DNA of 64,000 nucleotides. Source: Natronomonas pharaonis DSM 2160. Lineage in GTDB: Archaea > Halobacteriota > Halobacteria > Halobacteriales > Haloarculaceae. This document shows positions 1-64,000 of this stretch, in pieces. The number at the start of each line of letters is the position of its first letter. The stretch's first letter is position 1. The notes beneath the pieces are model-generated. The model had not been told where the DNA came from and did no database searches. It saw only the letters and a program-made list of their open reading frames with translations. The translations under genes were made by a program, and so were the position numbers. The stretch lies in assembly GCF_000026045.1 (NCBI RefSeq), contig NC_007426.1:248001-312000 (forward strand), written 5' to 3'.

Positions 1-1545
1 TTCGGCGGCGCTCATCGGGTCGAGGTAGAGCCGCGAAACGGTGTGGCCGAGGTCGGTCGCCTCGATGGCGTCGCCGTCGCGGTCGATGAAGCCGTTCGTC
101 TCCAGATACGAAAGCGTCGTGTCGACGACCCGTTCGAGGTTGTCTTCACCGTCCCCGTGGCGGTACTGGGTGGCATACAGCGTCCGGTCGAGGAACGAAA
201 GCAGCGCCGACCGCGAGTCCGCGAAGCCGGATGCAACCGTCGCAAGCAGGTGGGTCCGCATCGACGGCTCGCGGGCGAGTTTCGATTCGACCGGCTCGGG
301 GTCGGCCCAGACGTACCGGTCCAACAGTTCATCGAGTTCGTCGTGGCTGTCGGCCAACAGTACCGCCTCGCCGTAGGGGTCTCTGCCCGGGCGGCCCGCA
401 CGACCCATCATCTGGTGGACCTCCAACACCGAAAGCGGCTGCATGCCGCCGGCGTCGCCGGAGTAGCGCCGCCAGTCGCGGACGACGACCCGTCTGGCGG
501 GCGTGTTGACGCCGGCCGCCAGCGTCGGCGTCGCACAGATGGTCTTGATAAGCCGGTCACGGAAGGCGTCCTCGACGAGGCTGCGGTGCTCGCTGGAACA
601 GCCCGCGTGGTGGAACGCCGCGCCCTGTTCGACGCAGTCGGCGAGGTCGTCGCTGGTTTCGGTGTCGGAGACAGCCCGTATCTCCTCGGCCAGCGACGAC
701 AGCGCCGCCCGCTCGTCGGCATCGAGACCGTCGACGGTCGTCTTCGCCAGCCGCTTTGCCGCGCCCTCGGCGTTCCGCCGGGAGTTCACGAACACGAGCG
801 TCGACCCGCCCTCGTCGAGGGTCTCTCTGACGACAGCCTCGGTCGGCTTCTCGGTCCGTTGTACTGGAAGTTCCTGCTGGGTGCCGTCGCCGAAATGAAG
901 CGCCTGCCCGTAGTGGACCCCTTTCCGGAGTTCGATGGGCCGCCACGAGGAGTCGACGAGTTCGGCATCGAGCCACTCGGCCATCTCGCCGGCGTTGCCG
1001 ACCGTCGCCGACAGCGCCACGACCTGCAGGTTGGGGTTGACGCGCCGGAGCTTCGCCAGCGTCACCTCAAGCGTCGGCCCCCGGTGCTCGTCGTCGACGA
1101 GGTGGACCTCGTCGGCGACGACACAGTCGAGGTCGTCTATCCACGGCGCGCCGTTGCGGACCAGCGAGTCGACCTTCTCGCTCGTGGCGACGATGATGTC
1201 CTTGTCGGCGAGCCACTCGCCGGTGTCCTCGTAGCTCCCCGTCGTGACTCCCACCGAGAGACCGTACTCTTCGAAGGCCGCAAACTCCTCGCGCTTCTCG
1301 CTGGCGAGGGCACGCAACGGAACGATGTACAGCGCCGTCCCGCCGCGGTCGATGGCCGAAAGCATCGCCAACTGGGCGACGAGCGTCTTGCCGCTGGCGG
1401 TCGGCACCGAGGCGACGAGGCTCTCGCCGTCGGCGACACCGGCGTCGACGGCCGCCGCCTGCGGCGGGTACAGCGATTCGATACCCTCCTCACGGAGGTG
1501 GTCGGCGAACCACGGCGGCACGCCGGAGACCTCGGAAACGTCCAT
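1..1545 (-). CDS. hel308: Hel308-type DNA helicase (3' end outside window)
   Basis: Superfamily 2 (Ski2-like) ATP-dependent DNA helicase, expected to unwind lagging strands at stalled forks. The visible N-terminal 515 codons start [13 protein letters not shown]. They show Walker A PTASGKT at residues 48-54, a DEVH box followed by LVDD, an ALSATV motif III, an FHHAG motif and [10 protein letters not shown] (motif VI), all in Hel308 order. Family members run about 700-800 residues, so the winged-helix end, ratchet and C-terminal HhH domains lie beyond position 1. The ATG at 1543-1545 is the natural start. A second, full-length paralogue lies at 37820-40231. Confidence 0.93.
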
Positions 1546-1639
1546 TACGTCCCGTTTATGCGCCGTCCAATTTAAACGGAATGTTCGGGTCACAGCAAAG
1601 AGGGGAGCGAATCGGCACGCTGTCTGGACCCGTCATCCC

Positions 1640-1646
1640 TTTTATC
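1640..1646 (+). promoter_or_regulatory. TATA box of the ferredoxin gene
   Basis: A TTTTATC element ends 20 bp before the ATG at 1667, the spacing expected for a leaderless or near-leaderless haloarchaeal transcript. Confidence 0.5.
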
Positions 1647-1666
1647 GCGCGCGCCGAACGGCGGGC

Positions 1667-1909
1667 ATGAAGGTTCGGTTCGACCGCGAGACGTGCATCG
1701 GGATGTTCCAGTGTGTCGCCGAGTGGGACGCTTTCGAGGAAGACGAAGACGAAGGCAAGGCCGACCTCGACGGTGCTGAGGAGGTAGCGCCGGGAATCTT
1801 CGAGCGCGAGGTGCCCGAAGACGCCGAGTTCGACGCGAAGTTCGCAGCCCGGAGCTGCCCGGTCGACGCCATCGAAATCTACGACGAGGACGGCGAACAG
1901 CTCGTCTAA
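1667..1909 (+). CDS. small 3-cysteine ferredoxin (probable [3Fe-4S])
   Basis: An 80-residue acidic ferredoxin, a soluble one-electron carrier. Cysteines C10 and C16 in TCIGMFQC plus C64 in a CPVDAI motif match single-cluster bacterial-type ferredoxins. The position where a fourth cysteine or Asp would sit (residue 13) is Met. Only three cysteines are present, which is the pattern of [3Fe-4S] or remodelled ferredoxins that serve cytochromes P450. The middle (residues 24-60) is a Glu/Asp-rich halophilic insertion. The start at 1667 was chosen because a TATA element lies about 25 bp upstream; the longer frame runs into the helicase gene. The redox partner is unknown, and no P450 or ferredoxin reductase is adjacent. 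Confidence 0.85.
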   Translation: MKVRFDRETCIGMFQCVAEWDAFEEDEDEGKADLDGAEEVAPGIFEREVPEDAEFDAKFAARSCPVDAIEIYDEDGEQLV

Positions 1910-1975
1910 GCGGGTCGGAGTCGGCGGAAAGCATATGTGGGTCGGCGTTGAGCCCCCACGTGAGGTGGTACCACG

Positions 1976-2083
1976 ATGACGGCATCCGGACACGAGCGTG
2001 GTGACCGAAAACGGCTCCGCGAGTGGGCGTCGCTGACCGGTGATACGCTGCCGGCAGAAGAAGCGGGCGGAGAGGAAGCGTAA
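1976..2083 (+). CDS. possible 35-residue protein
   Basis: A short charged reading frame (MTASGHERGD..., ending EEAGGEEA) sits between the ferredoxin and the convergent mdh. A GAGGTGGT purine-rich stretch about 7 nt before the ATG could be a ribosome binding site, and a T-run follows the stop. No domain is recognised. Support is the RBS, acidic halophilic composition and lack of overlap with other genes. It could equally be untranslated. Confidence 0.4.
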   Translation: MTASGHERGDRKRLREWASLTGDTLPAEEAGGEEA

Positions 2084-2092
2084 CTGCCTTTT

Positions 2093-3007
2093 TTACGAAA
2101 TCTTGTCGTACTGGTCGGAGAGCTTCTCGGCAGCGTCGTCCATCAGCTCCGACTCGTAGTCGTCGAGGTCCCACTCGACGACTTCCTCGATGCCGTTTGC
2201 GCCGAGTTTGACCGGGACACCGAAGGCGGTGTCTTCGTAGCCGTACTCGCCGTCAAGCACGAGCGACCCCGGCAGAACCTCGCCGGTGTCGTTGAGAACG
2301 GCCTCGACCATGTGGGCGACGCCAGTCGCCGGGCCCCACTGGGTCGCGCCCTTCCGGGAGATGACGTCCATCGCGGATTCCTGCAGGTCGCCGAGAATCT
2401 CTTCTTTTTCGTCGCCGTCGAACTCGGGGTCGGCACCGTCGACACGGACCTTCGAGAAGACCGGCACCTGCGCGTCGCCGTGCTCGCCGAGAATCGTCGC
2501 CTCGACGTTCTGGACGGGAACGTCGAACCGCTCGGAGAGAACGTAGCGGAACCGCGCCGAATCAAGGCGGCCACCGAAGCCGATGACCTTGTGTCGGTCG
2601 CGGTCGCCGGCCTCGTAGAGGTGGCGGTTGAGCAGGTCGACCGGGTTCGAGGTCGTAATCGAGACGTAGTCGTCGTTGTACTCGTCCAGCGAGGCACCGA
2701 TATCCTCCATGATTGGCGCGTTGTCGCCCGCGAGGTCGATGCGGGTCTGGCCCTCTTTGCGCGGAATGCCGGCCGTGATGACGACGACATCGGAGCCTGC
2801 GGTGTCTTCGTATTCGCCCTGTACAACGGTCGTGTTGGAGTCGTAGGCGATGCCGTGGTTCGCGTCGGCGGCCTGTCCGATAGTCGTCTCCCGCTGGTCC
2901 GGGATGTCGACGAAGACCAGTTCGTCGGCGATGTCGCGGAGTGCGATGTTGTAGCCTGCAGCGGCACCGACGGTGCCGGCAGCGCCGATAATGCTAACCT
3001 TAGTCAT
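2093..3007 (-). CDS. mdh: malate dehydrogenase
   Basis: NAD(P)-dependent malate/oxaloacetate oxidoreductase of the TCA cycle (LDH-like MDH family, cytosolic). At 304 residues it has the typical haloarchaeal length. It shows the Rossmann GAAGTVG at residues 8-14, the IPRKEGQTR active-site loop whose Arg residues select malate over lactate, and the catalytic-His GEHGD motif. It is strongly acidic, as in the salt-dependent Haloarcula enzyme. The gene is monocistronic and divergent from the MFS gene. An AT-rich GTTAATC about 29 bp upstream of the ATG is a plausible TATA box. Confidence 0.96.
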
Positions 3008-3246
3008 AACCGTTCGGAAAAGGCGGTGGCACCCGATTAACTCTTGTCTTTCTCGGTCAGCGAAAACGCCGCTCAGAACGCGCCTCAGACGCGCTATCGA
3101 CTGAATATTAGTATACTGTCGAACTCGAAAACGTCAACTCACGTATCGGGTGGAGCGGGCTGACTCGAAGCAGGGTGGTCGGTACGAATTTGTACGCCCC
3201 ATCCCCACTGCCGTCAGTGGCAGCCAGTCGTCTCCGTCGGCTCTGG
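3008..3246. promoter_or_regulatory. divergent promoter region mdh / MFS
   Basis: This 239-bp gap holds the AT-rich element GAATATTAGTATACTG at 3103-3118, which looks like a rightward TATA region. It lies over 100 bp before the preferred MFS start, so either a leader exists or translation starts at the GTG at 3175. No other gene is seen. Confidence 0.4.
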
Positions 3247-4539
3247 ATGGACCCGCAGCGTCGCCGCTGGATAGCGTTCCTCGCGCTCGCCGGCACGTAC
3301 GCGCTCGTGTCGGTGTACCGACTCTCGACGGCCGTACTGGCCGACGAGCTGACGCGGGCCTTCTCCGTGACGGGGACTCAGCTCGGCAACCTCCATGCGT
3401 CGTTCTTCTACGTCTACGCCGCGATGCAGCTCCCGACGGGCGTGCTCGCCGACAGGCTCGGCGCGCGCCGGACCGTCACGGCCGGCGCGTTGGTGATGAG
3501 CCTCGGCGGACTGGCGTTTGCTGGCGCTGAGTCTTACGCCGTCGCGTTCGTCGGCCGGGCGCTCATCGGCCTCGGCGGGAGCGTGCTGTTTATCGCCATT
3601 CTTCGGTTCTGTGCCAACTGGTTTCGTCCCTCTGAGTTCGCCCGCATGAGCGGTATTACCATCGCCGTTTCCGGCTTCGGTGGGATACTGGCGACGACGC
3701 CGCTGGCGGTCGCAGTCGCGGCCGCCGGCTGGCGGCGAACGCTGGCCGGGCTCTCGGTGCTCGGCATCGGCCTCGCCGTCGCCGCCTACATTGTCGCTCG
3801 TGACTCCCCTGTCGATGCGGGGCTGGAGCCGATGTCGGGTGTCGACACGCCCGGTGCGTCGTCGCTACGGGACGTACTCGCGAACGCCCGAACGGTTTTA
3901 GGCGAGGTTGAGACGTGGCTCTGTGGTGCGGTGCTTTTCGCCGGGACGGGTATCAACATCACTGTCGTCGGCCTGTGGGGGATTCCGTATCTGGTGCAGA
4001 CGTACGGGTTTTCGGTGACGACCGCCTCGACGTACACGCTATTGGGAAGCGCGGGGCTGCTCGTGGGGCCGCCAGTCGTCGGGACCGTCTCCGACCGGCT
4101 CTCCCGACGGCGCGACACCGAGGCCGGCACCGGTGGTCGGACGCGGCTCATCGTCGTCGGGATGGCGCTGTATGCGGCCGCGTTCGCGCTGCTTGCGGTC
4201 ACCGGTGCGCCGCCAACCGCAGTGGTTGCCGTGGTCTTTTTCGCCTCTGGCGGCCTCGCCGGCGCGTACGCGCTGACCTACGCGGTCGTCAAGGAGCGCC
4301 ACGACGCGTCGGCTTCGGGCGTGTCGACGGGGACCATCAACATGATGGCGTTCAGCGGCGCGGCGGTGCTGCCGACGGCCATGGGGTATGCGCTCGATGC
4401 GTACTGGACCGGCGAGACAATCGGCGGGGCGCGCGTCTACACCGAGTTCGGCTATCAGGTCGCCTTCGGACTGACCGCGCTCGTGGCCTTCGGCGCGTTC
4501 CTGTCGGCTGTCTGGCTTCATTACCGCGTCTCCCGGTAG
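3247..4539 (+). CDS. MFS transporter
   Basis: A 430-residue polytopic membrane protein of the major facilitator superfamily with about 12 hydrophobic segments. The loop after TM2, TGVLADRLGARRTV, is the classic MFS G-X-X-X-D-R/K motif A. A central hydrophilic loop carries the DSPVDAGLEPMSG sequence, reminiscent of nitrate/sugar-phosphate-type carriers. Substrate is not assignable. An upstream GTG at 3175 would add 24 residues; the ATG at 3247 (MDPQRRRW) gives a normal cytosolic N-terminus. The next gene, an SDR, follows after 49 bp but has its own TATA-like element near 4559. Confidence 0.88.
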   Translation: MDPQRRRWIAFLALAGTYALVSVYRLSTAVLADELTRAFSVTGTQLGNLHASFFYVYAAMQLPTGVLADRLGARRTVTAGALVMSLGGLAFAGAESYAVAFVGRALIGLGGSVLFIAILRFCANWFRPSEFARMSGITIAVSGFGGILATTPLAVAVAAAGWRRTLAGLSVLGIGLAVAAYIVARDSPVDAGLEPMSGVDTPGASSLRDVLANARTVLGEVETWLCGAVLFAGTGINITVVGLWGIPYLVQTYGFSVTTASTYTLLGSAGLLVGPPVVGTVSDRLSRRRDTEAGTGGRTRLIVVGMALYAAAFALLAVTGAPPTAVVAVVFFASGGLAGAYALTYAVVKERHDASASGVSTGTINMMAFSGAAVLPTAMGYALDAYWTGETIGGARVYTEFGYQVAFGLTALVAFGAFLSAVWLHYRVSR

Positions 4540-4588
4540 CAGCGGTCGGTACCCGCAGCTATATTCGACTGTCGGCCCCAGATGCAGT

Positions 4589-5326
4589 ATGCTCAGTCCG
4601 GACTGTGCCGGCCGCACCGCGTTGGTCACCGGGAGCGCCCGCGGCGTCGGGCGCGCGTTCGCGCTGGCGCTTGCCGACGCCGGCGCTGACGTGGCCGTTC
4701 ATTACAACACCAGCGAGGCCGCCGCCGAAGCCACCGCCGAGGAGGCCCGTGAACGGGATGTCGATGCCGTCGCTGTTTCGGCGGACATAACCAGCGAGGA
4801 GGCGGTCGACGGCTGTTTCGACACCATCGAAGAGACGCTCGGGCCGGTCGACATCCTCGTCAACAACGTCGGCGACTTCGCGCCGGAACATTGGGCGGAT
4901 ATCGACATCGAAACGTGGCGGCGAGTCATCGAGACGAACCTCACCGGGACGATGCTGTGTTCGAAGCGCGCGCTCGGGCCGATGCGTGGGTCGGAGTGGG
5001 GTCGCATCGTCAACGTCGGCTACGCCGCCGCCGAACGGGCGGCCGTCGCGCCGAAGAACTTCCCGTACTTCGTCGCCAAGACCGGCGTGCTCATGTTCAC
5101 GCGCATGCTCGCCGCCGACACGACGGACGACGGCATCACCGTCAACGCCGTCTCGCCGTACGTCGTCGAGACGAGCGACGCCTTCCCCGAGACAGCCCCG
5201 CGCGGCCGCTGGGCGGCCCCCGATGACCTCGTGCAGGCGATGTTGTTTTTCGTCGACGAGGACTCGGGGTACATCAGCGGCGAGAACATCGAAGTCGACG
5301 GCGGCTGGTTGCCCGAATCGGTGTAG
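4589..5326 (+). CDS. SDR-family oxidoreductase lacking the catalytic serine
   Basis: A 245-residue short-chain dehydrogenase/reductase of FabG type. The coenzyme loop [10 protein letters not shown], the NNVGD motif, the YFVAK (Y-x3-K) pair and the PYVV/NAVSP end of the fold are present. The Ser that normally lies 13 residues before the Tyr is absent: no Ser or Thr occurs between VNVG and the YFVAK Tyr, the position being Ala in an [10 protein letters not shown] stretch. It may therefore be a non-canonical or non-catalytic SDR. The substrate is unknown. The ATG is followed by a normal N-terminal beta strand (RTALVTGS). The neighbouring MFS gene suggests nothing firm. Confidence 0.9.
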
Positions 5327-5406
5327 CAGGGATTGAGCGGCCGTCCCGAGCGGCGTCGTTGCCCGCAACCGACAGCGTTTCACAGCGCCGGACCGTCACT
5401 CCGCTA

Positions 5407-8340
5407 ATGACCGACGACATCGTCGTTCGCGGTGCCTCCGAGCACAACCTCAAGGACATCGACGTGTCCATCCCCCGCGAGGAGTTCACCGTCGTCACGG
5501 GCCTTTCGGGGTCCGGCAAGTCGTCGCTCGCGTTCGAAACCGTCTATGCCGAGGGCCAGCGCCGGTATATCGAGTCGCTGTCGGCCTACGCCAGAAACTT
5601 CCTCGGCCAGATGGACAAACCACAGGTCGAGAACGTCGAGGGGCTGTCGCCGGCCATCTCCATCGACCAGAAGAACGCCGCCAACAACCCCCGGTCGACG
5701 GTCGGGACCGTCACCGAACTCCACGACTACCTCCGGTTGCTGTATGCGCGTGTCGGCACGCCGCACTGTCCCGAGTGTGGCCGCGAGGTCGGCGAACAGA
5801 GCGCCCAGCAGATGGTCCGTCGACTGTTGGAGCTTCCGGACGGGACGCGGGCGAAACTCTGTGCGCCGGTCGTCCGCGACCAGAAAGGCGCATTCGAAGA
5901 TACCTTCTCCGAACTCGTCAGCGAGGGCTACACCCGAATTGAGGTCGACGGCGAGGAGTACGACCTCTCGATGGAGACGCCGGACCTCGATGAGAACTAC
6001 GACCACACTATCGACGTTGTCGTCGACCGGGTGAAGCTACGAGCGTCGGACCGCTCCCGCATCACCGACTCCGTCGAGACGGCACTACAAGAGGCCGACG
6101 GCGTCCTGAAGGTCATTCTTCCGGACCCGCCGGCCGAGGCGGACATCGGCACCGAAGCGCGGTCGACCGGTGACCTCGCCGGCGACGACGACGAGCGATT
6201 GACCGCCGAGTTTTCCGAGGAACTGGCCTGTACCCACTGCGGTATCGACCTGCCGGAAATCGAGACACGGTCGTTCTCGTTTAATTCGCCGCACGGAGCC
6301 TGCCCCGACTGCGAAGGTATCGGGGAGACCAAGGAGGTCGACGAGGACCTCGTCGTTACCGACCCGACGAAGCCGATAAAAGACGTATTCGAGCCGTGGA
6401 GCTACAGCCGCTCCTACTACCGCACGCGGCTCGACAGCGTCGCTGCGCATTTCGGCGTCGATGTCGAGACGCCGTTTGAAGACCTCGACGAGGACGTTCA
6501 GCGCCAGTTCCTCTACGGCACCGACGAGGAAGTCGTCTTCGAGCGACAGACCAAAAACGGCACCAGGCGGAAGGAAAAGCGCTTCGAGGGCGTCATGCCG
6601 AACCTCGAACGCCGGTACGTCGAAACCGACTCCGACAGCACCCGCGAGCACATCGAGACGTACATGGCGACAACGACGTGTCCGTCCTGCGATGGAACCC
6701 GCCTCAAGCCGGAATCGCGGGCGGTGCTGGTCGCCGACACCGCCATCACCGAGGTCAACCGGATGTCAATCGGCGACGCGCTGGAGCACTTCGAGACGCT
6801 CGATGCCGACCTCGGTGAACGCGAGCGGACTATCGCCGAGGAGATTCTGAAAGAAATCCGCGCCCGCCTCGGGTTCATGGAGGAAGTCGGGCTCGAATAC
6901 CTGACACTCGACAGGGAGGCCTCGACGCTGTCGGGCGGCGAGAGCCAGCGTATCCGGCTGGCAACACAGGTCGGGTCCGGGCTCGTCGGCGTTCTCTACG
7001 TGCTCGACGAGCCGTCCATTGGCCTCCACCAGCGGGACAACGACAAGCTGCTCGACACGCTTGAGGGGCTTCGGGACCTCGGCAACACACTCGTCGTCGT
7101 CGAACACGACGAGGAGACGATGTGGCGGGCGGACAACATCATCGACATGGGTCCCGGCCCCGGCAAACGCGGCGGCGACGTCGTCGCCAACGGCGATGTC
7201 GAGGACGTGATGGCGACCGAAGAATCGGTGACCGGCGATTATCTGGCCGGCCGGCGAGAGATTCCGGTTCCCGACGAGCGGCGGGAGGCAGACGGCTACC
7301 TCACCGTCCGTGGCGCACGCCAGCACAACCTCCGGGGCGTCGATGTCGACTTCCCGATGGGCTGTTTCACCGCGATTACCGGCGTGTCCGGCTCCGGCAA
7401 GTCGACGCTGCTGCACGAGATTCTTTATAAAGGACTGGTCCGGCGGATGAACGACACCGATGTCAACCCAGGTGAGCACGACGACATCGAAGGTATCGAC
7501 GACATCGAGACGGTCCGTCTCATCGACCAATCGCCCATCGGCCGGACGCCGCGGTCCAACCCCGCGACCTACACCGGTGTCTTCGATTACATCCGCGAGC
7601 TGTTCGCCGAGACCAAGCTCGCCAAGCAGCGTGGCTACGCGAAGGGCCGCTTTTCGTTCAACGTCAAGGGCGGCCGCTGTGAGGCCTGTGGCGGACAGGG
7701 AACGGTCAAAATTGACATGAACTTCCTGTCGGACGTCTACGTTCCCTGCGAGGAGTGCGACGGCGCACGCTACAACGACGAGACGCTCGATGTGACCTAC
7801 AAGGGAGCGACAATCTCCGATGTCCTCGACATGGAGGTCGACGAAGCCCACGAGTTCTTCGAGGGGCATTCGGGCATCCGCCGCCGCCTCAAGCTGCTGC
7901 AGGATGTCGGCCTCGGCTACATGCGGCTCGGCCAGCCGTCGACGACGCTGTCCGGTGGGGAGGCCCAGCGCATCAAACTCGCCGAGGAACTCGGCAAGCA
8001 GGATACGGGGAACACGCTGTATCTCCTCGACGAACCGACCACCGGCCTCCACAGCGCCGACGAACGGAAGCTCATCGACGTGCTTCACCGCCTGACTGAC
8101 GACGGCAACACGGTCGTGGTCGTCGAACACGAACTCGACCTCGTCAAGAACGCCGACCACATCGTCGACCTCGGGCCGGAGGGCGGCGACGGCGGCGGCG
8201 ACATCGTCGCCGAAGGGACTCCGGAGACGGTCGCCCGCACCGACGCCTCCCACACGGGTCGCTACCTCAGAGACCACCTCCCAGCGGTCGACATGGAGGG
8301 GCCACGCGGCGGCAAGCGCCGCGCTGCTGGCGACGACTGA
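5407..8340 (+). CDS. uvrA: excinuclease ABC subunit A
   Basis: DNA damage sensor of bacterial-type nucleotide excision repair, common in haloarchaea by ancient transfer. The 977 residues include two ABC ATPase modules (Walker [10 protein letters not shown] near residue 32 and GVSGSGKST in the second half, each with an LSGGE signature). Zinc-binding cysteine modules are seen at CPECG, CTHCG...CPDC and CEACGG...CEEC. The ATG at 5407 ([10 protein letters not shown]) matches the usual UvrA start; the TTG at 5359 would add a poorly conserved tail. No uvrB or uvrC lies in the window. The first gene downstream has its own promoter, so uvrA is probably monocistronic. Confidence 0.98.
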
Positions 8341-8405
8341 GTGACGGTTGGAACGCGTTGCTGGCAAGCGGCGTTTCGGTCTTCCGGCCGCGATTCGGAC
8401 CGAAT

Positions 8406-8412
8406 CTTAATC
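8406..8412 (+). promoter_or_regulatory. TATA-like box of the zinc-ribbon membrane protein
   Basis: CTTAATC lies 27 bp before the ATG at 8439, the expected leaderless spacing. Confidence 0.45.
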
Positions 8413-8438
8413 TACGCTGCCCTGCAACGACGGCGTAG

Positions 8439-8849
8439 ATGCCTGAGTGTCGGAACTGTGGGGCCACCCTCCGCGAGGAGTACCGCTTCTGTCCTATGTG
8501 TGCGACGCCCCAGACCGACGAAGCCTCTCGACGGCTCAACCAGTACATCGAACAGCGCGCCACGAAGCGACAGGCAAGCGGCGGGACAGCAAGCAGCAAC
8601 GGGGCAGAGAACGACGGCACGCTCAGAGGGAGGCTCCAATATGCGGCCGGCTACGTCGCTATCGTCCTCGGACTGGCGACGGTGACGGCCGTCGCCGGTG
8701 TCTTCTTTTTGCTTGCCGGGCTGTTCTTGCTGCCGCCGATACACGGCCGTATCGAATCGGCAGTAGGGCGGCGGCTTGGACCGGCACCGACAGCAGGTGT
8801 TGCTGGTGTGCTTGCCGCTTTCGGCCTCGTCGTGTTCGTCTTCCTGTGA
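8439..8849 (+). CDS. zinc-ribbon membrane protein
   Basis: A 136-residue protein with an N-terminal zinc ribbon (C4-x2-C7 and C18-x2-C21 in MPECRNCGA...FCPMC). A hydrophilic linker rich in Ser, Gly and Asn (about residues 40-65) follows, then two transmembrane segments in the C-terminal half. This zinc-ribbon-plus-TM layout is common among uncharacterised haloarchaeal proteins. It is the first of three consecutive same-strand membrane-protein genes (8439-10169), each with its own TATA-like box. Function is not recognised. Confidence 0.8.
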   Translation: MPECRNCGATLREEYRFCPMCATPQTDEASRRLNQYIEQRATKRQASGGTASSNGAENDGTLRGRLQYAAGYVAIVLGLATVTAVAGVFFLLAGLFLLPPIHGRIESAVGRRLGPAPTAGVAGVLAAFGLVVFVFL

Positions 8850-8874
8850 CCGGACGCGCCCACAACAGGTCCCT

Positions 8875-8882
8875 TTTTTATC
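8875..8882 (+). promoter_or_regulatory. TATA box of the 8904 gene
   Basis: TTTTTATC lies 22-29 bp before the ATG at 8904. Confidence 0.5.
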
Positions 8883-8903
8883 GCTCGCGGAGCGTTCTCC
8901 GGC

Positions 8904-9440
8904 ATGGAAATCAAGGACCTCGACATCCTCGCGATGGCGCTGGGCGCGGTCGCGGTCATCTTTTCGGGGTTCGTCCTCGTCTACTCCGTCTGGGGCGGGC
9001 TGGCGCTGTTTTTCGGCGGTGTACTCGCCGCCTCTATCGCGTTTGTCCGGGACCGGTCGGTGCTGGCCGGTCGGACCGTCTGGGTACTCTTTGTCTTGCT
9101 CGCGGCGGCCGGTGTCGCCGGCTTCATCGTTGGCTTCGGCGTCTTCGACTCGCCGGACCCCCGATGGGAGGCCGAGGCGACCCTCCACGACGCCGATACG
9201 GCCGACGCGACAGTCATCGTCACCGGGACGGTCGGCAACCACGGTGACGCACCCGCAGAGCGCGTCACAGTTACCGTGACGCTGTACGATGCCGACGATG
9301 AGACACTGGCGACGGGGACGACGGAGTTGACGCAGTTAGCCCCGCGGTCGACACAGCAGTTCTACCTCCGGTTCGATGAAAACCCCGGGGAGCTGTCCGC
9401 TTTCGCCGATATCGAGGTAGAACTCGATGTCGAGCCGTAG
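8904..9440 (+). CDS. membrane protein with extracytoplasmic FxLYD-like domain
   Basis: A 178-residue protein with three hydrophobic segments in the first 85 residues, followed by a beta-rich domain (about residues 90-178). That domain resembles FxLYD/CARDB-type domains: VTGTVGNHGDAPAERVTVTVTLYDADD, then a LAPRSTQQFYLRF segment. Such domains are usually exposed outside the membrane and bind partners rather than catalyse. It lies between two other small membrane proteins. Specific role unknown. Confidence 0.8.
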   Translation: MEIKDLDILAMALGAVAVIFSGFVLVYSVWGGLALFFGGVLAASIAFVRDRSVLAGRTVWVLFVLLAAAGVAGFIVGFGVFDSPDPRWEAEATLHDADTADATVIVTGTVGNHGDAPAERVTVTVTLYDADDETLATGTTELTQLAPRSTQQFYLRFDENPGELSAFADIEVELDVEP

Positions 9441-9480
9441 CACCGTCGGGAGGAGAGCCGCCGATGTGTCGGCCTGCAAG

Positions 9481-9487
9481 CTTATTC
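9481..9487 (+). promoter_or_regulatory. TATA-like box of the 9510 gene
   Basis: CTTATTC lies 23-29 bp before the ATG at 9510. Confidence 0.45.
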
Positions 9488-9509
9488 CGCTTCGGGGTGA
9501 GTTGCAGGT

Positions 9510-10169
9510 ATGGACCTCATCGCCGCCGGCGTCGTCGTCGCTGGAGTCGTGTTGCTGTTTGCCGGCGCGGCGCTTTCCGTGTATGCGACCGCGCTGCTCG
9601 GCGTCCTCATCGGGGGCGGTATCGGCTACGTCGCCGCCCCGCAGGTGCTCGGCGCTGTCGGGGCGGAGGGTATCGTCGGGCTCGTGGCCGTTATCGCCGT
9701 TGGTGGCGCGTTCGGAGCGCTGTCGGCGTATCTCGCGCTGTCGTTCGCAACGGCCATTCCCGGCTTCGTCGTTGGGGCGTACATCGGACTCTACGTCATC
9801 ACGCCGCTATTCACCGAGGGTGGACTGGTCCGCTATCTCGTGTTGCTGCTCGGCGGCGTCGGCGGGGCGCTGGTTGCCTTCACTGCGACGAAGATAGCGT
9901 TGGTCTTTATCACCGCCTTCATCGGCGCAACGCTGGCATCGCGCGCTGTGACTGTCGAGGATGTCACGGCGGCACGGGAGGCGTTCTCGCTCGACCCGAT
10001 TCTTTTCGACCCGCTGGGAACGACCGCACTCGTCGGTATCCAGGTGCCGCTGTTCGGCGTGCTGTTCGTGCTGGGCGTGCTGTCGCAGGTCGGGCTGTTC
10101 AAGCTCGGCTGGGTCGGACGGCTCGCCGGCGTACTGCCGGGCGTCGGCCGCGTCGTCGGCGATGAGTAG
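9510..10169 (+). CDS. polytopic membrane protein of unknown function
   Basis: A 219-residue, almost wholly hydrophobic protein with about seven predicted membrane segments and many Gly pairs (LIGGGIGYVAAP, VGGAFGALSAYL). The layout resembles DUF4203-type seven-TM proteins. It has few charged residues and no catalytic motif. It follows the FxLYD-like gene and precedes the flavoprotein at 10207 by 37 bp, so it may be co-transcribed with the latter. Confidence 0.78.
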   Translation: MDLIAAGVVVAGVVLLFAGAALSVYATALLGVLIGGGIGYVAAPQVLGAVGAEGIVGLVAVIAVGGAFGALSAYLALSFATAIPGFVVGAYIGLYVITPLFTEGGLVRYLVLLLGGVGGALVAFTATKIALVFITAFIGATLASRAVTVEDVTAAREAFSLDPILFDPLGTTALVGIQVPLFGVLFVLGVLSQVGLFKLGWVGRLAGVLPGVGRVVGDE

Positions 10170-10206
10170 CCGGAGAATACTTGGCCGACGACGGGCGAAC
10201 GCAAGT

Positions 10207-11292
10207 ATGTACGATTTCATCGTCGTGGGAGCCGGCCCGGCCGGGTCGCGATTCGCCCGCGCGGCCGCCGAGCGGGACCACGGCGTGCTCGTGCTCGAAT
10301 CCGGGGCCATCGGCGAGCCGCTGGCCTGTTCGGGCCATGTCAGTCTCGATGTCTGGGCGTTCGTTCCCGAGACGGCGCGCGAGCGGCTTCACCAGAACGA
10401 CATCTACGGAGCCCGGTTCCACCTCGGCGGGGCCGACAGCCGCGCCTACCCGTTCTACAAAGAGACAGTCGTCTCGAACGCCATCGACCGCGTCGGATTA
10501 GACAGGACGCTCGCGGAGTGTGCACGGGATGCAGGGGCCGAAGTCCGCGAACAGCATACTGTCACCGCAGTAACTGAAGGCAGCGACCGAGCGACCGTGA
10601 CCGCAAACGGCCCGGACGGCACCGAGCAGTTCGCGGCGAAGGTCGTCTGCGGGGCCGACGGCCCCCGCTCGAAGGTCCGCAGTCAGGTGGGGCTGCCCGA
10701 ACCCGACGAGTTGCTACACGGCGTTCTCGGCTTCGAGCCGACGCCGGACAGCCAAGATTTCGTCGACGTGCATCTGACCGTCCCCGGGTTTTTCGCGTGG
10801 CGCATCCCCAGAGGCGAGGCAGGTGCCGAGTACGGCCTCGCAGTCTCGCCCGGCGACGACGCGCCGGCGCGGTTCGAGGCGCTGGTTGAGGACTACGGCG
10901 TCGACATCGAGCGGCGCTGCTCGGGGGCGATTCCCATCGGCCCGCCGGACCGGACTGTCAGCGAGCGGACCTTCCTGCTCGGCGACGCCGCCGGCCAGAC
11001 CAAGCCGTTCACCGGCGGCGGTATCCTCTACGGGATGCGGGCCGCCGATGTCGCCGCGCGGGTGCTCGACCCCGACCGACGCTCGACGCTGTACCGCTAC
11101 GAGCACGCATGGCGGGACGAACTCGCCCGCGACCAGCGGCTCGGTCGGCTCATCCGGGCCGGGTACTCGCTGCCGAAGCCGGTCCAGCGGGCGGGGATGG
11201 CTGCCTTCGCCGGGGAAATCGGCGTTCACATGGACCGGCCCTCGACGCTGTTTTCCGTCGACCAGCTCCGGGCGATGGCCCCGTGGCGGTAG
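10207..11292 (+). CDS. geranylgeranyl reductase-like FAD-dependent oxidoreductase
   Basis: A 361-residue flavoprotein of the GGR/p-hydroxybenzoate hydroxylase superfamily. The N-terminal FAD fold is DFIVVGAGPAGS (residues 3-14). A substrate-site segment GEPLACSGHVS corresponds to the region around the conserved Cys of archaeal geranylgeranyl reductases. A GFFAWRIPRGE segment matches the YxWxFP-like motif, and LLGDAAGQTKPFTGGGI is the second FAD motif. Archaeal relatives saturate isoprenoid chains of lipids or quinones. This one is shorter and more divergent than the canonical digeranylgeranylglycerophospholipid reductase, so the substrate is uncertain. Confidence 0.88.
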   Translation: MYDFIVVGAGPAGSRFARAAAERDHGVLVLESGAIGEPLACSGHVSLDVWAFVPETARERLHQNDIYGARFHLGGADSRAYPFYKETVVSNAIDRVGLDRTLAECARDAGAEVREQHTVTAVTEGSDRATVTANGPDGTEQFAAKVVCGADGPRSKVRSQVGLPEPDELLHGVLGFEPTPDSQDFVDVHLTVPGFFAWRIPRGEAGAEYGLAVSPGDDAPARFEALVEDYGVDIERRCSGAIPIGPPDRTVSERTFLLGDAAGQTKPFTGGGILYGMRAADVAARVLDPDRRSTLYRYEHAWRDELARDQRLGRLIRAGYSLPKPVQRAGMAAFAGEIGVHMDRPSTLFSVDQLRAMAPWR

Positions 11293-11308
11293 CGGTCGTG
11301 ACCGTCAT

Positions 11309-11929
11309 ATGCAGGGCGCGCCTACTGCGGCTGTGACCGACGACGAACGCGGCCGGTATCGGGTGCTACCGGGGCGAAACGACGACGAGCGGCAACTACT
11401 GGCCGTCGACGGCAGCGAGGTCGTCGCCGTGCCGGCGACAGCGGTGGCGACGGCCGATGTCGGCAACGTCGTCGCCGCCGGCCTCGGATGGGAGACAGAG
11501 CCGCCGGCGGTACGCGACGTGACCGTCGAGACGGCGACCCGGTTCCGGTTCGAGCGGACGACCGAGGCGATGTTCGAGGCCGCCAGAAACTGCTTCGAGC
11601 GGGCGCAGGCCGACGGCGAGGCGATGAACTCCCGTGTGACCCACGGCACCGACGGTGACCCAAACGGCGTGGTTTACACCTTCGCGGAACAGCCCGGCGA
11701 GCAGGACCTCTTTGCCGAGTTTCGCGACGGCACGAAACCGCTGGAGCCGCTTGTCGCCCGGGCGGCCGACGGCGAAACGCCACCGTTTTCGGTGTGGGTA
11801 CTCGACCCGGAGCCGCCGTTTGTGGCCGTCTACATCGTCCTCGACCCGGACGGACTGTTAGAACAGACGATGCGGGAGACCTATCTCGGTGACGGCGGGC
11901 TTGCGGAAAACATCGAGCAAAAACAGTAA
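11309..11929 (+). CDS. conserved haloarchaeal protein of unknown function
   Basis: A 206-residue soluble acidic protein beginning MQGAPTAAVTDDE, with no signal peptide or membrane segment and no recognised motif. It starts 16 bp after the flavoprotein stop and may share its transcript. The C-terminal part (FSVWVLDPEPPFVAVYIVLD) looks like the end of an alpha/beta fold. The start is uncertain: the ATG at 11309 is the first in frame after the upstream gene. It is convergent with the CheY gene, 19 bp away. Confidence 0.72.
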   Translation: MQGAPTAAVTDDERGRYRVLPGRNDDERQLLAVDGSEVVAVPATAVATADVGNVVAAGLGWETEPPAVRDVTVETATRFRFERTTEAMFEAARNCFERAQADGEAMNSRVTHGTDGDPNGVVYTFAEQPGEQDLFAEFRDGTKPLEPLVARAADGETPPFSVWVLDPEPPFVAVYIVLDPDGLLEQTMRETYLGDGGLAENIEQKQ

Positions 11930-11948
11930 CGCAGCGTCGACAGCGCTG

Positions 11949-12311
11949 TTAGGACCCGACGAGCGTCGTCGCCGTATCAAGCAGTTCGTCTTCGTCGAAA
12001 GGCTTCGTAACGTACTCGTCGGCCCCGGCGCGGACCGCCTCCTTCATTTTTTCGGCTTGCTCGACGCTTGTACACATCATCACCTTCGTGTCGTCGGTAC
12101 GGTTTTTGATTTCGCCTGTGGCCTCGACACCGTCCATCTCGGGCATCATGATGTCCATCGTCACGAGGTCCGGTTCCTTCTCCTCGAAGAGTTCGACGGC
12201 TTCCTGCCCGTTTTCGGCCTCGCCGACGACCTCGAAACGGTCGCCGAGCGCGCCCGTGATGATGGTCCGCTGCAGCGAGGAGTCGTCGACCACGAGTACT
12301 CGTTGTGTCAT
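11949..12311 (-). CDS. cheY: CheY-like single-domain response regulator
   Basis: A 120-residue receiver domain with no output domain. The acidic pocket D9/D10, phospho-acceptor D53 (TMDIMMP), Thr81/Ser82 in MMCTSV and Lys103 (VTKPF) are all present, so it is a phosphorylatable CheY-type protein. The sequence resembles archaeal chemotaxis CheY, but no che or archaellum genes flank it, so it is an orphan copy. It may act in taxis or report to a distant histidine kinase. Confidence 0.9.
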   Translation of the reverse strand: MTQRVLVVDDSSLQRTIITGALGDRFEVVGEAENGQEAVELFEEKEPDLVTMDIMMPEMDGVEATGEIKNRTDDTKVMMCTSVEQAEKMKEAVRAGADEYVTKPFDEDELLDTATTLVGS

Positions 12312-12431
12312 AGTGGCTGTTCAGGTTACCAATAGTACGCGCGTCTCGCTACATAAGTCTCCGGCCGGTATCGGCATTCGAGCGTGGGGGCTTGAGGCGA
12401 GGCGCCGCACCGAGAACGGGGGCTGGCGTGG

Positions 12432-12438
12432 GTTTATG
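12432..12438 (+). promoter_or_regulatory. TATA box of the thioesterase gene
   Basis: GTTTATG lies 25-31 bp before the ATG at 12463. This also decides that start over the in-frame ATG at 12436, which overlaps the box. Confidence 0.5.
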
Positions 12439-12462
12439 TTCCCAGCGCGCCCCGGTCGTGCT

Positions 12463-12882
12463 ATGCACGACGTCTACGAGAATACGGTCCGGTTTGCGGA
12501 GACGGACAAGCAAGGTATCGTCTTCTACGGCAACTACGCGACGTATCAGGACGAGACGTTCACTGCGTTCATGGAGGTCGTCGGTTACCCCTACGAGGAA
12601 CTCAAAGAACGGGGCTGGGATGTCCACGTCGTCAATCTGGAGTTGAGCTACCGGAAGCCGGCCGAGTTCCGCGAGCAGTTGACCAACGCGATGCGAGCCA
12701 GCGCGATACGGGACACCAGCATCGAGTTCGATTACGAGTGCCGCAACGCCGACGGTGACCTGCTCGTCGAGGGGACGGTCACACACGTCACCGTCGACGA
12801 GTCGGGAGAGCCGACGCGGGTCCCTGAATCGTTCCGGGACGCCATCGTTGAGTTCCAAGAGGAGCCTCCGGAGCCGGTCTGA
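12463..12882 (+). CDS. acyl-CoA thioesterase, 4HBT/YbgC type
   Basis: A 139-residue single hotdog-fold protein. The N-terminal FAETDKQGIVFYGNYATYQDE segment is the 4-hydroxybenzoyl-CoA thioesterase signature, with D15 as the likely catalytic Asp. Members hydrolyse short- or aromatic-acyl-CoA thioesters in the cytosol, usually as homotetramers. Substrate cannot be told from sequence. Monocistronic. Confidence 0.9.
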   Translation: MHDVYENTVRFAETDKQGIVFYGNYATYQDETFTAFMEVVGYPYEELKERGWDVHVVNLELSYRKPAEFREQLTNAMRASAIRDTSIEFDYECRNADGDLLVEGTVTHVTVDESGEPTRVPESFRDAIVEFQEEPPEPV

Positions 12883-13066
12883 CGGCAACGACCGACCCGA
12901 TTATTTATTACAGTCACGCAGCATCGACGGCGTGACCTGAGAGCCAACGGCGGTCCGCCGAGGCGGGTGGACGGCGCACGGGCCGCCGCAGCAAGCGCCG
13001 TCTGTTCGCCACACGCCATGGCCCGAGCGCCGGCAGTTTCTTTCGGCTGTAGACGCTCTGTCGAGT
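12883..13066. other. intergenic region with unassigned AT-rich element
   Basis: This 184-bp gap contains GATTATTTATTACA near 12899-12912. It resembles a TATA region but lies about 155 bp before the next start. No short reading frame could be supported; an unannotated transcript is possible. Confidence 0.3.
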
Positions 13067-13459
13067 ATGGCCGCATCCGACGACATCGGCGCGCGGCTCG
13101 AACGGCAACTGATGAGCCACGGCGTCTACGTCGAGCGGTACGTCCGCGAGGGGGAGACGCTCCACGTCGAGTACGAGACGGCAGCGGCGGGACTCACAAA
13201 AGGCGATATCGGCAACGTCTGTGCGGAGCTTCGGGAGGCCGTCAACGCCGGATGGGACCCCTCTGACTGCCGGTTTTGGGTCTTCGACACGAACGGCGGC
13301 TTCTGCGGTGACTGGCGCGTTCGAGCCGGCTGGTTTCGGGCGCTGGACCGCGGCGACATCTCCGAGACGGATTTTTCGACGCTGGTGCTTTCGACCCGGG
13401 AGCCGGCAGCGGAGCCGCCCGCCGAGCGGCCGGCGTTCGGTGGCGGGAAGACACACTGA
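13067..13459 (+). CDS. conserved haloarchaeal hypothetical protein
   Basis: A 130-residue soluble protein (MAASDDIGARLERQLM...). The central segment NAGWDPSDCRFWVFDTNGGFCGDWRVRAGWFRAL is Trp- and Phe-rich and looks like a compact fold. The C-terminus is a short Pro/Glu-rich tail ending GGGKTH. No catalytic motif or membrane segment. Function not recognised. Confidence 0.7.
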   Translation: MAASDDIGARLERQLMSHGVYVERYVREGETLHVEYETAAAGLTKGDIGNVCAELREAVNAGWDPSDCRFWVFDTNGGFCGDWRVRAGWFRALDRGDISETDFSTLVLSTREPAAEPPAERPAFGGGKTH

Positions 13460-13511
13460 CGCACTCGGTGTCGTTTTCTCGCGGATATGGAACCAGTATC
13501 GTTAGGTGAAA

Positions 13512-13519
13512 TTTATATA
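13512..13519 (+). promoter_or_regulatory. TATA box of SDR gene
   Basis: The strong TTTATATA element begins 29 bp before the ATG at 13541. It is one of the best matches to the archaeal TATA consensus in the window, and it excludes the upstream in-frame start at 13487. Confidence 0.65.
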
Positions 13520-13540
13520 ATATGCTACCATCGTACGACT

Positions 13541-14302
13541 ATGAGGTTCGAGAACGATACGGTGTTTATCACCGGAGCCGGGTCGGGAATCGGTCGCGCG
13601 ACCGCGCTGAAGGTCGCACGCGAAGGCGCGTTCGTCGTCGCAACGGACATCAACGAAGACGGCGGTCGTGAAACAGTCGATGCCGTCGAGGATGCGGGCG
13701 GTGACGCCGCCTTCCACGAACTCGACGTGACCGATGCCGACGAGTTCAAAGCGGTTGTGGAGACGGCCGCCGACGAGTACGGCCTCGACGCCATGATTAA
13801 CAACGCCGGCGTCGGCCATCCGCCGGCCTACACCGAGGACGTGACCGAAACGACCTTCGAGTACGTACTGGACGTTAACCTCCGTGGCGTCTGGAACGGC
13901 TGTCAGGCGGCGCTCCCACATCTCAAGTCGCAAGGTGAGGGGGCTATCGTCAACGTCGGCTCGCTGGCGTCGTTCCTCGGGTTGCCGAAGCAGGCCGTGT
14001 ACTCGCTGACGAAGGGTGCTGTCCTCAATCTGACGCGGGCGATAGCCTCCGAGGCCGGCCGCGATGGCGTCCGTGCCAACGCCGTCTGCCCGGGATTCAT
14101 CGAAACGCCGCTCGGCGACCAGTTCTTCCAGTCGAAGCGGGACCCCGAGAAGGCAAAGGCCGAGACTGAAAAGCAGTATCCGCTCGGCAGACTCGGCGAA
14201 CCGGAGGAGGTCGCCGACGCGATAGCCTTCCTCGCGTCCGACGAGGCGTCGTTCGTTTCCGGCCACGGGCTGGTCGTCGACGGCGGGTTCTCGGTCAGCT
14301 AA
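13541..14302 (+). CDS. SDR-family NAD(P)-dependent oxidoreductase
   Basis: A 253-residue classical short-chain dehydrogenase. TGAGSGIGRA binds the coenzyme, ATDIN after strand 2 suggests NAD(H) preference, and NNAG is present. The catalytic Ser lies 13 residues before the YSLTK Tyr (VGSLAS...VYSLTKG). The C-terminus VVDGGFSVS is typical FabG-like. Substrate unknown. Its last 8 bases overlap the convergent gene at 14295. Confidence 0.95.
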   Translation: MRFENDTVFITGAGSGIGRATALKVAREGAFVVATDINEDGGRETVDAVEDAGGDAAFHELDVTDADEFKAVVETAADEYGLDAMINNAGVGHPPAYTEDVTETTFEYVLDVNLRGVWNGCQAALPHLKSQGEGAIVNVGSLASFLGLPKQAVYSLTKGAVLNLTRAIASEAGRDGVRANAVCPGFIETPLGDQFFQSKRDPEKAKAETEKQYPLGRLGEPEEVADAIAFLASDEASFVSGHGLVVDGGFSVS

Positions 14303-14627
14303 CCCGCCACAGCACCCGGAGGTTGTTGCCGACGGCGACCAGACCGACGACAGCGATAGCGGCCGGCACTGCGGGCTGGTACGGCGGCGGGACAACCGTC
14401 CGTGTCACAGCGTAGAAAGCCCCGAGCAGACCGAGTTTGAAGAGCCCGAAGCGCCACGCCGACGGCGCGGGGCCGAACAGCCGCCGGGTCAGCGGGGCTG
14501 CCTCCCGAACGTGCTCGTGGCGGGTGCCCGCGACGGTCGTCACGAGGTCGCCGACGCCGTACAGAAGGACGGCAAGCGCCCACAGCAGCGCCGAGTACAC
14601 GGGAAAGAAACGAACGGAGGCCCGCAT
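14295..14627 (-). CDS. small membrane protein, unknown
   Basis: A 110-residue protein starting MRASVRFFPVYSALLW with three or four hydrophobic segments, including a LLYGVGDLVTTVAG segment. This organisation is seen in uncharacterised haloarchaeal DUF5658-like proteins. The ATG at 14627 is preferred to 14681 because an AT-rich element (ATAATT near 14659) lies upstream of it. Tail-to-tail overlap of 8 bp with the SDR gene. Function not recognised. Confidence 0.7.
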   Translation of the reverse strand: MRASVRFFPVYSALLWALAVLLYGVGDLVTTVAGTRHEHVREAAPLTRRLFGPAPSAWRFGLFKLGLLGAFYAVTRTVVPPPYQPAVPAAIAVVGLVAVGNNLRVLWRVS

Positions 14628-14660
14628 ACGCCTGTCGGTTTCGTCCGTCGAAGCGACCGA

Positions 14661-14667
14661 ATTATGT
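14661..14667 (+). promoter_or_regulatory. TATA-like box shared by divergent small membrane genes
   Basis: ATTATGT lies 26-32 bp before the ATG at 14693. The overlapping complementary ATAATT is correctly spaced for the leftward gene starting at 14627. Confidence 0.4.
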
Positions 14668-14692
14668 TCTGCCACGTCCAACGGAAATCCGT

Positions 14693-14881
14693 ATGCAGTT
14701 CAACCTACCCGTCGCGCTCGGCGCACTGCTCGTCATCGTCGCAATCGGTGCCGGCGGCCTCGTCGCGAGCGGAATGATGATACTGGAAACGACACTGATG
14801 ATGGTCGTGCCGTCGATGGTCGTCTTTGGACTCATCGCGTTCGGGCTCGGGGTCAAGCACGGCGAGTACCGAGCGGCGTAG
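14693..14881 (+). CDS. 62-residue membrane protein
   Basis: Two transmembrane segments (about residues 5-28 and 33-53) and a short charged tail GVKHGEYRAA make up almost the whole protein. A properly spaced TATA-like box and conserved-looking Met/Gly-rich helices support it as a real gene. Small proteins of this kind are widespread in haloarchaea and uncharacterised. Confidence 0.75.
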   Translation: MQFNLPVALGALLVIVAIGAGGLVASGMMILETTLMMVVPSMVVFGLIAFGLGVKHGEYRAA

Positions 14882-14966
14882 GCCACGCCGAGCGAGGTAT
14901 CGGTCACTCAAATGTTCGCTTTACCTATCCCCGTGTTTAATGCGAAACGGCGGCGGAACAACAGGT

Positions 14967-15908
14967 ATGCGACGACGAACGGTACTTGCGCTTGCCGGCG
15001 CGGCCGGAACGGCCGGGCTAGCAGGATGTCTCGACGACGTGCTCGGGTCCGAGAACGGTGACGAACCGGAGCCCGAAGACGACCCGGACGACGGCGACTC
15101 AAGCGGTGAGGGGAACCAACCTGAGGACGATGAAGAACAGACCGGAGACGAGTCGGAGGACGACCGGGACCGCTCTCCCGAGGAAACGGTCGTCGCCTTC
15201 TACGAAGCCATCGCCGACGACGATGTCGAGCGCGCCAACGAGCTTCGACACAGCGACGGTATCGGTCCGTTCGAAGAGGAAGACCTCGACGGCGAGCCGA
15301 CCGTCGAGGAGACCGAACTCGTCGAATCCGACGACGAAACGGCGACTGTCGAGGCGCTCGTCGTGCCTGACGGTGCCGAAGGTTCAGTCGTGTCGCTCGT
15401 CACGCTCGAACGGGAAGACGGGCGCTGGCGAATCGTCGCCATCGGAAGCCCACAGGAGGGCGATAAAACGGAGCTGACACCGAACGCTGCTTTCGAGACC
15501 GAACGTGAAAACGGCAGCCGACAGATTATCCACACGGCCGGCGACCACATCAAGGCCGCGAACCTCCACATTCGTGGCGACGGCATCGAAGAAACCGGCT
15601 CGTGGACCGACCTCGGTGGGAGAGCAAGCGGCACGGTCGGCGACGAGCCGGCCGTAACCGCCGGCGATAGCGTCACGGTCGGCATCAGCGACGACTACAG
15701 CATCAGTGTCGTCTGGGAGGACGGCGACACCGCGGTCACGCTGATGGAGATGGCCGGCGCGTCCGATTCGGCGACGGAATCCGGCGACGACGGGGCCGAA
15801 AGCGGGAACGGAGGCGAGAGCGACAGCGATGAAGCCAATGGCGACGGCGAAACAGCCGAATCGGACACCGACTCGGACGAAGAGAGCGGAGCGTCCGACG
15901 ACGAGTAA
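14967..15908 (+). CDS. Tat-type lipoprotein, highly acidic
   Basis: A 313-residue exported protein. The N-terminus MRRRTVLALAGAAGTAGLAGC carries Arg residues before a short hydrophobic stretch and a LAGC lipobox, so it is probably a lipid-anchored cell-surface protein. An Asp/Glu/Ser linker follows (residues 30-75). Then comes a domain with EETVVAFYEAIADDDVERANEL, resembling NTF2/DUF4878-like modules, and a second beta-rich part. The tail (about residues 270-313) is almost only Ser, Gly, Asp and Glu. Role unknown. The ATG at 14940 would put nine residues before the Arg motif. Confidence 0.82.
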   Translation: MRRRTVLALAGAAGTAGLAGCLDDVLGSENGDEPEPEDDPDDGDSSGEGNQPEDDEEQTGDESEDDRDRSPEETVVAFYEAIADDDVERANELRHSDGIGPFEEEDLDGEPTVEETELVESDDETATVEALVVPDGAEGSVVSLVTLEREDGRWRIVAIGSPQEGDKTELTPNAAFETERENGSRQIIHTAGDHIKAANLHIRGDGIEETGSWTDLGGRASGTVGDEPAVTAGDSVTVGISDDYSISVVWEDGDTAVTLMEMAGASDSATESGDDGAESGNGGESDSDEANGDGETAESDTDSDEESGASDDE

Positions 15909-15920
15909 GCCACCCAACAG

Positions 15921-17273
15921 CTATCCGGCGACCGCCGCTTCGAACTCGCGGCCGAAGGCGAGAAACACTACCAGCCCGGCCAATCCGATGGCCGTCGCGG
16001 TCAGAAACGCTGTCTCCGGTGAGACAGCGTATATCGCCCCGCCGATGGCTGCAGAGGGGATGACGACGACGTTTCTGACGAGATAGTAGCTGCCGGTGAC
16101 GCGGCCGCCACTACCTGATTCAGCGGGGCCGACGATGAGCGCCTTGTGCGCCGGGAGCCCAGCGAACCGGAGCCCGGAAACGGCAAACAAAAGCGCCAGC
16201 ACGGCGGCGTTGTCCGGCGCGTAAATGAGCACCGCCGGAAAAATCGCGTAGACGGCGAAGCCGACAGCAACGACCGGTTTCAGGCCGACACGCCGGGAGA
16301 GCCGCGAGACAGGGAGCATGATGAGCAGCGCGACGAGCATTTCGATTGCCAGCAGGACCCCGAAATACGCGTCCGGCGAGAGGCGGCCGACGACCGGCAG
16401 CGACACACCTACTTCGAGGAACTCGGTGACGACGATGATAAAGAAGACGTAGACCATCCCGTTGCCGAACCGGACGAGCGTGTCGGCGACGAGCAGCGGC
16501 CGGAGTTCAGATGGCATCGACCGGAGGTCATCGACGACTGCGGAGACGCCCGCAAAAGATTTGCCGAGCGTGTCCTCGCTGGCGTCGTAGAGGAAGTGCT
16601 GTGCCAGTGTCGCAACGAGGCCGAACGCCGCCGCGACTGCCAAGACGATGCGGAAGCCGACCTCGAACGTGAAGACGGCGAGAATCCCGGCAGCAAGGAG
16701 CGGCCCGAGCAGAAACGCCGTCCGGCGGAAGGTCTCGGTGCTGGCAAATCCGGTCGCGAGTTGGTCGGGGGAGACGGACTGTTTGACGATGGCGAACGTC
16801 GCCCCCAAGCCGAACGATTTCCACGCCTGTGCGAAGACGAGGCCGAGGAAGATACCGACCGGCACCACCGCCGGTTCGAGCCAGCCGATGACGACCTCGC
16901 GGCCGAACACCTCACGCTCTGTTCCGACCGGCGGAACGACGACGGTGCCGAAGGCGTCGGCAAACAGCCATATCAGAAACCCGGCTGTCGACAGCAGCCC
17001 GAAAAGCGTCAGCGCGGTTCGGGAGCCGATGCGGTCGGAGACAGCACCGCCGGGGTAGGGATAGAGGGCGCTTATCAGGTTGCCGAACGCGCCGAACAGA
17101 CCGATTGCGACCGCTCCCGCCCCGAGAACCGACATATACCGGGGGATGTATCGGCTCGTCATCTGGAAGCCGAGGCTGAAGGCGAACATCGCGACAGAGA
17201 GCACGAGTACGTCGCGTTCGAGCGCCAGTAGCTGTCTACCCGTCCCGCGGAGGCCGGTCGGACCGGAGCCCAT
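15921..17273 (-). CDS. MFS transporter
   Basis: A 450-residue major facilitator superfamily protein with about 12 TM segments. Motif A appears as PGGAVSDRIGSRTAL after TM2 and a related SRLSRRVGLKP in the second half. It ends 12 bp from the convergent lipoprotein gene. The leftward ATTTATTC element near 17299 is about 27 bp upstream of the start. The long first extracytoplasmic loop (FADAFGTVVVPPVGTEREVFG) is unusual for drug-type carriers. Substrate unknown. Confidence 0.9.
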   Translation of the reverse strand: MGSGPTGLRGTGRQLLALERDVLVLSVAMFAFSLGFQMTSRYIPRYMSVLGAGAVAIGLFGAFGNLISALYPYPGGAVSDRIGSRTALTLFGLLSTAGFLIWLFADAFGTVVVPPVGTEREVFGREVVIGWLEPAVVPVGIFLGLVFAQAWKSFGLGATFAIVKQSVSPDQLATGFASTETFRRTAFLLGPLLAAGILAVFTFEVGFRIVLAVAAAFGLVATLAQHFLYDASEDTLGKSFAGVSAVVDDLRSMPSELRPLLVADTLVRFGNGMVYVFFIIVVTEFLEVGVSLPVVGRLSPDAYFGVLLAIEMLVALLIMLPVSRLSRRVGLKPVVAVGFAVYAIFPAVLIYAPDNAAVLALLFAVSGLRFAGLPAHKALIVGPAESGSGGRVTGSYYLVRNVVVIPSAAIGGAIYAVSPETAFLTATAIGLAGLVVFLAFGREFEAAVAG

Positions 17274-17391
17274 AGAGAGGATTCAGCCGGCGATAGAATA
17301 AATCGGTCCACAATACAGGGTGTGACGGAAGCCCGTCGCGCACATACCGTAGTTGACGGCGATTTGCCGGCACGCGCCGGCTGTTTCACGT

Positions 17392-18468
17392 ATGCTTACC
17401 GAGAAACAGGAATTCGGAGATTGGCCGCTGAAGCGACTGATGACAGAGGTCGTCGGAACCGGCATCAAATCAGCCGAGGACATGTCACGGGAACAGGCGA
17501 CCGACGCCTTCCGGCGAATCGTCGCCGGCGAGCCCGATGAGACGACGCTCGGGGCCTTCTGGCTCGCCAACCGCTGGAAACGGAACACGCCAGAGGAACT
17601 GGCGGCGTTTCTGGACGTGATGCTCGAATCGGTCGAGCGGGCCGAGCCGAAGGCTGACCCTGTCGACTGCGGCGCGAACTACGACGGCAAGGCCGAGACG
17701 GCGATTCTCGGCGTCGCCGCCGGGGCTGTCGCAGCGGGGGCGGGAACGCCGGTCGTCGTTCACGGCGGCGACCGCATCCCGAGCCAGAAGTCGCCGGCCT
17801 ACAAGGACGTCCTCGACGAACTCGGCGTCACGACCGAACTCGACCCCGAGGAATCGGCCGCGATGGTCGACGAAACCGGCTTCGGCTTCTATTTCCAGCC
17901 GGCGTTCAATCCCGCTATCGACGACCTCTATGACCGCCGCGACGAGATGGGTGTTCGGACCTTCGTCAACACCATCGAGACGCTCGCCAACCCCGCCGGC
18001 GCGTCGGTCCACCTCGGCAGCTTCTATCATCTCACCTTCGCCGAGAAGGTCATCGACACGATACGGGCCGCCGAGCGGAGCCGCTTTGACCGCGCCATTC
18101 TCTTTCAGGGGATGGAAGGATACGACGACATCCGTCCCGGCTACACCAAGGTCGCCGAGTGGGCCGACGACGGCGCACTCGACGACGTGATGAACGACTA
18201 CGAGATAGAGACCGCAGAGCTCGGAATGGACTTCGAGTACGACGACCTCGCCGTCGACGACATTGCGGCTGACTCGGCAGCTATCACCGAGGCTGTCCTG
18301 ACCGGCGAGCGAACAGACCAGTTCCGCGACGCCGTGCTTCTCAACGGCGCGTTCCGCATCTACGCGGGCGGCGACGCCGACAGCTTCGAAGCGGGGCTGG
18401 ACGCCGCCGAGCGCGCGCTCGACGACGGGAGCGCAGCGGCCGTCCTCACCGACCTGCAATCGTTCTGA
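17392..18468 (+). CDS. TrpD2/YbiB-like glycosyltransferase family protein
   Basis: A 358-residue protein with the anthranilate phosphoribosyltransferase (nucleoside phosphorylase-like) fold. An N-terminal helical domain is followed by VVVHGGDRIPSQKSPAYKDVLDELGV and GFGFYFQPAFNPAIDDL...RTFVNTIETLANPA. These parallel the TrpD motifs. The PRPP-binding GTGGD loop is replaced by GANYDGKAET, as in TrpD2/YbiB proteins, whose E. coli member binds nucleic acid and lacks TrpD activity. No trp genes are nearby. Calling it TrpD would probably be wrong. The TetR gene follows after 67 bp. Confidence 0.82.
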   Translation: MLTEKQEFGDWPLKRLMTEVVGTGIKSAEDMSREQATDAFRRIVAGEPDETTLGAFWLANRWKRNTPEELAAFLDVMLESVERAEPKADPVDCGANYDGKAETAILGVAAGAVAAGAGTPVVVHGGDRIPSQKSPAYKDVLDELGVTTELDPEESAAMVDETGFGFYFQPAFNPAIDDLYDRRDEMGVRTFVNTIETLANPAGASVHLGSFYHLTFAEKVIDTIRAAERSRFDRAILFQGMEGYDDIRPGYTKVAEWADDGALDDVMNDYEIETAELGMDFEYDDLAVDDIAADSAAITEAVLTGERTDQFRDAVLLNGAFRIYAGGDADSFEAGLDAAERALDDGSAAAVLTDLQSF

Positions 18469-18516
18469 GCGGGGCCATCGGAGGGGCTTTTCGAACCCGA
18501 ACCATTGAAGCCCCTA

Positions 18517-18534
18517 ACTGACCACTCAGTCAGT
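18517..18534. promoter_or_regulatory. inverted repeat, probable TetR operator
   Basis: Perfect dyad ACTGAC-N6-GTCAGT ending one base before the ATG at 18536. Size and sequence resemble operators of AcrR/TetR regulators. Its position over the expected transcription start suggests autorepression. Confidence 0.6.
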
Positions 18535-18535
18535 A

Positions 18536-19126
18536 ATGGTCGAGGAGACGCGGGAGCGCATCATGGAGGCAACCTACCGGGCGCTCTGTGACAACGGCTA
18601 CGCCGCGCTGACGATGCAGGACATCGCCGACGAGGGCGACTGCAGCAAGTCGCTACTGCACTATCATTTCGATACGAAAGAGGAGCTACTCGCCTCGCTC
18701 TTGGCGTATCTTCTCGAACGCTTCGAGGAGCGCGTCTCCGCGGACCCGGAGACGCCGCGCGACCAACTTGCCGACCTCGTCGGCCTGTTTCTCTTCGGCG
18801 ACGGCGAGCGAAGCCGCGAGGAACACCGCGCGTTCCACACCGCGCTGTTGGAACTCCGCGCGCAGGCCATCCACAACGAGACGTTCCGAGAGCAGTTGGC
18901 CGAAAACGACGAGCGAATCCATGCGACGGTTGCCGCCGTCGTCGAACGCGGCGTCGAAGAGGGGCAGTTCCGGCCAGTCGACGCTGAACGGCTGGCGGCG
19001 CACGTACTGGCTGCGATTCAGGGCGCGCGAATCAGGTGGGTCACGCTCGGAAACGAGGCGGGCCTCGAACTGGTCTACGGCGCGCTGGTTGAAGGACTCA
19101 TCGACGGCTGGCTGGTCGTCGAGTAG
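18536..19126 (+). CDS. TetR/AcrR-family transcriptional regulator
   Basis: A 196-residue one-component repressor. The N-terminal helix-turn-helix (about residues 20-45) contains GYAALTMQDIADEGDCSKSLLHYHFDTKEELL, the TetR consensus. The remaining helices form the ligand/dimer domain (TetR_C-like). The likely operator overlaps its own start. The ligand and the regulon are unknown; the upstream TrpD2-like gene could be a target. Confidence 0.92.
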   Translation: MVEETRERIMEATYRALCDNGYAALTMQDIADEGDCSKSLLHYHFDTKEELLASLLAYLLERFEERVSADPETPRDQLADLVGLFLFGDGERSREEHRAFHTALLELRAQAIHNETFREQLAENDERIHATVAAVVERGVEEGQFRPVDAERLAAHVLAAIQGARIRWVTLGNEAGLELVYGALVEGLIDGWLVVE

Positions 19127-19132
19127 CGTCGC

Positions 19133-21271
19133 CTACTCACGGCGGTCGCCGTGGCCCGGATAGTCACGCTCGAACCGTGTCTCGATTTCTTCGCGTGGGA
19201 GTTCGAGGACCGTCGGCCGGCCGTGCGGGCAGGCGTAGGGGTTTTCACAGTCGTCCAGCGCCGACAGCAGCCCCTCGACGGTGCCCTCACGGAGCGACGT
19301 ATTGCCCTTGATTGACGGGTGGCACGCGAGGTCGCCGAGAAGGTCATCAACGACCGCCGCCACGGTGCCGTCCGGGTCGCCGCCGGTGAACTCTCCGAGC
19401 AGGTCCCGCGCCAACTCCGGCATCGCATCGCCGGCCGCCTCGACAAGCAGCGCCGGAGCCGTCGTCACCGTTAGCGTTCGGTCGTCATCAGTCCGAACGC
19501 GGAACCCGAGTCGCGAGAGCGCCTCGCCGTACTCCTCGACGAGGGCAGCCTCGCGGGCGGTCAGCGACACCGACACCGGCTCGGCCAGCGCCTGTGTCGT
19601 CAGGTCGCCGTCAACGGCGGCCTTGAGCCGCTCGTAGTTGATTCGCTCGTCGGCGGCGTGCTGGTCGATGAGCACCAACCCGTCGTCGGCCTCGGCGACG
19701 AGGTAGGTGTCGTCGAACTGTCCGAAGACGGTCATCGACGGCAGCCGGTCGAAGGTTTCGGGCGTCCCGGTCGTCGTCTCGCCGTCGAGGGTCCGCTGGG
19801 TCGTTGCCGCCCGGAACCGGTCGGTTCCATCGGACGCTGAGGCCGCGGCATCAGCCGTAGATTCCGAATCGGCATCGTCCCGGGCGACGGCCGGGGACTC
19901 GCCAGCCGTCGGCGGGGCGGCGTCTGCAGCAGCATGGCCGGGCGACTCGTCCGGAGAGGAAGTCGGAGACGGAGCCGGACCGTCGTTGGAGGCGTTGGCT
20001 GGCCCGGTGGCGTCTGACTCCGTCGTTCCGTCCGAGGAGGCAGTGACGTCCGGCTCCGTACCGCCGCCCGAAGCGGCTGGCGGGTCACTGCGCACGTCGT
20101 CGGCGGCGTTGGATTGCTCCGTCGAATCAGCGGCACGTCCCGACGTGGACGAGGAGCCGACGGCCGGGCGGCGACGATGCCCCGATTCGGTCCGGGGCGG
20201 CTCCTCGTCGGCGGGAATCTCGGTCTGCTCGGGGGCAGACTGGCCCCGTGGTGCGCGGGACCGCAGGAGGCCAGCGTCGAGAAGCGCCGATTCGACGGCG
20301 TTTTCGACCCGCTCGCGGACCGTTTTCTCGTCCGAAAAGAGGACTTCGAGCTTGCGCGGATGGACGTTGACATCGACGCCACCGGGCGGCAGGTCTATAT
20401 CGATGACGGCGAAGGGATATCGGTCGGCAGCGAGCTGGCGGCCGTAGGCCTCGACGATAGCCTCTCGGACGGCGCTGGCGGTCACATAGCGGCCGTTGAC
20501 CAGCGTCGTCATGTAGTCGCGGCCGGCGCGGTTCGTCTCGGGATGGCTCACAAGACCCGCAACGCCAGCAACGGGGCCGTCGTCCCACGACTGCTCGACG
20601 GAAACCATCGATGCGGCGACCTCGCGGCCGTAAACTTCGAGGACCGCGCTCTGTCTGTCGCCGTCGCCCGGTGTCGCAAACGTCTCCCGGCCGTCGTGGT
20701 CGAGGCGCACGGCCACGTCGGGGGCAGCGAGCGCGTAGCCGGCGACGACCTGCTGGACGTGGTCGAACTCGGTCGTGTCGGTCTTGAGGTATTTTCGGCG
20801 GGCAGGGACGTTCTCGAACAGTGCTGTCACTTCGACCGTCGTCCCTTCGGGGCAGCCGACCGGCCCACAATCGACGACATCGCCGCCTTCGACGACGAGT
20901 TCGGTGCCGCGGGTGCCGTCGCGGGGTTTCGTCCGGAGCCGGAGGCGGGCAACCGAGCCGATGGCGTGGAGCGCCTCACCCCGGAAGCCGAGCGTACCGA
21001 TGGTGTCGAGGTCGCTGACGTCCCGGAGCTTGCTGGTGGTGTGTTCTTTGACCGCCGCGCGGGCGTCCGTCTCGGACATCCCGACGCCGTCGTCGGCGAC
21101 GACGATGCGGTCCTTGCCGCCGGCCTCGACGGTCACGTCGACCCGCGAGGCGTCGGCGTCGAGAGCGTTCTCGACAAGTTCCTTGACGACCGAGGCCGGT
21201 CGCTCGACGACCTCCCCGGCGGCGATTCTATCCCGCGTCTCCGCGTCGAGTTCCCGTATCTCCGGTGCCAT
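19133..21271 (-). CDS. mutL: DNA mismatch repair protein MutL (endonuclease type)
   Basis: A 712-residue GHKL ATPase that couples MutS recognition to strand incision. The N-terminal ATPase carries ENALDA (residue 34 on), DDGVGM and GFRGEAL motifs. A disordered Ser/Thr/Asp/Pro linker spans about residues 340-510. The C-terminal domain has DQHAADERINYE (residue 536 on; DQHAx2Ex4E), ACHPSIKG and CPHGRP. These are the metal-binding motifs of latent-endonuclease MutL, as expected in an organism without MutH. The start at 21271 (MAPEIRELDAETRDRI) is the family start; the longer frame overlaps mutS. It lies 59 bp downstream of mutS, probably the same transcript. Confidence 0.97.
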   Translation of the reverse strand: MAPEIRELDAETRDRIAAGEVVERPASVVKELVENALDADASRVDVTVEAGGKDRIVVADDGVGMSETDARAAVKEHTTSKLRDVSDLDTIGTLGFRGEALHAIGSVARLRLRTKPRDGTRGTELVVEGGDVVDCGPVGCPEGTTVEVTALFENVPARRKYLKTDTTEFDHVQQVVAGYALAAPDVAVRLDHDGRETFATPGDGDRQSAVLEVYGREVAASMVSVEQSWDDGPVAGVAGLVSHPETNRAGRDYMTTLVNGRYVTASAVREAIVEAYGRQLAADRYPFAVIDIDLPPGGVDVNVHPRKLEVLFSDEKTVRERVENAVESALLDAGLLRSRAPRGQSAPEQTEIPADEEPPRTESGHRRRPAVGSSSTSGRAADSTEQSNAADDVRSDPPAASGGGTEPDVTASSDGTTESDATGPANASNDGPAPSPTSSPDESPGHAAADAAPPTAGESPAVARDDADSESTADAAASASDGTDRFRAATTQRTLDGETTTGTPETFDRLPSMTVFGQFDDTYLVAEADDGLVLIDQHAADERINYERLKAAVDGDLTTQALAEPVSVSLTAREAALVEEYGEALSRLGFRVRTDDDRTLTVTTAPALLVEAAGDAMPELARDLLGEFTGGDPDGTVAAVVDDLLGDLACHPSIKGNTSLREGTVEGLLSALDDCENPYACPHGRPTVLELPREEIETRFERDYPGHGDRRE

Positions 21272-21330
21272 CGTCGAGGTTGTTGTCTCTCCTCGCGCCG
21301 TCCCCCTAACGCTGTCGGCGAGGAACCGCG

Positions 21331-23964
21331 TCACTCGCCATCGAGCCGCTGTTGCCACTCCTGTACCCGGGCCATCAGCTCTACCGGTGGCGTCTCGTCG
21401 ACTTCGAGGTCGGCGAGTTCATCGACGACGGCCGCTGTTTCGGGGTCGAGTTCGCCGCCCTCGTCGCTGTCGGCGCTGTTGTCGCCGTTCTCGCGGAACT
21501 GGCCGTCCGAGAGGTCAAACACCGTCTGTACCGGCTCGCCGGAGTCACCGCCCTTCGCCTCGACGGCCCGGTCCTCCCGAAGCCGCGAGAGCACTGCGCC
21601 GGCGCGGTCGACGACCGGGTCGGGAACGCCCGCCAAGTCGGCGACGTGAACACCGTAGGAACGGTCGGTCGCGCCGGGCTCGACCGTCCGGAGGAAGGTA
21701 ACGTCGCCGTCGCCGTCTTCAGGGTCGCCCGCGACGGCGACATGGACGTTTTCGACGCGCGGGAGCTCATCGGCCAACGTCGTCAGCTCGTGGTAGTGGG
21801 TCGCAAAGAGCGTGAACGCGCCAACCTCGTTGTGCAGGTACTCGGTAGCCGCCCACGCGATAGAAATGCCGTCGTAGGTGGCGGTGCCGCGGCCGACCTC
21901 ATCAAGGATGACGAGCGAGTCCTCGGTGGCGCTGTGGAGGATGTTCGAGAGTTCCTCCATCTCGACCATAAACGTCGAGCGGCCCTGTGCGAGTTCATCG
22001 AGAGCGCCAACGCGGGTGAAAACGCCGTCCACGAGGCCGACGCGGGCGCTGTCGGCGGGGACAAAGGAGCCGACCTGCGCTAAAAGCGTAATCAGCGCCG
22101 CCTGCCGCATGTAGGTCGATTTGCCGGACATATTCGGCCCGGTGACGAGTAGGAAACGGCGCTCGCGGTCGAGATAGAGGTCGTTGGGAACGAACTGGAC
22201 TTCGGTCTCGACGACCGGATGCCGACCGGCTTCGATATCAATAGCTCGTGTGTCGGTCAGTTCCGGCCGGGTCCAGCCGTGCTTTGCGGCGTGGGCCGCA
22301 AGCGAACAGTAGACATCGAGTTCCGCAAGCGTCCGGCCGACCCGCTGGAGGAGTTCGGCCGAGTCGGCGACCGACTCCCGGAGCCGGCAGAAGGCCTCGT
22401 ACTCGCGGTCCCCGCGGACCTCTTCGAGACGGAGAATCTCCCGTTCCTTCTCGCGAAGCTCCTCGAAGACGTACCGCTCGGCGTTTTTCAGCGTCTTGAT
22501 TCCCTCGTAGTGGTCCGGCACCGCATCGGTTTCGGATTTGCCGACCTGGATGTAGTAGCCGTCCGTCTTGTTCCGGTCGACGGTAACGTGGGTGAGACCG
22601 TGGGCCCGTTTTTCCCGCTCGGCGAGCGTCTCGAACCACTCGACTGCGGTCTCGTGGCGCTCGACGAGGTCGTCGAGTTCCTCGTCGTAGCCGCGTCGTA
22701 TCAAACCGCCCTCGTGGAGCGTCTTCGGCGGGTCGTCGGCGAGCGCCTCCAGTTCCGACCGGAGTGTCTCGACGGCCTCGACATCGAGGTCAGCAAACAG
22801 GTCGGCGACCGGTGATGACGACAGCCGGGCGGCGTCGTCGATACGGGTCCGCAGGTCCTCGACCAGTCCCAGCGTCTCACGGGCCCGAAGCAACGCATCG
22901 GCATCGGCGTTGCCCGCAACGGCTCGCGAGGCGACCCGTTCGAGGTCGTAGGCCGACGATAGGGTCTCTCGAAGCGCCTCCCGTGCCAGCGCGTCGCCGA
23001 CGAGCGCGGCGACAGCCTGCTGTCTGCGGTCGAGTTCGCCACGGCGCTTGAGCGGGCGCTTGAGCCACGCTTCGAGCAGCCGGCGACCGGCACTGGTCTC
23101 GGTGTGGTCGACGGTCGCAAACAGAGTCTGTCCGCCCTCGGTCATCGGCTCGGTCAGCTCAAGGTTCCGCTGTGTGGTGCCGTCCAGCGAGACGTGGTCG
23201 TCGGGGGCGTACGCCTGCAGCCGCGTTATCGACGCCAGCGCTCCGACGCCGGTCTCGTCGACGTAGTCGATGACCGCACCGGCGGCCGCGACGGCAGCAT
23301 CGCTTTCGAGGCCGACGGCATCGACGGCGTCGCCGAACTGCTCGCCGAGGCGAGCGCGAGCGCGACCGGGCGCGAACGCGTCAGTATCGTGGAGCGTGAG
23401 CCGGCCGTCGAGCCGCTCGCGCAACTGTCCGAGGAAACTGTCGTCGGTCCTGACTGTGGGGCCGGGGAGCAGCTCGACCGGACCGAATCGGTAGAGTTCG
23501 GTCAGCGCACGGTCGGCTGCGTCAGGGCCGGAAACGGCCGTCGCCCGGAACTGACCGGTGGTGATATCACAGAGCGCCAACCCGTATTCGTTGTTCTCGT
23601 AGACAACGCTAGCGAGATACTTCGCGTCGGCATCGTCCGTCTCGACGAGCGTTCCGGGCGTGACGGTTCGGGTAACTTCCCTGACGATGCCGTCGTCGGT
23701 CTCCCGTTGGTCGGCGACGGCGACCCGATAGCCGCGCTCGGCCAGCGCCTTGAGGTACGGCGTCAGGTCGTCGACCGGGACGCCGGCCATCGCGTAGCTC
23801 TCGCCGCCCGACGAGCGCTCTGAGACCTTCAAATCGAGTTCGTCGCCGACGAGTTCGGCGTCCTCGCCGAAGAACTCGTAGAAATCGCCCATCTGCATCG
23901 CCAACAGGTCGGCCGACGCCGACGCTCGCAACTCGAAGTACTCACCGACGATGCCCGAAGCCAT
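21331..23964 (-). CDS. mutS: DNA mismatch repair protein MutS
   Basis: An 877-residue mismatch-recognition ATPase (MutS1 family). The Phe-x-Glu mismatch wedge sits in QMGDFYEFFGED near residue 28. Connector, lever and clamp domains follow. The ATPase has TGPNMSGKST (Walker A), a DEVGRGTATYDG Walker B region and FATHYHEL. A C-terminal acidic segment precedes a short HTH-like end. Haloarchaeal MutS/MutL are of bacterial origin. First gene of the mutS-mutL pair. Confidence 0.98.
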   Translation of the reverse strand: MASGIVGEYFELRASASADLLAMQMGDFYEFFGEDAELVGDELDLKVSERSSGGESYAMAGVPVDDLTPYLKALAERGYRVAVADQRETDDGIVREVTRTVTPGTLVETDDADAKYLASVVYENNEYGLALCDITTGQFRATAVSGPDAADRALTELYRFGPVELLPGPTVRTDDSFLGQLRERLDGRLTLHDTDAFAPGRARARLGEQFGDAVDAVGLESDAAVAAAGAVIDYVDETGVGALASITRLQAYAPDDHVSLDGTTQRNLELTEPMTEGGQTLFATVDHTETSAGRRLLEAWLKRPLKRRGELDRRQQAVAALVGDALAREALRETLSSAYDLERVASRAVAGNADADALLRARETLGLVEDLRTRIDDAARLSSSPVADLFADLDVEAVETLRSELEALADDPPKTLHEGGLIRRGYDEELDDLVERHETAVEWFETLAEREKRAHGLTHVTVDRNKTDGYYIQVGKSETDAVPDHYEGIKTLKNAERYVFEELREKEREILRLEEVRGDREYEAFCRLRESVADSAELLQRVGRTLAELDVYCSLAAHAAKHGWTRPELTDTRAIDIEAGRHPVVETEVQFVPNDLYLDRERRFLLVTGPNMSGKSTYMRQAALITLLAQVGSFVPADSARVGLVDGVFTRVGALDELAQGRSTFMVEMEELSNILHSATEDSLVILDEVGRGTATYDGISIAWAATEYLHNEVGAFTLFATHYHELTTLADELPRVENVHVAVAGDPEDGDGDVTFLRTVEPGATDRSYGVHVADLAGVPDPVVDRAGAVLSRLREDRAVEAKGGDSGEPVQTVFDLSDGQFRENGDNSADSDEGGELDPETAAVVDELADLEVDETPPVELMARVQEWQQRLDGE

Positions 23965-24017
23965 ACCCGTATCGGGGCCGGCCGGCCGCTAAAACGTGAC
24001 GGGTCGCGTCGGGAGGC

Positions 24018-26753
24018 CTATGACGCGGTCGGCGAGGCCGGCTCCGACGGCGATTCCTTCCGGCCCTCTCGGCGCCCCTTTTCGAGGAGCGTAATGAAGA
24101 GCGCGGCCCCGACGCCCCGGAGGAGCAGGTCGGCAGCAAGCGTCTCAAGCACGACCGAAACGCCGAGCAGCCCAAGCAGTGACTCGGTCGGCAGGAGTAC
24201 GAGACCCGGAACCGAAAGCAGCAGCGCGGCGACGCCATACAGGACCCGCTGGACGCGGGAAACCGGCGCACGGAAGTAGCCGATGATGCAGATACCGAGC
24301 GCGTAGACGCCGGCGAACATCCCGAGTATCGGAACGACGACTTCGGGGACGAAGAACCCGAAGTCGGTCACGTCGGCCCACGAGAGCAGGTTCGTCTCCC
24401 CAGGGTCGCCGTCGGGGCGCAGCAGCATGATTCCGGGAGTAAAGACGAAGGCGAAGGGCACCAGTATCTTGTTCAGCGACAACAAGAAGGCCTGAATCGC
24501 CGTCTCGATGGGTTCGGACTTGGCGACACCGCTGGCGGCGAAGGCAGCCACCGCGACCGGCGGGGTCACGTCGGCCATCAGCCCGAGATAGAGGATGTAG
24601 AGGTGGACGGCGAGCAGCGGCACCCCGAACTCGGGGAAGGCCCGGCCCAACATCGCCACGAGGATAATGTACATCACTGTCGTCGGCATCCCCATTCCGA
24701 CGATGATAGCGGAGACGCCGGCAAGCAGCAGCAAGACCACGAACGAACCGGCGCTGACGGTGACGATAAGCCGGGCGAGGTTCGGCCCCAGACCGGTGAG
24801 GCCGATAATACCGGGGATGATACCAGCCGCGGCGACGGCGACGACGACGACGGTTGCGGTGCGTGCGCCCGCCTCCATCGATTTGAGAATGAACGTCGCG
24901 AACCGCCCCGCCCGCGAGGCGGCGACAGGTCGCCCGAGGCGGTCGTCGATAGCGTCGGCGGTGTCGTCGACGGCCGAATCGAGGCTGAGCAGCGGTGCCG
25001 TGCCGGAGCGGTCGTACAACAGCACGGCAACGCCGAGGAGAATCGCAATCGCATCGAGGTCGCCGAGGCCCGCACGCAGCGCCGCAGCAACCGGAAGCGA
25101 CTCGCCGCTACCGCCGAAGGCGAGCGTGATGAGCCCGACGCCGGCGGTCGCGTAGCTGGCGATGTTCGCGGCGAGGGCAACCGCGAGACCACCGGCGATG
25201 ATGCCGCGGGTTCGCTCGTTGTAGGCGGCCACGAGCGCAACGATAGCAATCGTCGCGACAATGGTCAGCCACCCGGCACGACCGATAGAGAGGCGAGCAC
25301 CGACGATGTAGTACAGCAACAGTACGATGGGGAAGAGATAGAACCAACCCCGCTTGATGTGTGGTTTCAAATCAAGCAGCTGTTCGCGGGCAAGCCCACC
25401 GATGTCGTGTTTTGCCGCCTCGAAGTGGACCATCACCCACATGCCGAAGAAGAAGGCAACGGCCGGAATCGTGGCCGCGACGATGACATCACGGAACGGT
25501 GTCCCGGTGTACTCGACGATGAGAAACGCCGCTGCGCCCATGACCGGCGGCAGAATCTGGCCACCTGATGAGGTCGAGGATTCGACGGCACCGGCGAACT
25601 CCGGCGAGTAGCCGGACCGCTTCATCAGCGGAATCGTGAACGCGCCGGTTGTGACCGTGTTGGCGACCGACGACCCCGAAAGCATCCCCATAAAGCCCGA
25701 GGAGACGACGCTCGCTTTCGCCGGGCCACCCTTTCGGGTGCCGGTCAGCGAGTACGCGAAGTCGATGAACCACTTGCCGGCACCGGACATCTCCAAGAAC
25801 GCACCGAAGAGGATGAAGATGTAGATGAACCTGACGCTGACGCTTACGGGGATGCCGAAGATGCCTTCGCCGGTGTACCAGAGATACGAGATGACCTGGT
25901 CCCACCGGTTCTCGCGGACCGCGAGCTGACCGATTCCGGCCATGTCGGAGGGGATGAGATATCCGTACCGGCCGTAGAGGACAAAGATAGAGACGAGGCC
26001 GGTCAGCAGCAGTCCGAGTGCACGGCGGGTCGCCTCCAGTACCAACAGCACGCCGAGAATGCCGAGCAAGTAGGCGACCGAATAGGTGGCGAGCGGCCCG
26101 ACCGCGAGCGGTTCAAGCGCTGGGAATATCTCGTCAATGGTCGCGGCGTTTTGCAGTCCCAGCACGCGGATGACGTTCTGGTACTCGTCGTACCGCCTGA
26201 AGAAGTACACTACCGGAAGCAGTGCACTGACGATGAGCAGCCCATCGAGCGGCGTGATTCGCTCCTTGTTCGGGTCGAAACAAAACCAGCGGACGGCCCG
26301 GCGAAGAAAAGCAATAGCGGCCGCGATAGAGCCGCCGACACGGTTCGAGACCACGTCGAGGAACCCGCCGATAGAGCGGGTAAGCCGTCCCGCGCCGGTC
26401 AATGGCGGATACAACAGGAATGCCATTATCAGCGCGAAGGTGACGTGGACCGAGCGTATCTGGAGCGTTTCAAACGAAGTAATGCGGTAGGTACCGGCCA
26501 ACGGAACCGTGACCTCGACGATGAACCCGCGGGCCGAAAGCCACATCTGGAACGCCGAAAACAGAATGCCGACCACCGCGACGAGAACGACCGACCAGCC
26601 GCGGAGGGAGCGCTTCCGTTCGATTTCTTCGAGGATATTCTCCGGGTCCTCCTCGGCGTCGACGGTGTCTGTCGGGGAGCGCTCGTCGGAGCGGTCAGCG
26701 TCGGTCCCCGTGTTCGTGGGTCGGTCCTCTGGGTCGGAGCTAGCGTCAGTCAT
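24018..26753 (-). CDS. TRAP transporter fused permease (4TM + 12TM), TAXI type
   Basis: A 911-residue inner-membrane permease fusing the small DctQ-like and large DctM-like subunits of a tripartite ATP-independent periplasmic transporter. An acidic cytosolic N-terminus (1-45) precedes the first TM. The conserved DctM segments are visible (SGFMGMLSGSSVANTVTTGAFTIPLMKRSGY, then SSTSSGGQILPPVMGAAAFLI, and later GMGMPTTVMYIILVAMLG). It overlaps the DUF1850 gene by 4 bp and works with the TAXI binding protein at 27242-28276. These carriers use an ion gradient, in halophiles most likely Na+, to import organic acids or amino acids. Substrate not assignable. Confidence 0.95.
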   Translation of the reverse strand: MTDASSDPEDRPTNTGTDADRSDERSPTDTVDAEEDPENILEEIERKRSLRGWSVVLVAVVGILFSAFQMWLSARGFIVEVTVPLAGTYRITSFETLQIRSVHVTFALIMAFLLYPPLTGAGRLTRSIGGFLDVVSNRVGGSIAAAIAFLRRAVRWFCFDPNKERITPLDGLLIVSALLPVVYFFRRYDEYQNVIRVLGLQNAATIDEIFPALEPLAVGPLATYSVAYLLGILGVLLVLEATRRALGLLLTGLVSIFVLYGRYGYLIPSDMAGIGQLAVRENRWDQVISYLWYTGEGIFGIPVSVSVRFIYIFILFGAFLEMSGAGKWFIDFAYSLTGTRKGGPAKASVVSSGFMGMLSGSSVANTVTTGAFTIPLMKRSGYSPEFAGAVESSTSSGGQILPPVMGAAAFLIVEYTGTPFRDVIVAATIPAVAFFFGMWVMVHFEAAKHDIGGLAREQLLDLKPHIKRGWFYLFPIVLLLYYIVGARLSIGRAGWLTIVATIAIVALVAAYNERTRGIIAGGLAVALAANIASYATAGVGLITLAFGGSGESLPVAAALRAGLGDLDAIAILLGVAVLLYDRSGTAPLLSLDSAVDDTADAIDDRLGRPVAASRAGRFATFILKSMEAGARTATVVVVAVAAAGIIPGIIGLTGLGPNLARLIVTVSAGSFVVLLLLAGVSAIIVGMGMPTTVMYIILVAMLGRAFPEFGVPLLAVHLYILYLGLMADVTPPVAVAAFAASGVAKSEPIETAIQAFLLSLNKILVPFAFVFTPGIMLLRPDGDPGETNLLSWADVTDFGFFVPEVVVPILGMFAGVYALGICIIGYFRAPVSRVQRVLYGVAALLLSVPGLVLLPTESLLGLLGVSVVLETLAADLLLRGVGAALFITLLEKGRREGRKESPSEPASPTAS

Positions 26754-27238
26754 AGGCCATGAAAGAGTCGGTGTTCGAGGTCGAGCGTGATGCTTTCGCC
26801 GTCGGCCAGCGCCGCGAGGTCGTACCGCTCGCCGTCGACGACGAGGTCGTGGTCGGCGATGTGACCGGTGGCGACAGTGAGCTGTGCATATCGTTTCGGG
26901 GGCGGCTCGTAAACGAAGACGCCGTCTTCGAGCGCGACATCCGCTCGTGACGGTAGTCCGGCACCGAACGACTGGAACTCGCTTCTGGTCATCACGAGTT
27001 CGCCGTCGTCGACCGTGTAGACATCGACAACGGGCGTTCGCTCGACGCTGTGGGTGTATTCGATTGCGACCTCGGAGCCCGGCTCGACGGCGACGGCGAG
27101 TAGTTCCGTCCCGTCGGTGGCGTCCTCAACGACGAGGGTCTGAGTGCCTACGTCACGCTCCGAGACGACGATACCAGCGGCCGAAGCGACGACGAGAACG
27201 GACAGCGCGGCGATGGGAAGCCACGCGCGTCTCGGCAT
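26750..27238 (-). CDS. DUF1850 domain protein of TRAP-TAXI operon
   Basis: A 162-residue protein with an N-terminal hydrophobic segment (residues 6-26), so exported or membrane-anchored. A domain with IEYTHSVERTPVVDVYTVDDGELVMTRSEFQSFGAGLP follows. The H-S-V and FGAG segments are diagnostic of DUF1850, which is found almost only between TAXI binding proteins and fused TRAP permeases. The gene order here repeats that. Its function is unknown, presumably an accessory to transport. It starts 3 bp after the binding-protein stop. Confidence 0.9.
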   Translation of the reverse strand: MPRRAWLPIAALSVLVVASAAGIVVSERDVGTQTLVVEDATDGTELLAVAVEPGSEVAIEYTHSVERTPVVDVYTVDDGELVMTRSEFQSFGAGLPSRADVALEDGVFVYEPPPKRYAQLTVATGHIADHDLVVDGERYDLAALADGESITLDLEHRLFHGL

Positions 27239-27241
27239 CGC

Positions 27242-28276
27242 TCAGTTGAAGTAGGCCGCTGCGCCGGGGTGAAGTTCAATCGGCATGCCGTCCTGTGCGG
27301 TGTCGCGGCTGACGAACTCACTTTGGATGGTAATCTGGTCTTCGTTGTCGAAGATTGCCGCGGTGACCTCCTCAACAATGTCCTCGTCGTACTCCTCGCG
27401 GGTGGCAATCATCGCCTGCACCGAGACGGTATCGGTGTCTTCGTCGATGCCGGGGTATGTGCCGCCGGGCACCGTGTCGTCGGTGAACCACTGGGCGTCT
27501 TCCTGAAGCGTCGCCCGCTCGTCGTCGCTAAGCTCCAGCAGGTCGACATCGGCCGTCGTCGCGAGCTCTTCGATGGCACCGACCGGCCAGCCGCCGACAA
27601 TAAAGGCCGCATCAACGTCGCCGTCACGAATCTGGTCGGCCGCTTGGGCGAACTCGCTGTTCTGTTCGTCGAAGTCGTCGGGGGTCAGTCCGGCGGCCGA
27701 TTCGAGAATCTGCAGGGCGTTGACCTGCGTGCCGCTGCCGGAGTCGCCGGTGTTGACACGCATGCCCTCAAGGTCGGAGACTGTCTCGATGTCCGCGGCC
27801 GGACGGGTGAGGATGTGAATCGTCTCCGGGTACAGGGTCGCAACGCCACGGAGGTTCTCTATCGGGTTGCCCTCGAAGGCGGCAATTCCACGGCCTTCAG
27901 TAGCGAACGTCGCGATGTCGTTCTGGATAAGCGCGAAGTCGGCGTCGCCGCTGGCGAGGCTGCCGACGTTCTCGACGGACGCACCGGTCGACTGGACCTG
28001 CAGCGTGTGGTTGGTCTCCGTCTCAACGATGTCCTTGAGTTCCTGCGAGAACGGGTAGTACGTGCCGCCAGTCCCACCAGCGTGCCAGCCGATTGCTTCG
28101 CCAGCGGCACCGTCGTCGCCGTTTCCATTGCCGTTGCCGTTTCCGTTGCCGTTTCCGTTGCCGTTTCCGTTGCCGTTTCCGTCGCCGTTCCCGGTACAAC
28201 CAGCGAGGCCGGCGATACCAGCAACGCCTACACCCTTTAGTAGGCTCCGTCGGTCGAGGTTAGACGTATCAACCAT
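27242..28276 (-). CDS. TAXI-family TRAP solute-binding lipoprotein
   Basis: A 344-residue surface substrate-binding protein. DRRSLLKGVGVAGIAGLAGC is a twin-arginine signal with a lipobox (Cys at about residue 27), so it is probably exported folded and lipid-anchored. A Gly-Asn dipeptide run (about residues 29-53) tethers it. The mature domain has GGTGGTYYPFSQEL and the TAXI-type QSTGASVENVGSLASGDADFALIQNDIA. First gene of the three-gene transport operon. Confidence 0.95.
   Translation of the reverse strand: MVDTSNLDRRSLLKGVGVAGIAGLAGCTGNGDGNGNGNGNGNGNGNGNGNGNGDDGAAGEAIGWHAGGTGGTYYPFSQELKDIVETETNHTLQVQSTGASVENVGSLASGDADFALIQNDIATFATEGRGIAAFEGNPIENLRGVATLYPETIHILTRPAADIETVSDLEGMRVNTGDSGSGTQVNALQILESAAGLTPDDFDEQNSEFAQAADQIRDGDVDAAFIVGGWPVGAIEELATTADVDLLELSDDERATLQEDAQWFTDDTVPGGTYPGIDEDTDTVSVQAMIATREEYDEDIVEEVTAAIFDNEDQITIQSEFVSRDTAQDGMPIELHPGAAAYFN
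28136..28183 (+). repeat. 12-bp tandem repeat coding a Gly-Asn linker
   Basis: Four consecutive copies of GCCGTTTCCGTT (plus strand), the last with one change, flanked by related 6-bp units from 28119 to 28190. On the minus strand they encode Gly-Asn pairs of the TAXI binding protein. Confidence 0.85.
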
Positions 28277-28299
28277 AGGGCAACATTTGCCCCTACGGT

Positions 28300-28306
28300 C
28301 ATAAAG
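28300..28306 (-). promoter_or_regulatory. TATA box of the TRAP-TAXI operon
   Basis: Leftward CTTTATG centred about 27 bp before the ATG at 28274-28276. Confidence 0.45.
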
Positions 28307-28426
28307 CCTTCCAAAATAATACGGGTTTCCCTCGCGTATTCGGCGTTAATGTATGAATATTAGCAGGTATTAATTACATTGGTTGATTACCGGCGTGGGA
28401 AAAATGGACGTGTTTTATGTTGTTGC

Positions 28427-29785
28427 TTACCGTTCGCGGAGTTCGTCGGCAGCTTCAATGAGCTGTGATACGACAGTTTCAGGACTTGTGGCAACGATTT
28501 TCATCATCGGCTCCTTGCCGACGTCTCCGCGGTCGATGATTGCCACTGGGTCGGCACCGTCGGCGAACACCTCGGTGGCCGCCCACTGCATTGTACTTTC
28601 TGCCGATTCGGGTTCGGCGTCGCGGTCGTATTCGGCGACCGTCCAGTCGAGTCGTTCGAGCGCCGACTCGACGGTAGCATCAAACCGACAGTTGGCGGCG
28701 GCGGCGAGGTCCGGGCGGTGTTCGCGGGCCGCAAGCAGGAACCGCGCGACGTGGCTGGACGCTCCGAACCGGACGCCACGGCCACGGGCGACACCGGAAA
28801 CAGCCCGGGTGAGCCGTCCTTCGACCGCCGCGATATCGGCTGTCGTCTCAGCGTACGGGGTCGCCGCGACGACGTTCATGCCGACCTGTGGAATCGCCGG
28901 GCTGACATCCTCGGCGACGAGACGGTCAACAGCGTCCTGTACGGACTCGGCGACCGTATCCCGAACAGCGTCATCACGAAGGTCCACAAGGTGGTGAACT
29001 GCGCCCGGGCCGGAGCCGACGGAGTGGTGGTAGCGAACAGCCCGCTCCATAAAGTCGACTCCCCGTTCGACGGCCGTCGACAGCGGAGCCCCCGAAGCGA
29101 GATGTGTGGCGATAGCCGCCGACAGCGTACAGCCGGAGCCGTGGGTCGCGTCGGTGTCGATTCGGGGATGTGAGAACACCTCCGTCCCGGAATCAGCGAC
29201 GAGAACGTCAGTGACCGCATCGCCGGGCATGTGACCGCCCTTGACCAGCGCCGCGTCGGCCCCGAGTGCAATTATCTCCTGTCCGGCCGCCCGAGCCTCG
29301 GCTTCGTCTTCCGGCTCGGAACCGGTCAGTACCGCTGCCTCGTCGGCGTTTGGCGTCGCAAGTGTCGCCGCCGCGAGCAAGTCCTCGTAGGCCGACTCGG
29401 CAGCCTCCGTCAGCAACCGGTCGCCCGTGGCCGCGACCATCACCGGGTCAACAACGACGGGACACGAGAGGTCGGCGACTCGCTGGGTGACCGTCTCGAC
29501 GACCTCGGTGGTCGCCAGCATACCGGTTTTGACCGCCCGCACATCGAAATCGTCGGTGACAGCCTCGATTTGTGCTGCAAGCTCCTCGACCGGGAGGACG
29601 TGGCTGGACGCGACACCCGTCGTATTCTGTGCGGTCACTGCGGTCACTGCGGAGGTGCCGAACCCGCCCGTCGCCTCGATGGTCTTGAGGTCGGCTTGGA
29701 TACCGGCGCCGCCGCCGGAGTCGCTGCCCGCTATCGTCAGCACGACCGGCTTCTCCGTTGGGGCCGGGGTGCGTGTTCCGTCCAT
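28427..29785 (-). CDS. thiD: bifunctional HMP/HMP-P kinase ThiD - thiamine-phosphate synthase ThiN
   Basis: A 452-residue thiamine biosynthesis enzyme. The N-terminal ribokinase-fold ThiD (about 1-265) has [28 protein letters not shown] and [17 protein letters not shown]. The C-terminal ThiN domain (about 280-452) contains the [14 protein letters not shown] and [18 protein letters not shown] stretches. ThiN replaces ThiE in archaea and joins HMP-PP with the thiazole phosphate. The ThiD-ThiN fusion is the standard archaeal form. It stands alone here, with a TATA-like CTTAGTACC near 29812. No riboswitch-like leader is visible. Confidence 0.95.
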
Positions 29786-29848
29786 ACGGATACGACAACC
29801 GACAGGTACTAAGCGGTGGTGGTGAGACGCTCCGGCCGTCGGCTGGGA

Positions 29849-30238
29849 CTATGCGTCCGGCTGCCACTCATAGCGGGTCGTTCCGACGCCGTCGAAGCGG
29901 GGACCACGGCCGCACTCCTCGAAGCCAGCCTCGACGGCGGCATCAGCCGCATCAGTGTCGGTCTCAGGAACCAACAGTTCAACGTCCATCTCTTCGCACG
30001 CAGCGAACCGGGCAGGTTCCTCCAGCAGGCGCTCACAGAGTTCGCAGTCTCCCTCCAGTTGCGTGACGTGGACCGTCCCCGCCTGTACGTCGAAGCTGAC
30101 GAAGCCTTCGACCGTCTCGTCGTCGTCGGCAACCCTGACCGTCCGGTCGTGAATCAGGTTCCGCATCACGTCGGTCGGAGCGTCGGTCAGCGCCGCCAGC
30201 CGCTCGGCGTCCGCCTCGACGGCGTCCCGTACGTTCAT
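29849..30238 (-). CDS. GNAT-like N-acetyltransferase domain protein
   Basis: A 129-residue small acidic protein. MNVRDAVEADAERLAALTDAP is a typical GNAT first strand/helix. A central VEGFVSFDVQAGTVHVTQLEG strand pair and LLVPETDTDAADAAVEAGFEECG near the end are also consistent with the fold. It contains a CELCE/ACEE Cys-rich stretch. Overall a divergent member. The start at 30238 is fixed by a leftward TATA-like GGTTAATCC about 28 bp upstream. Confidence 0.7.
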   Translation of the reverse strand: MNVRDAVEADAERLAALTDAPTDVMRNLIHDRTVRVADDDETVEGFVSFDVQAGTVHVTQLEGDCELCERLLEEPARFAACEEMDVELLVPETDTDAADAAVEAGFEECGRGPRFDGVGTTRYEWQPDA

Positions 30239-30393
30239 GTGGAAAGCTAACACGTTCGAGGGGATTAACCTTTGGCGGCCGAGGGCGGAGACCACAACCC
30301 GCCACAGATGAACACCGTTATTTCCCGGGACTGGCTACCGGGGGGTATGAGCTACCACACGGGAAGCGTCCGAACTGGAGCGCGGGTGAAAGT

Positions 30394-31578
30394 ATGCGCG
30401 TAGTTGCGAAGTTCGGCGGGACCAGTCTCGGCAACGGCGACCGGGTCAATCGGGCCGCAGACTCTATCGCCGCCGCTGTCGAGGAAGGCCACGAAGTCGC
30501 CGTCGTCGCCTCGGCGATGGGGTCGACGACCGACTTCCTGCTTGACGCCATCGAGTTCGAGGCCGACGAAGCCGATGAGGCCGAAATCGTCTCGATGGGC
30601 GAACGGACCTCGGTGCGGATGCTGAAGGCCGCGCTCGGTGCCCGTGACATCAACGCGAAGTTCCTCGAACCCGGGACCGAGGAGTGGCCGGTCATCACCG
30701 ACGAGCACGGGGAAGTCGACGTCGAGGCGACGCAGCGACGCGCCAAGCAACTCGCCGCTGATATGGCTGCCGAGGGGTACGTACCCGTCATCACCGGCTT
30801 CCTTGCACAGGACCACGCCGGCAACGTGACGACACTCGGTCGCGGCGGCTCCGATACGACGGCCGTGATGCTCGGCAACTACATGAACGCCGACGAGGTC
30901 GTCATCATCACCGACGTCGAGGGCGTCATGACCGGCGACCCGCGCGTCGTCGAAGGTGCCCGAAACGTCGGCGAAATCACCGTCGACGAACTCCGGAACC
31001 TCTCGTTCCGCGGTGCGGAGGTCGTCGCACCGTCGGCGCTTTCCTACAAGACTGCGGACATGATTGTCCGTGTTGCCCACTACCAGCACGGCGACCTACT
31101 GGACGGTGGCACGACCATCGAAGGCCAGTTCCAGAACCTCATCGATATGCGCGAGGAGCCGCTGGCGTGTCTGACCGCCGCCGGGCGGGCCATCCGCAAC
31201 ACGCCCGGGATTCTCTCCGACCTGTCGACGGAGCTATCGGAGGCAGACATCAACGTCGATGCCGTCGCCAGCGGAATGGACTCGGTGACCTTCTACGTCG
31301 ATGCCGAAGTGGCCGAGGAAGCCGAAACCGTCCTCCATCAAGCAGTCATCGACCTCGACGAACTGTCGAGTGTCACCGTCGACGACGATATCGCCGTCAT
31401 CCGCATCACCGGCGGCGAACTCCCGAACAACTCCGGCATTCTCGAAGACATCATCAACCCGCTCGCGGACGCGCACATCAACGTCCTCGATTTGGTCACC
31501 AGCGCGACCTCGGTAGCCGTCTTCCTCGAGTGGGACGACCGCGAGGACGCCCTCGAAATCATTCAGGACGCAGTCTGA
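30394..31578 (+). CDS. lysC: aspartate kinase
   Basis: A 394-residue enzyme phosphorylating L-aspartate, the first step to threonine, methionine and lysine. KFGGTSLGNGDRV (residue 6 on) is the kinase signature. ITDEHGEVDVEAT and GFLAQDHAGNVTTLGRGGSDTTA are conserved catalytic segments. Two ACT domains follow (about 245-394), the probable site of end-product feedback. A GGTGA ribosome binding site lies just before the ATG. The next gene starts 3 bp after the stop, so the two form an operon. Confidence 0.95.
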   Translation: MRVVAKFGGTSLGNGDRVNRAADSIAAAVEEGHEVAVVASAMGSTTDFLLDAIEFEADEADEAEIVSMGERTSVRMLKAALGARDINAKFLEPGTEEWPVITDEHGEVDVEATQRRAKQLAADMAAEGYVPVITGFLAQDHAGNVTTLGRGGSDTTAVMLGNYMNADEVVIITDVEGVMTGDPRVVEGARNVGEITVDELRNLSFRGAEVVAPSALSYKTADMIVRVAHYQHGDLLDGGTTIEGQFQNLIDMREEPLACLTAAGRAIRNTPGILSDLSTELSEADINVDAVASGMDSVTFYVDAEVAEEAETVLHQAVIDLDELSSVTVDDDIAVIRITGGELPNNSGILEDIINPLADAHINVLDLVTSATSVAVFLEWDDREDALEIIQDAV

Positions 31579-31581
31579 CGG

Positions 31582-32043
31582 ATGCGCGTTTCGGTTATCG
31601 GCGGCTCCAGTGTCGGCGACGAGAGCGCGGCCATCGCCGAGTCGGTCGGACAAACCCTCGCCGAACACGGACACACGGTCGTCTGCGGCGGCCTCGGTGG
31701 TGTAATGGAAGCTGTCTGTCGCGGCGCGCACAACGCCGAGCCGCCGGCCGAGACCATCGGCATCCTCCCCGGACGCGACCGGACGGCAGCCAACGACTGG
31801 GTAACGACTCCGATAGCGACCGGGCTGGGGAACGCTCGGAACGTTGTCGTCGTCCGCAACGGCGATGCCGTCATCGCCGTCGACGGCGCGGCCGGAACGC
31901 TCTCGGAACTCGGCCACGCGCTTGACCTCGGGCGGCCGGTTGCCGGGCTGCGAACCCACGACATCGAGCTCGATGGCTTCCAGCCCGTCGAGACGCCAAC
32001 GGAGGCCGTCGAGTACGTCGAACGCGCCGTTGGCAGCCGGTAG
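31582..32043 (+). CDS. TIGR00725-family nucleotide-binding Rossmann protein
   Basis: A 153-residue protein of the MoCo carrier/lysine-decarboxylase-like (LOG-related) group. MRVSVIGGSSVG, VVCGGLGGVMEAVCRGAH and DGAAGTLSELGHALDLGRPV follow the TIGR00725 pattern. The PGGxGT catalytic motif of cytokinin-activating LOG enzymes is altered to DGAAGT. Exact role unknown. It is translationally close to lysC (3-bp gap). Confidence 0.85.
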   Translation: MRVSVIGGSSVGDESAAIAESVGQTLAEHGHTVVCGGLGGVMEAVCRGAHNAEPPAETIGILPGRDRTAANDWVTTPIATGLGNARNVVVVRNGDAVIAVDGAAGTLSELGHALDLGRPVAGLRTHDIELDGFQPVETPTEAVEYVERAVGSR

Positions 32044-32096
32044 CCGGCAGTGTTCTGAGCAGTCAAAAATGGAAGCGGGCGGGACGCACGCTCGTT

Positions 32097-32122
32097 CGGT
32101 GGCGTCTCCGTAGAGACCACCG
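32097..32122. terminator. hairpin between convergent genes (possible terminator)
   Basis: Stem CGGTGG/CCACCG with an inner stem TCTC/GAGA and a 2-nt bulge lies in the 140-bp gap between convergent 31582-32043 and the PCNA gene. It has no adjoining T-run, so termination is a guess. Confidence 0.3.
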
Positions 32123-32184
32123 AGCGACCAGACAGGAGTGCGTTTGCTTCTCGGTCCGTAGAACGTTCGTGACGCGAGTCCGTA

Positions 32185-32928
32185 TCAGTCGCTCTGGATG
32201 CGCGGTGCGAGCATGTAGGTGACGTGGCCGTCGCCCTCGGCGAAATCGAAGTGCATCTTGACGGGGAACTCCTCGCCGAGTTCCATGGTCACTTCGGCGT
32301 CTTTCGGAATCGCCTTGTTCATATCCTTGAGATAGTCGAGCGAGAACAGCGACCGCGCCTCACCGGGCGTGAGGTCGATGAGGTCCTCGCGGTCGAGTTC
32401 GAGGTGGACATCGTCGGTGTCGCCTTCGGCGTCGACGTAGAACTCCTCGGCGTCGGGGTCGACACCCAGCGCGATATGGTCCGAAACCATGTCGGCGGCG
32501 GTGACCGCACGGTCGATGTCAGCGCCTTCGATGACGATTTCGGAGGACAGATCGAGGTCAGGGAGGTCCGGCTCCTGGCGGATGGAGTCGGGGTCGATAA
32601 GCGCGAGCGTATACTCCAGTCCATCGAGCGAGATGTGGAGCTTGCGGGTCTCCTCGTCGAGGTCGAGATGAACGAGCTGGCCCGAGTCGGCCATCCCGAC
32701 GATGTCTTCGAGGCGGTCGAGATTGACGCCGATGACGCCGCCGTCGGTCTCGTAGGACTCGAACGCCGACGCCGAAAGCTCGAGGTCGACCATGCCGACG
32801 TTCGCGGGGTCAACCGCACGAATCGTGAGGCCCTCCTCGTCGAGGCGGACCTTGCACTCGTCGACGAGGACGCTTACCGAATCCAGCGCCGCCCCGAGCG
32901 TGTCCGCGCTCACGATAGCCTTGAACAT
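32185..32928 (-). CDS. pcn: DNA polymerase sliding clamp PCNA
   Basis: A 247-residue homotrimeric sliding clamp, processivity factor for PolB/PolD and platform for ligase, FEN1 and RFC. It has the exact PCNA length, starts [27 protein letters not shown], and has the two-fold repeat with the interdomain connector. It ends [19 protein letters not shown], the conserved C-terminus. The start at 32928 removes an 18-residue unconserved extension. A leftward TTTTTTAGG near 32957 is the likely TATA box, so it need not depend on the pdh operon 90 bp upstream. Confidence 0.98.
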
Positions 32929-33018
32929 ATACGTCTCCCTTCTGCCCGCCTCCCTAAAAAACCAATTGAGTCGCGGGCGCACGCGACGTGCGGCGGTCGC
33001 GACAGCGACGGGAGCTAG

Positions 33019-34569
33019 CTACTCCAAGAGCAGCAGCTCAGGGTCTTCGAGGTACGCCGAAACGGTGTTGACAAAGCTCGCGGCCTCCGCGCCGTCGATG
33101 ACGCGATGGTCGATAGAAAGCGAGAGCGTCAGCACGTCGCGAGGGACGATTTCGTCGTCGACGACCCGAGGCTTGCGTTTGATTTCGCCGAGGCCGAGAA
33201 TCGCCGCCTCCGGGTAGTTGATGATGGGCGTAGCGTATTCGCCGCCGACGGCTCCGAAGTTCGTGACGGTAAAGGTCCCGCCCTGCATCTCTTCGGGGGC
33301 GATAGAGCGCTCTCGGGCCTTCGAGACGAGGTCGCGCATCTCGTCAGCGATAGCAAGCAGCCCCTTCCGGTCGACATCGTCGACGACCGGCACCATCAGC
33401 CCGGCGTCGGTCGCGGTGGCGACGCCGACGTTGTAGTCGCTTCTGAGGACGATTTCCTCGGCGTCTTCGTCGAGTTGGGCGTTGAGCACCGGATGTTCCT
33501 GTAGGCCAGCGACGACGGCTTTCAGGACAAACGGCATGTAGGTCAGCTTCGTATCGCGGGCCTCGGCCCGGTCGCTGAGTCGGTCACGAATCTCGACCAG
33601 CCGCGTCACGTCGACCTCGTCGTGGTGGGTGGCATGCGGGACGGTGCGTTTCGACTCCGCCATCCGCTCGCCGATGGTCCGCCTAATGCCGCGGTAGGGG
33701 ATGCGCTCGTCCCCGGCAGTGTCGGCAGTCGTATCGGCGACAGCGGCCGTATCGGCCGCCTGCGCCTCGGTTTGGGCCTCGGCGTACTGCTGGACCTGCT
33801 CGGGCGTGACGAAGGCTTCACCGTCGCGTGTTTCGTCCGTCGGAACCGCATCGAGGTCGACACCGCTCTCGTCAGCGAGCTTTCTGGTCGCCGGCGCAGC
33901 GAGCGTTCGGTCGCGGTCGGCCGCTTCGGCGGCAGTGGGCTTCTCGTCGGGTGTCGCGTCCGAGCCGCCGTCGTCTGCTTCCTCGTCGACGCGGCGAACC
34001 GCGGAGCGAACGTCATCGTCCGTGTCATCCGTATCTGCGTCGTCACCGGACGGCGGCGCATCGTCAGCCCCGCTTTCGACGGTGTCGGTCGCGTCGGCCG
34101 CCGCACGAACGTCAGCCTCCGTCACTCTGCCGCCGGGGCCGCTTCCGTCGACGGCAGCGATGTCGACGCCCAGTTCGCGGGCGAGCCGGCGTGTGGAAGG
34201 GGCAGCAAAGACGCGACCGTCGGCACCCGTCGGGGCGGCATCGGTGGTTGAGTCGTCGTCTTCCGTGGCGGCTTCATCCGTGGTGGCTTTGTCCGCGGGT
34301 TCACCCTCGTCGTCAGTAGCGTCGCTATCGCCGTCGACATCGAAGGTGATGATGACGGTCCCGACCGAAACCATCTCGCCCTCCTCGGCGCGGAGTTCCG
34401 CCACCGTGCCGTTGACGGGAGCGGGCACCTCGACGACCGCCTTGTCGGTCTCGACTTCGGCGACCGGCTGGTCTTCGGTGACCGTCTCGCCGGGTTCGAC
34501 GAGCCAGCGGACGATTTCGGCCTCGGTCAGTCCCTCACCGACGTCGGGGAGTTCGAACTCGTGTGCCAT
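33019..34569 (-). CDS. pdhC: 2-oxo acid dehydrogenase E2 with two E3/E1-binding domains
   Basis: A 516-residue dihydrolipoamide acyltransferase core of a pyruvate/branched-chain dehydrogenase-type complex. The lipoyl domain (1-80) carries lipoyl-Lys in ETDKAVVEV. An acidic linker follows, then a peripheral subunit-binding domain (FAAPSTRRLARELGVDI...GRVTEADV, about 115-155). A second acidic linker leads to another such domain (LAAPATRKLADESGVDLDAV, about 225-270). The catalytic domain has the SIDHRVIDGA His-x3-Asp-Gly motif. Most E2s have a single binding domain. It starts 1 bp after the pdhB stop. Confidence 0.96.
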   Translation of the reverse strand: MAHEFELPDVGEGLTEAEIVRWLVEPGETVTEDQPVAEVETDKAVVEVPAPVNGTVAELRAEEGEMVSVGTVIITFDVDGDSDATDDEGEPADKATTDEAATEDDDSTTDAAPTGADGRVFAAPSTRRLARELGVDIAAVDGSGPGGRVTEADVRAAADATDTVESGADDAPPSGDDADTDDTDDDVRSAVRRVDEEADDGGSDATPDEKPTAAEAADRDRTLAAPATRKLADESGVDLDAVPTDETRDGEAFVTPEQVQQYAEAQTEAQAADTAAVADTTADTAGDERIPYRGIRRTIGERMAESKRTVPHATHHDEVDVTRLVEIRDRLSDRAEARDTKLTYMPFVLKAVVAGLQEHPVLNAQLDEDAEEIVLRSDYNVGVATATDAGLMVPVVDDVDRKGLLAIADEMRDLVSKARERSIAPEEMQGGTFTVTNFGAVGGEYATPIINYPEAAILGLGEIKRKPRVVDDEIVPRDVLTLSLSIDHRVIDGAEAASFVNTVSAYLEDPELLLLE

Positions 34570-34570
34570 G

Positions 34571-35560
34571 TTATGCCTCGTAGGTTTCCCGTATCGCGTC
34601 CTCGATTCGCGTGTCCTCGGGCATGTAGTAGTCCTCCAGCGCGTACAGCGGGTAGGGAACGTCAAAGCCAGTCACGCGGTTGACCGGGGCCTCTTGGTAG
34701 TAGAGGGCTTCCTCCTGAATCGTCGCAGTAATCTCACCCGCGAGCCCGCCGGTTTTGGGGGCCTCGTGGACGACCACCGCCCGCCCTGTCTTCTTGAATG
34801 ACTCGACGATTGTCTCGCGGTCCATCGGCGACAGTGTTCGCATATCGACGACCTCGACGTCGATGCCGTCCTCGGCGACCGACTCGGCAGCCGAGAGCGT
34901 CGGCCGGACCATCGCTCCCCACGTGAACACCGACAGGTCGGTTCCATCACGCCGGACAGCCGCCTCCCCGAGCGGCACCGTATACGGCTCCTCGGGCACG
35001 TCCTCGCGGAACGCCCGGTAGATGAGCTTCGGTTCGAGGAAGACGACCGGGTCCGGGTCGCGAATCGCCGACGCCAGCAGTCCCTTGGTGTCGTACGGCG
35101 TCGAGGGAATCACGACTTTCAGTCCGGCCTCGTGGGTGTAGAATGCCTCCTTGGACTCGGAGTGGTGTTCCGGCGCACGGATGCCGCCGCCGTAGGGGGC
35201 ACGGAGAACCATCGGGCAGGTGAAGTCCCCACGAGAGCGGGTCCGCAGCCGGGCAGCGTGGGAGACGAGCTGGTCGAAACCGGGGTACATGAAGCCCGAG
35301 AACTGAATCTCGGGGACGGGTCGGAGCCCGTAGGCCGCCATGCCGATGGCGGACCCGATGATGCCCGACTCGGCCAGCGGCGTGTCGATGACGCGGTCCT
35401 CGCCGAACTCGTCGTAGAGTCCTTCCGTCGCCCGGAAGACGCCGCCGTTTTTGCCGACGTCCTCGCCGAGGACGAGAACGTCCTCGTCGCGTTCCATTTC
35501 GCTTTTGAGTCCATCGCGGACGGCCTGTACCAGCGTGAGACTCTGTGTTTCCGTACTCAT
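34571..35560 (-). CDS. pdhB: 2-oxo acid dehydrogenase E1 component, beta subunit
   Basis: A 329-residue transketolase-like subunit that with pdhA forms the thiamine-diphosphate E1 heterotetramer. ALNT-type N-terminus (LVQAVRDGLKSEMERDEDVLVLGEDVG), TPLAESGIIGSAIGMAAYGLRPVPEIQF and APYGGGIRAPEHHSESKEAF are conserved. The C-terminal domain has VDMRTLSPMDRETIVES. Overlaps pdhA by 4 bp. Confidence 0.97.
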   Translation of the reverse strand: MSTETQSLTLVQAVRDGLKSEMERDEDVLVLGEDVGKNGGVFRATEGLYDEFGEDRVIDTPLAESGIIGSAIGMAAYGLRPVPEIQFSGFMYPGFDQLVSHAARLRTRSRGDFTCPMVLRAPYGGGIRAPEHHSESKEAFYTHEAGLKVVIPSTPYDTKGLLASAIRDPDPVVFLEPKLIYRAFREDVPEEPYTVPLGEAAVRRDGTDLSVFTWGAMVRPTLSAAESVAEDGIDVEVVDMRTLSPMDRETIVESFKKTGRAVVVHEAPKTGGLAGEITATIQEEALYYQEAPVNRVTGFDVPYPLYALEDYYMPEDTRIEDAIRETYEA

Positions 35561-36681
35561 TCCAGTAGCTCCTCGTCGCCGTAGCGGTTGCGAAGTCGGT
35601 CCAGTTGCCGTTGCTGTGCGTCGAGTTCGGGCGGGCGGTCGGCGTAGACGTTGTCGAACATCGAGTCCGGGGCGGGCCGTTCGGTCGACTCGGCGGCCTC
35701 GACGGCGTCGGCGACCTCGTCGGTCACCGACTGCTCGATGGCGGCGACGCGTTCGTCATCGAGCAGCCCGCGGTCCCGAAGGAACAGTTCGAGCCGCGGT
35801 ATCGGGTCTTTTTGTTTCCAGCGTTCGACCTCGTCGTCGTCACGGTAGACGGATGGGTCGTCGGCGGTCGTGTGCGCGCCGAAACGGTACTGGATGGCCT
35901 CAATGAGCGTGGGCCGACACGCCCGGCCGGGGGCGTCGTCACGGGACGGGTCGGCGGCGTGAGCCTTCTCGACGGCTTCTCGCGTCACCTTATACACCGC
36001 AAGCGGGTCCATCCCGTCGACGAGAACCCCCTCGAAGCCGTAGGCGTGGGCCTTCTGTGCCAGCGTCGCCGAGGCCGACTGCTGTTCGCGGGGGACGGAA
36101 ATCGCCCACTGGTTGTTGTTGCAGAAAAACACCGCCGGCAGGTCGAAGACGCCGGCGAAATTCAACCCCTCGTGGAAGTCCCCCTCGCTCGTTGCACCGT
36201 CACCGAAGTAACACAGCGAGACGATGTCATCGCCCTTCAGGTCAGCGGCCCACGCGACCCCGGTCGCGTGAAGCACCTGGGTCGCGATTGGTACCGCGAC
36301 CGGGAACACGTTGGCGGCAGCCGTCTGGCTGCCGCGCTCGTCGCCCATCCAGTACTGGAGCGTCTGGTCGAGGTCGATGCCACGGACGTAGGCGGCGGCA
36401 TGCTCCCGGTAACTCGGGAACACCCAGTCGTCCGCATCCAGCGCGAGGGCGCTGCCGACTTGGGCGGCCTCTTGGCCGGACATCGGCGGGAAAGTCCCCA
36501 TCCGCCCCTGTCGCTGGAGGCTGACCGCCCGTTCGTCGAAGTGGCGGGCCAGCCGCATCGTCCGATACATTTCGAGAAGCGTTTCGTCGTCGATATCGGG
36601 AACGCCGTCCTCGGCGACGACCTGCCCGTCTTCGTCGAGTACCTGCACGCGGTCGCGGGGGTCGCGCTGCAGCGTACTCAT
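35557..36681 (-). CDS. pdhA: 2-oxo acid dehydrogenase E1 component, alpha subunit
   Basis: A 374-residue subunit that binds thiamine diphosphate-Mg through GDGATSEGDFHEGLNFAG...FCNNNQWAIS (GDG-x(~26)-NN). The phosphorylation-loop equivalent RFGAHTTADDPSVYR is present. The start at 36681 (MSTLQRDPRD) is preceded by a GGAGGG ribosome binding site; the ATG at 36693 would lie upstream of that site. A leftward TTTGATATTC about 30 bp upstream suggests a promoter separate from lipA. Haloarchaeal complexes of this type may act on 2-oxo acids other than pyruvate. Confidence 0.97.
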   Translation of the reverse strand: MSTLQRDPRDRVQVLDEDGQVVAEDGVPDIDDETLLEMYRTMRLARHFDERAVSLQRQGRMGTFPPMSGQEAAQVGSALALDADDWVFPSYREHAAAYVRGIDLDQTLQYWMGDERGSQTAAANVFPVAVPIATQVLHATGVAWAADLKGDDIVSLCYFGDGATSEGDFHEGLNFAGVFDLPAVFFCNNNQWAISVPREQQSASATLAQKAHAYGFEGVLVDGMDPLAVYKVTREAVEKAHAADPSRDDAPGRACRPTLIEAIQYRFGAHTTADDPSVYRDDDEVERWKQKDPIPRLELFLRDRGLLDDERVAAIEQSVTDEVADAVEAAESTERPAPDSMFDNVYADRPPELDAQQRQLDRLRNRYGDEELLE

Positions 36682-36827
36682 AGGTCCCTCCATCGCATAG
36701 CCTGAATATCAAAGGCCGGCGGCATAGTAGTTACGTACGTTGCGGTTCGTCCAATACTTTCCGACTACGGTTGTGAGACCCAAGGCGACCGGCACCGGGC
36801 AGCAACACGCGTCGAAGGCTGGCTGCG

Positions 36828-37757
36828 CTACTGCCTCTCAGCGGCTGCGCGGGCTGCCTCAATGTCGAGGCCGTCCCGTTCGAGCGCTTCGACGAAAAGT
36901 TCGCCCGCTTTGAACGACGAGCGGACCATCGGCCCGGACGCACAGTAGAGAAAGCCGAACTCGGTTTCGGCGACCCGCTTCCAGACATCGAAGGTGTCCG
37001 GCGTGACGTACTCAAAGACCTCCAGATGCGACCGCGAGGGTTGGAGATACTGGCCGAAGGTGACGATGTCGACGCCGACCTCGCTGAGGTCGCCGAGCGT
37101 CCGGTAGACCTCGTGGGCGTACTCGCCAACCCCGAGCATCAGGCTTGTCTTGGCGTAACAGCCGTCGGCCGCCGCAATCTGCCGGAGCACGTCGAGGGAC
37201 TGCTCGTAGCCGGCGCGGCGGTCGCGGACAGGCCACTGGAGTCGCTCGACGGTTTCGACGTTGTGGGCGACGACGTCGGGGTCGGCATCGATGATTCGGT
37301 CAACGGCATCGGTATCACCTTGGAAGTCGGGGATGAGCGCCTCCACGAGCACCGAGGTGTCACGGCGTTTGATTTCCCGGATGGTCTCGGCGAAGTGACC
37401 GGCACCGCCGTCGTCGAGGTCGTCGCGGTCGACGGAAGTCAACACCACGTAGTCGAGGCCGATTTCCGCGACGGCCTCGGCGACGTTCGCCGGCTCGTCG
37501 GGGTCGAGCGGGTCCATCCCGCCGGTTGCGACGTCACAGAAGTTACAGCCGCGGGAACAGCGGTCGCCCAGTAGCATGAACGTCGCCGTTCCCGGTCCAT
37601 CGCGGCCGCTCCAGCAGTCACCGAGATTCGGACAGTTGGCCTCCTCACAGACCGTGTTGAGGTCGCGGTCGCGGAGTGTCTCCTTGATTTCGGTGAATCG
37701 GCGGCCGCTCGGCGGACGGGTCCTGAGCCACTCGGGCTTCCGTCGGCGGCTGCTCAT
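36828..37757 (-). CDS. lipA: lipoyl synthase
   Basis: A 309-residue radical-SAM enzyme inserting two sulfurs into octanoyl groups on E2 (and GcvH). The auxiliary cluster is C37-x4-C42-x5-C48 and the radical-SAM cluster C67-x3-C71-x2-C74 (CSRGCNFC). The C-terminal RSSFKAGE supplies the conserved Ser ligand region. It lies immediately upstream of pdhABC on the same strand (146-bp gap), matching maker and user of the cofactor. No lipB or lplA is visible here. Confidence 0.97.
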   Translation of the reverse strand: MSSRRRKPEWLRTRPPSGRRFTEIKETLRDRDLNTVCEEANCPNLGDCWSGRDGPGTATFMLLGDRCSRGCNFCDVATGGMDPLDPDEPANVAEAVAEIGLDYVVLTSVDRDDLDDGGAGHFAETIREIKRRDTSVLVEALIPDFQGDTDAVDRIIDADPDVVAHNVETVERLQWPVRDRRAGYEQSLDVLRQIAAADGCYAKTSLMLGVGEYAHEVYRTLGDLSEVGVDIVTFGQYLQPSRSHLEVFEYVTPDTFDVWKRVAETEFGFLYCASGPMVRSSFKAGELFVEALERDGLDIEAARAAAERQ

Positions 37758-37819
37758 ACATCGACGTTGGCTGCCGCGGACAAAAGCCTGCGGCCTCGAA
37801 AGCGGCGACGGAAACGCCT

Positions 37820-40231
37820 ATGTCGCTTCCACCCCCGGCTTCGTTCGTGGCAAGCCGAACCGAATACGAGCCCGGGACCCCGGTCGAAGCGGTGTTCCCG
37901 TCGTTCGCCGAAGCCTTCCCGTTCGAGTCGTTCAACCGGATGCAGTCGGCGGCGCTGCCGGCCATCGCCGACCGCGATGACAACGTGGTCGTCAGCGCCC
38001 CGACAGCCAGCGGCAAGACGGCGCTGGCCGAGGCGGCCATCTGTCGGACACTGGACGCCGGCGGGACCGCGCTGTTTCTCGCGCCGTTGCGGGCGCTGAC
38101 AAACGAAAAGGAGTCCGAGTGGGAGCGCTTCGAGTCGCTGGGCTATTCGGTCTACGTCGTCACCGGCGAGCGCGACCTCGACCCGCGGCGGGCCGAGCGG
38201 GCCGACATCCTCGTGATGACGCCCGAAAAGGCCGATTCGGCGACCAGAAAACACGATTCGCCGCGGTATGCGTTCATCACTGACATCGACTGTTGTGTCA
38301 TCGATGAGGTGCATCTGCTCGATTCAGACCGGCGCGGAGCGGTGCTTGAAGTGACCGTCTCGCGGCTCCGCCGGCTCTGTGACCCCCGCGTGGTCGCGCT
38401 GTCGGCGACGATGCAGAACGTCGACGACGTTGCGGCGTGGCTCGATGCGCCGCCCGAATCGACCTTCGAGTTCGGCGACGACTACCGGCCGGTGCCGCTT
38501 TCGGCAACTGTCGAGACCTACGCCCACGGCGACAACGCCTTCGCCGACAAGTACCGGCGGCTCTACCGGGCGCTCGACCTCGCCGAGCCGCACATCAACG
38601 AGGGCGGACAGGCGCTCGTGTTCGTCGCGTCACGGCAGGACACCGTCAGGGCCGCCGAAAAGGCCAGAGACGAACTCGCAGAGCGGGATATCGACATCGG
38701 CGCACGCGGCGACTACGACTTCCATACTGACGCCGCCGAACTGGAAAACGACACGCTCCGGAAGTCGGTTGTCGACGGCGTCGGCTTCCACCACGCCGGC
38801 CTCTCGAAGGCCGACAAAGACCGGGTCGAGGAGTGGTTCAAGCAGGGCAAGATTCAGCTGCTGTTCTCGACGTCGACGCTGGCGTGGGGCGTCAACCTCC
38901 CGGCTCGGTGTGTGGTCATCCGTGATACAAAGCTTCACGACCCGCTGGAAGGCGAAGTCGACATCAGTCCGCTGGATATCCTCCAGATGCTCGGTCGCGC
39001 CGGGCGGCCGGGATACGACGACGCCGGCTACGCCCACATCGTCTGTGACGGGAGCGACGCCGACAAATACCGACAGCTCCTCCGGGACGGCAAACCTATC
39101 GAGTCGCGGCTGGCCGAGACGCTGGATTCGCATCTGAACGCCGAGATCGCGCTGGGGGTTGTCGACGACATCGACGACGTGCTCTCGTGGTTGGAGACGA
39201 CGTTCTACTACGCACGCGCTCAAAGCGCCCCCGGGAAGTACGAGGCGGGCGACTCGCTTCGGGACCGGGTGTCGGCGACGCTCGAGCGGCTTGTCGACGG
39301 CGGCTTCGTCGACCAGTCCGGATTGAATATCGAGCCGACGGGGCTCGGCAGGCTCACCTCGCAGTTCTACCTCCAACTCAACACCGCAGAATCGTTCGAC
39401 GCGCTGTGTCAGCGTGCGGCAAGCAACGAGAGCCCGCCCATCGACGAGTCGACAGTGTTGCGTGCTGTCGCCGACGCGGCGGCCTTCGACAGTGTCTCCG
39501 CACGGCGGGACGAGCGCGAGGCCTTCGAGGCCGTTCTCGGCCACGAGGGCGACGACCTCGACGACGGCAACCGAAAGGTGTTGGCGATTCTCCGAGCGGG
39601 GATGGACGGGACGACGCCCGGCGAACTGCAAAGCGACGCGTGGGTCATCAGGCGGAACGCCCGCCGGCTGCTCGCGGCGCTGCGGGCCTTCTGTGAGCGT
39701 TTTGCCGACCCGCGTGACGCCAACCTCGTCCGCCGCATCGAGGCGCGCATCGAGCACGGCGTCAGCGACGATACCGTCGGGCTGGTCGCCATCGAGGGCG
39801 TCGGTACGGGACGGGCTCAGACGCTCGCCGAGGCCGGCATCGACAGTCCGGCAGCGGTTCGGGCCGCCGGCGTCGACGGGCTTCGAAAAGCGGGCCTCAG
39901 CGAAAGCGTCGCCGAGCGGATACACGAGCAGGCCCGCGACCTGCCGGCCCTCGATTTCGACTGGAAAGATATCCCCGACCGTATCAGACACGGGGAGAAC
40001 ACGATGGGCGAGGTGACCATCAAAAACGCCGGCGGCGGGGAGCCCGCCGGGATTCGCGTGACCGTAAACGGCGTCGAGATGACCCAGCAAACCAGCTACC
40101 TCGGCGAGGCGACGGTTCCGGTCGGGGTTTTCGGCGGCGACGCGGAGACGCTCACCTACGAAGTCGAGGTCGCGTTTCCGAACCTGCCGCTGCGGCCGGT
40201 CGTCGACAGCCGGACCGTCGACGTTGCGTGA
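37820..40231 (+). CDS. Hel308/Ski2-type helicase paralogue with extra C-terminal beta domain
   Basis: An 803-residue SF2 helicase. Walker A is PTASGKT (61-67). IDEVHLLDSD, ALSATMQNV, FHHAGLSKADKD and QMLGRAGRPG give the Ski2/Hel308 core. A winged helix and ratchet follow. A helix-hairpin-helix (VAIEGVGTGRAQTLAEAGI, about residues 655-700) is equivalent to Hel308 domain 5. Unlike Hel308 it continues about 90 residues with a beta-rich domain (MGEVTIKNAGGGEPAGIRVTVNG...TLTYEVEVAFP), recalling the FN3/C2-like end of Sec63 units in Brr2/ASCC3 helicases. It is divergent from lipA. Separate from the Hel308 at 1-1545. Confidence 0.92.
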   Translation: MSLPPPASFVASRTEYEPGTPVEAVFPSFAEAFPFESFNRMQSAALPAIADRDDNVVVSAPTASGKTALAEAAICRTLDAGGTALFLAPLRALTNEKESEWERFESLGYSVYVVTGERDLDPRRAERADILVMTPEKADSATRKHDSPRYAFITDIDCCVIDEVHLLDSDRRGAVLEVTVSRLRRLCDPRVVALSATMQNVDDVAAWLDAPPESTFEFGDDYRPVPLSATVETYAHGDNAFADKYRRLYRALDLAEPHINEGGQALVFVASRQDTVRAAEKARDELAERDIDIGARGDYDFHTDAAELENDTLRKSVVDGVGFHHAGLSKADKDRVEEWFKQGKIQLLFSTSTLAWGVNLPARCVVIRDTKLHDPLEGEVDISPLDILQMLGRAGRPGYDDAGYAHIVCDGSDADKYRQLLRDGKPIESRLAETLDSHLNAEIALGVVDDIDDVLSWLETTFYYARAQSAPGKYEAGDSLRDRVSATLERLVDGGFVDQSGLNIEPTGLGRLTSQFYLQLNTAESFDALCQRAASNESPPIDESTVLRAVADAAAFDSVSARRDEREAFEAVLGHEGDDLDDGNRKVLAILRAGMDGTTPGELQSDAWVIRRNARRLLAALRAFCERFADPRDANLVRRIEARIEHGVSDDTVGLVAIEGVGTGRAQTLAEAGIDSPAAVRAAGVDGLRKAGLSESVAERIHEQARDLPALDFDWKDIPDRIRHGENTMGEVTIKNAGGGEPAGIRVTVNGVEMTQQTSYLGEATVPVGVFGGDAETLTYEVEVAFPNLPLRPVVDSRTVDVA

Positions 40232-40541
40232 GTCCGGGCGGATATTTCGAACCCCCTCGTTTCGTGTGGATATGGGGCAAATACCGCTGGTTATGGGTTT
40301 CCCGGAGTACCGGCAATCGCCTCGAAATCCCCTTTTAGCGCCTCAGTTGTCTGTAATCGACCGCACGTGATTGTGTCACGAATGGGGTCGGCGGAGAGTG
40401 TCAGTCGGTTGGTTCCATCCGAAACGGTGGTCCGGTGGCGGATACCGAACCCCAGACGCGGTCAGTTTTTATTGTTTCCGTGCCGGTGTCCGTTCCGAGC
40501 GGCCCGTAACTTTCACCGCCCCGCCCGTCCAACCGCCGGGC
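40232..40541. other. 310-bp intergenic region, no gene seen
   Basis: Contains an AT-rich TTTTTATT near 40465-40472, which could be a promoter element with a leader of about 45 nt before the RidA start, and a CCCCTTTTAGC T-run near 40331-40341 that could end the helicase transcript. No short frame with an RBS or well-placed TATA box was found. Confidence 0.35.
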
Positions 40542-40925
40542 ATGAGCAAAGAGATCGTCTCTACGGACGAGGCACCGGCCGCCGCGGGCGCGTACAGTCA
40601 GGCCACGACCGACGGCAACCTGATTTTTACTGCCGGGCAAATCGCGATGACCCCGGACGGCGACTCGCTCGCCGACGAGCCAATCGAGGTCCAGACGGAA
40701 CGGGCGCTCAAGAACCTCGAAGCCGTACTCGAAGCGGCGGGAGCGGGGCTCGACGACGTGCTCAAGACAACCGTCTATTTGGCCGACATCGACGACTTCG
40801 AGGCGATGAACGGAACCTACGCCGACTTCTTCGACGGAGAGCCGCCGGCCCGGTCGGCGGTCGAGGCTGGCGACCTGCCGCTCGGGATGGGCGTCGAAAT
40901 CGAGGCCGTCGCAACTAAGCCGTGA
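40542..40925 (+). CDS. ridA: RidA/YjgF family imine deaminase
   Basis: A 127-residue homotrimeric protein hydrolysing reactive enamine/imine intermediates from PLP enzymes. AAAGAYSQATTDGNLIFTAGQIAM, VYLADIDDFEAMN and PPARSAVEAGDLPLGMGVEIEAVA cover the family signature, including the active-site Arg in PARSAV. The ATG at 40542 (MSKEIVSTDEAPAAAG) gives the typical length; upstream residues are not family-like. Its stop overlaps the GTG of the next gene. Confidence 0.94.
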   Translation: MSKEIVSTDEAPAAAGAYSQATTDGNLIFTAGQIAMTPDGDSLADEPIEVQTERALKNLEAVLEAAGAGLDDVLKTTVYLADIDDFEAMNGTYADFFDGEPPARSAVEAGDLPLGMGVEIEAVATKP

Positions 40926-41128
40926 AGCCGCGGCGGAAGTCGGCGCTGCTGTGGGGTGCGGTCGCGGCGCTTTCGTTTCTGGTGCTCCATCAGGGCTATC
41001 TGCTCGCCGGCGGGGCGTTTCTCGGCGTCGGGCCGGTCGCGGCCGTCACGGTCGCCGTCTTCGTCGGCGGTGCGGCCGTGAGCTACTACGCCGAAGGGCG
41101 GTTCGGCCTGTTCGGCTGGCGGCGCTGA
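40922..41128 (+). CDS. 68-residue membrane protein
   Basis: Two TM helices (about 8-27 and 33-52) and basic ends (MKPRRKSALL..., FGLFGWRR). GTG start overlapping the ridA stop by 4 bases (GTGA), so it is translationally coupled to ridA. Function unknown. Confidence 0.7.
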   Translation: MKPRRKSALLWGAVAALSFLVLHQGYLLAGGAFLGVGPVAAVTVAVFVGGAAVSYYAEGRFGLFGWRR

Positions 41129-41161
41129 TTGGGCCATGGCACCCGACCGCAACGCGAAGCC

Positions 41162-41167
41162 TTTAAA
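41162..41167 (+). promoter_or_regulatory. TATA box of tRNA-Ser
   Basis: TTTAAA lies 27-32 bp before the tRNA 5' end at 41194. Confidence 0.6.
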
Positions 41168-41193
41168 CGGCCGACTCCGGTACTGTAGACTGA

Positions 41194-41275
41194 GCCAGGA
41201 TGGCCGAACGGTAAGGCGCACGCCTGGAAAGCGTGTTCCCTTCCGGGATTCTGGGTTCAAATCCCAGTCCTGGCG
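41194..41275 (+). tRNA. tRNA-Ser (anticodon GGA)
   Basis: Class II tRNA. Acceptor stem GCCAGGA (41194-41200) pairs with TCCTGGC (41268-41274), discriminator G at 41275. Anticodon stem CACGC/GCGTG has loop CTGGAAA, giving anticodon GGA at 41226-41228 (reads UCC/UCU). A long variable arm (TTCCCTTCCGGGA) is followed by CTGGG TTCAAAT CCCAG as the T-arm. No encoded CCA and no intron. Confidence 0.95.
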
Positions 41276-41533
41276 CTTCTTCCCGTTGCATTGACGACCA
41301 GCCCCGTGTCCGTCGGCAAGGGAGCGGTCCGACGGGCAACTGCGTGCTTATATACTGGCCGGTCGGGGCGCATCGGACGACTGTTCCAACCGGTTGGCTC
41401 TGTCCGCGCCATCGTTTGACACACCGGCGCTTTACACTGGTTTTCGGTGTTCTTGCCGGGGCTACCGCCGGAGCCGTCGCTGAGCCCCAACAGTCACTTT
41501 TATATAGAACCGTAGACAATCATTCGGACGACT
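41276..41533. other. intergenic region before thermosome gene
   Basis: 258 bp with no supported gene. It ends in the strong thermosome TATA box. Confidence 0.4.
41499..41506 (+). promoter_or_regulatory. TATA box of thermosome gene
   Basis: TTTATATA lies 28-35 bp before the ATG at 41534, among the strongest TATA matches in the window, in line with the high and heat-inducible expression known for haloarchaeal cct genes. Confidence 0.65.
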
Positions 41534-43219
41534 ATGAGCCAACAGCAGCAGATGGGAGGTCAGCCGATGATCATTCTCGGCGAAGACTCCCAACGGATGA
41601 AGGACCGCGACGCCCAGTCGCACAACATCGCGGCGGCGAAGGCGGTCGCAGAGTCGGTACGCTCGACGCTCGGCCCGAAGGGCATGGACAAGATGCTCGT
41701 TTCCTCGATGGGCGACATCACCGTCACCAACGACGGCGTCACCATCCTCGAAGAGATGGACATCGACAACCCGACGGCCTCGATGATTGTCGAGGTCGCC
41801 GAGACGCAGGAAGACGAAGCCGGCGACGGCACGACGACGGCCGTCTCCATCGCGGGCGAGCTTCTGAAGAACGCCGAGGACCTCCTCGAACAGGACATCC
41901 ACCCGACGGCTATCATCAAGGGCTTCCACCTCGCAAGCGACCGAGCCCGCGAGGAAGTTGACAACGTCGCCACTGAGGTCGACCCCAAAGACACCGAGCT
42001 CCTGAAGAAGGTCGCCGAAACGTCGATGACCGGCAAGGGCGCGGAACTCGAAAAGGACGTTCTCGCCCAGCTCGTCGTCGACGCCGTACAGGCTGTCACC
42101 GTCGACACCGACGACGGCGAAACCGTCGTCGACCTCGAGTTCATCAACACCGAGACGCAAACCGGCCGCTCGGCCGGCGAGTCGGAGCTGCTGGAAGGGG
42201 CCGTCATCAGCAAAGAGCCCGTCCACGCCGACATGCCGACCGAAGCCGACGACGCCGACGTGCTCCTCATCGACGAGGCCATCGAGGTCGAGGACACCGA
42301 CGCCGACGCCAGCCTCCAGCTCGACAGCCCCGACCAACTGCAGGAGTTCATCGACAAGGAAGAAGAGCAGCTCCGCGAGAAGGTCGACGCTATCGCTGCG
42401 ACCGGCGCTGACGTCGTCTTCTGTCAGCGCGGCATCGACGACCTCGCCGAGCATTTCCTCGCCAAGGAAGGTATCATCGCTGCGTCCCGAGTGAAAAAGA
42501 GCGACCTCAGCTTCCTCAAGGAGGTCACCGAAGCCACCATCGTCTCCGACATCGACACGCTCGACGCCGAGGCGCTCGGCTCCGCCGATGTCCGCTTCGA
42601 CAGCGACGAGGAGCTGTTCTACGTCGAAGGAACCGGCGACCAGCCCCACGGTGTCACGATGCTGCTGCGTGGCTCGACCGGGCACGTCGTCGACGAGCTC
42701 GAACGCGGTATCGGCGACGCGCTTGACGTTGTCGCCCAGACCGTCTCCGACGGCCGCGTCCTCGCCGGCGGCGGTGCCGTCGAGGTTGAGGTCGCCCGCC
42801 GCGTCCGCGACTACGCCGACAGCGTCTCCGGCCGCGAGCAGCTAGCCGTCGAGGCCTTCGCCGACGCGCTGGAGCTCGTCCCGCGCGTTCTTGCGGAAAA
42901 CGCCGGTCTCGACTCCATCGACACGCTTGTCGACCTGCGCGCAGCCCACGAAGACGGCGACGAGGCCGCCGGCCTCGATGTCTTCAGCGGTGACGTCGTC
43001 GACACCTTCGACGCCGGTGTCGTTGAGTCGGCGCACGCGAAACAGCAGGCGCTGTCGTCCGCGACTGAGGCCGCAAACCTCGTCCTCAAGATCGACGACA
43101 TCATCGCCGCCGACGAGCTGTCCACCGAGGGCGACGAGCCCGAGGGCGGTGCTGGCGGCATGGGCGGCGGCATGGGCGGCATGGGCGGTATGGGCGGCGG
43201 CATGGGCGGCATGATGTAA
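41534..43219 (+). CDS. thermosome (group II chaperonin) subunit
   Basis: A 561-residue subunit of the cytosolic ATP-driven chaperonin. LGPKGMDKMLV, ITVTNDGVTILEEM, EAGDGTTTAVSIAGELL and LLRGSTGHVVDELERGIGDAL are the group II signatures. The C-terminus is an acidic stretch followed by a Gly-Gly-Met repeat tail (about residues 536-561), which points into the folding chamber. It is monocistronic. Haloarchaea have two or three paralogues, so alpha/beta assignment is left open. Confidence 0.98.
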   Translation: MSQQQQMGGQPMIILGEDSQRMKDRDAQSHNIAAAKAVAESVRSTLGPKGMDKMLVSSMGDITVTNDGVTILEEMDIDNPTASMIVEVAETQEDEAGDGTTTAVSIAGELLKNAEDLLEQDIHPTAIIKGFHLASDRAREEVDNVATEVDPKDTELLKKVAETSMTGKGAELEKDVLAQLVVDAVQAVTVDTDDGETVVDLEFINTETQTGRSAGESELLEGAVISKEPVHADMPTEADDADVLLIDEAIEVEDTDADASLQLDSPDQLQEFIDKEEEQLREKVDAIAATGADVVFCQRGIDDLAEHFLAKEGIIAASRVKKSDLSFLKEVTEATIVSDIDTLDAEALGSADVRFDSDEELFYVEGTGDQPHGVTMLLRGSTGHVVDELERGIGDALDVVAQTVSDGRVLAGGGAVEVEVARRVRDYADSVSGREQLAVEAFADALELVPRVLAENAGLDSIDTLVDLRAAHEDGDEAAGLDVFSGDVVDTFDAGVVESAHAKQQALSSATEAANLVLKIDDIIAADELSTEGDEPEGGAGGMGGGMGGMGGMGGGMGGMM

Positions 43220-43298
43220 GCCCGGCCGCAGCCAACGTACTGTCATACGCATCCCCTCGACGTTCACACGCTCGTTTCCGACGACGCACTCACACCCC

Positions 43299-43306
43299 TA
43301 TTTTTT
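43299..43306 (+). promoter_or_regulatory. TATA-like box of cupin gene
   Basis: TATTTTTT lies 28-35 bp before the ATG at 43334. Confidence 0.45.
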
Positions 43307-43333
43307 GTGGCTGCATCGCCCATAGCGGTCCGT

Positions 43334-43801
43334 ATGGAGACCGTTGACATTGACGACATCGATAGCTGGATGGGACCGGCAAGCGTCAAGCGACCGGTCG
43401 GGAAGGCACTCGGTGCGGAGGAACTGGCGCTGAACTACTACGAACTCGCGCCGGGAGAGAGTTTCGCGTTCGGCTATCACGCCCACGAGAAACAGGAGGA
43501 GGTGTTCTACGTTCTCGACGGGACGGTTACGTTCGAGACCGACGACGGCGAGGTCGTCGTCGAAGACGGGGAGGCAATCTATTTCGAAGCCGGCGAGTTC
43601 CAGCGCGGGGTCAACGAAAGCGACGAGCGAGTCCGGGCGCTCGCTGTCGGTGCACCCGCCGAGACCGAGGAGCTGACGCTGCTGCGGGCCTGTGAGAGCT
43701 GTGACGGGCGGACAGAACAGGAGATAGAGCCGACAGCAGACCGGGATGCGCTCATCACCCGGTGTGTCGACTGCGGGACCGAGACCGGTCGGTTCTCGTG
43801 A
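43334..43801 (+). CDS. cupin domain protein with C-terminal zinc ribbon
   Basis: A 155-residue protein. A single cupin barrel (about 25-110) has the metal-binding G-x5-H-x-H-x3-E pattern in FGYHAHEKQEEVFYVLDG; the second-motif His is replaced (FQRGVNE). A C-terminal CESC...CVDC pair (about residues 122-148) suggests a treble-clef or zinc ribbon. This suggests a metal-dependent sensor or small enzyme, but no substrate can be given. The next gene is 49 bp downstream. Confidence 0.85.
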   Translation: METVDIDDIDSWMGPASVKRPVGKALGAEELALNYYELAPGESFAFGYHAHEKQEEVFYVLDGTVTFETDDGEVVVEDGEAIYFEAGEFQRGVNESDERVRALAVGAPAETEELTLLRACESCDGRTEQEIEPTADRDALITRCVDCGTETGRFS

Positions 43802-43850
43802 CCGGCAGACGTGTCGGGGCACATATGCCTCGGGAGCCCGTAGCCAGCGT

Positions 43851-44219
43851 ATGAGCGACGCCACGTTCGTCTACGACGACGACTGCGGCTTCTGCAAGTG
43901 GTGGGCCGATTTCTTCGCCCAACGGACCGACCTCGCGATGGTCGGCTTCGACGAGTTATCGGAGGCACAACTGGAGCGGCTCCCCGACGACTACGAGGAC
44001 TGTTCACACCTGCTGACCGATGCGGCGGTGTACTCCTGTGGAGCCGCAATCGAGCAGGCGCTGGCCGAGGCCGATATCCCGCCGGGGTCGGAGGAGGTCT
44101 TCGGCTTCCTGCGGACATTTGAGGACTACGAGCGGTTCCGGGAGCGGGCCTACCGCGAGGTCGCCGACCGCCGGGGGTTGTGGGGACAGTTCGTCTCGAA
44201 AGACCGGGTCGACGGCTAG
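43851..44219 (+). CDS. DCC/DUF393 thiol-disulfide oxidoreductase-like protein
   Basis: A 122-residue thioredoxin-like protein. [17 protein letters not shown] carries the YDGxCxxC-type motif that defines the DCC family. Further cysteines ([17 protein letters not shown]) are present. Soluble and cytosolic. Its last 4 bases overlap the convergent engB. Confidence 0.85.
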
Positions 44220-44836
44220 AAGAACTTAAAGAGGTCGTCGCGCTTCTGTTCGTGGAGGTGATGTCTGACCGCCTGGTTGAGCGGCTCGATGGAGCCGCGC
44301 TTTGCCGAAATCGGGGCCAGCATCTCGTCGAACTGTTGCCACGGCGGATACAGGCCGAGCCGTTCGGCCAGTTCGTCGAGCCGCTCGTCGCGGTCGTCGA
44401 CTTTGTCCATCTTGTTGACGGCGACGACGGTCGGAATCCCGAGCTCCTGGAGGAACCCGAACATCTCGACGTCGTGTGGAATCTCGTCGGGGCCGGAGTG
44501 GCGGTCGATAATGTCGACGACTGCCTTGCCATCGACGACCAAAATGCCGGCGAGGATGTTGTCAGCGTGCGCCTCAATGTACTGGACGACATCACGCTTG
44601 ATGGATTCGCGAACGTCTTCGGGAACGCCGGACATGAAGCCGAAGCCGGGAAGGTCGGTGATGACGAAGTCGTCGCCGGCCCAGTCGTAGTGGTTCGGCT
44701 TCGTCGTGACGCCGGGGCTGCCGCCAGTAGCAAAGCTATCGTGGCCCGTTATTTCACGCATCAGGGTCGACTTGCCGACGTTGGACCGCCCGACGAGGAC
44801 GATTTCGTCAGCCCGGTTCGGGCGTGTCTCGAACAT
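44216..44836 (-). CDS. engB: EngB/YsxC-type ribosome-associated GTPase
   Basis: A 206-residue TRAFAC GTPase. G1 is GRSNVGKST (16-24), G2 is GVTTKP, G3 DLPG, G4 NKMDK (141-145) and G5 SAK. The bacterial homologue acts in large-subunit ribosome assembly; the archaeal role is less clear. The start at 44836 is supported by a leftward TATA-like GGCTTATCC about 26 bp upstream; the open frame extends far upstream but is only a shadow of the opposite gene. Confidence 0.93.
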
Positions 44837-44865
44837 ACTATCGGTTGACCGTTCGGCGGGATAAG

Positions 44866-44877
44866 CCGACCGGTCGG
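44866..44877. promoter_or_regulatory. 12-bp palindrome between divergent promoters
   Basis: Perfect palindrome CCGACCGGTCGG sits between the engB and DUF389 TATA elements, a possible operator. Confidence 0.35.
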
Positions 44878-44897
44878 GGGCGACGGTATCAGCTACT

Positions 44898-44904
44898 GTT
44901 ATAC
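44898..44904 (+). promoter_or_regulatory. TATA-like box of the DUF389 gene
   Basis: GTTATAC lies 23-29 bp before the GTG at 44927 and too close to the TTG at 44918, which favours the GTG start. Confidence 0.5.
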
Positions 44905-44926
44905 ATTCGGGCATCGATTGGCCGAC

Positions 44927-46228
44927 GTGCGACTCGTTCAGGTGACTATCCCGGCGGGCAAACGCGAGGCGGTGTTGCGGGTTCTTGACGAAGAGGGCAT
45001 CGACTACGTCGTCACCGACGAGACGAGCGGCCGAGAATACACCGCGGTCGCGTACTTCCCGCTGCCGACAAGCGCTGTCGAGCCGATTCTCGAACAACTC
45101 CGGGATGTCGGGCTTGAGCGGGAAGCGTACACCGTCGTTGTAAGCGCCGAGACGGTCGTCTCCAAGCGGTTCGATGACCTCAAGGACAGCTACGCCGAGA
45201 AAGAAGAAAGCGAAGAGCGAATCGCTCGACAGGAAATCGAGGCCCGGGCCGAAGAGCTTGCCGCCTCGATTCCCACGTACGTCGTGATGACTATCGTCTC
45301 GGCGGTCATCGCTACTGCCGGCCTCCTGTTGGACTCGCCGGCGACGGTTGTCGGCTCGATGGTCATCGCGCCGCTCATTGGCCCGGCGATGACGACGGCG
45401 GTTGGCAGCGTCATCGACGACGCCGAACTCTTCCAGCGTGGGGTTAGCCTGCAGGTCGTCGGCATCGTGTTGGCGGTCGCGGCGGCGACGGTCTTTGCCG
45501 TCTTCGTGCAGGTGATGAACCTCGTTCCGCCCGGCTTGGACCCACTCTCGCTCGCGGAGGTCGAAGAGCGGCTCTCGCCGAACTTCCTCTCGCTTGCGGT
45601 CGCTATCGGGGCCGGTATCGCCGGCGCGGTCAGCCTGATGACCGGCATCTCGGCCGCGCTCGTCGGCGTCATGATAGCTGTGGCGCTCATTCCGCCGGCA
45701 GCGACCGTCGGTATCGGCATCGCCTACAGCGACCCTGCCCTTGCCGTCGGGTCGGCGGTGCTCGTGGCGGTCAACATGCTCTCGATAAACCTCGCGTCGC
45801 TCATCGTCCTGTGGTATGCTGGCTACCGCCCGGAGCACTTCTTCCGGCGCGATAAGGCCCGTATCGCGACGCTAAAGCGGGTTGCAGTGCTCGTTGTCGC
45901 GATTGCGGTGCTGTCGCTGTTCCTCGGCGGCGTCACATACGATTCCTACCAGAGCGCACAGACTGAGCAGGATATCCGGAATGCTATCGATACTGAATTG
46001 GAGGACCCGGTGTACGCTGGCTACACGCTCGTCGAACTCGAAGTCGAGACGACGGCGGAGAATCTGCTGTTCCAGCGACCGACGGCGGCGACAGTTACTG
46101 TCGGTGTCCCGCCGGATGCCGGCAGGCCGGGGCTGGCGACCGGTATCGAGACGCGGGTGGCCGCTGAGGCCGGCGTCGACATCGATATCGACGTGTTCTA
46201 TCTCGAACGCGAGCGTGGTGCCGGTTAG
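44927..46228 (+). CDS. DUF389/TIGR00341 membrane protein
   Basis: A 433-residue protein. A ferredoxin-fold-like N-terminal domain ([29 protein letters not shown], 1-75) and a charged coil precede about six TM segments. Those contain [34 protein letters not shown], the DUF389 signature. A C-terminal extracytoplasmic domain (about 330-433) follows. The function of the family is unknown. A GTG start is chosen from promoter spacing and the usual MRLVQV N-terminus. Confidence 0.9.
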
Positions 46229-46253
46229 TCAAGCGGCGGTTTGACATTACACC

Positions 46254-46260
46254 GTTTATA
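46254..46260 (+). promoter_or_regulatory. TATA box of SIMPL gene
   Basis: GTTTATA lies 29-35 bp before the ATG at 46289. Confidence 0.5.
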
Positions 46261-46288
46261 AGCCCTGTTCGCGAGTCGGCTCGTCTGT

Positions 46289-47035
46289 ATGCAACGAGAC
46301 ACGCTTTCGATACTGATTGTCACCGCATCGCTGTTGGCGATGGCGCTTGTTGGAGCCGCTGTCGTCTCACCAATCGGGGCCGACGACCCGGCGTCCGACG
46401 CCGACCGAACCATCACCGTCGACGCGAGCGGCGGAGCCGACACCGAACCCGACCGCGGCGTCGTCAGCACAGCGGCGGTCGCTGAGGGTGACGACCCTGC
46501 CGCGGTCCGCGATGAACTCAACGAACGCGCCGACGCGCTCCGGACAAACCTCGAAGCAGCGGGGCTGACCGACGACGACTACGAGACGACCGAGTACCGA
46601 ATCAACGAACCCCGCCGACCGCCACGCGAGGAGGGCACCGACGAACCCGACTACCGTGGCACCCACAGCTTCACGGTCGACCTCGACGACCCCGATAGAA
46701 TCGGCACGGTCATCGATGCCGCCGCGGATGCCGACGCCGAGGTCGGCGACATTGAGTTCACGCTATCGGAGACCGTTCGCGACGAACTCCGCGAGGACGC
46801 CATCGACAACGCAATGGGTGATGCTCGGGTGCAGGCCGACAGCATCGCCGACAACGGCGCCCTGCAGGTGACCGGCGTCGCCCACGTCGACGCAACCCAG
46901 CGGAGCTTCAGCACAGTCAGCTACGAAGTCGCCGCGACGCCGGCACCCGAAGACGACGCTGCCACGGATGTCGATACCGGCGACGTATCGGTGACATACG
47001 ACGTCGAGGTCACGTACAACGCCACGGCGAACTGA
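46289..47035 (+). CDS. SIMPL (DUF541) domain exported protein
   Basis: A 248-residue protein with an N-terminal hydrophobic signal/anchor (about 8-28). A SIMPL domain follows: ITVDASGGADTEPDRGVVSTAAVAEGDDPAAVRDELNERADAL, the repeat-like AAGLTDDDYETTEYRI, and VTYDVEVTYNATAN at the end. Homologues (BP26-like) form large periplasmic rings; the haloarchaeal role is unknown. Probably displayed outside the membrane. Confidence 0.88.
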   Translation: MQRDTLSILIVTASLLAMALVGAAVVSPIGADDPASDADRTITVDASGGADTEPDRGVVSTAAVAEGDDPAAVRDELNERADALRTNLEAAGLTDDDYETTEYRINEPRRPPREEGTDEPDYRGTHSFTVDLDDPDRIGTVIDAAADADAEVGDIEFTLSETVRDELREDAIDNAMGDARVQADSIADNGALQVTGVAHVDATQRSFSTVSYEVAATPAPEDDAATDVDTGDVSVTYDVEVTYNATAN

Positions 47036-47059
47036 CGGGAGAAGCTGGGCCAGGCGGCC

Positions 47060-47067
47060 GTTTTATC
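47060..47067 (+). promoter_or_regulatory. TATA box of the 47092 gene
   Basis: GTTTTATC lies 25-32 bp before the ATG at 47092. Confidence 0.5.
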
Positions 47068-47091
47068 ACTCTTGGCGACCTGAGACGTCGT

Positions 47092-47547
47092 ATGGAGACG
47101 CCGACTGTCGACGACTGGGGGGAGGCGGTGACGCTCGCACGGTCGCTCGGCCACGACGGGCGGGTTAGAGTACCGAAAGCCGCCGAGCCGACGCTTCCGG
47201 AGTCGGTGTCACTCCGACACTCGAACTTTCCGTGGTCGATACACCGCGGGGCCGTCGCCGTCTACCGGGAGTCCGAGCGCGGCGACCACCTCCAGATACG
47301 GGAGTATCCGGCCTGTTGGGAGGTCTCGGTCGATAGTTACAACCCCCACTACCGGCCGGTCAGTCACGCGGCGGTGGACATTCCGGCCCAGATGCTACTC
47401 GCGATGGGCGCATTGACACCGCTGGACGGCTACCGATGGGTGTTCGGCGACCGACTGCCGCCGGTCTTTGCACCGGTGTCGTACTCGCTTTCGGCACTGG
47501 GGTCTGCCTCACGGCTCGGCAAGAAGTTGCTGCCGGGGGTCGGCTGA
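47092..47547 (+). CDS. conserved haloarchaeal hypothetical protein
   Basis: A 151-residue protein (METPTVDDWGEAVTLARSLGHDGRV...). The Trp/His-rich central part contains NFPWSIHRGAVAVYRES and YNPHYRPVSHAAVDIPAQMLLAMGAL. The C-terminal half is weakly hydrophobic and could be membrane-associated. No recognised domain. The promoter is well placed. Convergent with the NOG1-like gene. Confidence 0.72.
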   Translation: METPTVDDWGEAVTLARSLGHDGRVRVPKAAEPTLPESVSLRHSNFPWSIHRGAVAVYRESERGDHLQIREYPACWEVSVDSYNPHYRPVSHAAVDIPAQMLLAMGALTPLDGYRWVFGDRLPPVFAPVSYSLSALGSASRLGKKLLPGVG

Positions 47548-47589
47548 CGGGACGAGCGCCGGGCGAACGGAGCAAAAACGGACTGGGCG

Positions 47590-48573
47590 CTACTCGTCGT
47601 CCTCGAAGGGCAGTTCGAGCTCGTAATCGACGGCGTCGATAGCGGCGTCGAGAACCTCGTCGACGTTTTCGCCGGTCTCGACGCTCATGTAGTGGTCAGC
47701 CTCGGTGTCCGTCGAGCGGTCTGCCTTGTTGCAGACGACGATAACGGGGACATCGAATGTCGATTCGATGTCATCGAGGAGGTCGCGCTGGCTGTCGAGC
47801 GGATAGCCGCACTCGCCGCTCGCATCGAGGACAAAGAGGACGGCGTCAGCCAGATGGGTCAGCGCCGAAACCGCCTGCGACTCGATGGGGTTTCGGTCCT
47901 CTGACGGTCGGTCGAGCAGCCCGGGGGTGTCGATGAGCTGATACCGGACGTGGTTGTCTTCGACGTGGCCGACGTTGATTTCGGTCGTCGTGAACGGGTA
48001 GGCGGCGGTCTCGTTTCGCGCGTTCGTGACCGTGTTGACAAACGACGACTTCCCGACGTTCGGGTAGCCGGCGACGACGATGGCCGGCTCGTCGGCCCGG
48101 ATGTCGGGCAGCGTTTTCAGCGCCTCTCGAGCCGTTCCGATGGCGAGTAGGTCGTCTTCGACCTGTTCGGTGATATCGGCGAGCCTGGCGAAGGCCTGCT
48201 TCCGGAGCTTCCGGGCGGTGTCGGTGTCGGAATTGCGGATGCGGCCGTGGTATTCGTCTTTGATTTTGTCGGCCTGTCGGCCAGCCCACATCACTTCCGA
48301 GAGATGCTGTCGGAGCGGGTCGACGCCGCCGACATCGGTATCAGCGAGCGTCGCATCGGCGAATTCATAGTAGAACGTGTCGACGAGTTCGAAGTCGGGC
48401 CAGGAGGTGACGACGTTTTCGAGGTTGTCCGAGAGAATGTTCGACGCCGTCTGGAGCATCGACTCCTGGGCCTCCTTGCCCTGTTTCGCTCGCCCCGCGC
48501 GCGCTGCCCGCGAGAACGCCTTGTCGACCAGCTCCTCCGACCGGGGCGTCGTCGGAAGGTCTTCGAAGTGCAT
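47590..48573 (-). CDS. NOG1-like GTPase
   Basis: A 327-residue OBG/NOG1-family GTPase. An N-terminal helical domain (1-150) is followed by the G domain: GYPNVGKSS (G1), TTTEINVGH (G2), DTPG (G3) and NKAD (G4). Eukaryotic NOG1 acts in 60S subunit assembly, so a large-subunit biogenesis role is likely. It lacks the long eukaryotic C-terminal extension. A leftward CCTTATGATG about 27 bp upstream is the TATA candidate. Confidence 0.93.
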   Translation of the reverse strand: MHFEDLPTTPRSEELVDKAFSRAARAGRAKQGKEAQESMLQTASNILSDNLENVVTSWPDFELVDTFYYEFADATLADTDVGGVDPLRQHLSEVMWAGRQADKIKDEYHGRIRNSDTDTARKLRKQAFARLADITEQVEDDLLAIGTAREALKTLPDIRADEPAIVVAGYPNVGKSSFVNTVTNARNETAAYPFTTTEINVGHVEDNHVRYQLIDTPGLLDRPSEDRNPIESQAVSALTHLADAVLFVLDASGECGYPLDSQRDLLDDIESTFDVPVIVVCNKADRSTDTEADHYMSVETGENVDEVLDAAIDAVDYELELPFEDDE

Positions 48574-48714
48574 ACCGCACCTTGTGTATCAGCCATCATA
48601 AGGGGCGTGTTCCGGCGGCGCGGGCAGTAGCGACCAGTGGGGCTGTCCGACGGATGCGAACGGAGGCCCGTGAGCGATGGGGTTTTTGGTACAGGGCGGC
48701 ACAGTAGCGCGTAG

Positions 48715-50718
48715 ATGGAGTTCGAGGAGCTGGAAGCGATTCCGGGCGTCGGCGAGAAAACGGCCGAGCGGCTGGCCGAGCTCGACGACCCGGAGGCGGC
48801 GCTTTCGGCCGGCGACGTGGCCACCATCGCACGCGCGCCGGGCATTAGCGACGGGCGCGCCGCCCGCATCGCTCGGGCGGCAATCCGCCATCGCCACGAC
48901 GACGACGGGACGTTTCTGGCGAGCGAGCGGGCACAGGAGCTCTATGCGTCCGCGCTGTCGCTGCTGCAGGAGCGTGCAGTCACCGACTACGCCGAAAAGC
49001 GGCTGGAGACGTTCTATCCGAGCGCATCGGCGTCCCGCATCGAGGAAGTGCGGTCGTTCGCCCGGGAGGCCGTCAAGCAGGAGCCGACGCCGGAACTGCT
49101 CGACGCGCTGGAAGGCGTCGAGCCGCTGTCGCCGCCACGCGACGTGCGGGTCAGAGACCGGTGTGTAGCGACGAGCGACGCCGAAACCTTCGCCGAGGCA
49201 CAAGAGGCCGTCCCCGAGGTGAGCGTCGAACTGGTCGAGGACGCCCGTGGCGTCGCTGACCTCGCGCGTGGGTACGCAACCGTCATCGTGCTCGACGAGA
49301 GCTTCTCCGGCATCGATGTCGAGGGCGATGTGCGTGTCGAGCCGACGGCACTGGAGTCGCCGGCCGAAATCGTCCCCGAGCGGACGCTCGCCTTCTTCGC
49401 CGAAAACAGAGACCGACTCCGGGCGGCGGCTGCGGTCAACCGGCTGGCGGGGACGGAACCGGACTGTGATGTCGAAACGCTCGATGCAGCGCTCGAACGG
49501 CTCGACGCCGACGGCTCCGTCTCCGGTGACAAGCGGGTCGCAGCGCTGAATGCGGCCATCGAAGACCTCGATGCCGCCGTCTCGATGGCCGAAGGCGTCG
49601 CGAACGACCGACTGCGAAGCGCTATTGAGGAGCGGGATGTGACAATCGAGGGGACCGACCTGCTCTCGCTCGTCGAACGCGGTGCCGGCGTCGATTCGCT
49701 TCTGGAGCGGGAACTAGCAGACGAGTTCGACGCGGCTGTCGAGGCCGCCCGCGAAGAATTTGTCGGGACGATCGGCCTCGACGACTACGAGTCGCTTGCC
49801 CGGCGGGCGTTCGGGGAGGAGCCGACGTTTCCGGTCGAACACGACGAGCGTGTTGTCGAGCGGCTTCGTGAGGAACTGACCGCCGACCGCGACCGGCGGG
49901 CCGCGCGGCTCAAGCGTGAGGTGGCTGCCGACCTCCGGGAGATGCGGGAGGCGGCGGCGGCGCTGGTCGAGACGGCACTCGAACTCGATGTGGAGCTTGC
50001 CGTTTCCCGATTCGCCCGTGATTTCGACTGCACGTTCCCCGAGTTCGACGGCAAGGGGTTCGAGATAACGGGTGGGCGGTCGCCGCTGCTCGATGTCGAG
50101 TTCGAGGCCGTCGAGCCGGTCGATTACGGCGTCGAGGGGGTCGCGCTGCTCTCCGGTGTCAACAGCGGCGGGAAGACATCGACGCTTGATTTAGTCGGGC
50201 TCGTCGTCGTTCTCGGCCAGATGGGCCTACCGGTGCCGGCCGAAAGCGCCCGTCTAGAACGGTTCGAGGCGCTACATTATCAGGCAAAAACGCAGGGAAC
50301 GCTCGACGCCGGGGCCTTCGAGTCGACGCTACGGGAGTTCGGCTCGCTCGTTGCCGGCGACCGGACGCGACTGGTGTTGGTCGACGAGTTGGAGTCGATA
50401 ACGGAACCGGGGGCGAGCGCTGTCATCATCGCCGGTATCCTCGAAGCCCTTGAGGAAAGCGACTCGACGGCGGTGTTCGTCTCACATCTGGCCGGCGAGA
50501 TACGGGAGGCGACGGCCGTCGATGTCACTGTCGACGGCATCGAAGCGGTTGGGCTGAAAAACGGCGAGCTACAGGTCAACCGGTCGCCGGTGAAAGACCA
50601 CCTCGCGCGGTCGACGCCGGAACTCATCGTCGAGAAACTCGCCGAGGAGGACGGCGATGAGCTCTACGGGGAGCTACTGGAGAAGTTCGAGGCGGAGAAG
50701 CCGGCCGAGGCGGATTGA
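48715..50718 (+). CDS. archaeal MutS2-like ATPase with N-terminal helix-hairpin-helix
   Basis: A 667-residue MutS-family protein. The N-terminal tandem HhH (LEAIPGVGEKTAERLAEL and IARAPGISDGRAARIARA, residues 1-60) binds DNA. A central MutS core/coiled-coil region (about 200-430) follows. The ATPase has LLSGVNSGGKTSTLD (variant Walker A) and RLVLVDELESITEPGAS (Walker B/D-loop), then FVSHLAGEI. There is no MutS1 mismatch-wedge domain and no Smr nuclease at the C-terminus, unlike bacterial MutS2. This suggests a role in recombination control or ribosome/DNA structure sensing rather than mismatch repair. The orc gene follows 77 bp downstream, same strand. Confidence 0.9.
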   Translation: MEFEELEAIPGVGEKTAERLAELDDPEAALSAGDVATIARAPGISDGRAARIARAAIRHRHDDDGTFLASERAQELYASALSLLQERAVTDYAEKRLETFYPSASASRIEEVRSFAREAVKQEPTPELLDALEGVEPLSPPRDVRVRDRCVATSDAETFAEAQEAVPEVSVELVEDARGVADLARGYATVIVLDESFSGIDVEGDVRVEPTALESPAEIVPERTLAFFAENRDRLRAAAAVNRLAGTEPDCDVETLDAALERLDADGSVSGDKRVAALNAAIEDLDAAVSMAEGVANDRLRSAIEERDVTIEGTDLLSLVERGAGVDSLLERELADEFDAAVEAAREEFVGTIGLDDYESLARRAFGEEPTFPVEHDERVVERLREELTADRDRRAARLKREVAADLREMREAAAALVETALELDVELAVSRFARDFDCTFPEFDGKGFEITGGRSPLLDVEFEAVEPVDYGVEGVALLSGVNSGGKTSTLDLVGLVVVLGQMGLPVPAESARLERFEALHYQAKTQGTLDAGAFESTLREFGSLVAGDRTRLVLVDELESITEPGASAVIIAGILEALEESDSTAVFVSHLAGEIREATAVDVTVDGIEAVGLKNGELQVNRSPVKDHLARSTPELIVEKLAEEDGDELYGELLEKFEAEKPAEAD

Positions 50719-50795
50719 AGCCCGCTACCCGTTGCTTGTGGGTTTTCCGGCTCGCCCGAAACCTTAACACGCGCGGCAGCGTGGTGAAAGTGAAG

Positions 50796-51920
50796 ATGGC
50801 GGACGACGACATGCTCTCGTGGGACGAGTCCGTCTTCCGCGACGAGGGCGTCCTCGAGCTCGACTACCTCCCGGAGGCGTTTCTCCACCGCGACGAGCAG
50901 ATGGAGACGCTCAAGTACGCGCTCCGACCGGCCGTCCGGGGCTCCCGTCCGCTAAACGTAATGGCACGGGGACCGCCCGGAACCGGGAAAACCACCGCCG
51001 TCCAGAAGCTCTTCGACGAGCTGGCCGGCGTCGGCGGTGTCGAAACCGTTCGCGTGAACTGTCAGGTCGACTCGACGCGGTATGCCGTCTTTTCACGGCT
51101 CTTCGAGAGCCTCTTCGAGTACGAGCCACCTGCTTCCGGCGTCTCATTCAACAAGCTGTTCGGACAGATTACCAACCGGCTCGTTGAGGACGACGACGTG
51201 CTCGTAGTTGCGCTCGACGACGTTAATTACCTATTTTACGAGAGCGAGGCCTCGGATACGCTGTACTCGCTGCTTCGCGCCCACGAGAGTCACTCGGGGG
51301 CGAAAATCGGCGTCATCGTCGTCTCCTCGGACCTCGATTTGAACGTCATCGAAGAACTCGACGGCCGCGTACAGTCGGTCTTCCGCCCGGAAGACGTCTA
51401 CTTTTCGGCCTACGGCGAGCGAGCGATAGCCGACATCCTCTCCGAGCGGGTCGAGCGCGGCTTCCGGGAAGGGGCGGTCAGCGCACGCGTCCTCGACCGT
51501 GTCGCCGAGCACACCGCCGACAGCGGCGGCGACCTCCGGGTCGGCATCGACCTGCTGCGACGTGCCGGGCTGAACGCCGAGTTCCGTGGGTCGACAGAGG
51601 TCGCTGTTGCGGATGTGGATACGGCCTACGAGAAGGCGAAATACATCCATCTCTCGCGCCGCCTGCAGGGCCTTTCGGAATCCGAGGCCGCGCTGGTGCG
51701 AGTGCTGACAGACCACGATGGCGAGCGAGCGGGGGCGGTCTACGAGGCCTTCAGCGAAGAGACGGAACTCGGCTACACCCGATACTCCGAGATTGTCAAC
51801 AAACTCGAACAGGTCGGCGTCGTCGACGCCGAGTACACGAACGTCGATGGGAGGGGCCGGTCCCGGGAGCTGTCGCTGGCCTACGACGCGGACGCGGTGC
51901 TGGAACGGTTAGAAGAGTAG
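50796..51920 (+). CDS. Orc1/Cdc6-family replication initiator, Cdc6-2-type lineage
   Basis: A 374-residue AAA+ protein. Walker A is GPPGTGKTT (59-67). Walker B is LVVALDDVN (136-144), with Asp in place of the usual catalytic Glu. Sensor-1-like VVSSDLDLNVIEELDGRVQSVF follows, then lid and C-terminal winged helix (about 300-374). Compared with the Orc1 at 55234 it lacks the long acidic N-terminus and looks like the second, widely conserved euryarchaeal paralogue. The start at 50796 (MADDDMLSWDESVF) excludes an unconserved upstream extension. Whether it binds this origin or is regulatory is unknown. Confidence 0.93.
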   Translation: MADDDMLSWDESVFRDEGVLELDYLPEAFLHRDEQMETLKYALRPAVRGSRPLNVMARGPPGTGKTTAVQKLFDELAGVGGVETVRVNCQVDSTRYAVFSRLFESLFEYEPPASGVSFNKLFGQITNRLVEDDDVLVVALDDVNYLFYESEASDTLYSLLRAHESHSGAKIGVIVVSSDLDLNVIEELDGRVQSVFRPEDVYFSAYGERAIADILSERVERGFREGAVSARVLDRVAEHTADSGGDLRVGIDLLRRAGLNAEFRGSTEVAVADVDTAYEKAKYIHLSRRLQGLSESEAALVRVLTDHDGERAGAVYEAFSEETELGYTRYSEIVNKLEQVGVVDAEYTNVDGRGRSRELSLAYDADAVLERLEE

Positions 51921-51963
51921 GGCGGGAGCAAGTCGCCGCTCGGCGGCGGCAGCCGGATTTCGG

Positions 51964-52944
51964 CTACCGTTCGTCCGGGTCGTCGCCCATCCACTGTTCG
52001 GGGACCTGAATGACGTACCGGCCGTTCTCTTGGAGCGCAATGATATACTCCTCGCGGTCGTACAGCTCCATCAGATTCAGTTCGTACTGGCCCGGTTCGA
52101 CGATTTTTATCGACTCGAACTGCTCGTTGAGTTGCTCACGGAGCGCCGCGAGGTCGGGTTGGTCGTCGTCCGGAGAGCTGGCCGACGTTGTATCGGCGTC
52201 TGCCTCCGGTGGTGTGTCGGAGGAAGCAGACGGTTCGTCGTGGGAGACAGGTTCTTCGGGGGGAGATGCCGTGGTATCAGTGTCCGTCGGCGACGGGTCA
52301 GAACGGGCCACCGCGTTGAGTTCATCGGGCGAGACAACGTCGCTCCGGGCGGTCGCCTGCGCGCTGTTTTCGCCAGCGCTGTCGTCGAGAATCTCGCTGT
52401 CGCGCGCATCGTCTCCACTGGAAGCGGAGGGGTCAGACGCCCCAGAGGGCGGCGACTCGCCGGCCTCCGAAGCGTCGGAATCGCTGCCCGACCAGTTGCC
52501 CGGCCACTCCGCCTCCGGGTCAGGACCGGAACCGGAATTAGAATCGGTGTCGGACCCGGCTGTTCCGGCGGCCGGTTCTGTCGAAGCGCTGGAAGAGGAA
52601 GGGGTTTCGAGGTCATCACCGGTAGGAGCCTCGGCGTCGGAGGCAGTGTTTGTCGTTCCGGCTGTCTCGTCGGGAGCCGGCTGTTCCGAAGAGGAAACCA
52701 AATCGCGGACTCGCGTCGTTGCGCGCCCGACAGTTTCGGCGACTGACGATGTCGTCGAATCAGCGGCCGGGGGTTCCGGCGGTTCCTCGTCGGGAGGACT
52801 GGAGTCACCGTCGGTGGGGTCGGAAAGCGCCTCCTCGCTGGGGCGGAACTGGAACTTGTTGCCGCCACACTCCGGACAGCCCGAGAGCATCTCCTTGGAG
52901 CCGTCTTCGAACGTGTGACCGCAGCCAGTACACTGGTGGGGCAT
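51964..52944 (-). CDS. arvC: ArvC/OapC zinc-ribbon protein
   Basis: A 326-residue protein, third gene of the arvA-arvB-arvC (oapABC) operon. The N-terminal zinc ribbon is C5-x2-C8...C23-x2-C26 (QCTGCGHTFEDGSKEML). A disordered Ser/Asp/Glu/Pro/Thr linker runs from about 40 to 262. A conserved C-terminal domain (264-326) follows: LREQLNEQFESIKIVEPGQYELNLMELYDREEYIIALQENGRYVIQVPEQW. The ends are conserved across haloarchaea while the linker varies. It is thought to act with the GTPase ArvA in extracellular vesicle formation. Confidence 0.9.
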   Translation of the reverse strand: MPHQCTGCGHTFEDGSKEMLSGCPECGGNKFQFRPSEEALSDPTDGDSSPPDEEPPEPPAADSTTSSVAETVGRATTRVRDLVSSSEQPAPDETAGTTNTASDAEAPTGDDLETPSSSSASTEPAAGTAGSDTDSNSGSGPDPEAEWPGNWSGSDSDASEAGESPPSGASDPSASSGDDARDSEILDDSAGENSAQATARSDVVSPDELNAVARSDPSPTDTDTTASPPEEPVSHDEPSASSDTPPEADADTTSASSPDDDQPDLAALREQLNEQFESIKIVEPGQYELNLMELYDREEYIIALQENGRYVIQVPEQWMGDDPDER

Positions 52945-52963
52945 TGTGGGAGTACCTTCGGGC

Positions 52964-53365
52964 TTATTTCCGCGTTATCAGCGTGCTGATGAGTGTTTCG
53001 TCCTTGTGGAGCGTCTCGATGCGGTTTGCGGGACCGATGACGGTGAGTTTGTTCGAGTCGTCTTTGCCCATGATGCGGCCGAGAAGGCCGCTGCCGCCGC
53101 TTTCCTCGCCAGGGTATGTCTCTATCTCGATGCCGGTGAACCCGTCGGGGTTGATTTCCGACATCGTGACCTCGATGAGTTTCGACTCCTCGTCGGGTTC
53201 GAGGCCCTGTTCGAGGATGACGATGTTGCCGTCGTGGACGCCGTCGAGGATGAGCCGTATCTTCTCCATGGTGCGCATCCCCTCCATCCGCTCGGCGCTT
53301 ATCATGTCGATCTGAATGCCGTCGTCGTCCGGCCCATCGCCGTCGTCGGCTGTTATCTCAGGCAT
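52964..53365 (-). CDS. arvB: ArvB/OapB (DUF2073) protein
   Basis: A 133-residue protein with the DUF2073 pattern: IQIDMISAERMEGMRTMEKIRLILDGVHDGNIVILEQGLEPDEE, then GFTGIEIETYP and VIGPANRIETLHKDETLISTLI. DUF2073 genes lie next to the Era-like GTPase throughout Halobacteria and some other Euryarchaeota. It starts 4 bp after the arvA stop and ends 19 bp before arvC. Probably a partner of the GTPase. Confidence 0.92.
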   Translation of the reverse strand: MPEITADDGDGPDDDGIQIDMISAERMEGMRTMEKIRLILDGVHDGNIVILEQGLEPDEESKLIEVTMSEINPDGFTGIEIETYPGEESGGSGLLGRIMGKDDSNKLTVIGPANRIETLHKDETLISTLITRK

Positions 53366-53369
53366 GGTA

Positions 53370-54011
53370 TCACCCGAAGTACTCCGCGATCTTGTCGTAG
53401 ACCTCGTCCATGTTGTCGCCTTCCAGCGCCGAAAGCGGGACGGTCTCGTGCTGCGGGAAGGCGTTGCTGATGCGCTGGACGTTCGCATCTTCGAGGTCAA
53501 TCTTGTTGGCGAATATCAGCACGGGCAGGTCCTGACTTTCGATGATACCGATGAGCATCGTGTTGACCTGCGTGAACGGGTCTTCGGTGGCATCGAGGAC
53601 GTAAATAACGCCGTCGACATCCTCTCGGAGCCAGTGCATCGCCTCGGCGACACCTTCGGTCGCCTCTCTGGAGCGGCGGACGGCGTCGTCCTTGTCGATG
53701 TCGTGGTCAAGGAACTCCTTGTAGTCGACTTTGGTCGTCACACCTGGTGTGTCGACGACATCGATGGTGACCGACTTGCCGTTGCGCTTGATTTCGACGT
53801 TTTCCTTCCTGCGCGCGCGCCGTGTCTCGTGTGGCACGTGGCTTTCTGGACCGACGGCGTCGCCAGTCCAGTCACGCGTGATACGGTTTGCGAGAGTCGT
53901 TTTGCCGGCGTTCGGCGGTCCATAGATGCCGATACGCTTGGTTTCGTCGCCCGCAAACAGACTCGATGTCGCCCGCGAGATGCTCGATTTGAGGTCTGTT
54001 AACAGTCCCAT
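53370..54011 (-). CDS. arvA: ArvA/OapA Era-like small GTPase
   Basis: A 213-residue GTPase. G1 is GPPNAGKTT (31-39), G3 DTPG within VVDTPGVTTKVDY, G4 NKID and G5 SALEG. An amphipathic N-terminal helix (LLTDLKSSISRATSSLF) could touch the membrane. In Haloferax volcanii the homologue is required for extracellular vesicle production. The gene sits between two orc genes and faces away from the origin. A GGGAGG ribosome binding site lies 5 nt before the ATG, and a leader dyad precedes it. Confidence 0.95.
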   Translation of the reverse strand: MGLLTDLKSSISRATSSLFAGDETKRIGIYGPPNAGKTTLANRITRDWTGDAVGPESHVPHETRRARRKENVEIKRNGKSVTIDVVDTPGVTTKVDYKEFLDHDIDKDDAVRRSREATEGVAEAMHWLREDVDGVIYVLDATEDPFTQVNTMLIGIIESQDLPVLIFANKIDLEDANVQRISNAFPQHETVPLSALEGDNMDEVYDKIAEYFG

Positions 54012-54028
54012 ATCATCCTCCCACGCCC

Positions 54029-54049
54029 CCGATTTCGAGTCGAAATCGG
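54029..54049. promoter_or_regulatory. 9-bp perfect inverted repeat in arvA leader
   Basis: CCGATTTCG-AGT-CGAAATCGG lies 6 bp upstream of the arvA ribosome binding site and downstream of a leftward TTTAAGT TATA candidate (54083-54089). It would therefore fall in the 5' untranslated region, as a hairpin or an operator. Confidence 0.65.
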
Positions 54050-54082
54050 AGTCGCTCTGCAGATACTACCATCCTGAACTCA

Positions 54083-54089
54083 CTTAAAC
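54083..54089 (-). promoter_or_regulatory. TATA-like box of the arvABC operon
   Basis: Leftward TTTAAGT; transcription would start near 54060, giving a leader of about 50 nt that contains the dyad and the ribosome binding site. Confidence 0.4.
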
Positions 54090-54212
54090 ATATGTCAGAC
54101 ATCAGCCTACCGGTTCCGTAGCCGGTCGGCTTTGGGTCGAGCTGGGCCGGACCAGATGGGGCGGAGCCAAGCATGGGACCAAGGAGGGGCGGGCCACTCC
54201 GTTCGTCTTCGT

Positions 54213-54248
54213 CTGTCGGCAGGCCCACCTGTCTTTGTCTGCCGACAG
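54213..54248. repeat. 10-bp inverted repeat at left edge of origin
   Basis: CTGTCGGCAG (54213-54222) and CTGCCGACAG (54239-54248) are exact reverse complements with a 16-nt loop. Confidence 0.6.
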
Positions 54249-54281
54249 GCCTCTGGGACAGCAGGACCGTATCCCTGCCGC

Positions 54282-54310
54282 ACCCCCCCACCCCTTCGTT
54301 TCAACTGGAG
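54282..54310 (-). other. origin recognition box (ORB), leftward
   Basis: The minus strand reads CTCCAGTTGAAACGAAGGGG followed by a G-rich end. It is 27/29 identical to the box at 54682 in inverted orientation and carries the halophile-type G-string. Confidence 0.85.
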
Positions 54311-54345
54311 CGGAGAAATGGAGGGGGAGGGGGAGCGCTGGAGTG

Positions 54346-54655
54346 GGTGAACTCATAGTAGAATAAATAGCGTTTAACGTAGCTACTACTGTACTCTCTG
54401 GAATAACCGAGGAAGAGTGTATCGGTAAGCTAGTTTAGATTGGAGACCTAGCCGGGATAGACTAGATATGCTGCTGTATCTAGTACTCACTAGTAATTTT
54501 CTACTACTACTAGCAACATAGCGAAACACAGCGAAACACAGCGATTACTAGCCTATAACAACCATAGAAATATAAACAGAATCGTATTTCTTTGTCGTAC
54601 GGATTTGGTTACTTCCTACAGGTAATAAAGGTTTCTCAACTAGAACGCCTCTCGT
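54346..54655. other. AT-rich duplex-unwinding region
   Basis: About 310 bp clearly richer in A/T than the rest of the window, with many TAGTA/CTAGTA elements, bracketed by the inverted boxes. Confidence 0.65.
54520..54544 (+). repeat. 10-bp tandem repeat in AT-rich region
   Basis: GCGAAACACA occurs twice in tandem (54521-54540), followed by GCGA. Confidence 0.7.
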
Positions 54656-54657
54656 CT

Positions 54658-54679
54658 ACCCCTCCCCACCCCTTTCAAC
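54658..54679 (-). other. degenerate ORB half-site
   Basis: The minus strand reads GTTGAAAGGGGTGGGGAGGG, an ORB with the CGAA spacer missing. It is placed back to back with the rightward box 3 bp away. Confidence 0.5.
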
Positions 54680-54681
54680 GG

Positions 54682-54710
54682 CTCCAGTCGAAACGAAGGG
54701 GTGTGGGGGT
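54682..54710 (+). other. origin recognition box (ORB), rightward
   Basis: CTCCAGTCGAAACGAAGGGG followed by TGTGGGGGT. It differs from the reverse complement of the box at 54282 at two positions. Confidence 0.85.
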
Positions 54711-54878
54711 AACCACCCTTGTTTCGTCTGCATCAACTGGAGATGTGACTTTCCCGACTTTCCTGGCCCGCTGGATTCTCTCGACCCCACTCTCTCGTTC
54801 CCCGTGTTTCACGTCGCCGCCCCCTCGGCACTGGCCCAGCGTCTCGGCGTCCGGTCTCTCAGCATCCGACTTGTTTCT

Positions 54879-54908
54879 CGGCGTCCAATTCCGTCGGCGT
54901 CCAATTCC
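54879..54908 (+). repeat. 14-bp direct repeat, period 16
   Basis: CGGCGTCCAATTCC at 54879-54892 and again at 54895-54908. Confidence 0.7.
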
Positions 54909-54921
54909 AGTGCCGATATCC

Positions 54922-54955
54922 GAGTTCAGTGTCCGTCAGAGTTCAGTGTCCGTCA
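54922..54955 (+). repeat. perfect 17-bp tandem duplication
   Basis: GAGTTCAGTGTCCGTCA occurs twice without gap (54922-54938, 54939-54955). Confidence 0.85.
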
Positions 54956-55181
54956 GATATTATGGCGGAGCTCCCGCCCGGTGGGGGGCTTCGGTCGGCA
55001 CGTCGGCGTCCGGGTGCTCGAAGTCGGGGCTCCCAATCTCTTTGCCGACCTCATCAAAAAACTTAATACCGAACTCGACCATCGGTTCGACTGCATCAAG
55101 TGGACATCCGTTTGCACGCCCTCCACCGAATCAGGGCCTCTACCCCCTGTATTCTTTCCATTCGCTCGATGCGGGGTGGTT

Positions 55182-55202
55182 TTCCAATTGAAACGGTGGG
55201 GT
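55182..55202 (+). other. origin recognition box (ORB), right side
   Basis: TTCCAATTGAAACGGTGGGG matches the ORB core with a shorter G-string. It lies 31 bp before the orc1 ATG and so may link Orc binding to orc1 expression. Confidence 0.65.
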
Positions 55203-55233
55203 ACAGCGGAGACACGCCGCAGGGGAACACAGA

Positions 55234-56949
55234 ATGACAAACGACGACACGGCATCGGAACCCAGGACGCAAGATCGGCTCGAGCGAGGGAGTGGCGACA
55301 CGGACGAAGACAGCGAAGACACTGTGGACATCGACACAGACACCGAGGGTAGCGATGACGTTGCTACCCCGTCGCAGTCGTCGGGTTCTCCAGTCGAAAC
55401 TGGGGGGTTCTCCGAGGATGAATCCGACTCGGAGCGGACCGACTCCGTGCCGACGGGCTCCGAACACGCCCGAAACGTTGATGGCTTCTCCGGTGACATC
55501 GACCTCGAAGACCTCGACCTCGCTCCGGACGATGAAACCGAAGAAGACGGCGAGGCCGACGAAGCATCAAGAGGGCTCTTCGACGACCTTCTGGAAGGAG
55601 AGCCGATATTCGAGAACAAAGAAGTCCTCCGGCCGTCCTACACGCCGCACAAACTCCCCCACCGCGAAGAGCAGATAAACAACATGGCGACGATTCTGGT
55701 CACTGCCCTTCGCGGGGAGACGCCGTCCAACATCCTCATTTACGGAAAGACAGGGACCGGAAAGACCGCCAGCGCGAAGTTCGTCAGCGAGGAACTGGAG
55801 ACGACCTCACAAAAGTACGAGGTCCCCTGTGAGGTGCAGTACATCAACTGCGAGGTGACAGATACGCAGTATCGCGTGCTCGCCCAACTCGCAAACAAGT
55901 TCATCGAAAAAAACGAGGCCTACATCGAGTCCCGACTCGATGAACTCGAAGCCCTCAGAGACCGGGCTGCAGAGGACCCTGCTGCCCTCGACGACACCGA
56001 GTTCGATAGCGTCGCCGCCGTCGAAGCCGAAATCGACACTCTCGAAACTGACCTCGAGGAGTTCGACCCTGTCCCGATGACCGGCTGGCCGACAGACCGC
56101 GTCTACTCGACGTTCTTCGACGCCGTCGACTACCACGAGCGGGTCGTCGTCATCATGCTCGACGAGATCGACAAGCTCGTCGAAAAATCCGGCGACGACA
56201 CGCTGTATAACCTCTCGCGGATGAACTCCGAGCTTTCGAACTCCCGGGTCTCGATTATGGGCATCTCCAACGACCTCAAGTTCACCGACTTCCTCGACCC
56301 CCGAGTCAAATCGAGCCTCGGCGAGGAGGAAATCGTCTTCCCGCCGTACGACGCGACCCAGCTCCGCGATATCCTCCAACACCGCGCGGAAATCGCGTTC
56401 AAGCCGGACACCCTCTCCGATGATGTCATCCCGCTGTGTGCGGCCTTCGCCGCCCAGGAACACGGTGATGCCCGGCGGGCGCTCGATTTGCTCCGGACGG
56501 CCGGCGAACTCGCCGAACGGGACCGCACCGAGACTATCACTGAAAAGCATGTCCGCAAAGCACAGGAAAAAATCGAGCTGGACCGCGTCGTCGAGGTCGT
56601 CAGGACGCTGCCGACACAGTCGAAGCTCGTTCTCTATGCGACCATCCTGTTGGAGAAAAACGGCGTCCACAACATCAACACCGGCGAGGTGTTCAACATC
56701 TACAAGCGGCTCTGTGAGGAGATCGACGCCGACGTGCTCACCCAGCGACGGGTGACCGACCTCATAAGCGAACTCGACATGCTCGGCATCGTCAACGCCG
56801 TTGTCGTCTCGAAGGGTCGCTACGGCCGCACCAAGGAAATCAGCCTCTCGGTTCCGTTGGACGAAACCGAGGCCGTGCTACTGTCGGACTCCCGCGTCGG
56901 CGAGGTAGAGGACGCACAGCCGTTCGTGCAGGCGCGGTTCGACAACTGA
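55234..56949 (+). CDS. orc1: Orc1/Cdc6 origin-recognition initiator
   Basis: A 571-residue AAA+ initiator that binds ORBs and recruits MCM. An acidic disordered N-terminus (1-125) is unusually long. Walker A is GKTGTGKT (171-178), Walker B VVVIMLDEID (304-313), and sensor 1 is MGISNDLKF. A charged helical insertion (about 225-280) interrupts the AAA+ core. The C-terminal winged helix (about 470-571) includes INTGEVFNIYKRLCEEI. Located directly at the origin as in other haloarchaea. A fifth ORB-like sequence lies within its own coding region at 55388. Confidence 0.97.
   Translation: MTNDDTASEPRTQDRLERGSGDTDEDSEDTVDIDTDTEGSDDVATPSQSSGSPVETGGFSEDESDSERTDSVPTGSEHARNVDGFSGDIDLEDLDLAPDDETEEDGEADEASRGLFDDLLEGEPIFENKEVLRPSYTPHKLPHREEQINNMATILVTALRGETPSNILIYGKTGTGKTASAKFVSEELETTSQKYEVPCEVQYINCEVTDTQYRVLAQLANKFIEKNEAYIESRLDELEALRDRAAEDPAALDDTEFDSVAAVEAEIDTLETDLEEFDPVPMTGWPTDRVYSTFFDAVDYHERVVVIMLDEIDKLVEKSGDDTLYNLSRMNSELSNSRVSIMGISNDLKFTDFLDPRVKSSLGEEEIVFPPYDATQLRDILQHRAEIAFKPDTLSDDVIPLCAAFAAQEHGDARRALDLLRTAGELAERDRTETITEKHVRKAQEKIELDRVVEVVRTLPTQSKLVLYATILLEKNGVHNINTGEVFNIYKRLCEEIDADVLTQRRVTDLISELDMLGIVNAVVVSKGRYGRTKEISLSVPLDETEAVLLSDSRVGEVEDAQPFVQARFDN
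55388..55407 (+). other. ORB-like sequence inside orc1
   Basis: CTCCAGTCGAAACTGGGGGG shares the first 13 bases with the ORB at 54682 and has a G-string. It encodes about residues 52-58 (SPVETGG) in the disordered N-terminus of Orc1. Confidence 0.55.
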
Positions 56950-57018
56950 CGCTGCCTTGTGCCACCTTGCGGAATGTACGCTACTACTGCCAGCCGCGCC
57001 GGGAGAGAAAATTGAACC

Positions 57019-57025
57019 TTTAAAC
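57019..57025 (+). promoter_or_regulatory. TATA box of microprotein operon
   Basis: CTTTAAA-type element ending 23 bp before the ATG at 57049. Confidence 0.5.
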
Positions 57026-57048
57026 GAGGGCCGGGAGAAGACCCGCGT

Positions 57049-57138
57049 ATGAGTCAGGCAACCAAAATCGTGCTCGGAACAATCGTGGTCTCGGCGGTCG
57101 TCGGCGGGCTGTTGCTCGCTGCCATCTCCGTCCTGTAA
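57049..57138 (+). CDS. 29-residue membrane microprotein
   Basis: MSQATKIVLGTIVVSAVVGG... is one short N-terminal polar segment followed by a single TM helix ending AAISVL. The stop overlaps the ATG of the next gene (TAATG), so the two are translationally coupled. The TATA box about 27 bp upstream of its own ATG makes this the first gene of the transcript. Function unknown. Too short for most gene finders. Confidence 0.65.
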   Translation: MSQATKIVLGTIVVSAVVGGLLLAAISVL

Positions 57139-57923
57139 TGTTCGAGCGGCGAGCGCTCACGGATGCACTGTCCGCCGTCCGCGACGAGTATGCCCCTTCG
57201 GCGCTCGTCGTCGACGCAGCGAACGACTTCGAGACGCTTCCGCCATCTGTCGCGGAAAACCTGCTTGCGGTCGTCGACGGCGTTGAGCCGTTGGCCTACG
57301 ACGAAACGACCGTTCCACCGGATGCCCCCGACATTCTCCATCGGCTTGCCGACTCGGAGTTCACCGTCGGCGCTCCCGGTGACGGCGGCGTAACGTGGAC
57401 GCGGCAGACGTCGCCGCCGACGGTCATTGTCAAACCCCGGCTGGAGGGCTCGCCGGAACCGTTTATCGACTTCCTCATCGCCGAAGCTCTCGTCGAACTC
57501 CATCTCGACTCTGCGGAACATTTCCTCGGCTTCTTTGGTGACGCCTACGAGGACCTCAACGACGCCGTGCCGTTGTCGCCGGTCGATACCTACCAGCTCG
57601 CGGCGGCGCTCCATACCGCTCATATCGGTCGCCGGAGCCGCCCCGTCTTCGACAGTTGGGCCGACCAGTTCCCGGACATCCACGCCGCGTGGGCCGACGC
57701 TGGCGAGCGGCTCGAACCACGGCTCGCCGACCTCTCGGCCGATGTCGCGACCGGCCGAACCGACTTCGCCGACGCGGCGGAGCTGGCCTGTAATGCCCTC
57801 AAGCACGATAGTGCGGTTCCCAAGCCGTTCGACGCGCTCGACACCGAAGCATACACCGACCACGGTGCGCCGTTTGCCGTCCGCTGGGCGGAAAAAACAT
57901 TCGCCGAACTCGACACTGATTGA
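57138..57923 (+). CDS. conserved haloarchaeal protein next to oriC
   Basis: A 261-residue acidic soluble protein (MFERRALTDALSAVRDEYAPSALVV...). The middle carries TVIVKPRLEGSPEPFIDFLIAEALVELHLD and a helical part EHFLGFFGDAYEDLNDAVPLSPVDTYQLAAALHTAHIG. No catalytic motif recognised. It overlaps the microprotein stop by one base. The position downstream of orc1 suggests, but does not show, an origin- or cell-cycle-linked role. Confidence 0.82.
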   Translation: MFERRALTDALSAVRDEYAPSALVVDAANDFETLPPSVAENLLAVVDGVEPLAYDETTVPPDAPDILHRLADSEFTVGAPGDGGVTWTRQTSPPTVIVKPRLEGSPEPFIDFLIAEALVELHLDSAEHFLGFFGDAYEDLNDAVPLSPVDTYQLAAALHTAHIGRRSRPVFDSWADQFPDIHAAWADAGERLEPRLADLSADVATGRTDFADAAELACNALKHDSAVPKPFDALDTEAYTDHGAPFAVRWAEKTFAELDTD

Positions 57924-58003
57924 TTCTGCCGCGCGACCGTGACAGCCCCTGTATCAGGGCATACGTCCCCGACCCCGGGCACACGTCCCCGAACTGTCCC
58001 GGC

Positions 58004-58417
58004 TCAGTTCCCGCCGAACCCGATACGCCCTGACGAAAGGTCCCGGTCGCTTTTGGGGCCGATGTGGTCGAACTCGTAGTCGTCGTCGGTGAGATAGACC
58101 TCGCCCCCCTCAACCGCAACATCGACGGCTTCGAGATAGGCACCCTCGCAGGGGCCGTGGCTACACTCCCCCGAGTCGGCTTCGAAAATCGCCCCGTGGC
58201 GGGTACAGACAAGCTCCTCGTCACGGAACTCCGCACCACTTCCTTTATCGAGCCGGACATCAGTCCAATGGGGACAGTAGTTGCGCCACGCCACGACATC
58301 GTCGTCCTGCCGGACCAACACGACTTCTTTCTCGTCGAACCCCTCCCGCAGCGTCACAAGCAGCGTCGAGTCCGTCGGCACCTCGTCGACGGCCACGATG
58401 TGCGAGGCGTCGTCCAT
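58004..58417 (-). CDS. Rieske [2Fe-2S] protein
   Basis: A 137-residue soluble Rieske ferredoxin-like protein (NirD/dioxygenase-ferredoxin type). Cluster ligands C48-P-H50 and C71-x2-H74 (CPHW...CTRHGAIF) are intact. There is no membrane anchor, so it is not a bc1-type subunit. Its partner oxygenase or reductase is not adjacent. The start at 58417 (MDDASHIVAVDEVP) gives a normal domain length; seven more residues are possible. Confidence 0.9.
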   Translation of the reverse strand: MDDASHIVAVDEVPTDSTLLVTLREGFDEKEVVLVRQDDDVVAWRNYCPHWTDVRLDKGSGAEFRDEELVCTRHGAIFEADSGECSHGPCEGAYLEAVDVAVEGGEVYLTDDDYEFDHIGPKSDRDLSSGRIGFGGN

Positions 58418-58546
58418 AGTCGCTATTTGCAACCGCACCGTTCAAGGGTTGCGAATGCGGCCGGATTCAGTCCCATCACGGCTATGCTGCAACGCCGCCC
58501 GACGAACGCCGTACGCTACAGGAGCGTACCGACACCGAGCCACGAG

Positions 58547-59242
58547 CTACAGCAGCGCGTCCGTCTCGACATCGCTTCCCTCGCCGCCAACCTGAACGTC
58601 GCCTTCGGGGGCGGGGCCAACGGCGACGGTTCCGCCGGCAACGATGGGGGCGACGAGCCCGGCAGCGACCACCCCCGGCGAGCGGAAAGAGCCGCCGACG
58701 GCGACTGTCGTACCGTCGTCGATACCGTGGTCGTCGATAGCCGTTCGGGCTGCGGTGAGCACGTCACCGTGGCTGTAGCGTTCTTCGCCCGCGCGAAGTA
58801 GCGGGTCCGTCCCCGCGATGTGGTCCGGCGGTTCCGTCGGGTTCTCGCTCCACACGTCGCGCTCGAAGTACGCTACCGTCGGGTCCCCCGGGTCGTCACC
58901 GTAGGCGACCGGCTTCGTGCCCGGCTCGACCGCCTCGGCGTCGATATCCGCTGCGGGGGCAACGATGGCCCGTGGCGAATCAAGCTCCGAGGGCGGCCCG
59001 AAGGAGACGACGCCGCCGAGCAGCGCCGCGCCGTACAGCGTCAACACCGGCTCCGGAAGCGGGTCGTCGGCGACAGCAACGCCGGCACCGCCCCTGACGC
59101 CGAGATGTCGCAGGAAATTGCCGGTCTTCCAGGCGGTCGTACAGAACCGCCGGTAGTCGTAGTCCCGGCCGACTGCCGGGGCGACGAGCGCCGGGGCGTC
59201 GGTTCGCCGGTCGCGGCCGATGATGTCGCCGAGTACGTCCAT
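58547..59242 (-). CDS. truncated AMP-binding enzyme-like protein
   Basis: A 231-residue protein resembling the N-terminal subdomain of acyl-CoA synthetases: ALVAPAVGRDYDYRRFCTTAWKTGNFLRHLGVRGGAGVAVADDPLPEPVLTLYGAALLGGVVSFGPP. The AMP-binding P-loop (TSGTTGxPK) and C-terminal lid are absent. The frame is intact and compositionally normal, so it looks like a short stand-alone haloarchaeal family rather than a recent pseudogene. Activity as a ligase is unlikely. Confidence 0.78.
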   Translation of the reverse strand: MDVLGDIIGRDRRTDAPALVAPAVGRDYDYRRFCTTAWKTGNFLRHLGVRGGAGVAVADDPLPEPVLTLYGAALLGGVVSFGPPSELDSPRAIVAPAADIDAEAVEPGTKPVAYGDDPGDPTVAYFERDVWSENPTEPPDHIAGTDPLLRAGEERYSHGDVLTAARTAIDDHGIDDGTTVAVGGSFRSPGVVAAGLVAPIVAGGTVAVGPAPEGDVQVGGEGSDVETDALL

Positions 59243-59343
59243 AGGCCAACTACGGGTGGCGGTTAGTTAAACCGGTCGTGACCGCCTGCGGCCACGACAG
59301 TCGGTTCCGTCACGTACTTCCGCACACCGCTCCTACTCCGTGT

Positions 59344-60219
59344 ATGGAGTATCTGGAGCGCCGACGGGCGCTCGTCGAATCGCGGCTGGAGGCCGTTCTC
59401 GACGCCACCGAGCCGGATGCCATGACCGACCGGCTCGAACACGTCTCGCTTTCGGGCGGCAAGCGTGTCCGGCCGATGGTCGCGTTGCTGGCGTTCGAGG
59501 CGGCCGGCGGCGAGCTCGTCGGCGAGGACGGCCGCGGCTCCGAGCCGTCCCGCAACGCCATCGATTTCGCGGTCGGCATCGAACTCGTCCACAACGCCTC
59601 GCTCGTCGTCGACGACATCATCGATGAGTCCGAACTCCGGCGCGGCGTCGACAGCGCGTGGGCCGCCTTCGGGTACGGCCCCGCGATTACCACCAGCGAT
59701 GGCTTACTCGGGGAGGCGTTCTCGCTTTTTTCCGCCGACCCACGCGCGATGCGGACGGTCGCCGAAGCGATGGTCGAACTCGGCGAAGGCGAGGCGACCG
59801 AACTTGTCGAACGCCCGGACTCCGAGGCCGCCTACATGGAGCTTGCGCGCCGGAAGACGGGGGCGCTGTTCCGCGCGGCCGCCGAACTCGGAGCCATCGC
59901 CGCCGATGCTGACACCTACGCTGTCGACGCCTTCGGCCAGTACGCCGAGCGGGTCGGCATCGCCTTCCAGATACGCGACGATGTCCTTGATGCGACCGCC
60001 GATGCCGACGACCTCGGCAAGCCCACTGGACAGGACGCCGAGATGGAACGCCCCTCAGTCGTCCAAATAACCGACATGTCGCCCGACGAGGCCAACGAGC
60101 GCGCTCGGACCGAGTCCGATGCCGCTCTCTCGTCGCTTTCGGCCGCCGACACGGTTGATTCGGAGGCTGTCGGCTATCTTGAGGACCTCGCCGAGTTCGT
60201 CGTCGTTCGGGAGCGGTAG
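59344..60219 (+). CDS. idsA: polyprenyl (geranylgeranyl) diphosphate synthase
   Basis: A 291-residue trans-prenyltransferase making C20 (or C15) diphosphate for archaeal lipids. The FARM motif is DDIID (90-94) and the SARM is DDVLD (212-216), with SGGKRVRPM (38-46) and ARRKTGALF. The start at 59344 (MEYLERRRALVESRLEAVL) is the family start. It lies 54 bp before prs on the same strand. Confidence 0.95.
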   Translation: MEYLERRRALVESRLEAVLDATEPDAMTDRLEHVSLSGGKRVRPMVALLAFEAAGGELVGEDGRGSEPSRNAIDFAVGIELVHNASLVVDDIIDESELRRGVDSAWAAFGYGPAITTSDGLLGEAFSLFSADPRAMRTVAEAMVELGEGEATELVERPDSEAAYMELARRKTGALFRAAAELGAIAADADTYAVDAFGQYAERVGIAFQIRDDVLDATADADDLGKPTGQDAEMERPSVVQITDMSPDEANERARTESDAALSSLSAADTVDSEAVGYLEDLAEFVVVRER

Positions 60220-60273
60220 CCGCGCGGCCGACGAACGAAAACGCGTTTAGCCCCGGCGCTCGGACGCGAGCGT

Positions 60274-61107
60274 ATGATAGTGCCGGGCTCAGACACGCAG
60301 GAACTCGCGGCCGCGCTTTCGGCCGCGCTCGACGAGCCGCTTGCGGCCGTCGAGTACGACCGCTTTGCCGACGGCGAGAGGCTCGTTCAGGTCCCGGAAA
60401 CGGACGACCGGGCCGTCGTCGTGGCTTCGACTGTCTCCGACAGCGCACACGTCGAGTTGCTCCAGTTACAGGATGCCGCCCGCCAGCAGGCCGAGGAGGT
60501 CGTCACCGTCCTGCCGTATATGGGCTATGCCAGACAGGACGCCGCTTTCGAGGACGGACAACCGGTTTCGGCCCGGGCTATCGCCCGAGCTGTCGCTACG
60601 GGAACTGACCGTGTACTGACGGTCAATCCGCACGAGACGGCGGTCTGTGACTTCTTCGACGTGCCGGCCACCCCGGTCGACGCGGCCGGTCGGCTCGCGG
60701 AGCCGCTACCATCGCTTTCGGACCCGCTTTTCCTCTCGCCGGACGCGGGAGCGATCGGACTCGCCGAAACCGTCAGCGACGCCTACGGCGACGGCGAGGT
60801 CGACTACTTCGAGAAGACCCGCACCTCCGATACCGAGGTCGAAATCGAGCCGAGCGACGCAACGACAACCGGCCGCGATATCGTCCTCGTCGACGATATC
60901 GTCGCCACCGGCTCGACGATGAGCACTGCCGTCGCCCAGCTTACAGCACCGGCTCGGGTGTTTGTTACCTGCGTCCACCCGATGCTGGCTGCCAACGCGC
61001 GAACGAAACTCGAACGGGCCGGTGTCGACGCCGTCTACGGAACTGATACCATCGAACGCCCGGTCTCGGCGGTCAGCGTCGCCCCCGCAATCGCCGAACA
61101 TCTGTAG
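60274..61107 (+). CDS. prs: ribose-phosphate pyrophosphokinase
   Basis: A 277-residue PRPP synthetase, supplying PRPP for nucleotides, His and Trp. FADGERLVQVPE, LPYMGYARQDAAFEDGQPVSARAIA (flexible ATP loop), VNPHE and DIVLVDDIVATGSTMSTA (PRPP-binding) are present. It is shorter than bacterial class I enzymes, as in other archaea. Possibly co-transcribed with idsA. Confidence 0.96.
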   Translation: MIVPGSDTQELAAALSAALDEPLAAVEYDRFADGERLVQVPETDDRAVVVASTVSDSAHVELLQLQDAARQQAEEVVTVLPYMGYARQDAAFEDGQPVSARAIARAVATGTDRVLTVNPHETAVCDFFDVPATPVDAAGRLAEPLPSLSDPLFLSPDAGAIGLAETVSDAYGDGEVDYFEKTRTSDTEVEIEPSDATTTGRDIVLVDDIVATGSTMSTAVAQLTAPARVFVTCVHPMLAANARTKLERAGVDAVYGTDTIERPVSAVSVAPAIAEHL

Positions 61108-61116
61108 CGCCCCCGG

Positions 61117-62814
61117 CTACCGCCGTCGTGCCGAAACCACTCCCGCGAGAAGCGCCAACACCGCCGCGACGACGCCAAACCCGGACTGTGACTCAGGCAT
61201 CGGGAGGCTGCCGTCGTCGGTTGTGCCCGGCGTAGGTGTCGCTTCGTCGGGCGCTGCCGTTGTCTCGGGAGTCACGGTCCCATCGTCAGAAGCCGCGCCC
61301 TCGCCGTTGGCTGGCTCGTCGGTGACCGTGACGGTCGTCGAGATGTCGTCGGCACCGACCGTGTACTCGCCCGGTTCGTCGAACTCAATGACGCCGGTGG
61401 CGTTCGTTGCACCGTCGACAGTGACCGTTTCGGTGCCGGCCGGCTCGCCGTCGACAGTGAACGTAACCGTGTGCTCGACGCCGTTCGCCGTTGATTCGAC
61501 GGTCGCCGAGACGGTTATCGGCTCGCCTACTTCGGCCGTCTCCGGCGTGACCGAAACCGCCGAGACGTACGCCGGCGTATCACTGAACGCCGCAGCGTGC
61601 TCACCACGGTCCCACACCGATGGCGCTGCGGTCGTCTCGGTGTACCGCTCAGCGTCGGCGCGAATATCGCTCCCGCCTGCCTCTTCGACGGCATCGAGGA
61701 ACGCCTCGTGTGTGAGCGGGTCGGCGTCGTTCATCGACGCGACGACCGCGTTCAGCGTCGTGTCCGACTCCGCTCGGAGCCGGCGGTCGATGTGTCCGAA
61801 TACGAGCGCCCCGCGGTCGTAGTCGGCGTTCGTGCCCTCCCACGTGTCGGGGTCGACAAGCTGGACATCGGTGTACTCATCGCCCGCCCCGTGTTCGAGC
61901 CGGTCGCGGAACGTCTCGGCGTCGATGTCGCCGGCCTCGTAGCTCAGGAGGGCCGCATAGTAGTCGGCCATCCCCTCGACCGTCCATCGCGTCGCGTCGG
62001 TGTGGCGGTCCGGCGCGTCGTTGAACGCCTGTCTGGTGTGGACGTACTCATGCACCCACGCGCTGCGGGCCGTATCGAGCGGCTCGCGGTCCCGAACCCA
62101 CATGTCGCCGGCCGGCCCGCGCTGTAGTCCCGCCGGCCCCCACTCGTGGAACTCGGTCGGCGCGGCGATGGCGAAGACGTTCTCGTTCCGGGAGCCGATA
62201 TCGAGCCGCCCGGACGCGGCGGTCAGCGAGTCGAGGATGGCCTCCGGCGATTCTCGGAGGTCGGCGGCCGCCGGAACGACGAGGCTGAACTGCTGGCCGG
62301 CAGCGGTCCGGGTATGCTGTTCATACGGGCCGAGATACGCCATGTGGCTGCTCGCGACGCCGGGGCCGTCGACCCGGCTTTCTCTGACAACTTCAGCGTC
62401 GGGGCCACGCCAAGAGAGGCCGATAAGCGGCGTTCTGACGATGGCCCACTCATCAGCATCGACATAAAAGAGCCCCTCGTGGCCGCCGCGCTGCTCTCTG
62501 ACGGTCGCCTCGTAGGCATACTCGACGGTTGGCTCTGTCGTCTCGCCCGTCCACTCGAAGGTCCGGTCGTCAGTCTGGCTGAAGCCGACAGCCCGCTCCG
62601 GAACGGCCCCTTCCGGTAGCGTCACTTCGAGTTCGGCGGTGTTTTCAGGAACCGACACCGCTGTCTCGACCGCGATATAATCGTCGCGGTCGTCCTGTGC
62701 GAGCGTGTTCTCAACGTCGATACTCGCGGCTGCGGCGGGTGTGGTGAACGCTGCGAGGACGAACAGCAATACCACGGCCGAAAGCAGCGGCACGACGACG
62801 TGCCGACGTTCCAT
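61117..62814 (-). CDS. exported HExxH metalloprotease-like surface protein
   Basis: A 565-residue protein. A signal peptide (1-30, ending TTPAAAA) precedes a beta-rich N-terminal part. H255-E-x2-H259 with E280 in WTVEGMADYYAAL gives a gluzincin-like zinc site as in M1/M61 peptidases. A PKD/CARDB-like domain (about 420-500) follows, then a Thr/Pro-rich stalk. The C-terminus SGFGVVAAVLALLAGVVSARRR resembles PGF-CTERM archaeosortase tails but with Ser in place of Pro. Its ATG overlaps the ileS stop by one base, so it is co-transcribed with ileS. Confidence 0.85.
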   Translation of the reverse strand: MERRHVVVPLLSAVVLLFVLAAFTTPAAAASIDVENTLAQDDRDDYIAVETAVSVPENTAELEVTLPEGAVPERAVGFSQTDDRTFEWTGETTEPTVEYAYEATVREQRGGHEGLFYVDADEWAIVRTPLIGLSWRGPDAEVVRESRVDGPGVASSHMAYLGPYEQHTRTAAGQQFSLVVPAAADLRESPEAILDSLTAASGRLDIGSRNENVFAIAAPTEFHEWGPAGLQRGPAGDMWVRDREPLDTARSAWVHEYVHTRQAFNDAPDRHTDATRWTVEGMADYYAALLSYEAGDIDAETFRDRLEHGAGDEYTDVQLVDPDTWEGTNADYDRGALVFGHIDRRLRAESDTTLNAVVASMNDADPLTHEAFLDAVEEAGGSDIRADAERYTETTAAPSVWDRGEHAAAFSDTPAYVSAVSVTPETAEVGEPITVSATVESTANGVEHTVTFTVDGEPAGTETVTVDGATNATGVIEFDEPGEYTVGADDISTTVTVTDEPANGEGAASDDGTVTPETTAAPDEATPTPGTTDDGSLPMPESQSGFGVVAAVLALLAGVVSARRR

Positions 62815-64000
62815 TACCGCTCGGATACTGGGTCGATGGTAATGGTTATGTCGGTCGACTCAACGTCCCATACGCGTTCGTGGCCGGCGTTGAGGTCGGC
62901 GAACTCGGCCGCCCGGACCTCGTCGGCGATGAGGCCCTCGTGTTCGTCGACGAGGGTAGCCACCCGCTCGTCGGCGATGTCGAGGTCGACGCGGATTTCG
63001 GCCTCGATGTCCAAATCGAGGTCTTTGCGCATCTCTTGGACCCGCCGGATAACCTCGCGGGCGTAGCCCTCGCTTTCGATGTCTTCGGTCAGTGCCGTGT
63101 CGACGTAGACGACACCGCGGTCGTCGCCGTCGACGGTGAAGGCTGTCCCCTCGACGCCCTCCGGCGTCTCGGTGTTAAACGAGACCATCTCGTCTGTCAG
63201 CTCGATATCCCGGCCCAGCTCCGTCTCGACGGCGGCTTCGAGCGCTTCGACGGCGGTGTCGGTCACCGAGACGGCGTTGATGGCGTTCATCACCTCACCG
63301 GCTTCGTCGCCGAACGTCGGCCCGAGTACCGACATGTCTGCGCGGGCGGTGTAGGACAGTTCCTCCCAGTCGGAGCCGGGCTCGACGAGTTCGATTTCGC
63401 GGGCGTTGAGCCGGTCCCGGAGGAGGTCCCGATGCCGGTCGACGGCCTCGGCGGCCCGGTCGTCGTCGGCGGCGACGACGACGCGGGTAACCGGCCAGCG
63501 GAGCTTTCGCTCGGCCTGCTGGCGAGCGTTGGAGCCGGCTTCCTCGACCGCGGCGACGATGTCGACGTCGGTTTCGAGCTGTGGGTCGCGGAACCGCTCG
63601 TCGGGGTCGGGCCAATCGGCCATGTGGACCGTCTCGTGGCCGCCGTCGCCGGTCAGCGTGCCGTATATCTCCTCGGCGACGAAGGGCGCATACGGCGCGA
63701 GCAGCTTCGTCGTCTCGACGAGCACGTGATGCAGCGTCGCGTAGGCCGCCAGCTTGCTCTCGGAGGTCTCTTCTTCCCACATCCGCTCGCGGACGACTTG
63801 GATGTAGAACCGCGAGACATCCTCAACGATGAACGCGAGCAGTTCATCGAGGGCCTTGTCCTGTCGGAAGTTCTCCCAGTGGTCGGTCATCTCGGCGGTG
63901 ACCGTCGACAGCCGCGAGAGGACCCACTCGTCGACCGTCTCCAGCGCTGCCTCATCGAGGGCGACGGCGTCGGGGTCGAAGTCATCGAGCCGCATGTACG
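62814..64000 (-). CDS. ileS: isoleucyl-tRNA synthetase, C-terminal part (5' end outside window)
   Basis: The last 395 codons of a class Ia aminoacyl-tRNA synthetase. The anticodon-binding domain has TVDEWVLSRLSTVTAEMTDHWENFRQDKALDELLAFIVEDVSRFYIQVVRERMW. The C-terminal module (about ARADMSVLGPTFGDEAGEVMNAI onward) is of the archaeal/eukaryotic IleRS type. The catalytic core (HIGH, KMSKS) lies past the window end. The reading frame is open to position 64000. Confidence 0.95.
   Translation of the reverse strand, partial: YMRLDDFDPDAVALDEAALETVDEWVLSRLSTVTAEMTDHWENFRQDKALDELLAFIVEDVSRFYIQVVRERMWEEETSESKLAAYATLHHVLVETTKLLAPYAPFVAEEIYGTLTGDGGHETVHMADWPDPDERFRDPQLETDVDIVAAVEEAGSNARQQAERKLRWPVTRVVVAADDDRAAEAVDRHRDLLRDRLNAREIELVEPGSDWEELSYTARADMSVLGPTFGDEAGEVMNAINAVSVTDTAVEALEAAVETELGRDIELTDEMVSFNTETPEGVEGTAFTVDGDDRGVVYVDTALTEDIESEGYAREVIRRVQEMRKDLDLDIEAEIRVDLDIADERVATLVDEHEGLIADEVRAAEFADLNAGHERVWDVESTDITITIDPVSER

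Follow-up and report, generated by a model that had tools for sequence, protein, structure and literature searches.

Genes and boxes at the orc1 locus

Within the window, the whole 64-kb stretch of DNA that was analysed, a 1.2-kb intergenic region separates the gene for an Era-like GTPase (minus strand) from an orc1/cdc6 gene (plus strand). The orc1/cdc6 gene (55234..56949, plus strand) encodes an initiator of the oriC1 type, matching NF001625 with 653 bits (cut-off 501) and containing Cdc6_C and Cdc6_lid domains. Its best PDB match is Cdc6-1 of S. solfataricus (2qby chain A, E 9.5e-108); Sulfolobus (2qby) and Aeropyrum (2v1u) supply the nearest solved relatives, both archaeal Cdc6/Orc1 initiators. 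The most similar Orc1 found, at 92% identity, comes from a Haloarculaceae metagenome bin. The Era-like GTPase (53370..54011, minus strand) is identified by an MMR_HSR1 match and, through synteny with OapB and OapC, stands in the position of origin-associated protein A; from this position we take it to be a putative OapA. The origin-associated protein OapB (52964..53365, minus strand; PF09846, E 1.9e-42) and the origin-associated zinc-ribbon protein OapC (51964..52944, minus strand; PF09845, E 1.2e-28) both exceed Pfam cut-offs, while a second Orc1-type gene, Orc2-like (50796..51920, plus strand; NF001626, 712 bits, cut-off 417), lies 2.4 kb from the left ORB. Judged by these matches, the set of oapA-like, oapB, oapC and orc genes is a syntenic haloarchaeal oriC1 neighbourhood.

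The intergenic region contains two origin boxes (ORBs) with the halophile G-string, their starts 392 bp apart. The left ORB (54282..54310, minus strand), reading CTCCAGTTGAAACGAAGGGGTGGGGGGGT in box orientation, is the equivalent of the essential site I in Haloarcula hispanica, and the right ORB (54682..54710, plus strand), reading CTCCAGTCGAAACGAAGGGGTGTGGGGGT and conserved in relatives, is the equivalent of site II. A first-pass annotation had reported two 29-bp boxes identical at 27 positions, and recomputation returned the same positions and identity. The outward orientation claimed there, long G-string included, agrees with the location of both G-strings at the outer ends, and the AT-rich region of about 310 bp placed between the boxes corresponds to a core of 316 bp (54340..54655) with 39.9% GC, against 65.0% for the window. 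By its composition this core is the putative duplex-unwinding region, and inside it, at 54348, lie the 300 bp with the lowest GC of any such stretch in 400 kb of chromosome. The core also holds 10-bp repeats AGCGAAACAC in tandem near 54520 (54520-54543), and CTAG/CTACTA words are numerous in it.

The inverted similarity around the core is longer than the first-pass annotation gave, with 52-nt arms that are 79% complementary, because G-rich repeats sit directly inside each ORB. This inner G-rich inverted repeat, imperfect and absent from the earlier account, comprises GGAGGGGGAGGGGG at 54320..54333 (plus strand) and a repeat at 54659..54672 (minus strand; C-rich when read on the plus strand). 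The two correspond to enhancer sites III and IV, respectively, of H. hispanica oriC1. Both were assigned from their place in the inverted repeat, recovered by inverted-repeat search, and from the published enhancer function in H. hispanica.

Further conserved features occupy the predicted orc1 promoter and leader. A TATA-like box (CTTAATA, 55062..55068, plus strand), the putative promoter box, occupies the same aligned place upstream of a conserved element in most relatives. The element (TTCGWCTGCATCAASTGGA), located about 20 bp past this box and present at the orc1 promoter in most haloarchaea, reads TTCGACTGCATCAAGTGGA here (55086..55104, plus strand) and lies at the expected transcription start, 92-105 bp before a third ORB in 35 of 41 loci. 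This third box, ORB3 (55182..55202, plus strand), was recognised by pattern match and comparison with relatives; it has no long G-string and is situated between the predicted transcription start and the orc1 ATG. The order is conserved, running from the TATA-like box through the TTCGWCTGCATCAASTGGA element and ORB3, about 96-97 bp on, to the ATG. A genome search for exact copies of the element found only two, the one at 55086-55104 and a second (TTCGTCTGCATCAACTGGA; 54723..54741, plus strand) 41 bp past the right ORB start, an offset that is the same in seven same-genus relatives. The element is probably not the crenarchaeal ucm, from which it differs in position and lineage. A fourth, ORB-like site with one mismatch to the pattern lies within the orc1 coding sequence (55388..55408, plus strand), where it codes for SPVETGG; its counterparts in close relatives code for SPVETEG. 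The first-pass annotation named neither the promoter element nor the third and fourth ORBs.

The fixed promoter layout suggests, from its anatomy, that orc1 may be autoregulated, and negative autoregulation through ORB3 would be the simplest reading. Orc2 is a candidate binder of the promoter element. No description of orc1 autoregulation in haloarchaea was found in the main texts of the open-licence papers searched.

Interpretation of the locus as oriC1

Comparison with relatives revealed an outward-facing inverted ORB pair, 180-607 bp apart, in 38 of 41 orc1 loci, with the long G-string on 70 of the 76 ORB ends in these paired loci and a mean core GC of 0.40. In the remaining three loci, the pair may be absent just from the flank examined. 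The inner G-rich inverted repeat is found in most, not all, haloarchaea, and across these relatives only 42 of 76 arms were strong.

The first-pass annotation had recognised the architecture expected of the main haloarchaeal origin, and this is borne out by the inverted G-string ORBs, the AT-rich core, the adjacent oriC1-type orc1, the oapA/B/C neighbourhood and the conservation in relatives; together with the outer placement of the G-strings and the inner G-rich repeat, the sequence features by which a haloarchaeal oriC1 is recognised are all present. The sequences, orientation, composition, gene neighbourhood and conservation are those of oriC1, and the locus is almost certainly the ancestral main chromosomal origin, with Orc1 acting at the inverted ORBs. 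The origin itself is a further example of the well-studied haloarchaeal oriC1 class, useful mainly for annotation.

Orc1 binding, loading, origin firing and enhancer action at the locus we infer from homologues, the mechanism following from the same layout in H. hispanica and from the solved archaeal Orc1 relatives. Orc1 from the adjacent gene would bind the two inverted ORBs, reading the TCCA..TGAAAC part with its winged helix and the G-string with its AAA+ domain, and this two-domain reading would fix opposite polarity on the two sides of the core. MCM would then be loaded and the AT-rich core opened, with the inner G-rich repeats raising origin efficiency. Through ORB3 in the orc1 leader and the promoter element, orc1 would probably come under the control of Orc1 or a partner.

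Base composition along the chromosome agrees weakly with an origin at this place. GC skew passes from mostly positive to mostly negative, changing sign within about 0-35 kb of the locus, and the turning point is broad, with its maximum at 334 kb versus the locus at 302 kb. Bacterial origins usually coincide with a GC-skew minimum, whereas here it is a maximum.

Other orc genes in the genome have ORB-like repeats, and oriC1 need not be the sole or dominant origin. The orc gene in the stretch C2:94554-98684 has several copies of the G-tailed repeat ACACATCGATAGAGGGGTG upstream, and that in C1:1486044-1490147 has a direct pair of the G-tailed repeat ACACCCCTCRTTTCGTCTGTTCTT upstream, both unlike the oriC1 ORB; from their sequences, these sites are likely further origins. 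The presence of at least two such orc genes with distinct repeats (C2:96 kb, C1:1487 kb), together with the occurrence of dormant origins in H. mediterranei (PMC4595724), gives some room for a dormant or relic oriC1 whose architecture is kept while another origin fires in this strain. We regard this as improbable, since the initiator gene is intact and every essential element is conserved and close to perfect, whereas in a relic the G-strings would be expected to decay first.

Even less probable is the proposal that the boxes are mainly a regulatory region of orc1, serving autoregulation or titration and not a start site. The third ORB and the conserved element within the orc1 promoter and leader speak for such a role, but the AT-rich core enclosed by the outward pair lies 500-900 bp upstream of orc1, the regulatory-looking ORB3 sits elsewhere and has no long G-string, and autonomous replication (ARS) tests in H. 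hispanica (PMC3936714) show that the pair and core constitute the origin. A chance or low-complexity likeness, which the G-runs in the boxes might suggest, is refuted: the agreement extends to the non-G part CTCCAGTYGAAACGAAGG, the closest sequence to the 29-mer elsewhere in the 64-kb window differs at 10 positions, the pair is conserved in those 38 of 41 loci, and a strict ORB pattern gave 2-7 matches per genome in 12 genomes, mostly at oriC1 or in the DP1 gene described below, with the reversed pattern matching once in all 12 together.

An ORB pair inside the DP1 gene

A relaxed ORB pattern allowing at most one mismatch produced seven matches in the 2.75-Mb genome, four of them within 1.1 kb of the oriC1 locus, and the reversed pattern produced one. 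All seven fall within 134 kb of the chromosome: four at the origin, one in the DP1 gene and two isolated. One isolated match, at 40252-40270 of the window (C1:288251), closely follows the 3' end of a Hel308-type helicase gene; the other, at C1:378533, falls on the start codon of an ABC-transporter ATPase gene. Their number is close to the background rate.

The remaining match, at C1:244371, lies outside the window, 58 kb from the origin, inside the gene for DP1, the small subunit of DNA polymerase D (NF003116, E 2e-294). It belongs to an outward inverted ORB pair in the coding sequence (C1:244371-244391, minus strand, and C1:244425-244445, plus strand), 3.6 kb before the window start. In this genome the pair is partly decayed, comprising one perfect ORB and a three-mismatch partner at 54 bp, with a third site farther out. 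Among 57 DP1 loci, from haloarchaeal relatives and this genome, an outward pair with at most four mismatches in total was found in 41, at 57 bp start to start in 35 and at 54 bp in six, the genomes being related and the pair statistics therefore not independent. The pair is present, for example, in Haloarcula, Halobaculum, Halosimplex, Halapricum, Natrialba, Natrinema, Natronolimnohabitans and Halococcus; a few other haloarchaeal loci have spacings of 69, 72 or 75 bp, and Haloferax retains a degraded pair at 57 bp. As a control, 150 draws of random 4.2-kb stretches of this genome gave best pair totals of 10-13 mismatches in nearly all cases and a lowest total of 6. No such pair was found in 30 DP1 loci of other members of the phylum (best totals 8-13).

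One DNA word, read on opposite strands at the two sites, gives rise to two unlike peptides, P-S-V-S-T-G and S-P-V-E-T-K/E-G. Within the sites, codons that are rare in the rest of the gene are invariant: GTT in 24/24 cases (4% elsewhere), ACT in 17/17 (4%), GGA in 25/25 (5%) and CCA in 22/22 (5%), with extreme binomial P values that, the genomes being related, are to be taken as no more than orders of magnitude. Between the sites the length is fixed, but the sequence itself varies freely. A protein motif (PSVSTG, SPVETKG) is accordingly rejected as the main cause, differing peptides sharing one DNA word with invariant rare codons; a degenerate pattern coding for the peptides has only three matches in the genome, one of which is DP1. 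Being written in rare codons, the pair is conserved as DNA. DP1 and oriC1 can be as little as a few kb or as much as about 155 kb apart; since the pair in genome G057, at 155 kb, is still perfect, it travels with the gene.

A second origin at this place was likewise considered and rejected. The gap between the sites is only about 33-36 bp with a GC of 0.66 (41 loci), leaving no AT-rich core, and the long halophile G-string is missing: in nearly all loci the sites close with GGGGTC or a similar sequence and lack a second G-run.

The DP1 sites follow the pattern of the oriC1-type ORB rather than that of the repeats next to the genome's other orc genes, which makes Orc1 their likely binder. The favoured role would be to control polD transcription or to titrate Orc1. 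We give about even chances to the broader proposal, drawn from sequence comparison, that Orc1/Cdc6A also binds the DP1 pair and the leader ORB3, coupling origin activity either to polymerase expression or to how much Orc1 is available. The pair lies in an essential polymerase gene and has stayed in register in most of the haloarchaeal families tested; it points to a second job of the initiator and bears on how archaea tie initiation to replisome supply. No description of ORBs in a polymerase gene of haloarchaea was found in the main texts of the open-licence papers searched.

Relation to known systems

The closest described counterpart of the locus is oriC1-cdc6A of H. hispanica (PMC3936714), with inverted G-string ORBs, an inner G-rich repeat, an AT-rich core and the adjacent orc1/cdc6A, all as found here. 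In that species, deleting either ORB impaired autonomous replication, mutation of either G-string abolished it, and the inner G-rich inverted repeat is an enhancer whose mutation weakens replication; the repeat is perfect in H. hispanica, whereas it is imperfect here. ORB3, the promoter element and intragenic ORBs found no mention in the portion of the report at hand (PMC3936714). The locus also resembles the predicted haloarchaeal oriC1 family (PMC3528665) in its Orc1 family, G-string ORB logo and syntenic neighbourhood. That survey searched only intergenic regions beside orc/cdc6 genes, and ORBs in coding sequences such as DP1 would therefore have escaped it. Like the locus here, Sulfolobus oriC1 has inverted ORBs around an AT-rich core, bound there by Orc1-1, but it differs in having no long halophile G-string and in its essential ucm/UBP element, which is crenarchaeal (PMC12141716).

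The DP1 pair bears on why cdc6A of H. hispanica is very hard to delete though oriC1 is dispensable. In the study of that species, deletion of cdc6A proved extremely hard whereas that of oriC1 did not, and a vital role beyond oriC1, perhaps in transcription, was proposed (PMC3936714); the DP1 pair could be part of this unexplained "vital function of Cdc6A outside oriC1". In H. volcanii, orc1 is deletable (PMC6063281). The resistance of cdc6A to deletion in H. hispanica and the deletability of orc1 in H. volcanii, with degraded Haloferax DP1 sites, fit a role of the DP1 pair but do not prove it. An Orc-type protein acting as a transcription regulator is known in Sulfolobus Orc1-2 (PMC9738581). 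Like oriC2D of H. hispanica and datA of E. coli, its functional analogues, the DP1 pair places initiator boxes at a distance from the origin, where they may govern how much initiator is available; oriC2D has 11 ORBs for Cdc6E clustered in an intergenic region (PMC3936714), whereas the DP1 pair consists of two oriC1-type ORBs at fixed spacing within a gene.
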